Shown: positions 1-34,232 of the stretch, piece by piece
Position numbering within the stretch: the stretch's first letter is position 1
How the letters are laid out: every line of letters starts with the position of its first letter
Assembly (NCBI GenBank): GCA_028819505.1
Contig: JAPPLH010000069.1
Span: forward strand, 1 to 34,232
DNA length: 34,232 bases
Direction of reading: 5' to 3'
Source: Acidimicrobiaceae bacterium
GTDB lineage: Bacteria > Actinomycetota > Acidimicrobiia > Acidimicrobiales > Aldehydirespiratoraceae
Program-made: the position numbers and the translations under genes
Notes under the pieces: generated by a model
What the model was told of the DNA's origin: nothing
What the model saw: the letters and a program-made list of their open reading frames with translations, nothing else
Database searches by the model: none

Positions 1-1080
1 GACACCGACAACGGCGACACCGACAACGGCGACACCGACACCGACAACGGCGACACCGACACCGGCATCAGAGCTGTCTTGCGCGCCAGTTCGTCCTGCG
101 GCGAGAGCGACGGCGGCTGCTACGTCTTCGCGTTCTCATCGCAGCGGCCTGGCAGCGACGAGGCCCAGGACGGTCAGGGCGAGGACGATCAGGTCCAAGG
201 CGAGGACGATCAGGTCCAAGGCGAGGACGATCAGGTCCAAGGTGAGGACGGTCAGGACCAAGGCGATCAGGGCGAGGACGGTCAGGTCCAGGACGATCAG
301 GGCGAGGACGGTCAGGTTGAAGTCCAAGTCGATCAGGTCGTGGCGGTCTCAGCGGATGCCCGGCCCGGCGGCGCCCCGGTCCGGTCGACGGCTAGGTCCG
401 TGCCGTCGCAGCGGGTCGCCACGACGCAGTCGGCTGACACGCCGTCGCAGTCGCATCGTCCGGCCGAGTCCCAGTCGCAGCCCGTGGCCGTCACGGCGCC
501 GGCGGACGCTACGCCCGCTGGGTCCCAACAAGATCAGGCGCAGCCGCCGGAACCGGACCAGGTGCCGCCGACCGAGGACGCCGATCCCGATCCCGATCCC
601 AAGGAGAGTTGGCCGGAGACCCAGGAGGTCTTGCAGAACGGCATCGAGATCGTTGATCGCCCCGAGGGCGGCAACGTCGTGACGATCTCTCCGCAGGGCA
701 CGCAGATCTCGATCGAGAGCACCGAGACCGGCAGCGACGGCACCGAGACTCCCACCACCACGGACTCCGATGCGCCGGAGTGGTTCGAGTACGAGCAGCC
801 GGGCGAGACCGATCCGGGCGAGGCGAACATCGACGAGTCCACCGACGAGGAGTCGCTGGTGGTGCTGAACTACCCGACGAGCAGCAAGGGCGACGACGAC
901 CACGCCGACAACTGGCAGAGCGTCGAGAGCACCTACTTCGAGTTGAGGGAGCGGGGCGAGCCGTTCATCGTCTGCGATCCCGCCCGGACCGTGCACACCA
1001 CCTCCGTCAATCCCCACACGGGCGAGTTGGAGGAGAGGACCATCCACATCACCGAACTCTGCTGGACGGAGTATCCCTGA
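1..1080 (+). CDS. Repeat-rich acidic protein, 5' end outside window
   Basis: The frame is open from base 1 to the TGA at 1078-1080, so the gene starts upstream of the window; the TTG at 79 is only an internal candidate start. The first residues are Asp/Thr/Asn/Gly repeats (DTDNGDTDNG type). They are followed by Gln/Asp/Glu/Gly heptads (GEDDQVQ) encoded by 21-nt tandem repeats, then a Pro/Ser/Thr/Gln-rich stretch. The last 100 residues (about ESLVVLNYPTSS to the end) look like a small folded domain with two cysteines (IVCDPART, ELCWTEYP). I recognise no family. The composition resembles a surface-exposed or secreted stalk protein, but no signal peptide can be seen because the N terminus is missing. 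No function is proposed. Confidence 0.6.
   Translation, partial: DTDNGDTDNGDTDTDNGDTDTGIRAVLRASSSCGESDGGCYVFAFSSQRPGSDEAQDGQGEDDQVQGEDDQVQGEDDQVQGEDGQDQGDQGEDGQVQDDQGEDGQVEVQVDQVVAVSADARPGGAPVRSTARSVPSQRVATTQSADTPSQSHRPAESQSQPVAVTAPADATPAGSQQDQAQPPEPDQVPPTEDADPDPDPKESWPETQEVLQNGIEIVDRPEGGNVVTISPQGTQISIESTETGSDGTETPTTTDSDAPEWFEYEQPGETDPGEANIDESTDEESLVVLNYPTSSKGDDDHADNWQSVESTYFELRERGEPFIVCDPARTVHTTSVNPHTGELEERTIHITELCWTEYP
178..330 (+). repeat. 21-nt coding tandem repeat
   Basis: Three perfect copies of a 21-nt unit (GGCGAGGACGATCAGGTCCA plus A) occupy 178-198, 199-219 and 220-240. Degenerate copies continue to about 330. Each unit encodes the heptad GEDDQVQ, so copy number can change without breaking the frame. 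This is a coding minisatellite, not a CRISPR array, because there are no spacers. Confidence 0.85.
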
Positions 1081-1227
1081 GCGTCCTGAGTCGTTAGTTC
1101 GGTTAGCTGGATGCCGCCGCCGGCCGCGGAGCGTGCCGCGCTGCCAGCAGACACACATGCACGGTCTTCGCGGCTAATGGAGCGTCCGGTGGGGGAACTC
1201 AGGGCGCATCCGGGTCGTCGAACGATC

Positions 1228-2634
1228 ATGAGAGTTCCGGCGTTGCTCGTGGTGGTGGTCGTGCTAGTCGTCGGCTGCGGGACCGGGTCCGGGTCTGAGG
1301 GCACAGCAGTCGTGAGTGCGACGACACCGCCCGCCGCTGCGACTGAACCAGCCCAGGATCCACCCGCAACCCAGGACACGCCCGCCGGTCCGGTCGGGTT
1401 GGCTAACTGTGAGGACCTCGCCGAGTTGGGATCGGCACTCGAGGGCAAACTTGGCGCGCGTCAGAATCCTGACCCGATAGTCCGCGGTGTGCTGGCGACG
1501 TACGCGATGGAGCATCCCGACATCTACGGAGGGCTATGGATAGACCGCGACCGCGGTGGCGTGCTCGTGATGGGTTTCACCGGCGACCCCGAGCCGCATC
1601 GGGCCGCGATCTTGGCCCGCGCTCCCTCCTCGGATGACCACGCTGTCGTTCGACCGCCCCCGCGCATCACCGATGAACGGTCCATGGGCGAGCGCGATGA
1701 CGTGGTGATCGATGTGGTGCAGGTCCGCTTCAGCGAACTCGAGGTAGAAGCCATGCGGGAGGATCTCACGGGGTCCATCCCCTGGGAGGACTGGAGCGAC
1801 CTCGGCCTGGACGGATCGGGATACGACCTGACGCGCCAGCGGGTGACCCTTGATCTGGTGAACCCGCCCGAGGGCGCGCTCGACGAGATAGCGGAGCGGG
1901 TCCCGGACCCGTCGGTGCTGTGCGTGAATGTCACCCGCTCGCCGCAGCCGCCGGCCGGCCCGCTCGATGTGATCCCGGACCTGGATGTGGAGGATCCGCT
2001 CGTGTCGTGTTGGGGAACTCCTGCGGTGCGCTACTCGCAGATGATCGACCCGCCGTCGATCGACGACGTCGCCCATCCGGCGGTGGACGTGATGCGGGCC
2101 GAACTGGACACCGCCGGGGGCGAGCCCCTGCCTAGGGGACGGTGGGTCGTGATCAGCATCGACGAAGACCTCGCCACCTTCGCGGCCTTGTCTGATGGCG
2201 GCTTCGGTCTGGCCAGCATCGAGCGGCGCGGCGACCGGTGGATCTTCTCAGGACACTCCGCCGGCGCACCGTGCGAGCCGGTGATTCCACTGCCGCCCGG
2301 GCTGGCCCGCGTCGAGGTGACCTTCGCCCACGACGCCCTCCCCGAACCCGACGACACCATCCTCCACCTCCTGGCCACCGAGTGGGGCTGCGCCAGCGGC
2401 CGTGAGATGGGCGACGCGCTCAGAGGCCCCCAGGTGGTCGAGACCGACGACGCGGTGCTGGTGGCCTTCGCCGTGGTGCCCGTCGCCGGCGCAGCCACCT
2501 GCCCGGGCAACCCATCCACCGCGGTGACCATCGAGTTGTCGGCTCCCCTCGGCGAGCGGGTGGCCTACGACGGGCTGCACTTCCCGCCCAAACCCCTCGC
2601 CACAGCCGTAGACGAAGCGTCGGTGGCCAAATGA
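1228..2634 (+). CDS. Putative lipoprotein of unknown function
   Basis: The protein is 468 aa from the ATG at 1228. That start places a classic lipoprotein signal at the N terminus: a short positive tip (MR), a hydrophobic run of Ala/Leu/Val and the lipobox LVVGC with the cysteine at about residue 17. The longer open frame from 1111 would put an arginine-rich stretch before the signal, so 1228 is preferred, although no strong ribosome binding site is visible. After the lipobox comes a Thr/Ala/Pro linker. The rest is acidic and Pro-rich, with several scattered cysteines (NCEDLAEL, LCVNV, SCWGT, PCEPV, WGCAS, TCPGN) that could form disulphides outside the membrane. No known domain is recognised. 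It lies 147 bp after the repeat protein and reads the same way, so the two could be cotranscribed. Confidence 0.65.
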   Translation: MRVPALLVVVVVLVVGCGTGSGSEGTAVVSATTPPAAATEPAQDPPATQDTPAGPVGLANCEDLAELGSALEGKLGARQNPDPIVRGVLATYAMEHPDIYGGLWIDRDRGGVLVMGFTGDPEPHRAAILARAPSSDDHAVVRPPPRITDERSMGERDDVVIDVVQVRFSELEVEAMREDLTGSIPWEDWSDLGLDGSGYDLTRQRVTLDLVNPPEGALDEIAERVPDPSVLCVNVTRSPQPPAGPLDVIPDLDVEDPLVSCWGTPAVRYSQMIDPPSIDDVAHPAVDVMRAELDTAGGEPLPRGRWVVISIDEDLATFAALSDGGFGLASIERRGDRWIFSGHSAGAPCEPVIPLPPGLARVEVTFAHDALPEPDDTILHLLATEWGCASGREMGDALRGPQVVETDDAVLVAFAVVPVAGAATCPGNPSTAVTIELSAPLGERVAYDGLHFPPKPLATAVDEASVAK

Positions 2635-2738
2635 CCGACAAAAACCCGCTACCGATGGCGAGTCACCCGGAGAGACCGCCTCCACCACGACAACAACCCC
2701 AAAGACCCGTCACCCGACACGATGGAAGGCTTGTGTCG

Positions 2739-2763
2739 ATAGATCTAGGCTCCGGGGGTGGGA
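2739..2763. other. Putative att site (left), copy of tRNA-Asn 3' end
   Basis: ATAGATC at 2739-2745, a TA spacer, then GGCTCCGGGGGTGGGA at 2748-2763. The 16-mer is identical to the last bases of the tRNA-Asn gene at 15328-15343, in the same orientation. The rest of a tRNA is absent here, so this is an attachment-site copy and not a gene. Confidence 0.7.
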
Positions 2764-2852
2764 GCGGGGGATAAGCGTCACTGTGTGCCACTGGGTGCTA
2801 TCGGGTCATGTTTACCGAGTTAATCAGCCTATTATGGGTGTCGGATTGTGCC

Positions 2853-2902
2853 GCTATGTGCCATACAGTAGCATTTGGCTATGTGCCATACAGTAGCATT
2901 TG
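2853..2902. repeat. Perfect 25-bp tandem repeat upstream of integrase remnant
   Basis: Two head-to-tail identical 25-bp units lie at 2853-2877 and 2878-2902, each containing ATGTGCCATACAGTAGC. A further TGTGCCA occurs near 2784 and TGTGCC near 2848. Their place between the att site and the integrase start fits integrase arm-type or excisionase binding sites, or an operator for int. This role is inferred from position only. Confidence 0.7.
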
Positions 2903-2947
2903 ATTGGGGGACAAACAACCGGACAACCCTGAGAGGGTGCGACACCA

Positions 2948-3124
2948 ATGGGGAAGCTTACCGTCCAACAAGTCAAGTCGATCACTGCGCCGGGGAAGTA
3001 TCACGACCGAGACGGTCTGATCCTCCGGGTTCTGAGATGCACAAACGCGGGGAACGAGTCGCGGCGACGGCTGCGAGGCGGCTCTGTTGCACAAGCGAGA
3101 TGCCAGGACGCGATTTTCCGCTGA
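2948..3124 (+). pseudogene. Tyrosine integrase, N-terminal fragment
   Basis: This is a 58-codon frame beginning MGKLTVQQVKSITAPGKYHD followed by RDGLILRV. It matches the start of P4-type integrases with an N-terminal arm-binding domain (DUF4102; the usual pattern is ..I.....PGKY.D.DGL.L.V). A purine-rich GAGAGGG lies 9 bases before the ATG. After about residue 31 the sequence becomes Arg-rich and unrelated, and it stops at TGA 3122-3124. An intact gene would be about 400 codons, so most of it, including the catalytic R-H-R-Y domain, is gone. The break lies close to GGCTCTGTTGCACA (3080-3093), which resembles some IS ends. Confidence 0.65.
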
Positions 3125-3135
3125 TGCCGCCGTCT

Positions 3136-3201
3136 GCTGGGGGCTGTCTAGCACGCTGCTGGGGCTTCTTGGCCGTCTGGAGGGCGCTGGGGGCTGTCTA
3201 G
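3136..3201. repeat. 16-bp direct repeat pair, 50-bp period
   Basis: GCTGGGGGCTGTCTAG occurs at 3136-3151 and again at 3186-3201, with a partial copy (GCTGCTGGGGCTT) between them. It lies in the gap between the two integrase fragments. Origin unknown; it could be recombination debris. Confidence 0.6.
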
Positions 3202-3220
3202 GCGCCGACTCGGTGGGTGA

Positions 3221-3301
3221 TCACCACGTTCGTACACGCTCATGCAGCAGTGGAGCGACTACGTCGCATCGACCGCCACGCCGCGCACCCAGTGGCAGTG
3301 A
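3221..3301 (+). pseudogene. Possible integrase C-terminal fragment
   Basis: This short frame reads RSYTLMQQWSDYVA and ends at TGA 3299-3301. The pattern (..R..LMQ.W.DY.) is what usually ends P4-type integrases, and the frame is the same as that of the N-terminal fragment at 2948. It suggests an internal deletion or replacement that left both ends of one gene. The match is short, so confidence is limited. Confidence 0.35.
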
Positions 3302-3366
3302 CTGTACGCACTGGCCGATGACGCCCGGGCGTCCCATAGAAAGGCCGGGTGCTGGATCGCCCAAGG

Positions 3367-4233
3367 CTACAGCGACAGGCCTCCGCCGCCGCGCCATGGG
3401 TCGTGTCGGGACTGCTGTTGTTGGATGTGTTGTTGTAGCAGGCGGTGCAGCTCTCCTGGTGGCAGGCTGTTGGCCCAGGTGTCGCGTAGTTCGGTGATGT
3501 GGCGGTCGACTCTGTTGAAGGTTTCGTCGAAGTCGGCTTGTGGGGGGAACTGGCCTTGTTGTTGGAGTTGGTGCCAGGCTGTGGCGATGTGGTCGCGGCG
3601 TCCGAGGTAGGTGCTGCGTATGTCGGCGGGGTGGTTGCGGCGGCCGTACTCGCGGGCGGAATCGTTGTAGCTGGCGGCATACAGGTTCCATGCCGCAGGG
3701 AGGTCGACTTGTGGTGATTGGGCGAGCTGGTCGAGGTCATAGATGTCTCGTGGCGCGCTTCTGCGGGCGAGACAGCGCAGCTTGTCGGCTGCGACCGCGG
3801 TGGCGGTGTAGCCCCGGATCGGCGCGGTGTCGGCGGTTGTGCCCCAGCGAGGGTTGATGGGCCAGCGCTGGGTGGGCACCGAGTCGTCGCGTTCAGCTAG
3901 CACGGTGGCCTCAGCACGTATCGGCCCCGGCATCTCAGGGGCAACGATGTTGATGTTCACCGCGCCGGCGTCCTCGGTTGTGAGTGTGGGTATGCCGAGG
4001 CTGGACGCGGCCTTTGCTACGGCGCCATCAACGAGCGCCCGGAACCCTTTGGGTGAGCCGGCCCAGTCGAAATCGAGGTCCTCAGACCAGCGGTAGTTGC
4101 TGAACACGCACACCCGCAGAAGGGTCCCGCCTTTGAACACCAAACGGTCATCGCCGATCCCAGCAAGCGCGGCGACGACATGATGCTGGATCATGTCGCG
4201 CTGTGTGTGCGCGTCGAAGTCCTGGACGGTCAT
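3367..4233 (-). CDS. AbiEii-like toxin (nucleotidyltransferase, DUF1814)
   Basis: The protein is 288 aa from the ATG at 4233, starting MTVQDFDAHTQRD. It belongs to the AbiEii / DUF1814 nucleotidyltransferase family, the toxin part of AbiE systems. Members are NTP transferases that can arrest growth during phage infection. The family motifs are visible: VFKGGTLLR (about residues 32-40), then RWSEDLDFD (about 48-56), with the metal-binding aspartates in DLDFD, and later KLRCLARRSAPRDIYDL with the conserved Lys and RD.yDL. The longer open frame to 4440 overlaps the upstream gene and is not needed. The start lies 7 bp after the stop of the partner gene at 4241, as expected for an antitoxin-toxin operon. 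The C-terminal tail is Gln- and Gly-rich (HIQQQQSRH, GGGG). Confidence 0.85.
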   Translation of the reverse strand: MTVQDFDAHTQRDMIQHHVVAALAGIGDDRLVFKGGTLLRVCVFSNYRWSEDLDFDWAGSPKGFRALVDGAVAKAASSLGIPTLTTEDAGAVNINIVAPEMPGPIRAEATVLAERDDSVPTQRWPINPRWGTTADTAPIRGYTATAVAADKLRCLARRSAPRDIYDLDQLAQSPQVDLPAAWNLYAASYNDSAREYGRRNHPADIRSTYLGRRDHIATAWHQLQQQGQFPPQADFDETFNRVDRHITELRDTWANSLPPGELHRLLQQHIQQQQSRHDPWRGGGGLSL

Positions 4234-4240
4234 AGCACGC

Positions 4241-4996
4241 TCAATACAGCAGGTGCTCAGCGAGCTCAGCCGGTGTGGTGTGCCACCACACCCGCCGGCG
4301 GCGGTCCAGCATGACTGCGGTGTGCTGTGGCACGTTGGGGTCAAGGCCCAGCCACCGCTCTCCAGAGGCGGCCCTCTCGCACAGCGCGGCGTAGGCGCAA
4401 TCAACTGCCACCACCGAGCGGGCGTGCTGCGGGATCGCATTGTTGCTGTCTGCCGCGACGGCTGTGAGGGCGTCGGCCACCGACGCGATGCGGCGCAGCC
4501 CAGCCGCGAACCTCAAGTCGGCGGCAACGGTGGACAGCTCTTCGGGGTCGAACAGCCGCGGCGTCTTCGACAGCGCCTGCGCGATGATCTCATCGACGCC
4601 ACAGACCCAGCGGGCGTGCTGGGCGCACTCCAACAGCGCCCGCACCGGCGTCGACATCCACGTGTCGTCCCCAGCGCCGGTTGCGGCCACTAGCAGCGTG
4701 GCTGGGCTCTCAGCCACGTGACGCCACCCCAAGCGGCGGGCCCGGCCATGGAGCGCACCCGGCGCGCTCACAGTCACCCCCGCCATGAGTGCCACGCCAC
4801 CCAAAGACAGCGCGCTGCGATGCGACAGCCGCCTCGGCGCACGCCCATACACCTCGACCAGCCGCCGACGAAGCGACTCAGACAGCCCCCAGGCATCCGC
4901 CAGCGCCCAAGTGTCCGCCGCCACCGACGCGCCCACTGGGGTGCCTCGCGAGGCGTCGGCGAGCCTCGAACCCGAATGAAGCTTCACATCGGTCAT
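4241..4996 (-). CDS. AbiEi-like antitoxin / transcriptional regulator
   Basis: The protein is 251 aa from the ATG at 4996, preceded by a strong purine run (AAAGGGGGG) 4 bases upstream; the upstream ATG at 5035 lacks such a site. It lies immediately before the AbiEii toxin gene with a 7-bp gap. AbiEi proteins pair a DNA-binding N-terminal part with a C-terminal domain that counters the toxin and represses the operon. The centre shows the TPVRALLECAQHAR segment, similar to the S.eRALle motif of the AbiEi family. The N-terminal winged helix is not clear by eye. The assignment rests on the pairing with the toxin plus this motif. It may bind an inverted repeat in its own promoter, which I could not identify. 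Confidence 0.65.
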   Translation of the reverse strand: MTDVKLHSGSRLADASRGTPVGASVAADTWALADAWGLSESLRRRLVEVYGRAPRRLSHRSALSLGGVALMAGVTVSAPGALHGRARRLGWRHVAESPATLLVAATGAGDDTWMSTPVRALLECAQHARWVCGVDEIIAQALSKTPRLFDPEELSTVAADLRFAAGLRRIASVADALTAVAADSNNAIPQHARSVVAVDCAYAALCERAASGERWLGLDPNVPQHTAVMLDRRRRVWWHTTPAELAEHLLY

Positions 4997-5184
4997 CACA
5001 CCCCCCTTTCTGGCGCCACGAATCGCTGCGTTCACCCTACCGATGCCAACCCCACACGGCCCCCAGCAGCCATCCAGCCAACACCGACAACGCCGCTCTG
5101 TTGCGTCTGACCTCGCGCGACAGGATCCACCGAGAATCAGTCCGCATGTGGTGAGGTCTTTGGGCCTGAGCAGAAGGAGTGCTC
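4997..5184. promoter_or_regulatory. Divergent region between abiEi-like gene and IS remnant
   Basis: It holds the ribosome binding site of the AbiEi-like gene (purine run at 5001-5009 on the minus strand) and the leader of the IS3-like orfA. It presumably contains the AbiE promoter/operator and the left end of the insertion sequence. No terminal inverted repeat could be fixed by eye because the right end of the element is missing. Confidence 0.4.
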
Positions 5185-5517
5185 ATGTCCGATTCGATCG
5201 ATCCGACGCGCCGCGCCAAGCGGTTCTTGTCGGCGGAGCAGAAGTACGAGATCTGGTTGAAGATCCTCTGTGGGGAGCTGACCACCAACGAGGCCGCGGC
5301 GCACGCTGGTGTGGATCGCTCGACGGTTCTGAAGCTGCGCAAGGTGGCCAAAGACGGCGCCATCGCGGCGTTGCAGGCGTCGAGGCCGGGCCGGCGCAAC
5401 GGCGTCGCCGATGGCGAGCTGGTGCAGCTGCGCGCCGAGAACGCCCGGCTGTCGGCGACGGTCGTCGAGCAGGCGGTCGAGCTGGCGGCGTTGCGGGGAA
5501 AAGCGCCCTGGGGTTGA
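5185..5517 (+). CDS. IS3-family-like transposase OrfA
   Basis: The protein is 110 aa from the ATG at 5185, with AAGGAG five bases upstream. The order is typical of IS3-family OrfA: a helix-turn-helix (TTNEAAAHAGVDRSTVLKLR, about residues 34-53) followed by a heptad-containing helix (LVQLRAENARLSATVVEQAV) that acts as a leucine zipper-like dimerisation region. In this family OrfA binds the element ends and is fused to the OrfB integrase by a -1 frameshift. OrfA looks intact, but OrfB next to it is cut short, so the element is not expected to transpose by itself. It lies between the AbiE pair and the Hma-like operon. Confidence 0.75.
   Translation: MSDSIDPTRRAKRFLSAEQKYEIWLKILCGELTTNEAAAHAGVDRSTVLKLRKVAKDGAIAALQASRPGRRNGVADGELVQLRAENARLSATVVEQAVELAALRGKAPWG
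5499..5503 (+). promoter_or_regulatory. Candidate -1 frameshift site between orfA and orfB
   Basis: A run of GGGG followed by AAAAG lies near the end of OrfA. Moving one base back here joins OrfA to the frame that encodes the start of OrfB (reading on as SALGLSGP). A-rich slip sites of the AAAAG type are used in IS3-family elements. No downstream structure was checked. Confidence 0.4.
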
Positions 5518-5708
5518 GCGGCCCGGTCCCGCGTCGAGTCACCGGCGAGGTGAAGGACGAGCTGTTGGGCATCGTGGCTGAGTGTGTGGCTTCGGGGTGG
5601 ACGACGCAGCGGGCCTGCTCGGTGCTTCAGGTGGACCGGCGCCGCGTCTGGCGCTGGCAGCGTCGCCGCACCGCCGGCGCAGGCGCAGGCCTCGATGACC
5701 GCTCCTGA
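5503..5708 (+). pseudogene. IS3-like OrfB, truncated
   Basis: In the -1 frame relative to OrfA the sequence reads VTGEVKDELLGIVAECVASG followed by WTTQRACSVLQVDRRRVWRW, the N-terminal helix-turn-helix of an IS3-type OrfB. It continues to LDDRS and stops at 5706-5708. The DDE integrase core, normally about 250 further residues, is absent. The break lies about 50 bp from the 3' end of the DUF499 gene, so a deletion or recombination has joined the IS to the defence operon. Confidence 0.65.
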
Positions 5709-5757
5709 TGCGCCGCGGGGATCGCACGAACGATGAGTGCCCGTTGTTGCTGGTCGG

Positions 5758-8682
5758 CTAGAGGTCGGTGACCGTGGCGTGCATTCCTGACGTCTTGGCC
5801 TTTGTGTCTACATCCTCGGCCGCGTCGGGCGACATGGTGGCCTGCACCGATATCTGCATCCATGTGAGTGCGCCGTCTTCGACGCTGTTGCGGAGTGCGT
5901 CGAGCATGACGCGTACTGCGTCGCGGTTGTCGTCTCCAACGGCGAGGGTGGCGGACACCGCAACCTTCTTCTCCGTTGCTGTGGATGGACCGCCGCCTCC
6001 CCCGCCTGGCGTTGATGTGCCGCCGGGGTCGTCTTCGGGCTCGGTTGGCTCCTCAGCGACGGTGCGTTGGAGTCGCTGCGCGTCAGCCCCCAGATTGATC
6101 TGCGAGGCGCTGTGTGCCTCTCGGGGGTTCCCGTCGCTGTCGACGATGATCAGGTCGCCGGTGACGATTGCGTCCCAGATGGCGTTGCGGAGGTCTTGGT
6201 CGCCGTTCGGCAGCAGCGGCAGCCGCGGGAGCTGCCAGAAATGGTTGCGCAGTTCAGGGAGCGGTTTGCCGTAGTCGCGGTCTTGGAGGTTGTGGAGCAG
6301 CGCCGTGGCGCCGAACTGGCCGACGCCCAAGGCCTTGTCGTGCGCCTCCAGCACCTTCCATACATGTGATCCGTCGAGCGCCGTCTCGAGGTCGCCTTCG
6401 AATCGGTGATCGTCCCAGGCTCTCTGCCCGCCGCCGATGTCGGCGAGCCATACCACATGCTGGTAGGCGGCTCGGACCTGCTTGGTGAAGTTCTTGGCGG
6501 CTCGATCGAGTTCCTCGGCGGCCTGCGACGCGAGGTCAGGGTCGTTCTTGACAGCCTCTCTTGATGAGACGCGGGCGGCCGCGAGGTATTCGCCGGCCGC
6601 GATGATGGCGTTGCGGCGACGCTGGGTGTTGACGACAGAGAACACCGCGGAGGACGCCCAGTTGACGGCGAGTTTGTGGTTGCCGAGTCCCATCGCGGCT
6701 CTTATCGCGTCGCGTGTGGCGCTGTCGACGCCGTTGAGCAGCGTGAACACGCGGGGGTCGAGAACCACGAGCCGGTTCTTGCGGGCATCGTCTATCGACG
6801 CGGCCGAGATGGTCGTGAGCGGTGAGGCGTCATCCTCAGGCCGCTCGACGAACAGCGCCACGGTGAAGGGGCCGGTGGTGATCAGTTCCTCGCTGCGCCG
6901 ACACAGCTCGTCCTCTCGTTCCTGGTCGGAGATTGCGTTCCTGGCGTCTCGCAGGAACATGCCGAATGTCCTCTTGGTCGATAGGTACAGGCGAGGCGGC
7001 TGGCCGCCCTTGCCGGGGATCAGCTCGAGTGAGGCGAGGCCGCGCTGGGAGTCCTTGAGCGCTTCGAGTGCCACCTCGGCGTCGCCGTGCCCGTAGGAGA
7101 GGTCGGCTATGTGGCTGGCGGCGAGCACCTCCGGCACGGAGCCGCCCTGTCCGCCTTGGGGCCGGTCGCTGATCGAGTACAGCAGGGCTGCGGTGGCGGC
7201 CCGCTCAGCGGCGCGCGGATTGACGGCTCTGGAGGGGTCGCGGTCCGCGGCGAGGTCGATGGCGCGGGCGTTGCCGCTGGCGTCGTCTTCGTCGACGATG
7301 TCGGTGGCGATGACCTGCCGGTAGTTCTGGGTCGTTGTGGCGTCGATGATGAGGCCGGAGTCGAGCAGCGCTTCGCGCACGTCGGCGTCGGACAGCACGA
7401 CATCGCCGGGTCCGATGAGAAGCGGTGCCCAGTCCGCGTCGCCGAGCCGATCGGGGCTGTTCTGGGCGTCTTCGACGGAGAGCCCGGCTGCTTCGGCGAG
7501 GCGACGCAGGTGGGCGTACACGGTCGAGGCGAACACGCGGATGGTAGATCGGACGCGCTGGAAGCCGGCCACCTGTGACCATTCCTGCTCAGCGAGGTGC
7601 ATGAGCGCCGGATGGAACGGATAGCTGCGCTCCACCTGCGCGGCGTAATCGTCGGCATCGAACCACTTGAGCCGGCTGAAGACCTCCTTGTTCCAGCGGT
7701 GGTCTTGCATCGCCGCAGTGAAGGCTTCTGTTGTGGCCGCGATCGTTGCGGGTTGCGCCGTGGTTCGGAACAGGCGCCTTCGGATGATGTTGGCGAAGTC
7801 GTTGGGCGAGGTGACGGCATCGGTGGTGACCTCGCCTCGGGCAGCCTCAGCTTCGAGTTCCTCGCGGCACTGCTGGCCGAACGGTGACAGCGCGATGGGG
7901 TCCTTGTCGGAGTCGATCATCACCATGACTGCGACGCAGTGCGGGACTTCGTTGGTGTGGCGCATCATGTCTACGAGGAACGAGTGGTCGTTGACGGCGC
8001 GTTCTACCGGTCCAGCAGCGGTGGAGTTGCGGACGTAGTGCATCACCTCGTCAAAGAGCACCAGCACGGGCCGCCCCACGCTTCGAAGTACGTCGGTGTA
8101 GCTGATGTTGTCCTTCTTGGCGGCGACCCATTTGTCGTGGTCGCCTTGGTAGAGCCGGAACAGGAACCGCTCCCGCAGAGTCTCAGACCCGCCGAACACC
8201 TCCGGGTCGGTTCCCTCGGGGTCCATCTGGTCGCCGGGCAAAGCCACCACGACCGGGGCGCCGAGGCCGGAGGCGACTGTGCCGCTTCCGACCAGCTTGT
8301 CGGCCTCGTCCATGATGCGGGCTCCGATGTCGGTGCCAGCGAAACCAGCCGGGTCCGTCGCCATGTGCCAGAGAGCGACGAGGGCGTGCGACTTGCCGCC
8401 GCCCATACCTTGATCGAACCGCCACACAGGTCTCGCGGAGGCGGCCTGCCCGCCGCTGCCGCCGAGGCGCACGGCGATGTCGGCGGCGATACGGAGCAGG
8501 CTCGGCGACGGGTGGGTGATCTCACCGAAATAGTCAACTGAGCGATACAGCGGGTAGTTGCCGGCCGACCCGTATGCGACTCCTCGCAGGCTCATCTGGA
8601 TGTCGCTCACCGTTCCCGAGGCCTCCACGAGCTCATCCCGGAGCCGGAGTTCGTCCCACCACGGTGTCGGCTGCGTCGTCAT
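5758..8682 (-). CDS. DUF499 ATPase of Hma-like defence operon
   Basis: The protein is 974 aa, a large AAA-type ATPase of the DUF499 family. Walker A is GMGGGKSH at residues 92-99. Walker B is LVLFDEV at about 207-213, followed by MHYVRN. The C terminus has a Gly/Pro/Glu linker (about residues 880-905) before a short final domain. DUF499 proteins accompany DUF1156 methylases and SNF2-type helicases in defence islands. The ATG at 8682 overlaps the methylase stop (ATGA), so translation is coupled and it is the last gene of the operon. Its role in the system is not established; NTP-driven assembly or translocation on DNA is an inference. Only a truncated IS lies downstream. Confidence 0.85.
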   Translation of the reverse strand: MTTQPTPWWDELRLRDELVEASGTVSDIQMSLRGVAYGSAGNYPLYRSVDYFGEITHPSPSLLRIAADIAVRLGGSGGQAASARPVWRFDQGMGGGKSHALVALWHMATDPAGFAGTDIGARIMDEADKLVGSGTVASGLGAPVVVALPGDQMDPEGTDPEVFGGSETLRERFLFRLYQGDHDKWVAAKKDNISYTDVLRSVGRPVLVLFDEVMHYVRNSTAAGPVERAVNDHSFLVDMMRHTNEVPHCVAVMVMIDSDKDPIALSPFGQQCREELEAEAARGEVTTDAVTSPNDFANIIRRRLFRTTAQPATIAATTEAFTAAMQDHRWNKEVFSRLKWFDADDYAAQVERSYPFHPALMHLAEQEWSQVAGFQRVRSTIRVFASTVYAHLRRLAEAAGLSVEDAQNSPDRLGDADWAPLLIGPGDVVLSDADVREALLDSGLIIDATTTQNYRQVIATDIVDEDDASGNARAIDLAADRDPSRAVNPRAAERAATAALLYSISDRPQGGQGGSVPEVLAASHIADLSYGHGDAEVALEALKDSQRGLASLELIPGKGGQPPRLYLSTKRTFGMFLRDARNAISDQEREDELCRRSEELITTGPFTVALFVERPEDDASPLTTISAASIDDARKNRLVVLDPRVFTLLNGVDSATRDAIRAAMGLGNHKLAVNWASSAVFSVVNTQRRRNAIIAAGEYLAAARVSSREAVKNDPDLASQAAEELDRAAKNFTKQVRAAYQHVVWLADIGGGQRAWDDHRFEGDLETALDGSHVWKVLEAHDKALGVGQFGATALLHNLQDRDYGKPLPELRNHFWQLPRLPLLPNGDQDLRNAIWDAIVTGDLIIVDSDGNPREAHSASQINLGADAQRLQRTVAEEPTEPEDDPGGTSTPGGGGGGPSTATEKKVAVSATLAVGDDNRDAVRVMLDALRNSVEDGALTWMQISVQATMSPDAAEDVDTKAKTSGMHATVTDL

Positions 8683-11471
8683 GGTTGTGCTCCCTGATCG
8701 AAGATCGACGGCTGATATCCTGCCTCATCTGCGCGGCGTTGCTCGGCCGCTCTGACCGCTTCGACATTGGCTGCGGCGCTGGATACGGCTTTGCGGCTGC
8801 GTGTCAGCCATGTGAACACTTCGCCGTCGGTGTCGGCTTCGGCGAGATGACGGCCCAGCTCGGCGACCGCGGACCAGAGGTACTCGTCGTCGGCCCGTCC
8901 CGACACGTCCAGCACCTCTGCGGCCTCAGCGACGCTCTTTCCGGCTCGGGCGAGCGCGAACGCCACGTCGATGATGGATGTGTCGCGGTCGACCACTGTC
9001 TCGGCCTCTGCTCCAAAGGCGAGACGGACGCCTTTGCTGACTCTGGTGGTGATGCCGTCAAGATCGAGCTCGGTGCCGGCCAGCGCCTGCGCGGTGAGCC
9101 GCTGCCAGCGCTCCTGGGCGGCGTCGGAGACGTCGCGGCGGTGCTGGCGGACCCACGACAGCGCGAAACGCGTTCTCGCGTCGAAGGTCCCCAACGGCAA
9201 ATCGTCGATACGGATGTCGGCCGCGTCCTCGACAGCCTGGCGGGCGATCAGCAAGAACTTCTCGGGGTCCTCAGGCTTAGCCTTGCTGTTGAGGATCTTG
9301 CGCCACCGGCCGACTATCTCCATCGCTGGCCCGTATGCAGCCATCTGCTGGTCCGGTAGAGCCAAACCGGCCTGCTCCCACAGCGGGATCCGTCGAGCGA
9401 CCTCCTTGCAGACGGCTGCGGCGACTTCGTTGCTTCGCCCGTCGGGACGGTGTGCTGGCGCGGCGCGGCATGCGAGAGTCATGGTGGTGACGATGTTCGC
9501 AGAGCCAGCCCCGCCGCCCGTTTCTGTAAGGGCGGGCCATGTGCCTGTGAGCACGAGGCCTGCGTCGCTGATTATCGCCAGAAGGCCGCGCCACACCTCG
9601 GGGTCGTTGTGGCCGAACACGATGGTTACGACACCATCATTGGTAGTCACCCGGCGGGCCTCAGCCAGAGCCGCCGTCAGCATCTCGTCGTAGTGAGCGC
9701 GGTCTCTATGGTCACCGACAGAGGTCCCGCCACGCTTGACGATGATCTCCTCAGCCTTCTCTTGAACTCCCGCTGGATGAGCTGTAATGGCGAACGCTGG
9801 ATGCGTCGAATGAAGAGCACGCTTAAGCCAGACGTAGAACAAATCCGAGGCGTCGGTGTAATCGATCATCGCGTTGTATGGCGGATCAGTCACAACCGCA
9901 TCGATCGACTCAGACCTCAAGGGCACTGCCAGGGCGGAACCCCGTTCAACGCGTGCGGCGACGCCGTCCGGGCGTTCTAGCTGCTTGCGTAGCGAGGCGG
10001 GCAAGTCTTTCGCAACTGATCTCCATGTCCCCGGGCCGTCGCCGCATCCTGTTTCGAAGTAGTCGTAGGAAAAGGAGATGCTCGCCTCATTGAACAAATG
10101 GTCTACTTGTACGCGATTCGATGTCTTGTGACGATGTGCCCGAAGTGTGGCGCCGCGCGTTGAGCAACGTATTCTCCGAACAAAGACCGCGGCCGCGTAG
10201 CCCGTCAAGGCTGATGCGTACTCGGGTGACAAGTCCGCTCCCGTGATCTCGCTCCCGATTGAAGCGATGGCACGTCCGAGTCGAACGAGACCCAGTGTCT
10301 GCCTGTCGTTACACAGAGTTCCATATGTTCGATAGCCGTACTTCGAGGGGCGCACGGTGTCGTTGTTCCCGAGCGGAATCGGCTCTGAGGGCACCGCTGG
10401 CAGACTTGGAGCAAAATCCGATTCTCCGACGAGGGCCTTGCTTGCCTTGGCTACACCGCGATGCTCGTCCGCCGTAGGGGTACGGAATACCTTGCCAACG
10501 TCTTCGTCGAGATCGGCGACTACGAGCAGCCGATCCTCAGCGAGTCCTTCGTTCATGAGCCTGGTGTGCACCTCTAACGGGTGGACATGCTGACAGTTCG
10601 GATACGGGCAAACGGCCGACTTGCCGCGTCGGCCAGAAGCCGTCACAAGCGTCGGCTTGGAGTTTGGCGGGCCGTCATGAACAATCACCGCGAACGTCCC
10701 ATCCTCCGGCTGGGCGGTGATGCGGTAGGACTGTCCCGGGTCGTTCTTCTTCGGTAGTGGATGACGTAGAACGAGGGATCCTGAGATAGGAAACCGGTTG
10801 CCGCATTCCTGGCATGGAAGCGTGACAGCCCACAGGTACCCCCATGGCCGCTTGCCGTCGACCTCGGGGTAGAAGTCGTGCATCGCTGCCTCGTAACGGT
10901 CGCCTACGACATCAAGCACCGTCTCGACATCGCGGAGCAGCCGTTGGGAGCCAAGGATTTCAAGGTCGAGCCGGTCGTGGTCGAAGTCAGCTACACCGAA
11001 TGGTAGGGGAGGCTCATTGTCCCACTGTCGCAGCGGGTAGTCGGCTAGGAGCCTGCCGGCAAGACTCGCGACCGGCGAGTAGTCGATGCCAGTTGCGCCT
11101 ACAGCAAGTCGGGCGGCTTCTAGGGGGATCATCGCCCGGCCGGAGAACGGGTCGAGCATGGCGGCGCCGTCGGGGTAGTGCTTGTTCAGCTCGGTGACGA
11201 GAGCGTCGTGGGCTGCGTCTCGACCGTCGGGGTCGCCCGGGTCGGGGAACGCGGAGCGGACGAGCTCTTGGAGGCGGAGCTGTTCCTGGGGGTCTTCAGG
11301 CCAGGGGAGCAGGCTGGTGACCACCGCTGCCTTTGCTTGGGCGAGGGGCCGTTTGGCGAACCAGGTGAACAGGTTGGCTTCGCTGTTGCCGGAGCCCCAG
11401 CCGCTCGCGGAGTTGGCGGACACCTCTTCGCATGGGAACCAGCGCTCGATCATGCGCGGCCTGGTGGTCAT
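8679..11471 (-). CDS. DUF1156 DNA methyltransferase of Hma-like operon
   Basis: The protein is 930 aa from the ATG at 11471, which overlaps the helicase stop by ATGA; the longer frame upstream runs inside the helicase gene and is discarded. The N terminus (MIERWFPCEEVSANSA) is typical of DUF1156. The SAM-binding motif is LDPFSGRAMIPLEAARLG-like at residues 106-124, and the catalytic motif DPPYNAM is at 529-535, as in N6-adenine or N4-cytosine methylases. Two CxxC-like pairs (CQEC near 220, CPYPNC near 288-293) suggest a zinc ribbon inserted between the motifs. By analogy with DISARM and BREX, it should mark host DNA so the helicase part can tell self from phage. The recognition sequence cannot be read from the gene. 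The long C-terminal part (about residues 700-930) is helical and of unknown function. Confidence 0.88.
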   Translation of the reverse strand: MTTRPRMIERWFPCEEVSANSASGWGSGNSEANLFTWFAKRPLAQAKAAVVTSLLPWPEDPQEQLRLQELVRSAFPDPGDPDGRDAAHDALVTELNKHYPDGAAMLDPFSGRAMIPLEAARLAVGATGIDYSPVASLAGRLLADYPLRQWDNEPPLPFGVADFDHDRLDLEILGSQRLLRDVETVLDVVGDRYEAAMHDFYPEVDGKRPWGYLWAVTLPCQECGNRFPISGSLVLRHPLPKKNDPGQSYRITAQPEDGTFAVIVHDGPPNSKPTLVTASGRRGKSAVCPYPNCQHVHPLEVHTRLMNEGLAEDRLLVVADLDEDVGKVFRTPTADEHRGVAKASKALVGESDFAPSLPAVPSEPIPLGNNDTVRPSKYGYRTYGTLCNDRQTLGLVRLGRAIASIGSEITGADLSPEYASALTGYAAAVFVRRIRCSTRGATLRAHRHKTSNRVQVDHLFNEASISFSYDYFETGCGDGPGTWRSVAKDLPASLRKQLERPDGVAARVERGSALAVPLRSESIDAVVTDPPYNAMIDYTDASDLFYVWLKRALHSTHPAFAITAHPAGVQEKAEEIIVKRGGTSVGDHRDRAHYDEMLTAALAEARRVTTNDGVVTIVFGHNDPEVWRGLLAIISDAGLVLTGTWPALTETGGGAGSANIVTTMTLACRAAPAHRPDGRSNEVAAAVCKEVARRIPLWEQAGLALPDQQMAAYGPAMEIVGRWRKILNSKAKPEDPEKFLLIARQAVEDAADIRIDDLPLGTFDARTRFALSWVRQHRRDVSDAAQERWQRLTAQALAGTELDLDGITTRVSKGVRLAFGAEAETVVDRDTSIIDVAFALARAGKSVAEAAEVLDVSGRADDEYLWSAVAELGRHLAEADTDGEVFTWLTRSRKAVSSAAANVEAVRAAEQRRADEAGYQPSIFDQGAQP

Positions 11472-14400
11472 GTTGAGCTCTCTTGGGCGGCAGTGAGGTC
11501 GGATCCCTTGATGCGCAGGACGGGAACGTCTCTGGCGGTGCCGGCGAAGACAGCGGCCGGGTCGGGCCAGGCGTCGAAGAGCTTGCCGGTGCCGTCGGCG
11601 CAGTGGTCTATGACATAGAGCCAGTAGTCCGAGCCGTGGATGCCTGCTGTCGCCAGTTCGGCGCCGGTGACCTCGATGCCCGATGACGCCGCGGAGCCCT
11701 TGATGCCTTTGACCTCCACGGCCCGGAACCTGGAGCCTTTGGTTGCTTTGAGGTCGTAGCCCAGCTTCTCGGTGTGGACGTCGGCCACCGCCCATCCCTG
11801 GCTGTTCAGCAGCGATGTGACGTGGCGCATGGCGACGATCTCAGAGTCGGCGTCCTCGCCGGCGACGTCGGGGGCGGCGGTTGCGGTGACATGCGCCCAG
11901 CCGACCAGCTCGACGGCGCCCGTCTCGAAATCGACCGACGCCTCCAGTTCCTGTACCCGTTCGCCGATGGCTTGGGCGACGCGTTTGCGGGCTGCGGTGC
12001 GGTTCTGGGCGTTGTCGATGTCGTCGGTGAGGTCGTTGGGGAGTTTCTGGAGTTGGACACGGGCGTGGTCCAGCCAGGCTGCGAGTTCGCCTCGCCGCTG
12101 TGTTTCATCGTTGCCGGCGGCGTGTCGGGCTTGGGCTTCGGCGTTGGTCAGCTCCGCGGGATGCGGAGCCCGAGGACACGGCGACTCTGGAGCTTCGAGG
12201 TTGGCGAGGGTCTCCCAAGGAACGACTCGGGTACCTGCGGCGTCCACCTTGATCAGATACGACCACCGGGTGTGGTGACGCCACGCATGAGGCTGTGTGA
12301 GCGTTCGCCCTTGGCGCACCGACACTGTGAAGCAGTAGAGCCGGTAGTCGGTGATCGAGGTCGGGTCGTGCAGCGCGCCGCCCTGGTGCAACTCGGGATG
12401 CAGATGCCGGGCGGCCGCGGCCACGACGTCTCGGAAGGCCTTGTCGTTGGGTCCGAGCGGCACGGCTCGTTCCGCCGCTATCGCTCCTTGTCGGACGGCT
12501 GCTCGTTTGGCGCTGCCACTGGTGGCTATCAGCGTTGCGCTCGTCGTGCCGATGGGCAGGGGCTCTAGGGCAGCGGGCCTGATGTGCCACAGGCCGTCGT
12601 CGGCCACAGTGGAGCGGGCCAGGTAGATCAGTCCGGCGTGGTCGAGGCGGGCCAGGTACCGCTCGACGATGTGGGGGTTGATCTTGTCGAGGCGCTGCTG
12701 GTTGATCCCGGTGATGGCGCGGCCGACGTCGACAGGCGCTGCGAGGGCTTGGTCGTCTCGGTTGATGCTGTCGTGGATCTGGCGGATGCGTTCCTTGGTG
12801 ATGGCCCGAACCGCCGACGTGACCGCCGTCTGGTCCGCGCCGGGCTGGTAGAGCGTCGAGAGGAAGTCCTCGAGCCCGTTGACGCCCGCCGTCTCCGACA
12901 GCAGCCGCTCCCCCACCAGAGCCAGGCTGTCGAACATCTTGCCGTCGAGTTCGTTGGCGGCCGCCACGAGATTGTTGAGCAGCGTCGCGTGGGCGTCGCC
13001 TTCGCGGGTCTCCACAGCTATGAGGTTGTAGAGGTCCACATCCCTGGCCTGTCCCACTCGGTGGATGCGGCCGAGTCGCTGCTCCAAGGTCACCAGCGAC
13101 CACGGCACGTCCCAGTTCACCAGCACCCGCGACGACTGCAGGTCGATTCCTTCGTTGCCGGCGTCGGTGGAGACGATCACCTGGAACTCGCCGGCGATGA
13201 AGCGGGCCCGGATCTCTTCTCGTTCGGGATGTGTCTGCCTGCCCGAGTACATCTCGGTCTTGTAGCCGGCGTCTCGGAACCGCCGGGCTAGCCAGTCCGC
13301 GGTGTCGGCGTATTCGGTGAACACGACGAGCTGCTCGTCGCCTCCAGGCGTGACGCCGTTGGGTGACAGCGCCTCGTCTTGGAGTCGCGGCCACTTCGAG
13401 ATAGGAGCCTGCGGCTTGGCCAGTTCGAGGTCGATCAGGGCTACGAGCTCGGTGATGTCTCGTCGTTCGGCGCGGGAGGAGCCTGATACGAGGTGTGCGA
13501 TCTCGATCAGCTCGCGTTCGTCGGCGTCTTCCTCGGTGATGCCCTGTGTCTCATCGGGATGCACCGGTGTGCCCATGTTGACCGTTCGGCGCTGCAGCGT
13601 CTCGCGCAGCGCGTGCAGCGACGACGCGGCGCGCTTGCCGTACACCATTCGGCCCAGCCCCACGGCGCTTGTGGGGAAGTAGGTGTCGACGAGGTGCAGC
13701 GCCTGGTCGTAGATGACCTTCTCCTGCAGGCTGAGCGGAACCGAGATGTTGTGAGCCGTGCGCTTCTTGAACAGTGGCGTCTTGCCGTCGATGTTGACGA
13801 GCCCCTCCTTCATGCGCCGCAGGAAGTGCACCGACCCCGGACGCAGCCGCCTCAGGAGTCCGTCATCCTGGGGCTGGGCGGGCAGAGGGAACACCTTCGG
13901 GTCGGTGAGATGCATCAGCGACCTGAACAGCCACTCCGACCCGCGGTGCGGTGTCGCCGTCATCAGAAGCGCCCTCGGTGCCTTGGCCACGGTTGTGAGC
14001 CCCACCTGAAACAGCGTCGACGCCGTGGGGGTCAGCCGGTGCGCCTCATCTGCGATGACCAGGTCCCATGCCGCAGCGTCGGGATCGATCGCCTCCCGAA
14101 CCTGCGGATTGACCGACGCGAGGTGCAACGACACGATCCACAGCGGATGCCGGCTCGTCTCAAGGGCGTGCTCACGGATCGTGTCGGCGGTGATTCGCCG
14201 CAGCTCGCGCCCGAAGAACCGGGAGAAGTCCTCCTGCCATTTGCCGACCAGATGGGCTGGGCACACGATGAGCGCCCGGTTCACGATCCCGAGCCGGCTG
14301 GCTTCGGTGAGGTACAGGCCGGCCATGATCGTCTTGCCGGTGCCGGGCTCGTCAGCAAGTAGGAAGCGCAGCATCGGCTGCGGGAGCATGGCCCCATAGA

Positions 14401-14713
14401 CCGCAGCGTGCTGATGCAGATAGGGCTCCAACGGCGCCGACCCCAACGCAGTCCCCGAGACGCTCTCTGCGGCTTGGGACATCCACTGGCTCCATAACGC
14501 GGCCAGCGTCCGGTTGGGGTCCGCAGCGCCGTCAGCCACCAACTCAACCACGTCGCTCAGTTGTGCCGCGGTTAGCTCGACCCGACGGGGCGGCTTGTCG
14601 CCGTCGAGCACATACAGGTTGACTCCGCCGTCGCCGCTCGGCTGTCTCATGTCGACTGTGACGAAGGTGTCCTCGCCCGGCAGGCGGACTTGGTCACCCG
14701 GCTTGAGGCTCAT
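11468..14713 (-). CDS. SNF2-like helicase with DUF3883 domain (DrmD/Hma helicase type)
   Basis: The protein is 1081 aa from the ATG at 14713. The open frame continues to 14881, but the extra N terminus (SRLQLLPIGEVLWPHH...) is unlike the family. Helicase motifs are in order: DEPGTGKT at 121-128, DEAH at 222-225, TATPHRGS, then in the second RecA domain STDAGNEGIDLQ and EQRLGRIHRVGQ. This order is that of SNF2-type translocases of DISARM class 1 (DrmD) and related systems. The last about 110 residues form a DUF3883-like domain with GYDLKAT and RAVEVKGIKG. The D-(x)n-ExK arrangement resembles a PD-(D/E)xK nuclease fold, but nuclease activity is inferred. First gene of the operon; its promoter must lie in 14714-15300. 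Confidence 0.88.
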   Translation of the reverse strand: MSLKPGDQVRLPGEDTFVTVDMRQPSGDGGVNLYVLDGDKPPRRVELTAAQLSDVVELVADGAADPNRTLAALWSQWMSQAAESVSGTALGSAPLEPYLHQHAAVYGAMLPQPMLRFLLADEPGTGKTIMAGLYLTEASRLGIVNRALIVCPAHLVGKWQEDFSRFFGRELRRITADTIREHALETSRHPLWIVSLHLASVNPQVREAIDPDAAAWDLVIADEAHRLTPTASTLFQVGLTTVAKAPRALLMTATPHRGSEWLFRSLMHLTDPKVFPLPAQPQDDGLLRRLRPGSVHFLRRMKEGLVNIDGKTPLFKKRTAHNISVPLSLQEKVIYDQALHLVDTYFPTSAVGLGRMVYGKRAASSLHALRETLQRRTVNMGTPVHPDETQGITEEDADERELIEIAHLVSGSSRAERRDITELVALIDLELAKPQAPISKWPRLQDEALSPNGVTPGGDEQLVVFTEYADTADWLARRFRDAGYKTEMYSGRQTHPEREEIRARFIAGEFQVIVSTDAGNEGIDLQSSRVLVNWDVPWSLVTLEQRLGRIHRVGQARDVDLYNLIAVETREGDAHATLLNNLVAAANELDGKMFDSLALVGERLLSETAGVNGLEDFLSTLYQPGADQTAVTSAVRAITKERIRQIHDSINRDDQALAAPVDVGRAITGINQQRLDKINPHIVERYLARLDHAGLIYLARSTVADDGLWHIRPAALEPLPIGTTSATLIATSGSAKRAAVRQGAIAAERAVPLGPNDKAFRDVVAAAARHLHPELHQGGALHDPTSITDYRLYCFTVSVRQGRTLTQPHAWRHHTRWSYLIKVDAAGTRVVPWETLANLEAPESPCPRAPHPAELTNAEAQARHAAGNDETQRRGELAAWLDHARVQLQKLPNDLTDDIDNAQNRTAARKRVAQAIGERVQELEASVDFETGAVELVGWAHVTATAAPDVAGEDADSEIVAMRHVTSLLNSQGWAVADVHTEKLGYDLKATKGSRFRAVEVKGIKGSAASSGIEVTGAELATAGIHGSDYWLYVIDHCADGTGKLFDAWPDPAAVFAGTARDVPVLRIKGSDLTAAQESST

Positions 14714-15329
14714 CCGCTTCACTACCTTGCCGTCACCGGCGCGAAAGCGCCACGGCGAGCCCGAGTTGTTGCAGTGATGGGGCCACAGGACTTCTCCAAT
14801 GGGTAGGAGTTGTAGGCGAGACACAGTACATGCACCGCTCCGAGCAGCCCGAACAGCGACCGATGGTGTTGGCCGACCCAAGCGCAGACACGCGACAGGT
14901 CCACGGGCACACCGGCGACCAGACCCGCTGGCGCTTAGCGGCGAACGGGTGTTCGTGCTTACGCGGTTTCGGGATCTACAGCGGCGTCACCAATGCCCGT
15001 ACCCCGCAGGCAGCCGCCCGGCACAGGAGCGTGCCGCGGTCCCCGCACCGCGAGGCGCACACCGATGGAACCATCCCAGCCGCTAACCACTGCCGGCAGC
15101 GGCCCGGCGTGGGGGGCCGCAGATGACGGTGGGCGCAACTGGTGGAGTCGCTGCGCTGCGAAGTGCGGGGCCTTCACAGGTCCGGGGTGTGGGTGACCGG
15201 TGAGATCTCCGGCATCGCCCGCCCCAGCAGCGGCAATATGTTGTTGCTCGGGGTCAACCTGGGGGACAAGCCTAGCAGTCTAGTTACAAATAATGGCCTT
15301 TGACCTGGTATTATATCCGAATAGATCGG
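14714..15329. other. Intergenic right end of the island
   Basis: This 616-bp stretch separates the helicase gene from tRNA-Asn. No intact gene is recognised; the small open frames here have no family resemblance except the possible exonuclease VII fragment at 15127-15303. The last about 60 bases before the tRNA are AT-rich (TAGTTACAAATAATGG, TATTATATCCG). Two opposite transcription units end or start here, so the helicase-operon promoter is expected inside, but no convincing -35/-10 pair was fixed. Confidence 0.5.
15127..15303 (+). pseudogene. Possible fragment of exonuclease VII large subunit (XseA OB-fold)
   Basis: This 58-codon frame follows a stop at 15124-15126 and ends at TGA 15301-15303. 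It contains GVWVTGEISGIARPSSGN. That closely resembles the nucleic-acid-binding OB-fold segment of XseA (general pattern VWV.GEIS...RPSSGH.YF). After that point the resemblance ends (MLLLGVNLGDKPSS), so it would be a short broken fragment carried at the island end. It has no good start codon. The alternative is chance similarity. Confidence 0.3.
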
Positions 15330-15343
15330 CTCCGGGGGTGGGA
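15321..15343. other. Putative att site (right), within tRNA-Asn 3' end
   Basis: ATAGATC at 15321-15327 is directly followed by GGCTCCGGGGGTGGGA at 15328-15343, the 3' end of tRNA-Asn and its flank. It is the partner of the repeat at 2739-2763. The tRNA remains complete on this side. Confidence 0.7.
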
Positions 15344-15402
15344 CTCGAACCCACAACCTAGCGGTTAACAGCCGCTTGCTCTGCCAGTTGAGCTACCCCG
15401 GA
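15330..15402 (-). tRNA. tRNA-Asn(GTT)
   Basis: The gene is 73 nt. The acceptor stem TCCGGGG/CCCCGGA, positions T8 A9, the D arm starting GCTC, the anticodon arm GCGGC-TGTTAAC-... with anticodon GTT, and the T arm GTGGG-TTCGAGT-CCCAC all fit. The discriminator base is G and CCA is not encoded. The first 10 bases overlap the end of dnaG (TAG at 15393-15395 is formed by tRNA positions 8-10). Its 3' end serves as the integration site of the defence island. Confidence 0.95.
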
Positions 15403-17231
15403 TCAGCCCGTGAGGCTACCAGCGACCCCGACACGGACCCCTCGGATCGGCGTCCGTGCTCGACCAGCCACGGCAGCAGGCTCGCCAGCGCGTCGTCGCG
15501 TGTGTTCCGCTCGTCGAGCCGCTCGGACTGCGACTTCAGCCAGGCCACGCTGGTGCTGCACTGCTGGCGCATGGCGGGATCGTCGGCGGAGGCAGCCAGG
15601 CGGCGCAGGCTGTTCATGGCGCGGCCGGAGGTGAGCCGGGCCACACGGGCGAGCACGTCCTCCACGGACGCGTTGCCCGCGTCCACCGCCAGCCGGTGCA
15701 GCAGATGTGCCGCCGGCTCCGACACCAGATCGCACGCCTCCACCACGCTGCCGGTGTGATCGAGGGCCTCGTAGGCGTCGCGGTGCACCGGATCGCCGAA
15801 CAGCGTGGCGTGCAGGCGGCCGGCCACCTCGCCGGTCCGGTGAATGGCCAGCTGCAGCGCCTCGTCCTCGGGGGTCAGGCGCTCGCCGGCCGTGGGCCGG
15901 AACCCGTCGCCGTCCGCGGTGCGAGCGGGCGCCATGCTTGGCCCGCCGGCCGCGAAGCGGCGCAGATGGTCGGGATCCACATGGCAGCGGTCCGCGATCT
16001 CGATCACGTGGGGGTCGCGCACCATCGGGTCGGGATGCTCGTTGGCCACGGTCACGGCCCGCTCGGCGGACCGGGCCCGGCTCTCGATGGTGGACAGGTC
16101 GGCACCGGCCAGGGCCCGGTCCACCCTGAACTGCAGGAACGGGATCGATCCTTCGATGGCGCGATGGAGAGCCTCCGGCTGGGAGCGGCCCAGATCGCCG
16201 GGATCCTGGCCGGGGGGCAGGTCGGCGACCAGAACCTCCAACTCGAACTGGCGCTCCCAGGCATAGACCCGTCCTGCGGCGGCCGCGCCCGCGGCGTCGG
16301 TGTCGAAGGCCAGCACCAGCCGGTCGGCCGAGAACCGCTTCAGCAGTCGCACATGCTCCTCGGTGAGGGCCGTTCCGCAGGTGGCCACCGCCAGCTCGAT
16401 GCCGGCCTCGGCGCATCCGATCACGTCGGTGTAGCCCTCGCACACCACCGCCCGGCCCGCCTTGACGATCTCCTTGCGGTGCTCGTGCAGCCCGTAGAGG
16501 ACCCTGCTCTTGTTGTAGGTCTTGGCCTCGGTCGAGGTGTTCAGGTACTTGGGGCCCTCGGCGCCGGGAAGCACCCGGCCGCCGAAGCCGACGACCTCCC
16601 CCCGCTCGTCGTTGATCGGGAACAGGACCCGGCCCCGAAAGAAGTCGTACTGGCGGCCATGGTCGTTGAGACGTCCGAGGCCCGAGTCGCGCAGTTCGTC
16701 ATCAGGAAGGCGCAGGTGCTGTACCAGAGCCTCCCCGTGGGCGGGCGCCCACCCCAGACTCCAGCGCCGCACCAGTTCGCCGTCGTAGCCACGCGACCTC
16801 AGGTAGTGCCGGGCCGGGCCGCCGTCGCGGCCGTCGAGCAGGCGCTGGTGGTAGAAGTCCCTGGCCCTCTCCACCGCTTCCAGCAGCCTCCGCCGGCGGT
16901 TCTGTGCCGCGTTCTCGTCCAGGCTGGTGTACTGCACCCGTATCCCGGCCCGCCCGGCCAGCATCTCGACCGCGCCCGCGAAGTCGAGGCCCTCGATCTC
17001 TCGCACGAAGGTGATCACGTCGCCGCTGCGCTGGCAGCCGAAGCAGTAGTACACGCCCTTGTCGGGCGCCACCGACAGCGACGGCGTGCGCTCGCCGTGA
17101 AGCGGGCAGCGGGCCATCCACTGCCGCCCCGACCGCTTGATCTCGGTGTGCTCGCCGATGATCGCGACGATGTCGGTGGCCGCCCGAACCCGAGCGATGT
17201 CGTCCGGCACGATCCCCATCGGGGCGAACAT
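15393..17231 (-). CDS. dnaG: DNA primase DnaG
   Basis: The protein is 612 aa and is the bacterial replicative primase that makes RNA primers for Okazaki fragments together with DnaB helicase. The N-terminal zinc-binding CHC2 domain is complete: C42-P-L-H45 and C63-F-G-C66. The Toprim catalytic core follows, with VVCEGYTDVIG (metal-binding Glu) and AFDTDAAG. The C-terminal part (about residues 430-600) would contact DnaB and is more variable. The ATG at 17231 lies 43 bp after glyS; an ATG four codons downstream is an alternative. The last residues DPG and the stop codon lie within the 5' end of tRNA-Asn on the same strand, which is unusual. Confidence 0.95.
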   Translation of the reverse strand: MFAPMGIVPDDIARVRAATDIVAIIGEHTEIKRSGRQWMARCPLHGERTPSLSVAPDKGVYYCFGCQRSGDVITFVREIEGLDFAGAVEMLAGRAGIRVQYTSLDENAAQNRRRRLLEAVERARDFYHQRLLDGRDGGPARHYLRSRGYDGELVRRWSLGWAPAHGEALVQHLRLPDDELRDSGLGRLNDHGRQYDFFRGRVLFPINDERGEVVGFGGRVLPGAEGPKYLNTSTEAKTYNKSRVLYGLHEHRKEIVKAGRAVVCEGYTDVIGCAEAGIELAVATCGTALTEEHVRLLKRFSADRLVLAFDTDAAGAAAAGRVYAWERQFELEVLVADLPPGQDPGDLGRSQPEALHRAIEGSIPFLQFRVDRALAGADLSTIESRARSAERAVTVANEHPDPMVRDPHVIEIADRCHVDPDHLRRFAAGGPSMAPARTADGDGFRPTAGERLTPEDEALQLAIHRTGEVAGRLHATLFGDPVHRDAYEALDHTGSVVEACDLVSEPAAHLLHRLAVDAGNASVEDVLARVARLTSGRAMNSLRRLAASADDPAMRQQCSTSVAWLKSQSERLDERNTRDDALASLLPWLVEHGRRSEGSVSGSLVASRADPG

Positions 17232-17274
17232 ACCAAGTCCCGCCGGACACTGATTCGCCCGCTGGGCGGACGGA

Positions 17275-18597
17275 CTACTGGAGCCGGTCTGCGAGGTAGG
17301 CGACGAGCCGGTCGATGCTCACCCGGTCCTGGGCCATGGAGTCGCGGTCGCGCACGGTGACCGCGCCGTCGTCGAGGGTGTCGAAGTCGACGGTCACGCA
17401 CAGCGGGGTGCCGATCTCGTCCTGGCGCCGGTAGCGGCGCCCGATGGCCTGGGTCTCGTCGTAGTCGCAGCTCCAGCTGCCCTTGAGCAGGTCGAACACC
17501 CGCTGCGCCACCGGCACCAGCACGTCCTTGCGCGACAGGGGCAGCACCGCCGCCGCATACGGCGCCAGCCGGCGGTCGAGCCGCAGCACCACCCGCTCGG
17601 CGTCGTTGACGACCTCGGTGTGGTAGGCGTCCATCAGGAACGCCATGGCGGCCCGGGTGGCGCCCGCGGCCGGCTCGATCACATGGGGCGTGTAGTGCTC
17701 GCCGGTGGCCGGGTCGAAGAACTCGAGGCGTTCGCCGGAGCGCTCGGAGTGGCAGCGCAGGTCGTAGTCGCCCCGGTCGGCGATGCCCTCGAGCTCGTCC
17801 CAGCCCCAGGGGAACAGGAACTCCACGTCGGAGGTGGCCGACGAGTAGTGGCTCAGCTCGCCGGCGCCGTGGGCCCGCAGCCGCAGCCGCTCGGGATCAA
17901 TGCCCAGGTCCAGGTACCACTGGTGGCGGGCCTCGCACCAGTGCTCGAACCACTCCGCCGCCGAATCCGGCGGGACGAAGTACTCCATCTCCATCTGCTC
18001 GAACTCGCGGGTGCGGAACACGAAGTTGCCCGGCGTGATCTCGTTGCGGAACGACTTGCCGATCTGGGCGATGCCGAACGGCGGGCGCTTGCGGCTGGTC
18101 CGCAGCACGTTGGCGAAGTTGATGAACATGCCCTGGGCCGTCTCGGGCCGGAGGTAGACCTGCGCCGCGGAGTCGGCCACCGGCCCGGCGTGGGTGGCGA
18201 ACATCAGGTTGAACTGCCGGGGCTCGGTGAGCCGGCCCCGCTCGCCGCACTCGGGGCAGCTCTCCGGATCCTCGAGCTTGTCGGAGCGGTGGCGGGTCCC
18301 GCAGGCGCGGCAGTCCACCAGCGGGTCGGTGAAGTTCTCGAGATGGCCGGACGCCTCCCACACCGCGGGCGGCGACAGGATCGACGCGTCCAGGCCGACC
18401 ACGTCGTGGCGCAGCTGAACCATCGACCGCCACCACTGCTCCTTGACGTTGCGCAGCAGCAGCACTCCCAGCGGCCCGTAGTCGTAGGCCGAGCGGAAGC
18501 CGCCGTAGATCTCCGCCGAGCGGAACACGAAGCCGCGCCGCACGCAGAGGTTGACGATCGCGTCGAACAACTCCGGGCTGGGGCGGGACTCTGCCAT
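17275..18597 (-). CDS. glyS: Glycyl-tRNA synthetase (alpha-dimer type)
   Basis: The protein is 440 aa from the ATG at 18597 (MAESRPSPELFDAIV); the longer frame adds an unlikely Pro/Arg-rich tail. It is a class II synthetase of the single-chain type used by actinobacteria and eukaryotes, and charges tRNA-Gly in the cytoplasm. The motifs are clear: RGFVFRSAEIYGG at the start, a zinc ribbon (CRACG ... CPECG, about residues 90-120), the motif 2 region RNEITPGNFVFRTREFEQME, and the C-terminal anticodon-binding domain with LAPYAAAVLPL and a DEIGTPLCVTVD segment. It sits between recO and dnaG, as in many actinobacteria. Confidence 0.95.
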   Translation of the reverse strand: MAESRPSPELFDAIVNLCVRRGFVFRSAEIYGGFRSAYDYGPLGVLLLRNVKEQWWRSMVQLRHDVVGLDASILSPPAVWEASGHLENFTDPLVDCRACGTRHRSDKLEDPESCPECGERGRLTEPRQFNLMFATHAGPVADSAAQVYLRPETAQGMFINFANVLRTSRKRPPFGIAQIGKSFRNEITPGNFVFRTREFEQMEMEYFVPPDSAAEWFEHWCEARHQWYLDLGIDPERLRLRAHGAGELSHYSSATSDVEFLFPWGWDELEGIADRGDYDLRCHSERSGERLEFFDPATGEHYTPHVIEPAAGATRAAMAFLMDAYHTEVVNDAERVVLRLDRRLAPYAAAVLPLSRKDVLVPVAQRVFDLLKGSWSCDYDETQAIGRRYRRQDEIGTPLCVTVDFDTLDDGAVTVRDRDSMAQDRVSIDRLVAYLADRLQ

Positions 18598-18660
18598 GAA
18601 GGGCAAGGGTAGGCGGCAACGTGGACGGGCAGTCACCGCCTCGCGGCGCAGCGGTGTCTC

Positions 18661-18720
18661 CCACTCTTGCTCGCTTCGCTCACGGGCCGCTCGGGCCGCG
18701 GCCTCGCAGGCTCGGCCTCA
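18661..18720 (-). repeat. Dispersed gene-end repeat, copy A (after recO)
   Basis: Read on the minus strand it begins at the recO stop (TGAGGCCGAGC) and continues GCGAGGCCGCGGCCCGAGC, then GGCCCGTGAGCGAAGCGAGC and AAGAGTGGGAG. The core can fold as GGCCGC-GGCCCGA-GCGGCC. The 12 bases beyond (GGGAGACACCGC, sense) are also shared with copy B. Confidence 0.85.
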
Positions 18721-19437
18721 GGTGCGGTCGAGCACGGTCACCGATCGCAGCCGCCGCTCCAGATGGGTCTCGACCGCCGCGGTGGCGATGGAGGTCACCT
18801 CGGCGGTGGCGTCGTCGGCCGGCCGCCGCAGTGCCGCTCCGAGCCGGCCGCCGAGGATCTGGCGGAGCATCTCGAGGGCCTCCCGGCTGATGGGCCGGCC
18901 GTGGCGGCACCGGTGGCACAGCACCCCGCCGGCACGCAGGTCGAGGGCCTCGAAGGGCCCGCCCGCTCCGCAGGCCACGCAACTGGCGAGCTCGGGCTGC
19001 ACCCCCTCCAGCGCCAGCAGCTTCAGGAAGAAGCCGGCCACCACCAGCTCGCTGTCGACGCGGTCGAGCGTGGTCAGTGCCCGGACGAGCATCAGGTGCC
19101 GGTCGGGGTCGCCTCCGGTCTCGGGCGCCAGATGATCGACCGCCTCCAGCATGGCGGAGGCTCGGGCGAAACTGCCGGGGTCGGACCGGAGGCTCGCGAA
19201 GCGGTCGATGGTCTCAGCCTGGGTGAGGGTGTGGAGCTCGCTGCGGCCCCGGTACAGCTGCACCGCCACATGGCAGGCCGGCTCCAGGCGGGCGCCGAAT
19301 TTGGAGCGGGTGCGCCGCACCCCCCTGGCGACGGCGCGGACCTTGCCGTGGGCCAAGGTGTGCAGGTTCACGATGCGGTCCGCCTCGCCCAGCTTCCAGG
19401 TGCGCAGCACCACCGCATCGTCGCGGTAGAGGCTCAT
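18718..19437 (-). CDS. recO: DNA repair protein RecO
   Basis: The protein is 239 aa from the ATG at 19437 (MSLYRDDAVVLRTWKLGEAD), 4 bp after the uppS stop; the longer frame overlaps uppS. RecO loads RecA onto SSB-coated gaps with RecR. The N-terminal OB-fold has the typical VVLRTWKLGEADRIVNLHT start. The C-terminal zinc finger is CVACG ... CHRC (about residues 148-170). The stop codon (TGA at 18718-18720) is the first part of a dispersed repeat (copy A). Confidence 0.93.
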   Translation of the reverse strand: MSLYRDDAVVLRTWKLGEADRIVNLHTLAHGKVRAVARGVRRTRSKFGARLEPACHVAVQLYRGRSELHTLTQAETIDRFASLRSDPGSFARASAMLEAVDHLAPETGGDPDRHLMLVRALTTLDRVDSELVVAGFFLKLLALEGVQPELASCVACGAGGPFEALDLRAGGVLCHRCRHGRPISREALEMLRQILGGRLGAALRRPADDATAEVTSIATAAVETHLERRLRSVTVLDRT

Positions 19438-19441
19438 CGCC

Positions 19442-20224
19442 CTAGCCCGGGCTGTCTCGCCTCTTGCCGCCGCCGTTGGACGTGATGGCCGAGCCCGCGC
19501 CGTTGGGCGAGACCCGCCCGAACCGCCGCTCGCGCTCCTGGTAGACCCTGATCGCCTCATAGAGGTTGCCTCGGCGGAAGTCGGGCCACGCCGTGTCGGT
19601 GAAGTACAGCTCGCTGTAGGCCAGTTCCCAGAGCAGGAAGTTGGAGGTGCGGAACTCCCCGGATGTGCGGATCATCAGGTCGGGCTCCGGCATCTCGGGG
19701 TCGTAGAGGCGGCAGGCGATGGTGCGCTCGGTGATCCTGTCGGCCGATATCCCGGAGTTCACGACCGCCCTGACCGCGTCGACGATCTCGGCCCGCCCGC
19801 CGTAGTTGAAGGCGATGGTGAAAGTCATCCGGCGGTTGCGCCTGGTCAGCTCCACGGCGTCGTCCATCAGCCGGATCAGCCTCTTGGGCACCCGGCGGTC
19901 GCGGCGGCCCACGAACCGGATCCGCACGCCCCGCTCGTGCAGGTCGTCCCGGCGCCTCAGCAGGATGTCCTCGTTGAAGTCGAGCAGGAAGCGGACCTCG
20001 TCGGGCGGGCGCCGCCAATTCTCTGTGCTGAACGCATAGACGGTGAGCCACTCGACGCCGATGTCGAGCGCCCCGTCCACCACGTCGAACAGCGCCTCCT
20101 CGCCGGCCCGGTGACCCTCGGTGCGGGGCAGGCCCCGAGACTGGGCCCAGCGCCCGTTGCCGTCCATCACGCACGCCACGTGCGAAGGGACGCGGTCCAG
20201 ATCCAGCTCGGCGGTGATCACCAC
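19442..20224 (-). CDS. uppS: Isoprenyl (undecaprenyl/decaprenyl) diphosphate synthase
   Basis: The protein is 260 aa and is a cis-prenyltransferase of the UppS family that condenses isopentenyl diphosphate onto an allylic diphosphate to make the lipid carrier for cell-wall building blocks. Visible motifs: VMDGNGRWAQ near residue 19 (catalytic Asp), GHRAG, YAFSTENWRRP, and the closing RTSGEFRTSNFLLWEL-AYSELYF region. The start is a GTG at 20224 (a second GTG follows at once); no ATG precedes the DGNGRW motif. It lies 7 bp after the era stop, in the repair/cell-wall cluster common in actinobacteria. The C-terminal 20 residues are Ser/Gly/Arg-rich and poorly conserved. Confidence 0.95.
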   Translation of the reverse strand: MVITAELDLDRVPSHVACVMDGNGRWAQSRGLPRTEGHRAGEEALFDVVDGALDIGVEWLTVYAFSTENWRRPPDEVRFLLDFNEDILLRRRDDLHERGVRIRFVGRRDRRVPKRLIRLMDDAVELTRRNRRMTFTIAFNYGGRAEIVDAVRAVVNSGISADRITERTIACRLYDPEMPEPDLMIRTSGEFRTSNFLLWELAYSELYFTDTAWPDFRRGNLYEAIRVYQERERRFGRVSPNGAGSAITSNGGGKRRDSPG

Positions 20225-20231
20225 TGTGAAG

Positions 20232-21173
20232 CTACCCCGTGACCCGCCGACGTGGCGCGCCTTGTCCGCCGCGGCGCTGCCAGTTCTTGTCCACCCGTAC
20301 CGTCAGCTGCAGGTAGGCGCCCTCTGGGAGCTGCGAGCGCACCGCCGTCCCGACCGCTTTGAGCATCGACCCGCCCTTGCCGATCACGATCGCCTTCTGG
20401 GAGGGGCGCTCAACGGTGATCTCGCAGCGGATCAGGGGCCAGTCCCATTCCGTCACCCGGGTCGCGATCGCATGGGGCAGTTCGTCGCGTGCGGCGGCCA
20501 GGAGCTGCTCCCGCACCAGCTCGGCCACCCGGAAGGCCTCCGGGGCGTCCGAGACGGCGCCGTCGGGGTAGAGGGCCGGGCCCTCGGGCAGGCGGCCCAC
20601 GAGGTGCTCGACCAGCGCATCCACACCCTGGCCGGTGCGCCCGCTCACGGGGAAATAGGCCTCAAAGTCCAACCCTCCCATGGCTGCGAGCTGCTCCAGC
20701 ATCGCCCGCCGTCCCACCAGGTCGGCCTTGGTCACGGCCACCACGGAGTCCCCCGGCAGCGACCGGGCGACGAAGGCGTCGCCGCGGCCGTAGGGCGCCG
20801 ACGCGTCGATCACCAGGCACGTCACGTCGGTTCCGTGCAGCGCCTCGTTCGCGGCGGCGTTCATCCGGCGCCCGAACTCGGTGCGAGGCTTGTGAATGCC
20901 GGGCGTGTCGACCAGGACCATCTGGGCGCCGCGCCGTGTGAGCACCCCCCGCAGCCCGGTGCGGGTGGTCTGGGGCTTGTCCGAGACGATCGACACCTTC
21001 TGCCCGACGATCCTGTTGACCAGCGTCGACTTGCCCGCATTGGGACGGCCCGCCAGCCCGACGATCCCGCACCGGTGCGAGCCCGGCTCGGGCGGTGTCT
21101 CCCGCTCGCGCTCGCTGCGCTCACGGGCCGCTCGGGCCGCGGCCTCGCTGCGCTCGGCCCCGGGATCCGTCAT
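20232..21173 (-). CDS. era: GTPase Era with repeat-encoded N-terminal extension
   Basis: The protein is 313 aa from the ATG at 21173, which overlaps the corC stop as ATGA; the much longer frame to 21701 runs through corC and is discarded. Era is an essential GTPase that binds the 3' end of 16S rRNA and helps mature the 30S subunit. Motifs: G1 GRPNAGKST (42-50), G2 region PQTTRTG, G3 DTPGIHKP, G4 TKAD, and a C-terminal KH domain with AIVIGKGGSMLKAVG. Residues about 5-26 (AERSEAAARAARERSERERE) precede the G domain and are encoded by a dispersed repeat (copy B). They are absent from typical Era, whose G1 motif usually begins within the first 15-20 residues. Confidence 0.93.
   Translation of the reverse strand: MTDPGAERSEAAARAARERSERERETPPEPGSHRCGIVGLAGRPNAGKSTLVNRIVGQKVSIVSDKPQTTRTGLRGVLTRRGAQMVLVDTPGIHKPRTEFGRRMNAAANEALHGTDVTCLVIDASAPYGRGDAFVARSLPGDSVVAVTKADLVGRRAMLEQLAAMGGLDFEAYFPVSGRTGQGVDALVEHLVGRLPEGPALYPDGAVSDAPEAFRVAELVREQLLAAARDELPHAIATRVTEWDWPLIRCEITVERPSQKAIVIGKGGSMLKAVGTAVRSQLPEGAYLQLTVRVDKNWQRRGGQGAPRRRVTG
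21101..21160 (-). repeat. Dispersed gene-end repeat, copy B (corC/era junction)
   Basis: In sense direction it starts about 10 bp after the corC stop and reads GGGCCGAGCGCAGCGAGGCC, then GCGGCCCGAGCGGCCCGTGA and GCGCAGCGAGCGCGAGCGGG. It is in frame with the Era start and so encodes part of the Era N terminus. The following GGGAGACACCGC is shared with copy A. Confidence 0.85.
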
Positions 21174-22045
21174 GTCCTGGTGAGTCGGACCCCGGTGATG
21201 CGACGGCCCTCCATGTGCTCCACCCGCAGCCTGAGGCCGCCGACCTCCACTGTCTCGCCCACCTCGGGCACGTGGCCGAGCGTGCTGAAGATCAGGCCGC
21301 CGACGGTGTCCCAGTCGTCGTCGGGCAGGGCCGCTCCGACGAGGGTGTTCAACTGGTCGACCGGCATGCGGCCGTGAACCAGCGCCTCGCCGCCCGCGAG
21401 GGGCTCCATGAGCGGCTCGGGCCGGTCGAACTCGTCGACGATCTCGCCCACCAGCTCCTCGACGAGGTCTTCGAGCGTGACGAGGCCGGCGGTGCCCCCG
21501 TACTCGTCGACGACGACGGCCAGGTGCCCTCCGGCGGTGCGCATCTCGGAGAGCAGCTCGTCCACCCGCTTGGTCTCGGGCACGAACATGGCCCGGCGCA
21601 TCGACTCGCGGACGGGACGGTCGCCGCCGCCCGAGCGCTCGGTGCGGGCAAGGTCCTTCAGCAGCACGACGCCGACGACGTCGTCGATGTCGTTCCGGCA
21701 CACCGGCAGGCGGCTGAGGCCGCGGCTGATGGCAATCTCGAGCGAGGCGGTCACCGTCATGTCCGCGTCGACGGTGACCATGTCGGCGCGGGGCGCCATG
21801 ACCTCGCGGACCGCGGTGCGGTCCAGGGCGAGAGCGGATGCGATCATGTCGCGCTCGGCGTCCTCGATGGCGTCTGCCTCAGCCGCCGCGTCGGTGAGGG
21901 CGATCAACTCGTCTTCGCTGACCGGCGGCGCCCCGTTCCTCCCCCGCGCGACCCGTCTCCGAACACGGCGCGGCTTCTGGCCGGCGCCGGGCTCGTTCCG
22001 GCCGGTCACGGTTGCCGGCCGGTCACGGTTGCCGGTGGTGCGCAT
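21170..22045 (-). CDS. corC: CBS-domain CorC/HlyC-type protein
   Basis: The protein is 291 aa from the ATG at 22045, which lies inside the end of ybeY; a GTG at about 22009 is an alternative. It has a pair of CBS domains (VREVMAPRADMVTVDADMT; VRESMRRAMFVPETKRV...LAVVVDEYGGTAGLVTLEDLVEE) and a C-terminal CorC_HlyC/transporter-associated domain (GRMPVDQLNTLVGAALPDDDWDTVGGLIFS). It lacks the N-terminal membrane DUF21 segment found in many actinobacterial homologues, so it resembles the soluble YbeX/CorC of Escherichia coli. The family is linked to magnesium/cobalt efflux and to ribosome maturation. The neighbours ybeY, phoH and era support the same setting. Confidence 0.88.
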   Translation of the reverse strand: MRTTGNRDRPATVTGRNEPGAGQKPRRVRRRVARGRNGAPPVSEDELIALTDAAAEADAIEDAERDMIASALALDRTAVREVMAPRADMVTVDADMTVTASLEIAISRGLSRLPVCRNDIDDVVGVVLLKDLARTERSGGGDRPVRESMRRAMFVPETKRVDELLSEMRTAGGHLAVVVDEYGGTAGLVTLEDLVEELVGEIVDEFDRPEPLMEPLAGGEALVHGRMPVDQLNTLVGAALPDDDWDTVGGLIFSTLGHVPEVGETVEVGGLRLRVEHMEGRRITGVRLTRT

Positions 22046-22586
22046 CCAGGAGCTGCTGCTCGCGGGTCTGCATGGCTGCGGCCTCCGCTTCGCGGGCATG
22101 GTCGTATCCCAGAACGTGCAGCACGCCGTGTACGACCAGCAGGGCCAACTCGTCGTCGGGGTCGCCGGCCGGCCGGGGGTTGCCGGACGCGTCGGAATCG
22201 CCGGACGGCCGGGAGTCGCCGGACGGCCGGGAGTCGCCGTTGGTCCGTGCCGCGTATGCGGGGCAGACCACGACGTCGCCCAGCAGCACGGTCGGCCCGG
22301 ACGCGGGCGCGCCGCCGTGGCCGCCGTCTATCGGGAAGGCGAGGACGTCGGTGGGCCCGGCCGTGCCCATGTGGGCCCGGTTGAGCTCGCCCATGGCGCC
22401 GGTGTCCACGAACCGCAGTCCCAGCTCGCCGGATCCGACCCCCTCGTCGCTCAGCACGGCTCGGGCCAGCCTGGCCCAGCGCTCGGTGTCGACCAGGTCG
22501 CTTCCTGCGGCCGGACCGGACGTCTCGTCGAAGGCGCGGACCACCGCTCCGCTAGGAGGCTCGTCCGGGGAGGACGCCGGCACCAT
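22023..22586 (-). CDS. ybeY: Endoribonuclease YbeY with low-complexity insertion
   Basis: The protein is 187 aa; the ATG at 22586 directly abuts the phoH stop. YbeY is a zinc-dependent RNase acting in 16S rRNA 3'-end processing and ribosome quality control. The zinc motif is complete: H153-GVL-H157-VLG-YD-H163. An unusual insertion lies between LGDVVVCPAYAART and DDELALLVVHG (residues about 115-144), made of NGDSRPSGDSRPSGDSDASG followed by NPRPAGDP. It is encoded by near-perfect 18-nt repeats and replaces a helix that normally precedes the catalytic helix. The 3' end overlaps corC by 23 bp. Confidence 0.93.
   Translation of the reverse strand: MVPASSPDEPPSGAVVRAFDETSGPAAGSDLVDTERWARLARAVLSDEGVGSGELGLRFVDTGAMGELNRAHMGTAGPTDVLAFPIDGGHGGAPASGPTVLLGDVVVCPAYAARTNGDSRPSGDSRPSGDSDASGNPRPAGDPDDELALLVVHGVLHVLGYDHAREAEAAAMQTREQQLLDAHHRQP
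22155..22244 (-). repeat. 18-nt coding repeat inside ybeY
   Basis: Units of the type GGCGACTCCCGGCCGTCC (minus strand) occur twice perfectly and then in degenerate form. They encode SRPSGD-like hexads. The unit length keeps the frame, so the number of units can vary. Confidence 0.75.
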
Positions 22587-23549
22587 CTAGGCGGAGTCTC
22601 CGCGCGTGAGCCCTACCCGGTCGTAGGCGGTGACGATGTCGGCGACGATGCGGTGACGGACGACGTCGCGGCTGCTCAGGTGGACGAACCCGATTCCGGA
22701 GATGCCTCCCAGCAGCTCCTCGATGCCCGCCAGGCCGCTGCGCCCGCCGTCCACGTCCACCTGGGTGACGTCGCCGGTGACCACGGCCCGGGAGCCGAAG
22801 CCGATGCGGGTCAGGAACATCTTCATCTGCTCGGGGGTGGTGTTCTGGGCCTCGTCGAGGATGATGAAGCTCGAGTTGAGCGTGCGGCCCCGCATGAACG
22901 CCAGCGGCGCGACCTCGACGGCGCCCCGTTCCAGGAGCCTCTCCATCCCCTCGCTGCCCACCATGTCGTACAGCGCGTCGTAGAGGGGGCGCAGGTAGGG
23001 ATCGACCTTGGCCATCAGGTCGCCGGGCAGGAACCCCAGCCTCTCCCCCGCCTCGACCGCGGGGCGGGTGAGGATGATGCGGGTCACCTCGCCGTCGTTG
23101 AGCGCCCGCACGGCCATGGCTACCGCCAGCCAGCTCTTGCCCGTTCCGGCCGGCCCGATCCCGAAGGTGATGATGCTCTGGCCCATCACGTCGGTGTAGC
23201 GCTTCTGTCCGGCCGACTTCGGGCGCACAACCCGCCCTCCGACCGCTCGCAGCACATCGTGGGTAAGGACCTCCGAGGCTCGGACGTTGCTGCGCGCCAT
23301 GTCGATCGTGCGGTCGATGGTTCGGCCGTCGAGGCGCTGCCCGTGCTCGAGGAGCAGGATCAGCTCCTCGAACGCCCGGGCGACGGTCTCGGCCTCGTCG
23401 CCGAGGACGCTCACCTCGTTGCCCCTCAGGTGGATGCGGCTGCCGGGGAAGGCGCTCTCGAGCCGGCGGAGGTTCGCGTCGTGCTCGCCCACCAAAGGTC
23501 CGAGCAGGTGGTTGGCGGGGACGCGGACGGTGGCGGCAATCTCAGGCAT
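22587..23549 (-). CDS. phoH: PhoH-like ATPase
   Basis: The protein is 320 aa, starting MPEIAATVRVPANHLLGPLVGEHDANLRRL with a KH-like N-terminal part. The RNA-helicase-like ATPase domain has Walker A GPAGTGKS (132-139) and Walker B LDEAQN (231-236). PhoH proteins are cytoplasmic ATPases thought to act on RNA together with YbeY. The gene order phoH-ybeY-corC-era is conserved across many bacteria. The ATG at 23549 is the only good start. It shares an operon with ybeY (no gap) and lies about 116 bp after the upstream regulator gene, with a dispersed repeat in the gap. Confidence 0.93.
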   Translation of the reverse strand: MPEIAATVRVPANHLLGPLVGEHDANLRRLESAFPGSRIHLRGNEVSVLGDEAETVARAFEELILLLEHGQRLDGRTIDRTIDMARSNVRASEVLTHDVLRAVGGRVVRPKSAGQKRYTDVMGQSIITFGIGPAGTGKSWLAVAMAVRALNDGEVTRIILTRPAVEAGERLGFLPGDLMAKVDPYLRPLYDALYDMVGSEGMERLLERGAVEVAPLAFMRGRTLNSSFIILDEAQNTTPEQMKMFLTRIGFGSRAVVTGDVTQVDVDGGRSGLAGIEELLGGISGIGFVHLSSRDVVRHRIVADIVTAYDRVGLTRGDSA

Positions 23550-23600
23550 GCGCTGTGTCAGGGGCGAGGCTACACGACGAGCCCTGTCCGCGTATTACTA

Positions 23601-23668
23601 GGTGTTCCCGCTCTTGTTCGCTTCGCTCACGGGCCGCTCGGGCCACGGCCTCGCAAGCTCGGCCTCTA
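23601..23668 (-). repeat. Dispersed gene-end repeat, copy C (after RamB-like gene)
   Basis: In sense direction it begins with the stop codon of the regulator gene (TAGAGGCCGAGC, 23668-23657), then TTGCGAGGCCGTGGCCC, GAGCGGCCCGTGAGC and GAAGCGAACAAGAGCGGGAA. It agrees with copy D over the last about 48 bases with a single mismatch. Confidence 0.85.
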
Positions 23669-25120
23669 GGCCTGGCGGCGGCGCCTCTGCCGGTCCAGGA
23701 AGCGGTACACGTCGAGCAGGTCGATGCCGGGGAACGGCACGAAGGAGCGCTGCGACGGCGGCAGTGCCGACAGCACATGGCTGCGCTCGGCCGCCGACGG
23801 CCAGGCCACGCTCTCCCAGTCGCGCACGAGCCGGGGGTCGGGCTCCACGTCCCTGGAGCGGGCGTGCTCGCGCCGCAGCGTCTCGGAGCCGCGGAAGTGC
23901 CGGGCGTGCTCGACCGTCGTTCCCAGCGTGATCGCGTAGGGGTAGCGATCGTGCTCTGTCTCTATGTAGGTGATGCAGAAGTACTCGCCCACGTCGAGCA
24001 CCGTGTACTGCTCGTGCAACAGGAAGTGCCCCTCGGCGCCCCAGGCTTGCCGGGCCCCCCACTGGCGGGGAACCCGCTCTCCCTCCAGCCCCCCGTCGGA
24101 GGTCACCGGGAACGGAAGCCCGTCGTTCTCGTACGCCTTGGTGATCACGCCCTCGGCGTCGGTTCGCAGGAAGTGGACGGGAATGCCCAGGTGGACAGTG
24201 GCCAGGTTGGTGAAGCGGTGGGCGGCCATCTCGTAGGAGATGTAGAACGTCTCCTTGAGGTCCTCGACGCTGATGTCGCCCTGGCGTCTCGCCTCGCTCA
24301 GCAGCTCCGCCGCGGGCGCCTCGGGGGCCAGGGCGGCGGCCGAGAAGTAGTTGGACTCGATGCGCTGGCGGAGGTAGTCGCCGAAGTCCGACGTGTCGGA
24401 GTGCTCCAGAGCGAAGTGTCCGAGCGTCTGCAGCACCACGGAACGGGCCTGGCGCACCTTCAGGTGGTCCTGGTCGCCGATGAAGATCACCCGGTCGCGG
24501 GTGTCGGTGATGGAGCGGGCCGTTCGGGGCAGGCCGGCGACTCGCTCTATGCGGAAGCCGTAGCTGCCCACCAGCTCGGTGAGCACCCGCTCGCTGATCG
24601 GGCCCGAACCGGGGTATCCGGCGCGGGCCAGCCCTTCGGCCGCGATCTGCTCGATGTCGGTGAAGTAGTTGTTCCGGTCGCGCATCTCACCGCGCAGCTC
24701 CGAGTTGGCCCTCCGGGCGCTCTCGGTGGTGTCGACCGGAGCGGCCCGTTCGCAGACGGCGCGGCTCAGGCCGGCCAGGTGCTCGAGGACCTCGTCGCTG
24801 AGCCGTCTGGACGGCTTGAGCGGCGGCAGCCCGAGATCCGCGTAGGCCGGGTGGTCCTGTGCCCGCAGCAGCTCCAGCTCGAGTTCGGCTCGGCGGTCCG
24901 GAGGGGCGTCTTCGAGAAGGTCGGCCGTGGTGGTGTCGAGCGCCTCGGCGAGATCGCTGAGCACGCCGAGGCGGGGCTCGACCCTCCCGTTCTCGAGCCG
25001 CGACAGGTAGGCCGGCGGCCGCCCGGTGCGCTCAGCCAGGTCCGCGAGGGTGAGACCCCGGGTGCGGCGGACGTGGCGCAGGCGCCGGCCGAGCACGAGG
25101 AGGCCAGGTTCGGTGCCCAT
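23666..25120 (-). CDS. RamB/PrpR-like (short-chain fatty acyl) transcriptional regulator
   Basis: The protein is 484 aa from the ATG at 25120. The N-terminal XRE helix-turn-helix (about residues 8-67, RRLRHVRRTRGLTLADLAER ... YLSRLENG) is followed by an ImmA/IrrE-type central domain with GHFALEHSDT and by a C-terminal DUF2083-like region (SYEMAAHRFTNLA, IPVHFLRTDAEGVITKAY). This is the architecture of RamB and PrpR, which control acetate, propionate and glyoxylate-cycle genes. It is divergent from isocitrate lyase, as ramB is near icl in mycobacteria. Only two cysteines are present in the protein (AVCERAA, YFCITYI), and the usual Cys-Pro-Trp stretch after FPF is replaced by ERVPRQWGARQAW. The longer frame to 25372 runs into the divergent promoter region. 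It may sense acyl-CoA or carbon status; the ligand is unknown. Confidence 0.85.
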   Translation of the reverse strand: MGTEPGLLVLGRRLRHVRRTRGLTLADLAERTGRPPAYLSRLENGRVEPRLGVLSDLAEALDTTTADLLEDAPPDRRAELELELLRAQDHPAYADLGLPPLKPSRRLSDEVLEHLAGLSRAVCERAAPVDTTESARRANSELRGEMRDRNNYFTDIEQIAAEGLARAGYPGSGPISERVLTELVGSYGFRIERVAGLPRTARSITDTRDRVIFIGDQDHLKVRQARSVVLQTLGHFALEHSDTSDFGDYLRQRIESNYFSAAALAPEAPAAELLSEARRQGDISVEDLKETFYISYEMAAHRFTNLATVHLGIPVHFLRTDAEGVITKAYENDGLPFPVTSDGGLEGERVPRQWGARQAWGAEGHFLLHEQYTVLDVGEYFCITYIETEHDRYPYAITLGTTVEHARHFRGSETLRREHARSRDVEPDPRLVRDWESVAWPSAAERSHVLSALPPSQRSFVPFPGIDLLDVYRFLDRQRRRRQA

Positions 25121-25280
25121 GTGCGAAAGAATTGCAGAACTTGTGTCGGCCAACAACTTGGGCGCTTCTCTGCGGTGCAGATTTCTGGCTTCTGCGGTCT
25201 GACGCGATGAGCATTGGGGGGCGGCACTGGACCCGTGGGTCATTGGCCGGTACCGCACCGCTCCACCGGGAGGGCGATCG
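25121..25280. promoter_or_regulatory. Divergent promoter/operator between RamB-like gene and aceA
   Basis: This 160-bp region lies between two divergent starts. Candidate half-sites are ATTGCAGAACTT (about 25131-25142; complement AAGTTCTGCAAT), TGCAGATTTCTG (about 25175) and further CTGCGG elements. They resemble the TTTGCAA core reported for RamB operators but with a C before TGCA. The aceA ribosome binding site GGGAGGG is at 25268-25274. The regulator presumably controls both genes. Confidence 0.45.
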
Positions 25281-26585
25281 ATGATGAAGGTCACGAACGC
25301 AGGTCCGAGCTTCGCACAGCAGGTCGAGGCTCTGGAGGCCGACTGGGAGAACAACCCCCGTTGGCACGGCACCCGTCGCGACTACTCCGCGACCGAGGTC
25401 GTACGGCTGCGCGGCTCGGCGACGCCCGAGTGCGCTGTCGCCCGCGCCGGCGCGGCCAAGCTCTGGCAGCGCCTCCACAGCATGGACTACGTGCATGCCC
25501 TGGGCGCCATGACCGGCGGGCAGGCGATCCAGTTCGCCAAGGCGGGGCTGCCCGCCCTGTACCTGTCCGGCTGGCAGGTGGCCGGCGATGCCAACCTGGC
25601 CGGGCAGGTGTATCCCGACCAGTCCCTCTATCCGGCGGACTCCGTGCCGTCGCTGGTCGCTCGCCTGAACAACGCGCTCAGAAGGGCCGACCAGATCGAG
25701 TGGAGCGAGACCGAGGGCAACCCGAGCCGCGACTACATGCTGCCGATCGTGGCCGACGCCGAGGCGGGTTTCGGAGGTCCGCTCAATGCCTTCGAGTTGA
25801 TGAAGGCCATGATCGAGTCCGGCGCGGCCGGGGTCCACTTCGAGGATCAGCTCAGCTCGGCCAAGAAGTGCGGCCACATGGGCGGCAAGGTGCTGGTGCC
25901 CACATCGCAGCATCTCGCCACCCTGAGGGCGGCCAGGCTGGCTGCCGACGTCATGGGGGTCGAGACCATCCTGGTCGCCCGCACCGACGCGCTGAGCGCC
26001 GGCCTGATCACCAGCGACGTCGACGCCAGGGACCGGGCCGGCCTGACCGGCGAGCGCACCGCGGAGGGGTTCTTCGTGACGACGCCGGGACTGCAGGCGC
26101 CCATCCAGCGCGGCCTCGCCTACGCGCCCCACTGCGACCTGCTCTGGTGCGAGACCTCCACCCCCGATCTCGACGAGGCCCGGGAGTTCGCCGAGGCAAT
26201 TCACGCGGTGTACCCGGACAAGATGCTGGCCTACAACTGCTCGCCCTCGTTCAACTGGCGGGCGCACCTGGACGACGCTCAGATCGCCATGTTCCAGAAG
26301 GAGTTGGGCGCCATGGGCTACGCCTTCCAGTTCATCACCCTCGCCGGCTGGCATGCGCTGAACGCGTCGGCGTTCGAGTTGGCGCACACCTATCAGTCCG
26401 ACGACATGAAGGCCTACGTCGCGCTGCAGCAGGGCGAGCTGGCGATGGAGGCCCTCGGCTACACGGCAACCCGCCACCAGCGCGAGGTCGGCGCCGGATA
26501 CTTCGACCAGGTGGCCACCGTGATCTCCGGGGGCGCCGCGTCCACTCTCGCCCTCGAAGGCAGCACCGAGCAGGCGCAGTTCTAG
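25281..26585 (+). CDS. aceA: Isocitrate lyase
   Basis: The protein is 434 aa and cleaves isocitrate to succinate and glyoxylate, the entry to the glyoxylate shunt used for growth on acetate and fatty acids. The catalytic signature KKCGH (about residues 194-198) is intact, together with the metal-binding region [19 protein letters not shown] and NCSPSFNWR. The length is that of the short bacterial type (Icl1 of Mycobacterium is about 430 aa). The ATG at 25281 has GGGAGGG 7 bases upstream. It is divergent from a RamB/PrpR-like regulator. No malate synthase is in the window, so the second enzyme of the shunt must be elsewhere. Confidence 0.97.
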
Positions 26586-26641
26586 TTCGGTGGCGGCAGG
26601 GACGGGCGAGGCGCAGTCCCAGAGCAGCTGCCGCGTCCGGG

Positions 26642-27766
26642 TCAGTCCGGCCGGTGATAGGTCTCGGAGCGGCGGCGGCTGCGGGTGAACACGATCTGCC
26701 AGAGTTGCAGGGCCCGGGCCCGGAACGATCCGGCCGAGCTCAGCAGGTAGTAGTCCCAGGTGCGGCGGAAGCGCTCGTCATAGCCGGCGAGGTCCGTCCA
26801 GGCCTCGGTCACGTTGCGGTGCCAGGCCATGAGCGTGCGGTCGTAGTACGGCCCGAAGTTCTGCACGTCCTCGATGACCCAGTCCTGCTCGCAGGCAGAC
26901 GTGATCTGGGCCAGCGACGGAACCACGCCCCCCGGGAAGATGTACTTGTCGAACCACGGGTCGGTGTGGTGCTTCGATTCCAGCGACCCGATGGTGTGGT
27001 GCAGCATCATGCCGTCGCCGGCCAGCAGGCGGTCGCAGCGCCCGAAGAAGGTCTTGAGGTTGCGCGGGCCGACGTGCTCCATCATCCCTATCGACACGAT
27101 CCGGTCGAATGAGCCCTCCAGGTCGCGGTAGTCGCATTCCTGTATCTCGACGGGCAGGCCTGCGCAGGCCTCCCGAGCCCGACGGGCCTGCTCGCGTGCC
27201 GGCGTGACGCCGGTGACGGTCACACCGTGCTCGGCGGCCGCGAAACGGGCGAAACCGCCCCAGCCGCAGCCGATGTCGAGCAGCCTCATCCCCGGCTCCA
27301 GCCGCAGCTTGCGGCAGACGAGCTCGAGCTTGTCCTCCTGGGCCCGGTCCAGGTCCTCGGCCCGCCGCCAGTAGCCGCACGAGTAGATCATGCGCTTGTC
27401 GAGCATCCGCTCGTAGAGGTCGTTCCCGATGTCGTAGTGGGCGCCCGCGTTGCTGCGGGCCCGCCGCACCGTCTGGTGGTTCGAGGCGCGGGCCCTGGCG
27501 ATGTGCAGCAGCAGCCCCGGTCCGGGCCGCACCAGCGAGCGCAGGTCGACGGTCTGCACGTGGGCGACGAACTCGTCGAGTTGGTTGGCGTCCCACCAGC
27601 CGTCCTGGTACGACTCGCCCAGACCGAGCTCGCGCTTCGCCAGCACCCGCGCCCAGAAGCGGTCGTCGTGTACGGCGATGTCGCGGGGCCGGTCTCCCCC
27701 GACCTCGATCCCGGCCCGGCCGAGGATCTCCAAGCCCAGCCTCCTGGCTCTGTCGACGTCGGCCAC
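26642..27766 (-). CDS. Cyclopropane-fatty-acid synthase-like methyltransferase
   Basis: The protein is 374 aa from the GTG at 27766 (VADVDRARRLGLEILGRAG), with GAGGGAG 11 bases upstream. The longer open frame to 27841 enters the tRNA-Arg gene and is rejected. It is a SAM-dependent methyltransferase of the CFA synthase family, which methylates double bonds of phospholipid acyl chains at the membrane. Motifs: NAGAHYDIGNDLYERMLDKRM-YSCGYW, the SAM site LLDIGCGWGGFARFAA, and GMMEHVGPRNLKTFF. The last is MMEHVG where classical CFA has MFEHVG. The gene converges on aceA with a 56-bp gap. The product could be cyclopropane, methyl-branched or hydroxylated fatty acid; the sequence alone does not decide this. 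Confidence 0.88.
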   Translation of the reverse strand: MADVDRARRLGLEILGRAGIEVGGDRPRDIAVHDDRFWARVLAKRELGLGESYQDGWWDANQLDEFVAHVQTVDLRSLVRPGPGLLLHIARARASNHQTVRRARSNAGAHYDIGNDLYERMLDKRMIYSCGYWRRAEDLDRAQEDKLELVCRKLRLEPGMRLLDIGCGWGGFARFAAAEHGVTVTGVTPAREQARRAREACAGLPVEIQECDYRDLEGSFDRIVSIGMMEHVGPRNLKTFFGRCDRLLAGDGMMLHHTIGSLESKHHTDPWFDKYIFPGGVVPSLAQITSACEQDWVIEDVQNFGPYYDRTLMAWHRNVTEAWTDLAGYDERFRRTWDYYLLSSAGSFRARALQLWQIVFTRSRRRSETYHRPD

Positions 27767-27814
27767 GGCGCGTCTCGCTCCCTCAGTCCGTCTCGCTGTG
27801 TCTACCAGCGCCCG

Positions 27815-27888
27815 CACCCCCGACAGGACTCGAACCTGCAACCTGAGGGGTAGAAACCCTCCGCTCTGTCCAGTTGAGCTACAGGGGC
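27815..27888 (-). tRNA. tRNA-Arg(TCT)
   Basis: The gene is 74 nt. The acceptor GCCCCTG pairs with CGGGGGT (two G-T pairs). The anticodon stem is GAGGG/CCCTC with loop TTTCTAC and anticodon TCT. The T loop is TTCGAGT and the discriminator G. CCA is not encoded. Confidence 0.93.
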
Positions 27889-27988
27889 CCTTCGAGGCTA
27901 GCGGCCCCGTCCCGGCTGCCGACGGCGGGCCGCGCTCGGCTTCGGAATGTGTTCGGTAGGCTGTGCGCCGCCCGCTTCGGCGGTCGTG

Positions 27989-28062
27989 GTGGCCGTAGCT
28001 CAGTAGGTTAGAGCGCCGGGTTGTGGTCCCGGAGGTCGGGGGTTCGACTCCCCTCGGTCACC
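27989..28062 (+). tRNA. tRNA-His(GTG)
   Basis: The gene is 74 nt. The acceptor GTGGCCG pairs with CGGTCAC. The anticodon stem is CCGGG/CCCGG with loop TTGTGGT and anticodon GTG. The discriminator is C, with a G at position 27988 suited to be the -1 G of tRNA-His. The T loop is TTCGACT. Confidence 0.95.
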
Positions 28063-28089
28063 CGCGCGCTATCGTTGGACGATCACCGA

Positions 28090-28163
28090 GCGCCTCTAGC
28101 TCAATTTGGCAGAGCAACGGACTCTTAATCCGCAGGTTCTGGGTTCGAGTCCCAGGGGGCGTA
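28090..28163 (+). tRNA. tRNA-Lys(CTT)
   Basis: The gene is 74 nt. The acceptor GCGCCTC pairs with GGGGCGT (two G-T pairs). The anticodon loop CTCTTAA has anticodon CTT, the T arm is CTGGG-TTCGAGT-CCCAG and the discriminator A. It lies 27 bp after tRNA-His and is probably cotranscribed with it. Confidence 0.95.
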
Positions 28164-28278
28164 CACGCTATGCAGGGATCATCTCCGGGGTCGGCTAAGC
28201 TGACGGGCACTCTGGGGTCCCGGCCCGACGTCGTGGGGTCCGTATGGACGTCGCGCTGATGTAAGGGGTTACGCATAC

Positions 28279-29112
28279 ATGGACCGCTACGCGATATTCG
28301 TTGATGCCGAGTACCTCTACACAGAGGGCGGGCTGCTGTGCTGCAACAGCCCGGAACGCCAGGAGATCCTCCTCTACGGCCTCGGCGCCAACGACTTCCT
28401 CATCGGCCTCGCCACCGACGTGTGCGACCTCCAGCCTCTCCGCACCTACTGGTACGACACCTCCGGCGACGGTGCGGCCACCCCGGCCCAGCAGCTGGTG
28501 GCGACGCTGCCCAACATGAAGCTGCGGCTCCAGACCGGCACCGGCCGTGATCCGCAGTCCTCGCTGGGCGAGGCCATCAGGCGCGACCTCACCACGCTCG
28601 CCCGCGAGCGGGCCATCTGCGACGCCTTCCTGCTGACGGCCGACGAAGACCTGCTCGACTGCGTCGGCGAGGTCCAGGACCTGGGAGTGCGCGTGGTGCT
28701 GATCACCATCGCGTCCCGCGACGAGCGCAGGGATCCGCCCGGCAGCCTGGTCGCCGAGTCGGACGAGGTCATCAAGTTGACCAAGGACGACCTGTCGAGG
28801 TTCATCAGGCGCCGGCGCACGCCTGACGACGCTGCCTCCGACACCTACGACCCGGTCGATTCCGTCGCCGCGGCCGCGGCCGAGTTCGCCGAGAGCTGGC
28901 TCTACCGGGCCAGCGACGACGCGTTCGACGCCCTGCTGGACCAGCGCCCGCGCATACCCGAATCCCTGGACGGCGACCTGCTCTACGCGGTGGAGAACGT
29001 GATCGGGGGAAGCCTGCGCGGCCAGGACCGCCTCAGGAGGGCGGTGCGCCAAGCCTTCTGGAACCGGGTCGACCAAGAAGTCCAGGACTGGCCGCCAGAC
29101 GAGCGCCGCTAG
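28279..29112 (+). CDS. NYN-domain (LabA/DUF88-like) protein
   Basis: The protein is 277 aa. It starts [18 protein letters not shown], where the Asp of IFVDAE matches the first acidic residue of NYN/PIN-like nuclease domains. The second acidic site is [25 protein letters not shown] (residues about 116-140), the usual T.D.D....V......G..V pattern. NYN proteins are metal-dependent RNases or their inactive relatives, acting in the cytoplasm. The C-terminal about 100 residues are a helical extension of unknown function. AAGGGGT lies 11 bases before the ATG. It follows the tRNA-His/Lys pair, and the COG0523 gene follows 8 bp after its stop, suggesting an operon. Substrate unknown. Confidence 0.75.
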
Positions 29113-29120
29113 ACACGGAG

Positions 29121-30173
29121 ATGGCCGCCGGCGGCGAGATGGCCGAGAATGCGGTCCGTGGGCGGCACGGCCGGTTGCCGGTCACCATCCTCACCGGGTT
29201 CCTCGGGTCCGGGAAGACGACCCTGCTCAACTACATACTGCGCGAGAACCACGGCAAGCGGATCGCCGTCATCGAGAACGAGTTCGGCGAGATCAGCATC
29301 GACTCGGATCTGGTGGTCTCCTCCGATGAGGAGATATACGAGATGGTCAACGGCTGCATCTGCTGCGTCGCGTCCGTCCGCGGCGATCTGCTCGACGTGA
29401 TCCGCAAGCTGATGAGCCGTCGCGACCGCCTCGATCACATCCTCGTCGAGACCAGCGGCCTCGCCGATCCGATGCCGGTCGCCCAGGCCTTCTTCGTGGA
29501 CGACGCGGTCCTCGACGAGGTCGCTCTGGACGCCATCGTCACGCTGATCGACTCCAAGCACATCGAGCAGCACCTGGACGACGTCCGCTACGACGGCATC
29601 AACAGCCAGGCGGTCGACCAGATCGTCAGCGCGGACCGGATCATCGTGAACAAGGTCGACCTGGTCGACTCCGAGACCGTCGAGCGGATCGAGCGCCGCA
29701 TCCGAGGGTTCAATCAACGCTCGGAGATCGACCGGTCGAGCTACGCGGAGGTCGACCTCGACGCCATCCTGGGCATCCAGGCCTTCGAAGTGTCGCAGCG
29801 GGCCGCCACCGACCCGGCGTTCCTGGAGAATTGCTTCGTACACAGCCACGACCCCGACGTCGAGACGTGTTCGGTCAGGATCGCGGGGGAGCTCGACGCC
29901 GGACGGGTCGAGGCGGCCGCCCGGGCCATCGCCGCCGACTACGGCGCCGACCTGCTGCGGTGGAAGGGGGTGCTGGCCGTGGCGGGCAACGACCGGCGGG
30001 TCGCGCTGCAGGGCGTGCACCGGATCTTCGAGATCCACGAGCTCGACCGGTGGGAGGGCCCGCACCGCGACAGCCGGGCGGTCTTCATCGGCAAGAACCT
30101 GGAGCGCGACGAACTGGCCGAGCGCCTCCGGCGCTGTGTTGTGGGCCCGCACCCCGAGGTGCCAGTCTCATGA
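29121..30173 (+). CDS. COG0523 (CobW/ZNG1-type) metallochaperone GTPase
   Basis: The protein is 350 aa and is a G3E-family GTPase. Walker A is GFLGSGKTT (26-34), the metal-binding CICC motif is at 79-82 ([14 protein letters not shown]), then ETSGLADP and NKVDLVD (base recognition). The C-terminal CobW_C domain follows ([33 protein letters not shown]). Such proteins deliver zinc or other metals to client enzymes. The His-rich tail seen in some members is absent. An ATG six codons downstream is an alternative start. The zinc-uptake genes about 2.5 kb away, on the other strand, support a zinc role; delivery to the neighbouring amidohydrolase is a further possibility. Confidence 0.9.
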
Positions 30174-30225
30174 CCATCAGATCAACCAGATCAACGCGTG
30201 TCCGGCGAGACGAGGAGCCATCGGC

Positions 30226-31146
30226 ATGATCATCGACACCCATCTGCATCCCACCAACGTCGTGGACGAGGCCTGGCGCCATACCGGTGAGCCGTTCACC
30301 GGGGAGCGGATGCTGGAGATGATGGACGGGCCGTACTGGATCAACGGCAAGCCGCGCCGCATCGACATGGGCTTCATCCAGCCGCCCCCGGGCAACACCG
30401 CGTGGCGCGACGGCGGGCGCTCGGGACGCGAGGGCATCCGCGACTACATGGCCTACGTGGCCGAGTTGACCCAGCGCTACCCGGACCGCTTCATCGGCAA
30501 CTTCAACTTCAACCCCCGCTTCGGGCCCGAGAACGGGGCGGCAGAACTCGAGTTCCACGTCAAGGAGTACGGGTTCAAGATGCTCAAGCTGCACGCCAAC
30601 ATGCATGCCTACCGGCCCGACCGGGCGCTGGACTGGCTGCGTCCGGCCATGCGCAAGTGCGACGAGCTGGGCGTGGTGGTGCTGATCCACACCGGCGACG
30701 GCCCGTACTCGATCCCGACGCAGTTCTACCCCATCATCCGCGAGTTCACGAACGTGGACTTCGTCATCGGGCACTTCGGGGTCCAGACCGGGGGCGTGTA
30801 CTGCTTCGAGGCGTTCTGGATGATCATGGACTCCCCCAACGTCTACGGCGAGTCGGGCTGGCTGCTGCAGTCCCGCATCGTCGAGTTCGCCAAGGAGATG
30901 CCCCGGGACCGCCTGGTCTTCGGCACCGACTCCCCGCCCAACGACCCGGGCATGTGGCTGACCCATCTCGAGGTGCTGTGCCACGACGCCCCCCAAGGGA
31001 TCAACGCCAGCGAGGACCAGCTCGAGGACTACATGGGCAACAACATCGCCCGGCTCGTCGGCATCACCCCGACCGCCCCTCCCGCCACCGTCGAGGACGC
31101 CAAACAGCAGCTGGCCGACGGCAGCTACGGCACCCCCGTCGCCTAG
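30226..31146 (+). CDS. Amidohydrolase-2 family metal-dependent hydrolase/decarboxylase
   Basis: The protein is 306 aa from the ATG at 30226, with GAGGAG 9 bases upstream; the longer frame from 30136 overlaps the COG0523 gene. Metal ligands typical of the family are visible: H6 and H8 (DTHLHP), H155 (VLIHTG), H183 (VIGHFG) and D235 (FGTDSPP). Members include aromatic-acid decarboxylases (ACMSD and gamma-resorcylate decarboxylase types) and lactonases. The neighbouring UbiD gene suggests a pathway for aromatic or alpha,beta-unsaturated acids. The exact substrate cannot be deduced. Its stop codon is the first base triplet of dispersed repeat copy D. Confidence 0.8.
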   Translation: MIIDTHLHPTNVVDEAWRHTGEPFTGERMLEMMDGPYWINGKPRRIDMGFIQPPPGNTAWRDGGRSGREGIRDYMAYVAELTQRYPDRFIGNFNFNPRFGPENGAAELEFHVKEYGFKMLKLHANMHAYRPDRALDWLRPAMRKCDELGVVVLIHTGDGPYSIPTQFYPIIREFTNVDFVIGHFGVQTGGVYCFEAFWMIMDSPNVYGESGWLLQSRIVEFAKEMPRDRLVFGTDSPPNDPGMWLTHLEVLCHDAPQGINASEDQLEDYMGNNIARLVGITPTAPPATVEDAKQQLADGSYGTPVA

Positions 31147-31243
31147 AGGCCGAGCCGGTAGACCGCACGTCATGGAAACTCCCGCGGGAGGCAAGGCGAG
31201 GCCGTGGCCCGAGCGGCCCGTGAGCGCAGCGAACAAGAGCGGG
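31144..31243 (+). repeat. Dispersed gene-end repeat, copy D (split)
   Basis: TAGAGGCCGAGC at 31144-31155 includes the stop codon of the amidohydrolase. The rest of the unit (GCGAGGCCGTGGCCCGAGC onward to GAACAAGAGCGGG) resumes at 31196 and runs to 31243. Between them is a 40-bp insert (31156-31195) with the palindrome CTCCCGCGGGAG. It leads directly into the UbiD start region. Confidence 0.8.
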
Positions 31244-31245
31244 CA

Positions 31246-32649
31246 ATGCTGCCGAGGCGCTCCGCTGCTGTGACCGGCCAGGGCCTCGGTGACTTCCTTC
31301 GTGACTACGAGGCCGCTCACCCCGACGACGTCTGCACCGTCGATCGTCCGGTCTCGCTGGACCAGGACATCACCGCGGTCGTGTGGGAGCTGGCCGAGCG
31401 GGGTCAGCATCCGCTGCTTCGCTTCCTCGGCGTGGAGGGCGCCGACCGGGAGGTCGTCACCAACCTGTTCGCGTCCCGCGTGCGCATCGAGCGGATGCTG
31501 GGAGCGGGGCCGGGCGAGCTCCACGACACCTACCAGCGGCTGGCCGCACAGGCGGTGCCGATGGCCGAGCGCGACGACGGGCCCGTCACCGGACGTGTCG
31601 ACGCCCGCGACCGGGTCGATCTCCGCGGGCTGCCGCTGCTGACCCACTTCGCCACCGACCTCGGCCCCTACATCACCAGCGGCATCGTGGTGGCCGAGGA
31701 TGCCGAGACCGGGCGGGGCAATCTGAGCTACCACCGGTCGGTGGTGGCCTCGCCGACCTCGCTCGGAACGAGCCTCCACTCCCGCGGCGACCTCTGGCGC
31801 CTGCTTCAGGCTGCGGCGTCGTCGGGCCGGCGGCTCCCGGTGGCCATGGTCATAGGCGCCCACCCGCTGTTCATGCTGGCGGCGTCGGCCCGGGTCGCCT
31901 TCGGCGTCGACGAGCGCGAGATCGCGGGCGGGCTGCTGGGAGAGCCCCTCGAGGTCGTGCGCACCCCCAAGCACGGCCTGCGGGTTCCGGCCGCGGCCGA
32001 GGTCGTTCTCGAGGGCGAGATCGATGCTGCCGCCGATGAGGACGAAGGCCCGTTCGGCGAGTTCTCCGGGTACTCGTCGGACCGCTCGACCCGCAACCGC
32101 ATCGACGTGTACACGGTGATGCAGCGCGACAGCGCGGTCTGGGTCGACGTGGTCGGCGGGAACTCGCACGAGCACCTCAACCTCGGACGGGTGCCCCGCG
32201 AGGCGGAGATGATCGCCAGGCTCAAGGACCGGTTCGGATCAGTGGCCGCGGTGTACTATCCCCATTCGGGCACGCACTTCCACTGCTACGTGGCCATCGA
32301 CCAGCGCCGGCCGGGCGAGGCCCGCCAGGCGCTGCTGGGACTCCTCGGCTGGGATCCGTACCTCAAGACGGTCGTGGCCGTCGACGCGGACGTCGATGTC
32401 ACCAGGGACGAGGAGGTGCTCTGGGCGCTGGCCACCCACTTCCAGCCCGACCGGGACATGATCGTGATCGACGGGCTGCCGGGCAGCGCCCTCGACCCGT
32501 CGGCCGACAAGCTGGGCACGACATCGCGGCTGGCGCTCGACGCCACCCGGGGGCAGGGATTCGACGCCCAGCGCATCGAGATCTCGGCTGCGGCCCGCGC
32601 CGTCGGCCGCGAGGTCGCGGCGCAGCGCGCCGGCGAGCCCGGCGACTAG
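31246..32649 (+). CDS. UbiD family decarboxylase
   Basis: The protein is 467 aa from the ATG at 31246; a GTG at 31204 lies within the dispersed repeat and would add RARAARERSEQER-like residues, and a GTG at 31270 is another option. UbiD enzymes use prenylated FMN to remove or add carboxyl groups on aromatic or unsaturated acids. Typical parts: GRGNLSYHRSVV (prFMN/metal region), the ALGAHPLF-like segment VIGAHPLFMLAAS, and DEGPFGEFSGY with the catalytic acidic residues. The C-terminal SADKLGTTSRLALDAT region is also normal for the family. No UbiX (prFMN-forming partner) is in the window. It is 99 bp after the amidohydrolase and probably cotranscribed. Confidence 0.87.
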   Translation: MLPRRSAAVTGQGLGDFLRDYEAAHPDDVCTVDRPVSLDQDITAVVWELAERGQHPLLRFLGVEGADREVVTNLFASRVRIERMLGAGPGELHDTYQRLAAQAVPMAERDDGPVTGRVDARDRVDLRGLPLLTHFATDLGPYITSGIVVAEDAETGRGNLSYHRSVVASPTSLGTSLHSRGDLWRLLQAAASSGRRLPVAMVIGAHPLFMLAASARVAFGVDEREIAGGLLGEPLEVVRTPKHGLRVPAAAEVVLEGEIDAAADEDEGPFGEFSGYSSDRSTRNRIDVYTVMQRDSAVWVDVVGGNSHEHLNLGRVPREAEMIARLKDRFGSVAAVYYPHSGTHFHCYVAIDQRRPGEARQALLGLLGWDPYLKTVVAVDADVDVTRDEEVLWALATHFQPDRDMIVIDGLPGSALDPSADKLGTTSRLALDATRGQGFDAQRIEISAAARAVGREVAAQRAGEPGD

Positions 32650-32660
32650 CGAGAAGCCGG

Positions 32661-33545
32661 TCAGGCGGCGGCAGCCGCGGGCGCGTGCCCGCGCTGCACT
32701 CCGAATGCGTTCAGCGTCGCCTTGACGGTGAGCACCGCCATGAAGACGACGACGGTGGCCAGGGCCATGGTGGCGCCGGCTGCGGTGTCGTAGTGGTAGC
32801 TGGCCAGCAGCCCGACGACTACCGACACGGTCCCGACCGCGGCCGCGGCAGCCATGATGCGCGGCACCCGGCGCACCAGCAGCACCGCGGTGGCCGGAGG
32901 AGCGATGAGGAAGGCGAACACCAGCAGGTTCCCCACTGCCTCGAACGAGGCGATGATCGAGACGGCCAGCAGCACCAGCAGCACGCCGTGGGCGAGGCGG
33001 GGGCGAAGGCCGAGCACCTGGGCCTGGGCGTGGTCGAACGTCATGACCAGGAACGCTCGGTAGAACACGATCACCCCGCCCACTGAGATGACCGCCGCGA
33101 TGGCCTGGCGGCGGAGGTCGTCCGCGTCGACTCCGGTGACGGACCCGAACAGGAAGCGGTTCAGGTCCCCGACATAAGCCCCCGACGAACTGGACATGAT
33201 GGCCACGGCTAGGGCCAGGAAACCGACGAACAGCACCCCGATGGACGTGTCCTCCGGAAGTGGCGAGTAGCTGCGGATCATGTTGATGCCCCACACCATG
33301 GCAATGGCTGCCACGAAGGCGCCGATGGTGGTGTCGACCCCGATGATGAACGCCAGCGCGATGCCGGGCAGCACGCCGTGGGCCAGCGCGTCCCCGAGGA
33401 AGCTCATGCCCCGCAGCACCACCCATGTGCCCACGACCGAGGTGGTGAGGACCACCAGCAGGCCCGCATAGAGAGCCCTGCGCATGAAGATGTTGGAGGT
33501 GAACGGGTCGATCCACCATGCCATGGGGTCGGTCAGGAACTCCAT
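32661..33545 (-). CDS. znuB: Zinc/manganese ABC transporter permease
   Basis: The protein is 294 aa with about eight to nine hydrophobic segments (for example RALYAGLLVVLTTSVVGTWV, IAAVISVGGVIVFYRAFLV, LLVFAFLIAPPATAVLLV). It belongs to the ABC-3 family of permeases for Zn2+ or Mn2+. Family motifs are RGMSFLGDALAHGVLPGIAL and GNLLVFAFLIAPPATA. It forms the membrane channel of an importer together with a binding protein (33602-34232) and an ATPase. The ATPase gene is not between the two, as it often is, so it must be upstream of the window or elsewhere. The C-terminal tail is Ala-rich. The stop is 11 bp from that of the convergent UbiD gene. Confidence 0.9.
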   Translation of the reverse strand: MEFLTDPMAWWIDPFTSNIFMRRALYAGLLVVLTTSVVGTWVVLRGMSFLGDALAHGVLPGIALAFIIGVDTTIGAFVAAIAMVWGINMIRSYSPLPEDTSIGVLFVGFLALAVAIMSSSSGAYVGDLNRFLFGSVTGVDADDLRRQAIAAVISVGGVIVFYRAFLVMTFDHAQAQVLGLRPRLAHGVLLVLLAVSIIASFEAVGNLLVFAFLIAPPATAVLLVRRVPRIMAAAAAVGTVSVVVGLLASYHYDTAAGATMALATVVVFMAVLTVKATLNAFGVQRGHAPAAAAA

Positions 33546-33560
33546 GGCGGATGTTCTAGT

Positions 33561-33614
33561 TCGGCTCAGCCGAGGGCGCAGGGCCCGCTAATGGTGTCGG
33601 CTCAGCCGAGGGCG
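33561..33614. repeat. 18-bp direct repeat with small hairpin, znuA/znuB junction
   Basis: TCGGCTCAGCCGAGGGCG occurs at 33561-33578 and again at 33597-33614, where it overlaps the last codons and stop of the znuA-like gene. Each copy holds a TCGGC-TCA-GCCGA stem-loop. It may be a duplication of the gene end. Confidence 0.7.
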
Positions 33615-34232
33615 TCGACAATGAGATCGGCGTTGGTGCGCATGAAGTCAACGTAGGTCTCGGCGCCGCTGCCGGGGGGGCCGAGGCTGCCGGTGTAGAG
33701 CGTGACCACATCGATGTCGCCGACCCGGTCGGCCAGCGCCTCCACGTCGTCCACGGAGTGCAGGGTCTCGGCGAAGATGGCCCCGATTCCCTCGTGCTCG
33801 ATGATCTCGGCCAGCTCCTCGAGTCCGGCGGGGCTGGCCTGGGCCATGCTCGCCGGCGTCGGGATGACCGTGCCGATGAGCTCGAACCCGTAGCGGTCGG
33901 CGAAGTACCCGAGCGCCTCGTGGTTGGTGACCAGCTTGCGGCTCGCGGCGGGAAGCTGCTCGACCTTGGCGGCGACCTCGGCGTCCACTGCCTCCAGCTC
34001 GGCCAGATAGCTGGACAGGCATGCCTCGACGGCGGCGGAGTCGAGGCCCACGTCGCTCGTCAGCACCTGGGCGAGGTTCGGTAGCGCTGCCGACACCCGC
34101 TGCGGATCGAACCACACATGGGGATCGCCACCGCTGCCGTGGCCTTCTTCGTCGTCGTGGTGGCCTTCTTCTTCGTCGGCTTCCTCGTCGTCCTCGTCGT
34201 CGTGGTGGCCTTCTTCTTCGTCGGCTTCCTCG
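33602..34232 (-). CDS. znuA: Zinc ABC transporter substrate-binding protein, C-terminal part
   Basis: The frame is open to the window edge, so the N terminus with the signal peptide is missing; the GTG at 34117 is internal (DPHVWFDP). It is the binding protein of the ABC-3 zinc/manganese importer, located outside the membrane. The conserved DPHVWFDPQRV, a metal-ligand His in VTNHEALGYFADRYG and the FAETLHS segment are visible. Before DPHVW lies an acidic and His-rich linker (EEADEEEGHHDDEDD, about two copies), as in zinc-specific ZnuA proteins, where this loop senses or guides zinc. The acidic content is unusually high relative to His. The permease follows 56 bp downstream. Confidence 0.9.
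   Translation of the reverse strand, partial: EEADEEEGHHDDEDDEEADEEEGHHDDEEGHGSGGDPHVWFDPQRVSAALPNLAQVLTSDVGLDSAAVEACLSSYLAELEAVDAEVAAKVEQLPAASRKLVTNHEALGYFADRYGFELIGTVIPTPASMAQASPAGLEELAEIIEHEGIGAIFAETLHSVDDVEALADRVGDIDVVTLYTGSLGPPGSGAETYVDFMRTNADLIVDALG
34151..34232 (-). repeat. 45-nt coding tandem repeat in znuA linker
   Basis: The segment GTCGTCGTGG ... TTCCTCG (plus strand) repeats with a 45-nt period (from 34151 and from 34196). It encodes 15-residue units EEADEEEGHHDDEDD. The last unit is cut by the window end, so the copy number is unknown. Confidence 0.75.

Follow-up and report, generated by a model that had tools for sequence, protein, structure and literature searches.

How does a protein-coding gene come to end inside a tRNA gene, and does such an overlap tie the expression of the two genes together? 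The question is raised by a 34,232-nucleotide stretch of DNA from an Acidimicrobiaceae bacterium (referred to here as the window), in which dnaG, the gene for DNA primase (612 amino acids), runs from position 17231 to 15393 on the minus strand. Its identity is given by the open frame and by the Pfam domains found in the translation: a zinc ribbon (Zn_ribbon_DnaG), DNAG_N, Toprim, and DnaB_bind. On the same strand, ARAGORN places tRNA-Asn(GTT) at 15402 to 15328, and Rfam model RF00005 matches 15402 to 15330 with a score of 69.6 bits, above the Rfam cut-off. The minus-strand end of dnaG reads CTG GTA GCC TCA CGG GCT GA/T CCG GGG TAG, where the slash marks the 5' end of the tRNA. Within the overlap (15393 to 15402, minus strand), tRNA positions 1 to 10 double as the last base of GAT, the codons CCG and GGG, and the stop codon TAG (15395 to 15393), which corresponds to U8-A9-G10 of tRNA-Asn(GUU). 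The original prediction that the dnaG stop consists of positions 8 to 10 of a tRNA-Asn on the same strand is confirmed: an in-frame TAG supplied by the tRNA ends the gene, and ARAGORN, the open frame, and the minus-strand sequence agree to the exact coordinate. The source genome is a 167-contig assembly that is 94% complete, and it contains one near-full-length match to the tRNA-Asn sequence.

TAG at positions 8 to 10 is very common in the tRNA genes of this organism, being found in 22 of the 31 that were checked; any gene that enters such a tRNA in the matching frame therefore stops there. For three further tRNA genes of the genome, an open frame of more than 100 codons also reaches the TAG at positions 8 to 10. 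Judged by their translations, these three frames look like spurious, off-frame ORFs, and we do not regard them as real genes. By the same reading of translations, dnaG is the only credible gene that ends at a TAG in tRNA positions 8 to 10 among the 31.

A check on relatives shows that the overlap is widely shared within the genus. Among the 15 species with a readable locus, 12 have the dnaG stop at the identical tRNA position. In the other three, dnaG stops upstream of tRNA-Asn, at -46 (G010), -26 (G015), and -3 (G001), and no other change is visible at the locus. The closest named relatives are metagenome genomes of Acidimicrobiaceae/Acidimicrobiia, which we take to be sponge associated from the isolate names and general knowledge. 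A sequencing or assembly error could have deleted a genuine dnaG stop upstream of tRNA-Asn, and an assembly of unverified bases in 167 contigs invites this suspicion, but the assemblies of 12 species share the stop position and have alignable ends; we consider an error excluded for practical purposes, with a negligible residual probability.

Since the overlap has been lost in G010, G015, and G001, it is dispensable. Outside the genus, dnaG lies directly before tRNA-Asn without overlapping it in four other lineages. In G023 and in G046 to G048, which belong to the same family, the dnaG stop is about 40 nucleotides or more upstream of tRNA-Asn; in 11 small-genome relatives of ∼1 Mb (group g42, loci L142 to L152), it is always at -26, as it also is in G145. 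The overlap is thus missing from some of the lineages in which the two genes adjoin, namely, the three species of the genus and these four lineages, and adjacency does not require overlap. We therefore reject conservation of the overlap as a sign of coupling. In the g42 loci, a well conserved CTAGTATTATTAATTTGCTA-like stretch precedes tRNA-Asn.

The gene order around the locus suggests how dnaG and tRNA-Asn became neighbors. In 94 of the 99 genomes of the class in which both genes were found on one contig, tRNA-Asn follows dnaG at a distance of no more than 6 kb, with both genes on one strand. In other genera of the family, a gene mostly lies between the two, and dnaG is usually at least 1 kb from the tRNA. 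We read this intervening gene in four loci, all from the same family, and in each it encodes an RpoD-type sigma factor; the class-wide order thus appears to be dnaG, RpoD-type sigma gene, tRNA-Asn. The dnaG-linked type of sigma factor has no match in any of the 16 genomes of the genus (G000 to G015), each of which has a single, more distant sigma match with 47 to 51% identity. On a phylogenetic tree, the dnaG-linked and second-type sigma factors are separated with full support, and the four copies from the genus that were placed all group with the second type. We also observed, with reference to sigma loci L126 to L132, that the dnaG-linked factor is missing from G046 to G048 and from G023 and that the second RpoD-type factor, which evolves slowly, is the only one that the genus and G046 to G048 retain. 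One of two RpoD-type sigma factors appears to have been lost repeatedly within a single family.

The original prediction had proposed a search for an internal tRNA promoter in the 3' region of dnaG, and this search turned up, at the level of sequence, a conserved extended -10 element. The candidate promoter, TGGTAGCCT, occupies 15421 to 15413 of the minus strand (-19 to -11 relative to the tRNA) and lies within dnaG codons. Each of the 15 species of the genus carries TGnTAnnnT directly upstream of tRNA-Asn, with the hexamer at -16 to -11 (-17 in G001), and the motif is retained in G010, G015, and G001, in which dnaG ends upstream and the element lies outside the gene. Among 27 tRNA-Asn loci from other genera of the family, TAnnnT starting at -22 to -11 is present in 25, with TGn in front of it in 17. 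Within the window's own genome, TAnnnT occurs at the corresponding distance in 21 of the 31 distinct tRNA genes examined (out of 45 matches), compared with 0 to 4 when the searched interval was slid upstream, and the tRNA-Val(CAC) gene is preceded, equally far upstream, by an exact copy of TGGTAGCCT. A fixed short distance from the tRNA and conservation independent of the upstream gene are what a dedicated sigma70-type tRNA promoter would be expected to display, and we infer that TGGTAGCCT is the active promoter of tRNA-Asn.

This assignment fits what has been reported for other actinobacteria. In C. glutamicum, about 97% of start sites have TAnnnT in front of them, separated by a spacer of 3 to 11 nucleotides; promoters of the extended -10 type are frequent, and -35 boxes are weak (PMC3890552). 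In P. acnes, most tRNA genes are individually transcribed (PMC3848588). Given the position of the -10 element and the C. glutamicum spacer (PMC3890552), the transcription start and a short tRNA leader would fall within 15403 to 15412 of the minus strand. The tRNA-proximal part of this leader (-6 to -1) likewise varies little across the genus, for which our only explanation is that it forms the start region.

The -10 element appears to force rare codons on dnaG. Among the 12 species with the overlap, the codon at the valine position that contributes the TA of the -10 box reads GTA in 11 and ATA in one; in the rest of the dnaG genes of these species, GTA makes up just 11 of the 526 valine codons (2%). 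TCA (11/388) and GCT (52/953) are likewise rare in the rest of dnaG and common in the tail. Selection on the protein tail is an unlikely source of this pattern: the last ∼20 codons are not conserved outside the genus and have no clear counterpart in most other genera, matches to which usually end near residues 593 to 599; G010 and G015 have a shorter tail; and its codons track the DNA letters. Because these 20 or so residues are not conserved outside the genus, the overlap is probably cheap and can persist passively.

Downstream of the tRNA, positions 3367 to 14881 of the window hold an apparent inserted defense-type island on the minus strand, with genes for an SNF2 helicase with a NOV_C domain, a DUF1156/N6-N4 methylase, a DUF499 ATPase, and an AbiEii-type nucleotidyltransferase. 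Several congeners have a tRNA-Met gene closely after tRNA-Asn in place of the island. In 6 of the 15 species, tRNA-Asn is followed within 50 nucleotides by an AT-rich sequence that fits the pattern (TATAAT..)C..GTTCAGA.GC.ATTT.TG (15270 to 15327 in the window; also L009, L010, L014, L015, and L017), and the sequence beyond it differs; the stretch is possibly the end of an element family that inserts at tRNA-Asn. Species of the genus (L006 to L020) differ in whether the tRNA-Asn gene includes the CCA end (GCCA); in the window, it does not.

Does the overlap make primase synthesis depend on tRNA processing? With the dnaG stop inside the tRNA, there is no room for a terminator between the two, and a read-through dnaG transcript cut by RNase P would therefore lose its stop. 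The original prediction was right about the stop and inexact in speaking of three codons, as the cut would take away CCG, GGG, and, from GAT, the third base only. The genome encodes a tmRNA, which could rescue ribosomes on such a stop-less dnaG mRNA. The geometry, the retention of the overlap in most of the genus, and the presence of tmRNA would all permit a functional coupling in which the dnaG transcript is the main source of tRNA-Asn and removal of the dnaG stop by RNase P lowers primase through nonstop decay. However, the conserved promoter element directly before tRNA-Asn speaks against this, as do the three species that keep the element and drop the overlap and the four other lineages in which the genes adjoin without overlapping. 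The sequence comparisons indicate that tRNA-Asn is unlikely to lack a promoter of its own and to rely on the dnaG transcript for expression. The original prediction had itself listed a tRNA promoter that gives only separate transcripts as an argument against it; as far as sequence goes, a tRNA promoter is largely in evidence. We consider functional coupling very improbable, and the proposal that primase synthesis is coupled to tRNA processing finds no support at this locus. A variant in which dnaG read-through acts as a switch in this genus seems equally far-fetched: ribosomes terminating at U8-A9-G10 would block folding of the tRNA, and RNase P would act on idle transcripts and generate nonstop dnaG mRNA. 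If it were true, primase supply would track translation activity together with tRNA-Asn processing.

A weaker effect is somewhat easier to imagine. Even with its own promoter driving tRNA-Asn, RNase P cleavage of dnaG read-through transcripts may yield some nonstop mRNA and lower dnaG output, a cost that would be tolerated and not selected. Eight tRNAs are co-transcribed with protein genes in C. glutamicum (PMC3890552), which makes some dnaG read-through plausible, and dnaG cannot have its own terminator before tRNA-Asn; on the other hand, the overlap was lost in three species with no visible alteration of the locus. We regard such a side effect as unlikely, albeit less so than coupling. The original suggestion that nonstop mRNA is produced thus holds as far as the geometry goes, which allows the stop to be lost if a read-through transcript is cut by RNase P, and we found no evidence that the cell makes use of it.

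Taken together, our results make it highly probable that dnaG and tRNA-Asn are two separate transcription units that were pushed together after the loss of a sigma gene and that their overlap is passive, not regulatory. This explanation builds on features that can be read directly from the genomes (the overlap and the species that share it, the conserved promoter-like motif, the biased codon use, the shared gene order, and the loss of the sigma gene). In the ancestor of the genus, the dnaG-linked sigma gene would have been deleted, and the dnaG frame would then have extended across the tRNA-Asn promoter and into the start of the tRNA; that the sigma deletion was the event that brought dnaG against the tRNA promoter is likely. 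Translation of dnaG would then stop at the first in-frame stop codon, the TAG at U8-A9-G10 that most tRNA genes supply. tRNA-Asn would be transcribed from the extended -10 promoter within the last dnaG codons, and RNase P would remove the leader, which is a few nucleotides long; dnaG read-through transcripts are presumably minor or harmless. With a tail that is unconserved outside the genus, the overlap would cost little and be retained passively; that 12 of 15 species still have it agrees with such retention and does not prove neutrality.

The mechanism is ordinary, and the locus is a tidy case of genome rearrangement. It provides an example of a coincidental overlap of two essential genes that arises by loss of the gene between them and persists with a tRNA promoter inside the coding end and a stop codon of the kind present in most tRNA genes. 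The locus is also a case of a promoter that seems to impose rare codons on a protein gene, and it cautions that such overlaps should not be taken as regulation without comparative data. In the titles and abstracts that our searches of the open-access literature brought up, we found neither a dnaG/tRNA-Asn overlap nor a bacterial gene that stops inside a tRNA.

The nearest parallels lie in other systems. Protein/tRNA overlaps occur in mitochondria, where transcripts are processed by tRNA punctuation; as at the dnaG locus, the end of an mRNA and the 5' end of a tRNA share bases, and one cut hits both products. Mitochondrial tRNAs, however, come from a shared polycistronic transcript, whereas tRNA-Asn at this locus has a conserved, separate promoter element. 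The eight co-transcribed tRNAs of C. glutamicum (PMC3890552) resemble our case in that, in an actinobacterium, a protein gene immediately precedes a tRNA that has the same orientation; unlike in those pairs, the stop here falls inside the tRNA, a promoter element dedicated to the tRNA is conserved, and co-transcription is at most plausible. The candidate promoter matches the extended -10 promoters (TGnTAnnnT) of individually transcribed actinobacterial tRNAs in motif, spacing, and the weakness of the -35 box (PMC3890552, PMC3848588) and differs from them in that it is known from sequence and lies within the coding end of dnaG.

Follow-up and report, generated by a model that had tools for sequence, protein, structure and literature searches.

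In-frame capture of a dispersed repeat as the probable N-terminal extension of the GTPase Era in an Acidimicrobiaceae bacterium

The window analyzed here, a 34,232-nucleotide stretch of an Acidimicrobiaceae genome (GCA_028819505.1, contig JAPPLH010000069.1), encodes the GTPase Era immediately downstream of a corC-like gene (Table 1). The TGA of the latter and the ATG of era overlap as ATGA, and the junction has no intergenic space. With 283.7 bits, Era exceeds the NCBIfam equivalog threshold of 237 (NF000908), in a family match that spans the GTPase and C-terminal domains (residues 35-303), and the nearest solved chain, 9jkp_B, itself a GTPase Era, covers residues 32-301 of the window protein. 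The P-loop, GRPNAGKS, is intact, and all its positions except residue 46 are invariant across 27 aligned sequences. The domains are like those of the known GTPase Era, but at its N-terminus the window protein is longer by about 20 residues, which stem from a dispersed repeat present in the window in four copies, including the one within era. The first-pass annotation had located this copy between the corC/era overlap and the G1 motif, which is where it lies. Among other features of the window, we observed a perfect 25-nt tandem duplication at 2853-2902, in surroundings that look more GC-rich, and imperfect short-period repeats close to both ends (134-347 and 34125-34232); in an Rfam search of the window, four tRNAs alone reached threshold.

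Table 1. Genes, motif and repeat copies at the era locus and elsewhere in the window
Feature	Position	Strand	Remarks
Intergenic repeat copy	18658..18707	-	sense to its neighbours; also in G010; repeat-free site in G013, G008, G015
era (GTPase Era)	20232..21173	-	313 aa; ATG 21171-21173, stop 20232-20234
G1/P-loop motif GRPNAGKS	21027..21050	-	residues 42-49 of Era
Conserved repeat core in era, ~50 nt	21099..21149	-	nhmmer 42.7 bits; sense strand is the era strand
Repeat-derived codons 6-25 of era, AERSEAAARAARERSERERE	21099..21158	-	match to dispersed repeat
corC-like gene	21170..22099	-	TGA at 21170-21172; PRK15094.1 match 176 bits, below the cut-off of 379
Intergenic repeat copy	23605..23654	-	directly after a TAG stop; in G015, G008; not in G010, G013, G006
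Intergenic repeat copy	31196..31245	+	long form, behind a TAG stop; in G010, G008; not in G013

The era copy belongs to the short form of the repeat and is up to 93% identical to other copies in the same genome. The RCG/RSG motif lies 8-20 residues from the initiator ATG in repeat-free Eras and at 36 in the window protein; measured to RCG inclusive, the extension amounts to 19-23 residues beyond the nearest repeat-free relatives (36 vs 13-17), so that the gain of about 22 residues proposed in the first-pass annotation holds. Neither the window gene nor that of G010, in which G1 begins at codons 42 and 57, respectively, has an in-frame ATG, GTG or TTG, the other start for which that annotation had proposed to look, between codon 1 and G1; the near-cognate codons in this interval are one ATC (codon 37 of the window gene) and one CTG (codon 40). 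Judging from the reading frame, the extension is probably translated in the cell. The charged helix that the annotation had envisaged beside the GTPase domain is a weaker proposition: the AlphaFold model does place a helix at residues 4-24, but with low confidence (mean pLDDT of 56, 64 and 46 for the first three blocks of 10 residues, below 50 at residues 24-30), and between this predicted helix and the GTPase domain lies a poorly predicted linker.

The repeat is abundant in the genome from which the window derives. A 121-nt query around the era copy yielded 44 matches, 40 of the 341 first-look candidates having been scored, and the 20-nt core, when no more than one mismatch is allowed, is found 183 times (85+98) vs 0+1 for the reversed pattern. 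Within the genus, 15 of 16 genomes contain this core, as do 21 of the 61 genomes searched; its count varies across the genus from 0 in G005 and 13 in G012 to 251 in G004. Of 298 genomes drawn more widely from the order, 17 match a 26-nt core, including four of the five drawn from a second genus (g2) of the same family. Also among the 17, five genomes of another family (f59, genus g68: G094, G134, G191, G215 and G296) carry the core with a nearly constant single mismatch, which suggests that the repeat family is old or was transferred. The public records that correspond to the relatives are Acidimicrobiaceae or Acidimicrobiia metagenome-assembled genomes, and, going by their isolate names, the relatives that carry the repeat are presumably sponge-associated. 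The repeat comes in two forms: in the long form, about 50 nt separate the 5' end, GAGGCCGAGC, from the core, vs about 12 nt in the short form. Long-form copies include L060:3835-3950, L051:4816-4931, L051:11819-11933 and L057:17690-17740; by eye, in the alignment, the second sense frame of several long-form copies opens with ATG and forms an ORF of about 40 codons, M..ARPWPERPVSEANKSGNDTAATRR, directly upstream of the next gene. The multi-copy sites that we inspected are head-to-tail tandems.

For every copy in the window, there are syntenic relatives with and without the repeat at the site, and at the sites at 23605 and 31196, this presence/absence pattern is discordant with the gene tree. 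From such differences between relatives, we infer that the repeat inserts by transposition. The description of the repeat as mobile in the first-pass annotation stands insofar as presence and absence differ between relatives at era as well as at other sites, but the search for a mobilizing enzyme came back empty: PF01797, the Y1 transposase of the RAYT type, was detected in none of the 16 genomes of the genus, with the same search positive in 5 of 14 control genomes.

The position of the repeat relative to genes was assessed in 1.55 Mb of sequence (773,132 bases from the window genome and 778,356 from ten relatives, namely, G001, G003, G006, G008-G011 and G013-G015), in which a profile of the 50-nt core gave 135 matches, merged into 116 sites, with genes delineated by a codon-usage gene caller. 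Most of the matches (118 of 135) are intergenic, and only 11 of the 116 sites fall within called genes vs 102 expected from the coding fraction, which implies that the repeat is purged from genes. At intergenic sites between co-directional genes, the sense orientation prevails over the antisense (50 vs 21, binomial p 0.0008); at 26 of the 52 sense sites that have a recognizable 5' end and a gene upstream, the stop codon of that gene is fused to the first G or GA of the element or abuts it (offsets -2, -1, 0). The matches that overlap called genes are also in the sense orientation in 16 of 17 cases. The third sense frame of the repeat consensus contains a TGA, whereas all three antisense frames are open by inspection; the sense bias of the in-gene copies, therefore, does not stem from stop codons.

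Five conserved proteins that have repeat-free homologues were found to contain in-frame copies, as is the case for the Rickettsia palindromic elements (RPEs): Era, GltB, a LigD-polymerase-like protein, a ScrK/ROK-like kinase and NrdJ, with the sense frame EAVARAARERSEQERE used in Era and GltB, and ARPWPERPVSAANKSG in the other three. GltB, the large subunit of glutamate synthase, carries an internal copy in the window genome (1665.6 bits vs a cut-off of 1047); among the relatives, G009 has a 30-nt remnant at this site (27.9 bits), and the ten other genomes of the genus shown have nothing there. The LigD-polymerase-like protein of the window genome, which scores just below its cut-off (210.3 vs 214.7 bits), contains about 46 inserted residues that ten relatives in the genus lack, the match in G008 being only a fragment. 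The ScrK/ROK-like protein, a fructokinase-like kinase that scores below its family cut-offs, carries two copies in G003, whereas 12 genomes of the genus have no copy in it. In NrdJ (1339.2 bits vs 859), a repeat-derived segment shortly precedes the C-terminal cysteine motif in 9 of the 11 genomes of the genus with a match, being absent from G004 and G008, which suggests an old capture. NrdJ and a repeat copy recur with identical scores on two contigs of the window genome's assembly, G000:C87 and G000:C108, suggestive of duplicated or redundant contigs.

Several other candidates were not counted among the confirmed in-gene cases. The copy at G000_C167a 91841 lies in a 60-aa ORF with a score of 8-9, and the gene with the copy at G000_C92 3181 has no family match. 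At G008 26153, the NCBIfam match of the TrpB-like product begins at residue 58, and the true start is probably downstream; the copy at G008 27976 is antisense and at the gene end. At the N-terminus of a PEPC-like protein of G013, the repeat is in frame and no ATG, GTG or TTG follows it, but the N-termini of the relatives are too variable. The four copies in the window genome found to overlap a called gene at its 3' end were likewise excluded.

Across the genus, 15 of the 16 genomes have a full Era match (G004 does not), and inspection of all 15 N-termini, the comparison of Eras with and without the repeat that had been proposed at the outset, identified the insert in two, the window genome and G010, and its absence in 13. 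The G010 gene comes from a separate assembly (VYFQ01000013.1), in which both junctions of the insert are present, and carries two tandem repeat units, the extra 44 nt plus 1 nt adding 45 nt and leaving the downstream frame unchanged, with G1 at codon 57. The first of these units is read in another frame, in which the TGA of the consensus is CGA; given that the T of this TGA is found in 22 of the 26 copies of the first sample, the CGA of G010 alone is only modest evidence. Taken together, the 13 repeat-free homologues, the lack of a start codon ahead of G1 and the frame maintained in G010 bear out the in-frame uptake of the repeat by Era. Era is under purifying selection: for its core, dN/dS is 0.23 in the comparison of the window genome with G010, 0.22-0.25 for pairs that include the window genome, and 0.08-0.17 for the remaining computed pairs, the higher values raising the possibility that constraint on Era in the window lineage may be somewhat relaxed. 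Simple common ancestry of the insert in its two carriers fits the gene trees poorly. In both a five-gene tree and a tree of the Era core, G010 groups with the insert-free G006 rather than with the window genome (support 0.91 and 0.92), so that the shared insert calls for multiple losses, for recombination between lineages or for more than one insertion at the same site. Because the two inserts have identical junctions and belong to the same sub-variant, a single insertion, with later loss or inter-lineage exchange, is favoured over repeated insertion.

The scenario that we consider highly probable is that a repeat copy was captured in frame at the overlapping corC-era junction and persists as an N-terminal extension that is a tolerated passenger. 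The element usually lies between genes, mostly in the sense orientation and often fused to an upstream stop codon; at the corC-era overlap, a copy located 8-9 nt past the corC stop falls inside era, behind the start codon. The inserted copy would by chance have had an open reading frame and a frame-keeping length, and hence have been survivable, yielding an extension of some 20 residues rich in Arg, Glu and Ala, after which selection on the essential era gene would have held the reading frame. The extension itself, we infer, is most likely functionally neutral.

An improbable alternative is that translation begins downstream of the repeat, which would then be 5' untranslated sequence. Many REPs at gene N-termini are possibly extragenic owing to a downstream start, according to a paper on REPs (PMC3733652), and the ATC and CTG near-cognate codons of era could be invoked here; however, neither carrier offers a conventional start before G1, initiation at the CTG would cost the protein the strand leading into the P-loop (E33-41 in the Era model), and G010 keeps the frame despite a 44-nt unit. 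It is also unlikely, if somewhat less so, that the extension was recruited for a function, such as contact with rRNA or a protein through a charged helix. Its retention by two species, one of which, G010, has a second unit, the helix predicted at Era residues 4-24 and the persistence of the repeat-derived NrdJ segment in most of the genus would be compatible with recruitment, whereas most Eras of the genus do without the extension, the two carriers diverge strongly in its sequence, the first G010 unit being in the other frame, and the Era model is of low confidence in precisely this region.

We regard as extremely improbable that the insert is an assembly artefact or a chance stretch of low-complexity, Arg/Glu-rich sequence. 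The own genome is a draft of 167 contigs, and GC-rich repeats may be misassembled, but an insert of about 60 nt is shorter than a typical read, both junctions recur in the independent assembly of G010, and the 42.7-bit nucleotide match of the era copy to the repeat speaks against chance. A broader and rather doubtful proposition is that the repeat, with stop codons as preferred insertion sites, a sense orientation and two open sense frames, is a recurrent source of new peptide modules that, at overlapping genes such as era, are forced into the downstream protein, some of them (the NrdJ linker, the Era helix) having been recruited instead of simply tolerated.

The invasion of proteins by a repeat has been described in Rickettsia and some other bacteria; a literature search, to which subscription journals were largely inaccessible, found no report of the phenomenon in the Acidimicrobiaceae group, of this repeat or of an Era extended by a repeat. 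The findings document protein invasion of the Rickettsia type by a short repeat in Actinomycetota, and the availability of homologous sites with and without the repeat in many sister species makes the fate of the encoded peptides, be it loss, tolerance or retention, traceable across the genus. They also caution that, in a draft genome, an N-terminal extension of an essential protein may be real and stem from a repeat.

Among the known repeat families, the closest parallels are with REPs and RPEs. As described in the REP paper, GTAG and CGTC REPs are mainly intergenic, lying between co-directional genes and near the 3' end of the first of them; the stop codon is often supplied by the REP terminus, many intragenic REPs encode 20-30 amino acids, and REPs of the CGTC type have no dedicated transposase (PMC3733652). 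The window repeat resembles REPs in its intergenic preference, fusion to stop codons and intragenic copies, but differs in that the multi-copy sites examined are head-to-tail tandems, as opposed to the head-to-head dimers of REPs. Identity with GTAG REPs was rejected: in the 67 copies with a recognizable 5' end (from 74 copies of at least 45 bits), the 5' tetranucleotide is CTAG in 19, CCAG in 15 and GTAG in just 3, and the genus has no gene of the RAYT type. A rough test for the CGTC tag placed GACG no further than 40 nt from the 3' end of the core in 30 of the 74 copies. The consulted passages on REPs make no mention of the present repeat and, of the Actinobacteria, name only M. tuberculosis, for untagged REP-like sequences (PMC3733652). 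A conserved RNA hairpin is not supported by covariation, with compensatory change in none of the 15 consensus pairs; the z-scores of stem-loop stability for the four window copies are -1.44, -2.01, 0.18 and 0.77. RPEs are short dispersed repeats that also occur in frame within conserved protein genes, and one RPE-bearing product, Gmk, has been shown to be translated and active (PMC2229807). The RPEs reviewed there are 105-146 bp long, with terminal inverted repeats and long stem-loops (PMC2229807), whereas in the repeat described here, which inhabits an unrelated phylum of hosts, a strong or covarying stem was not found. What the window repeat and the RPEs of Rickettsia have in common is that both are short, dispersed and present as in-frame copies in conserved proteins.
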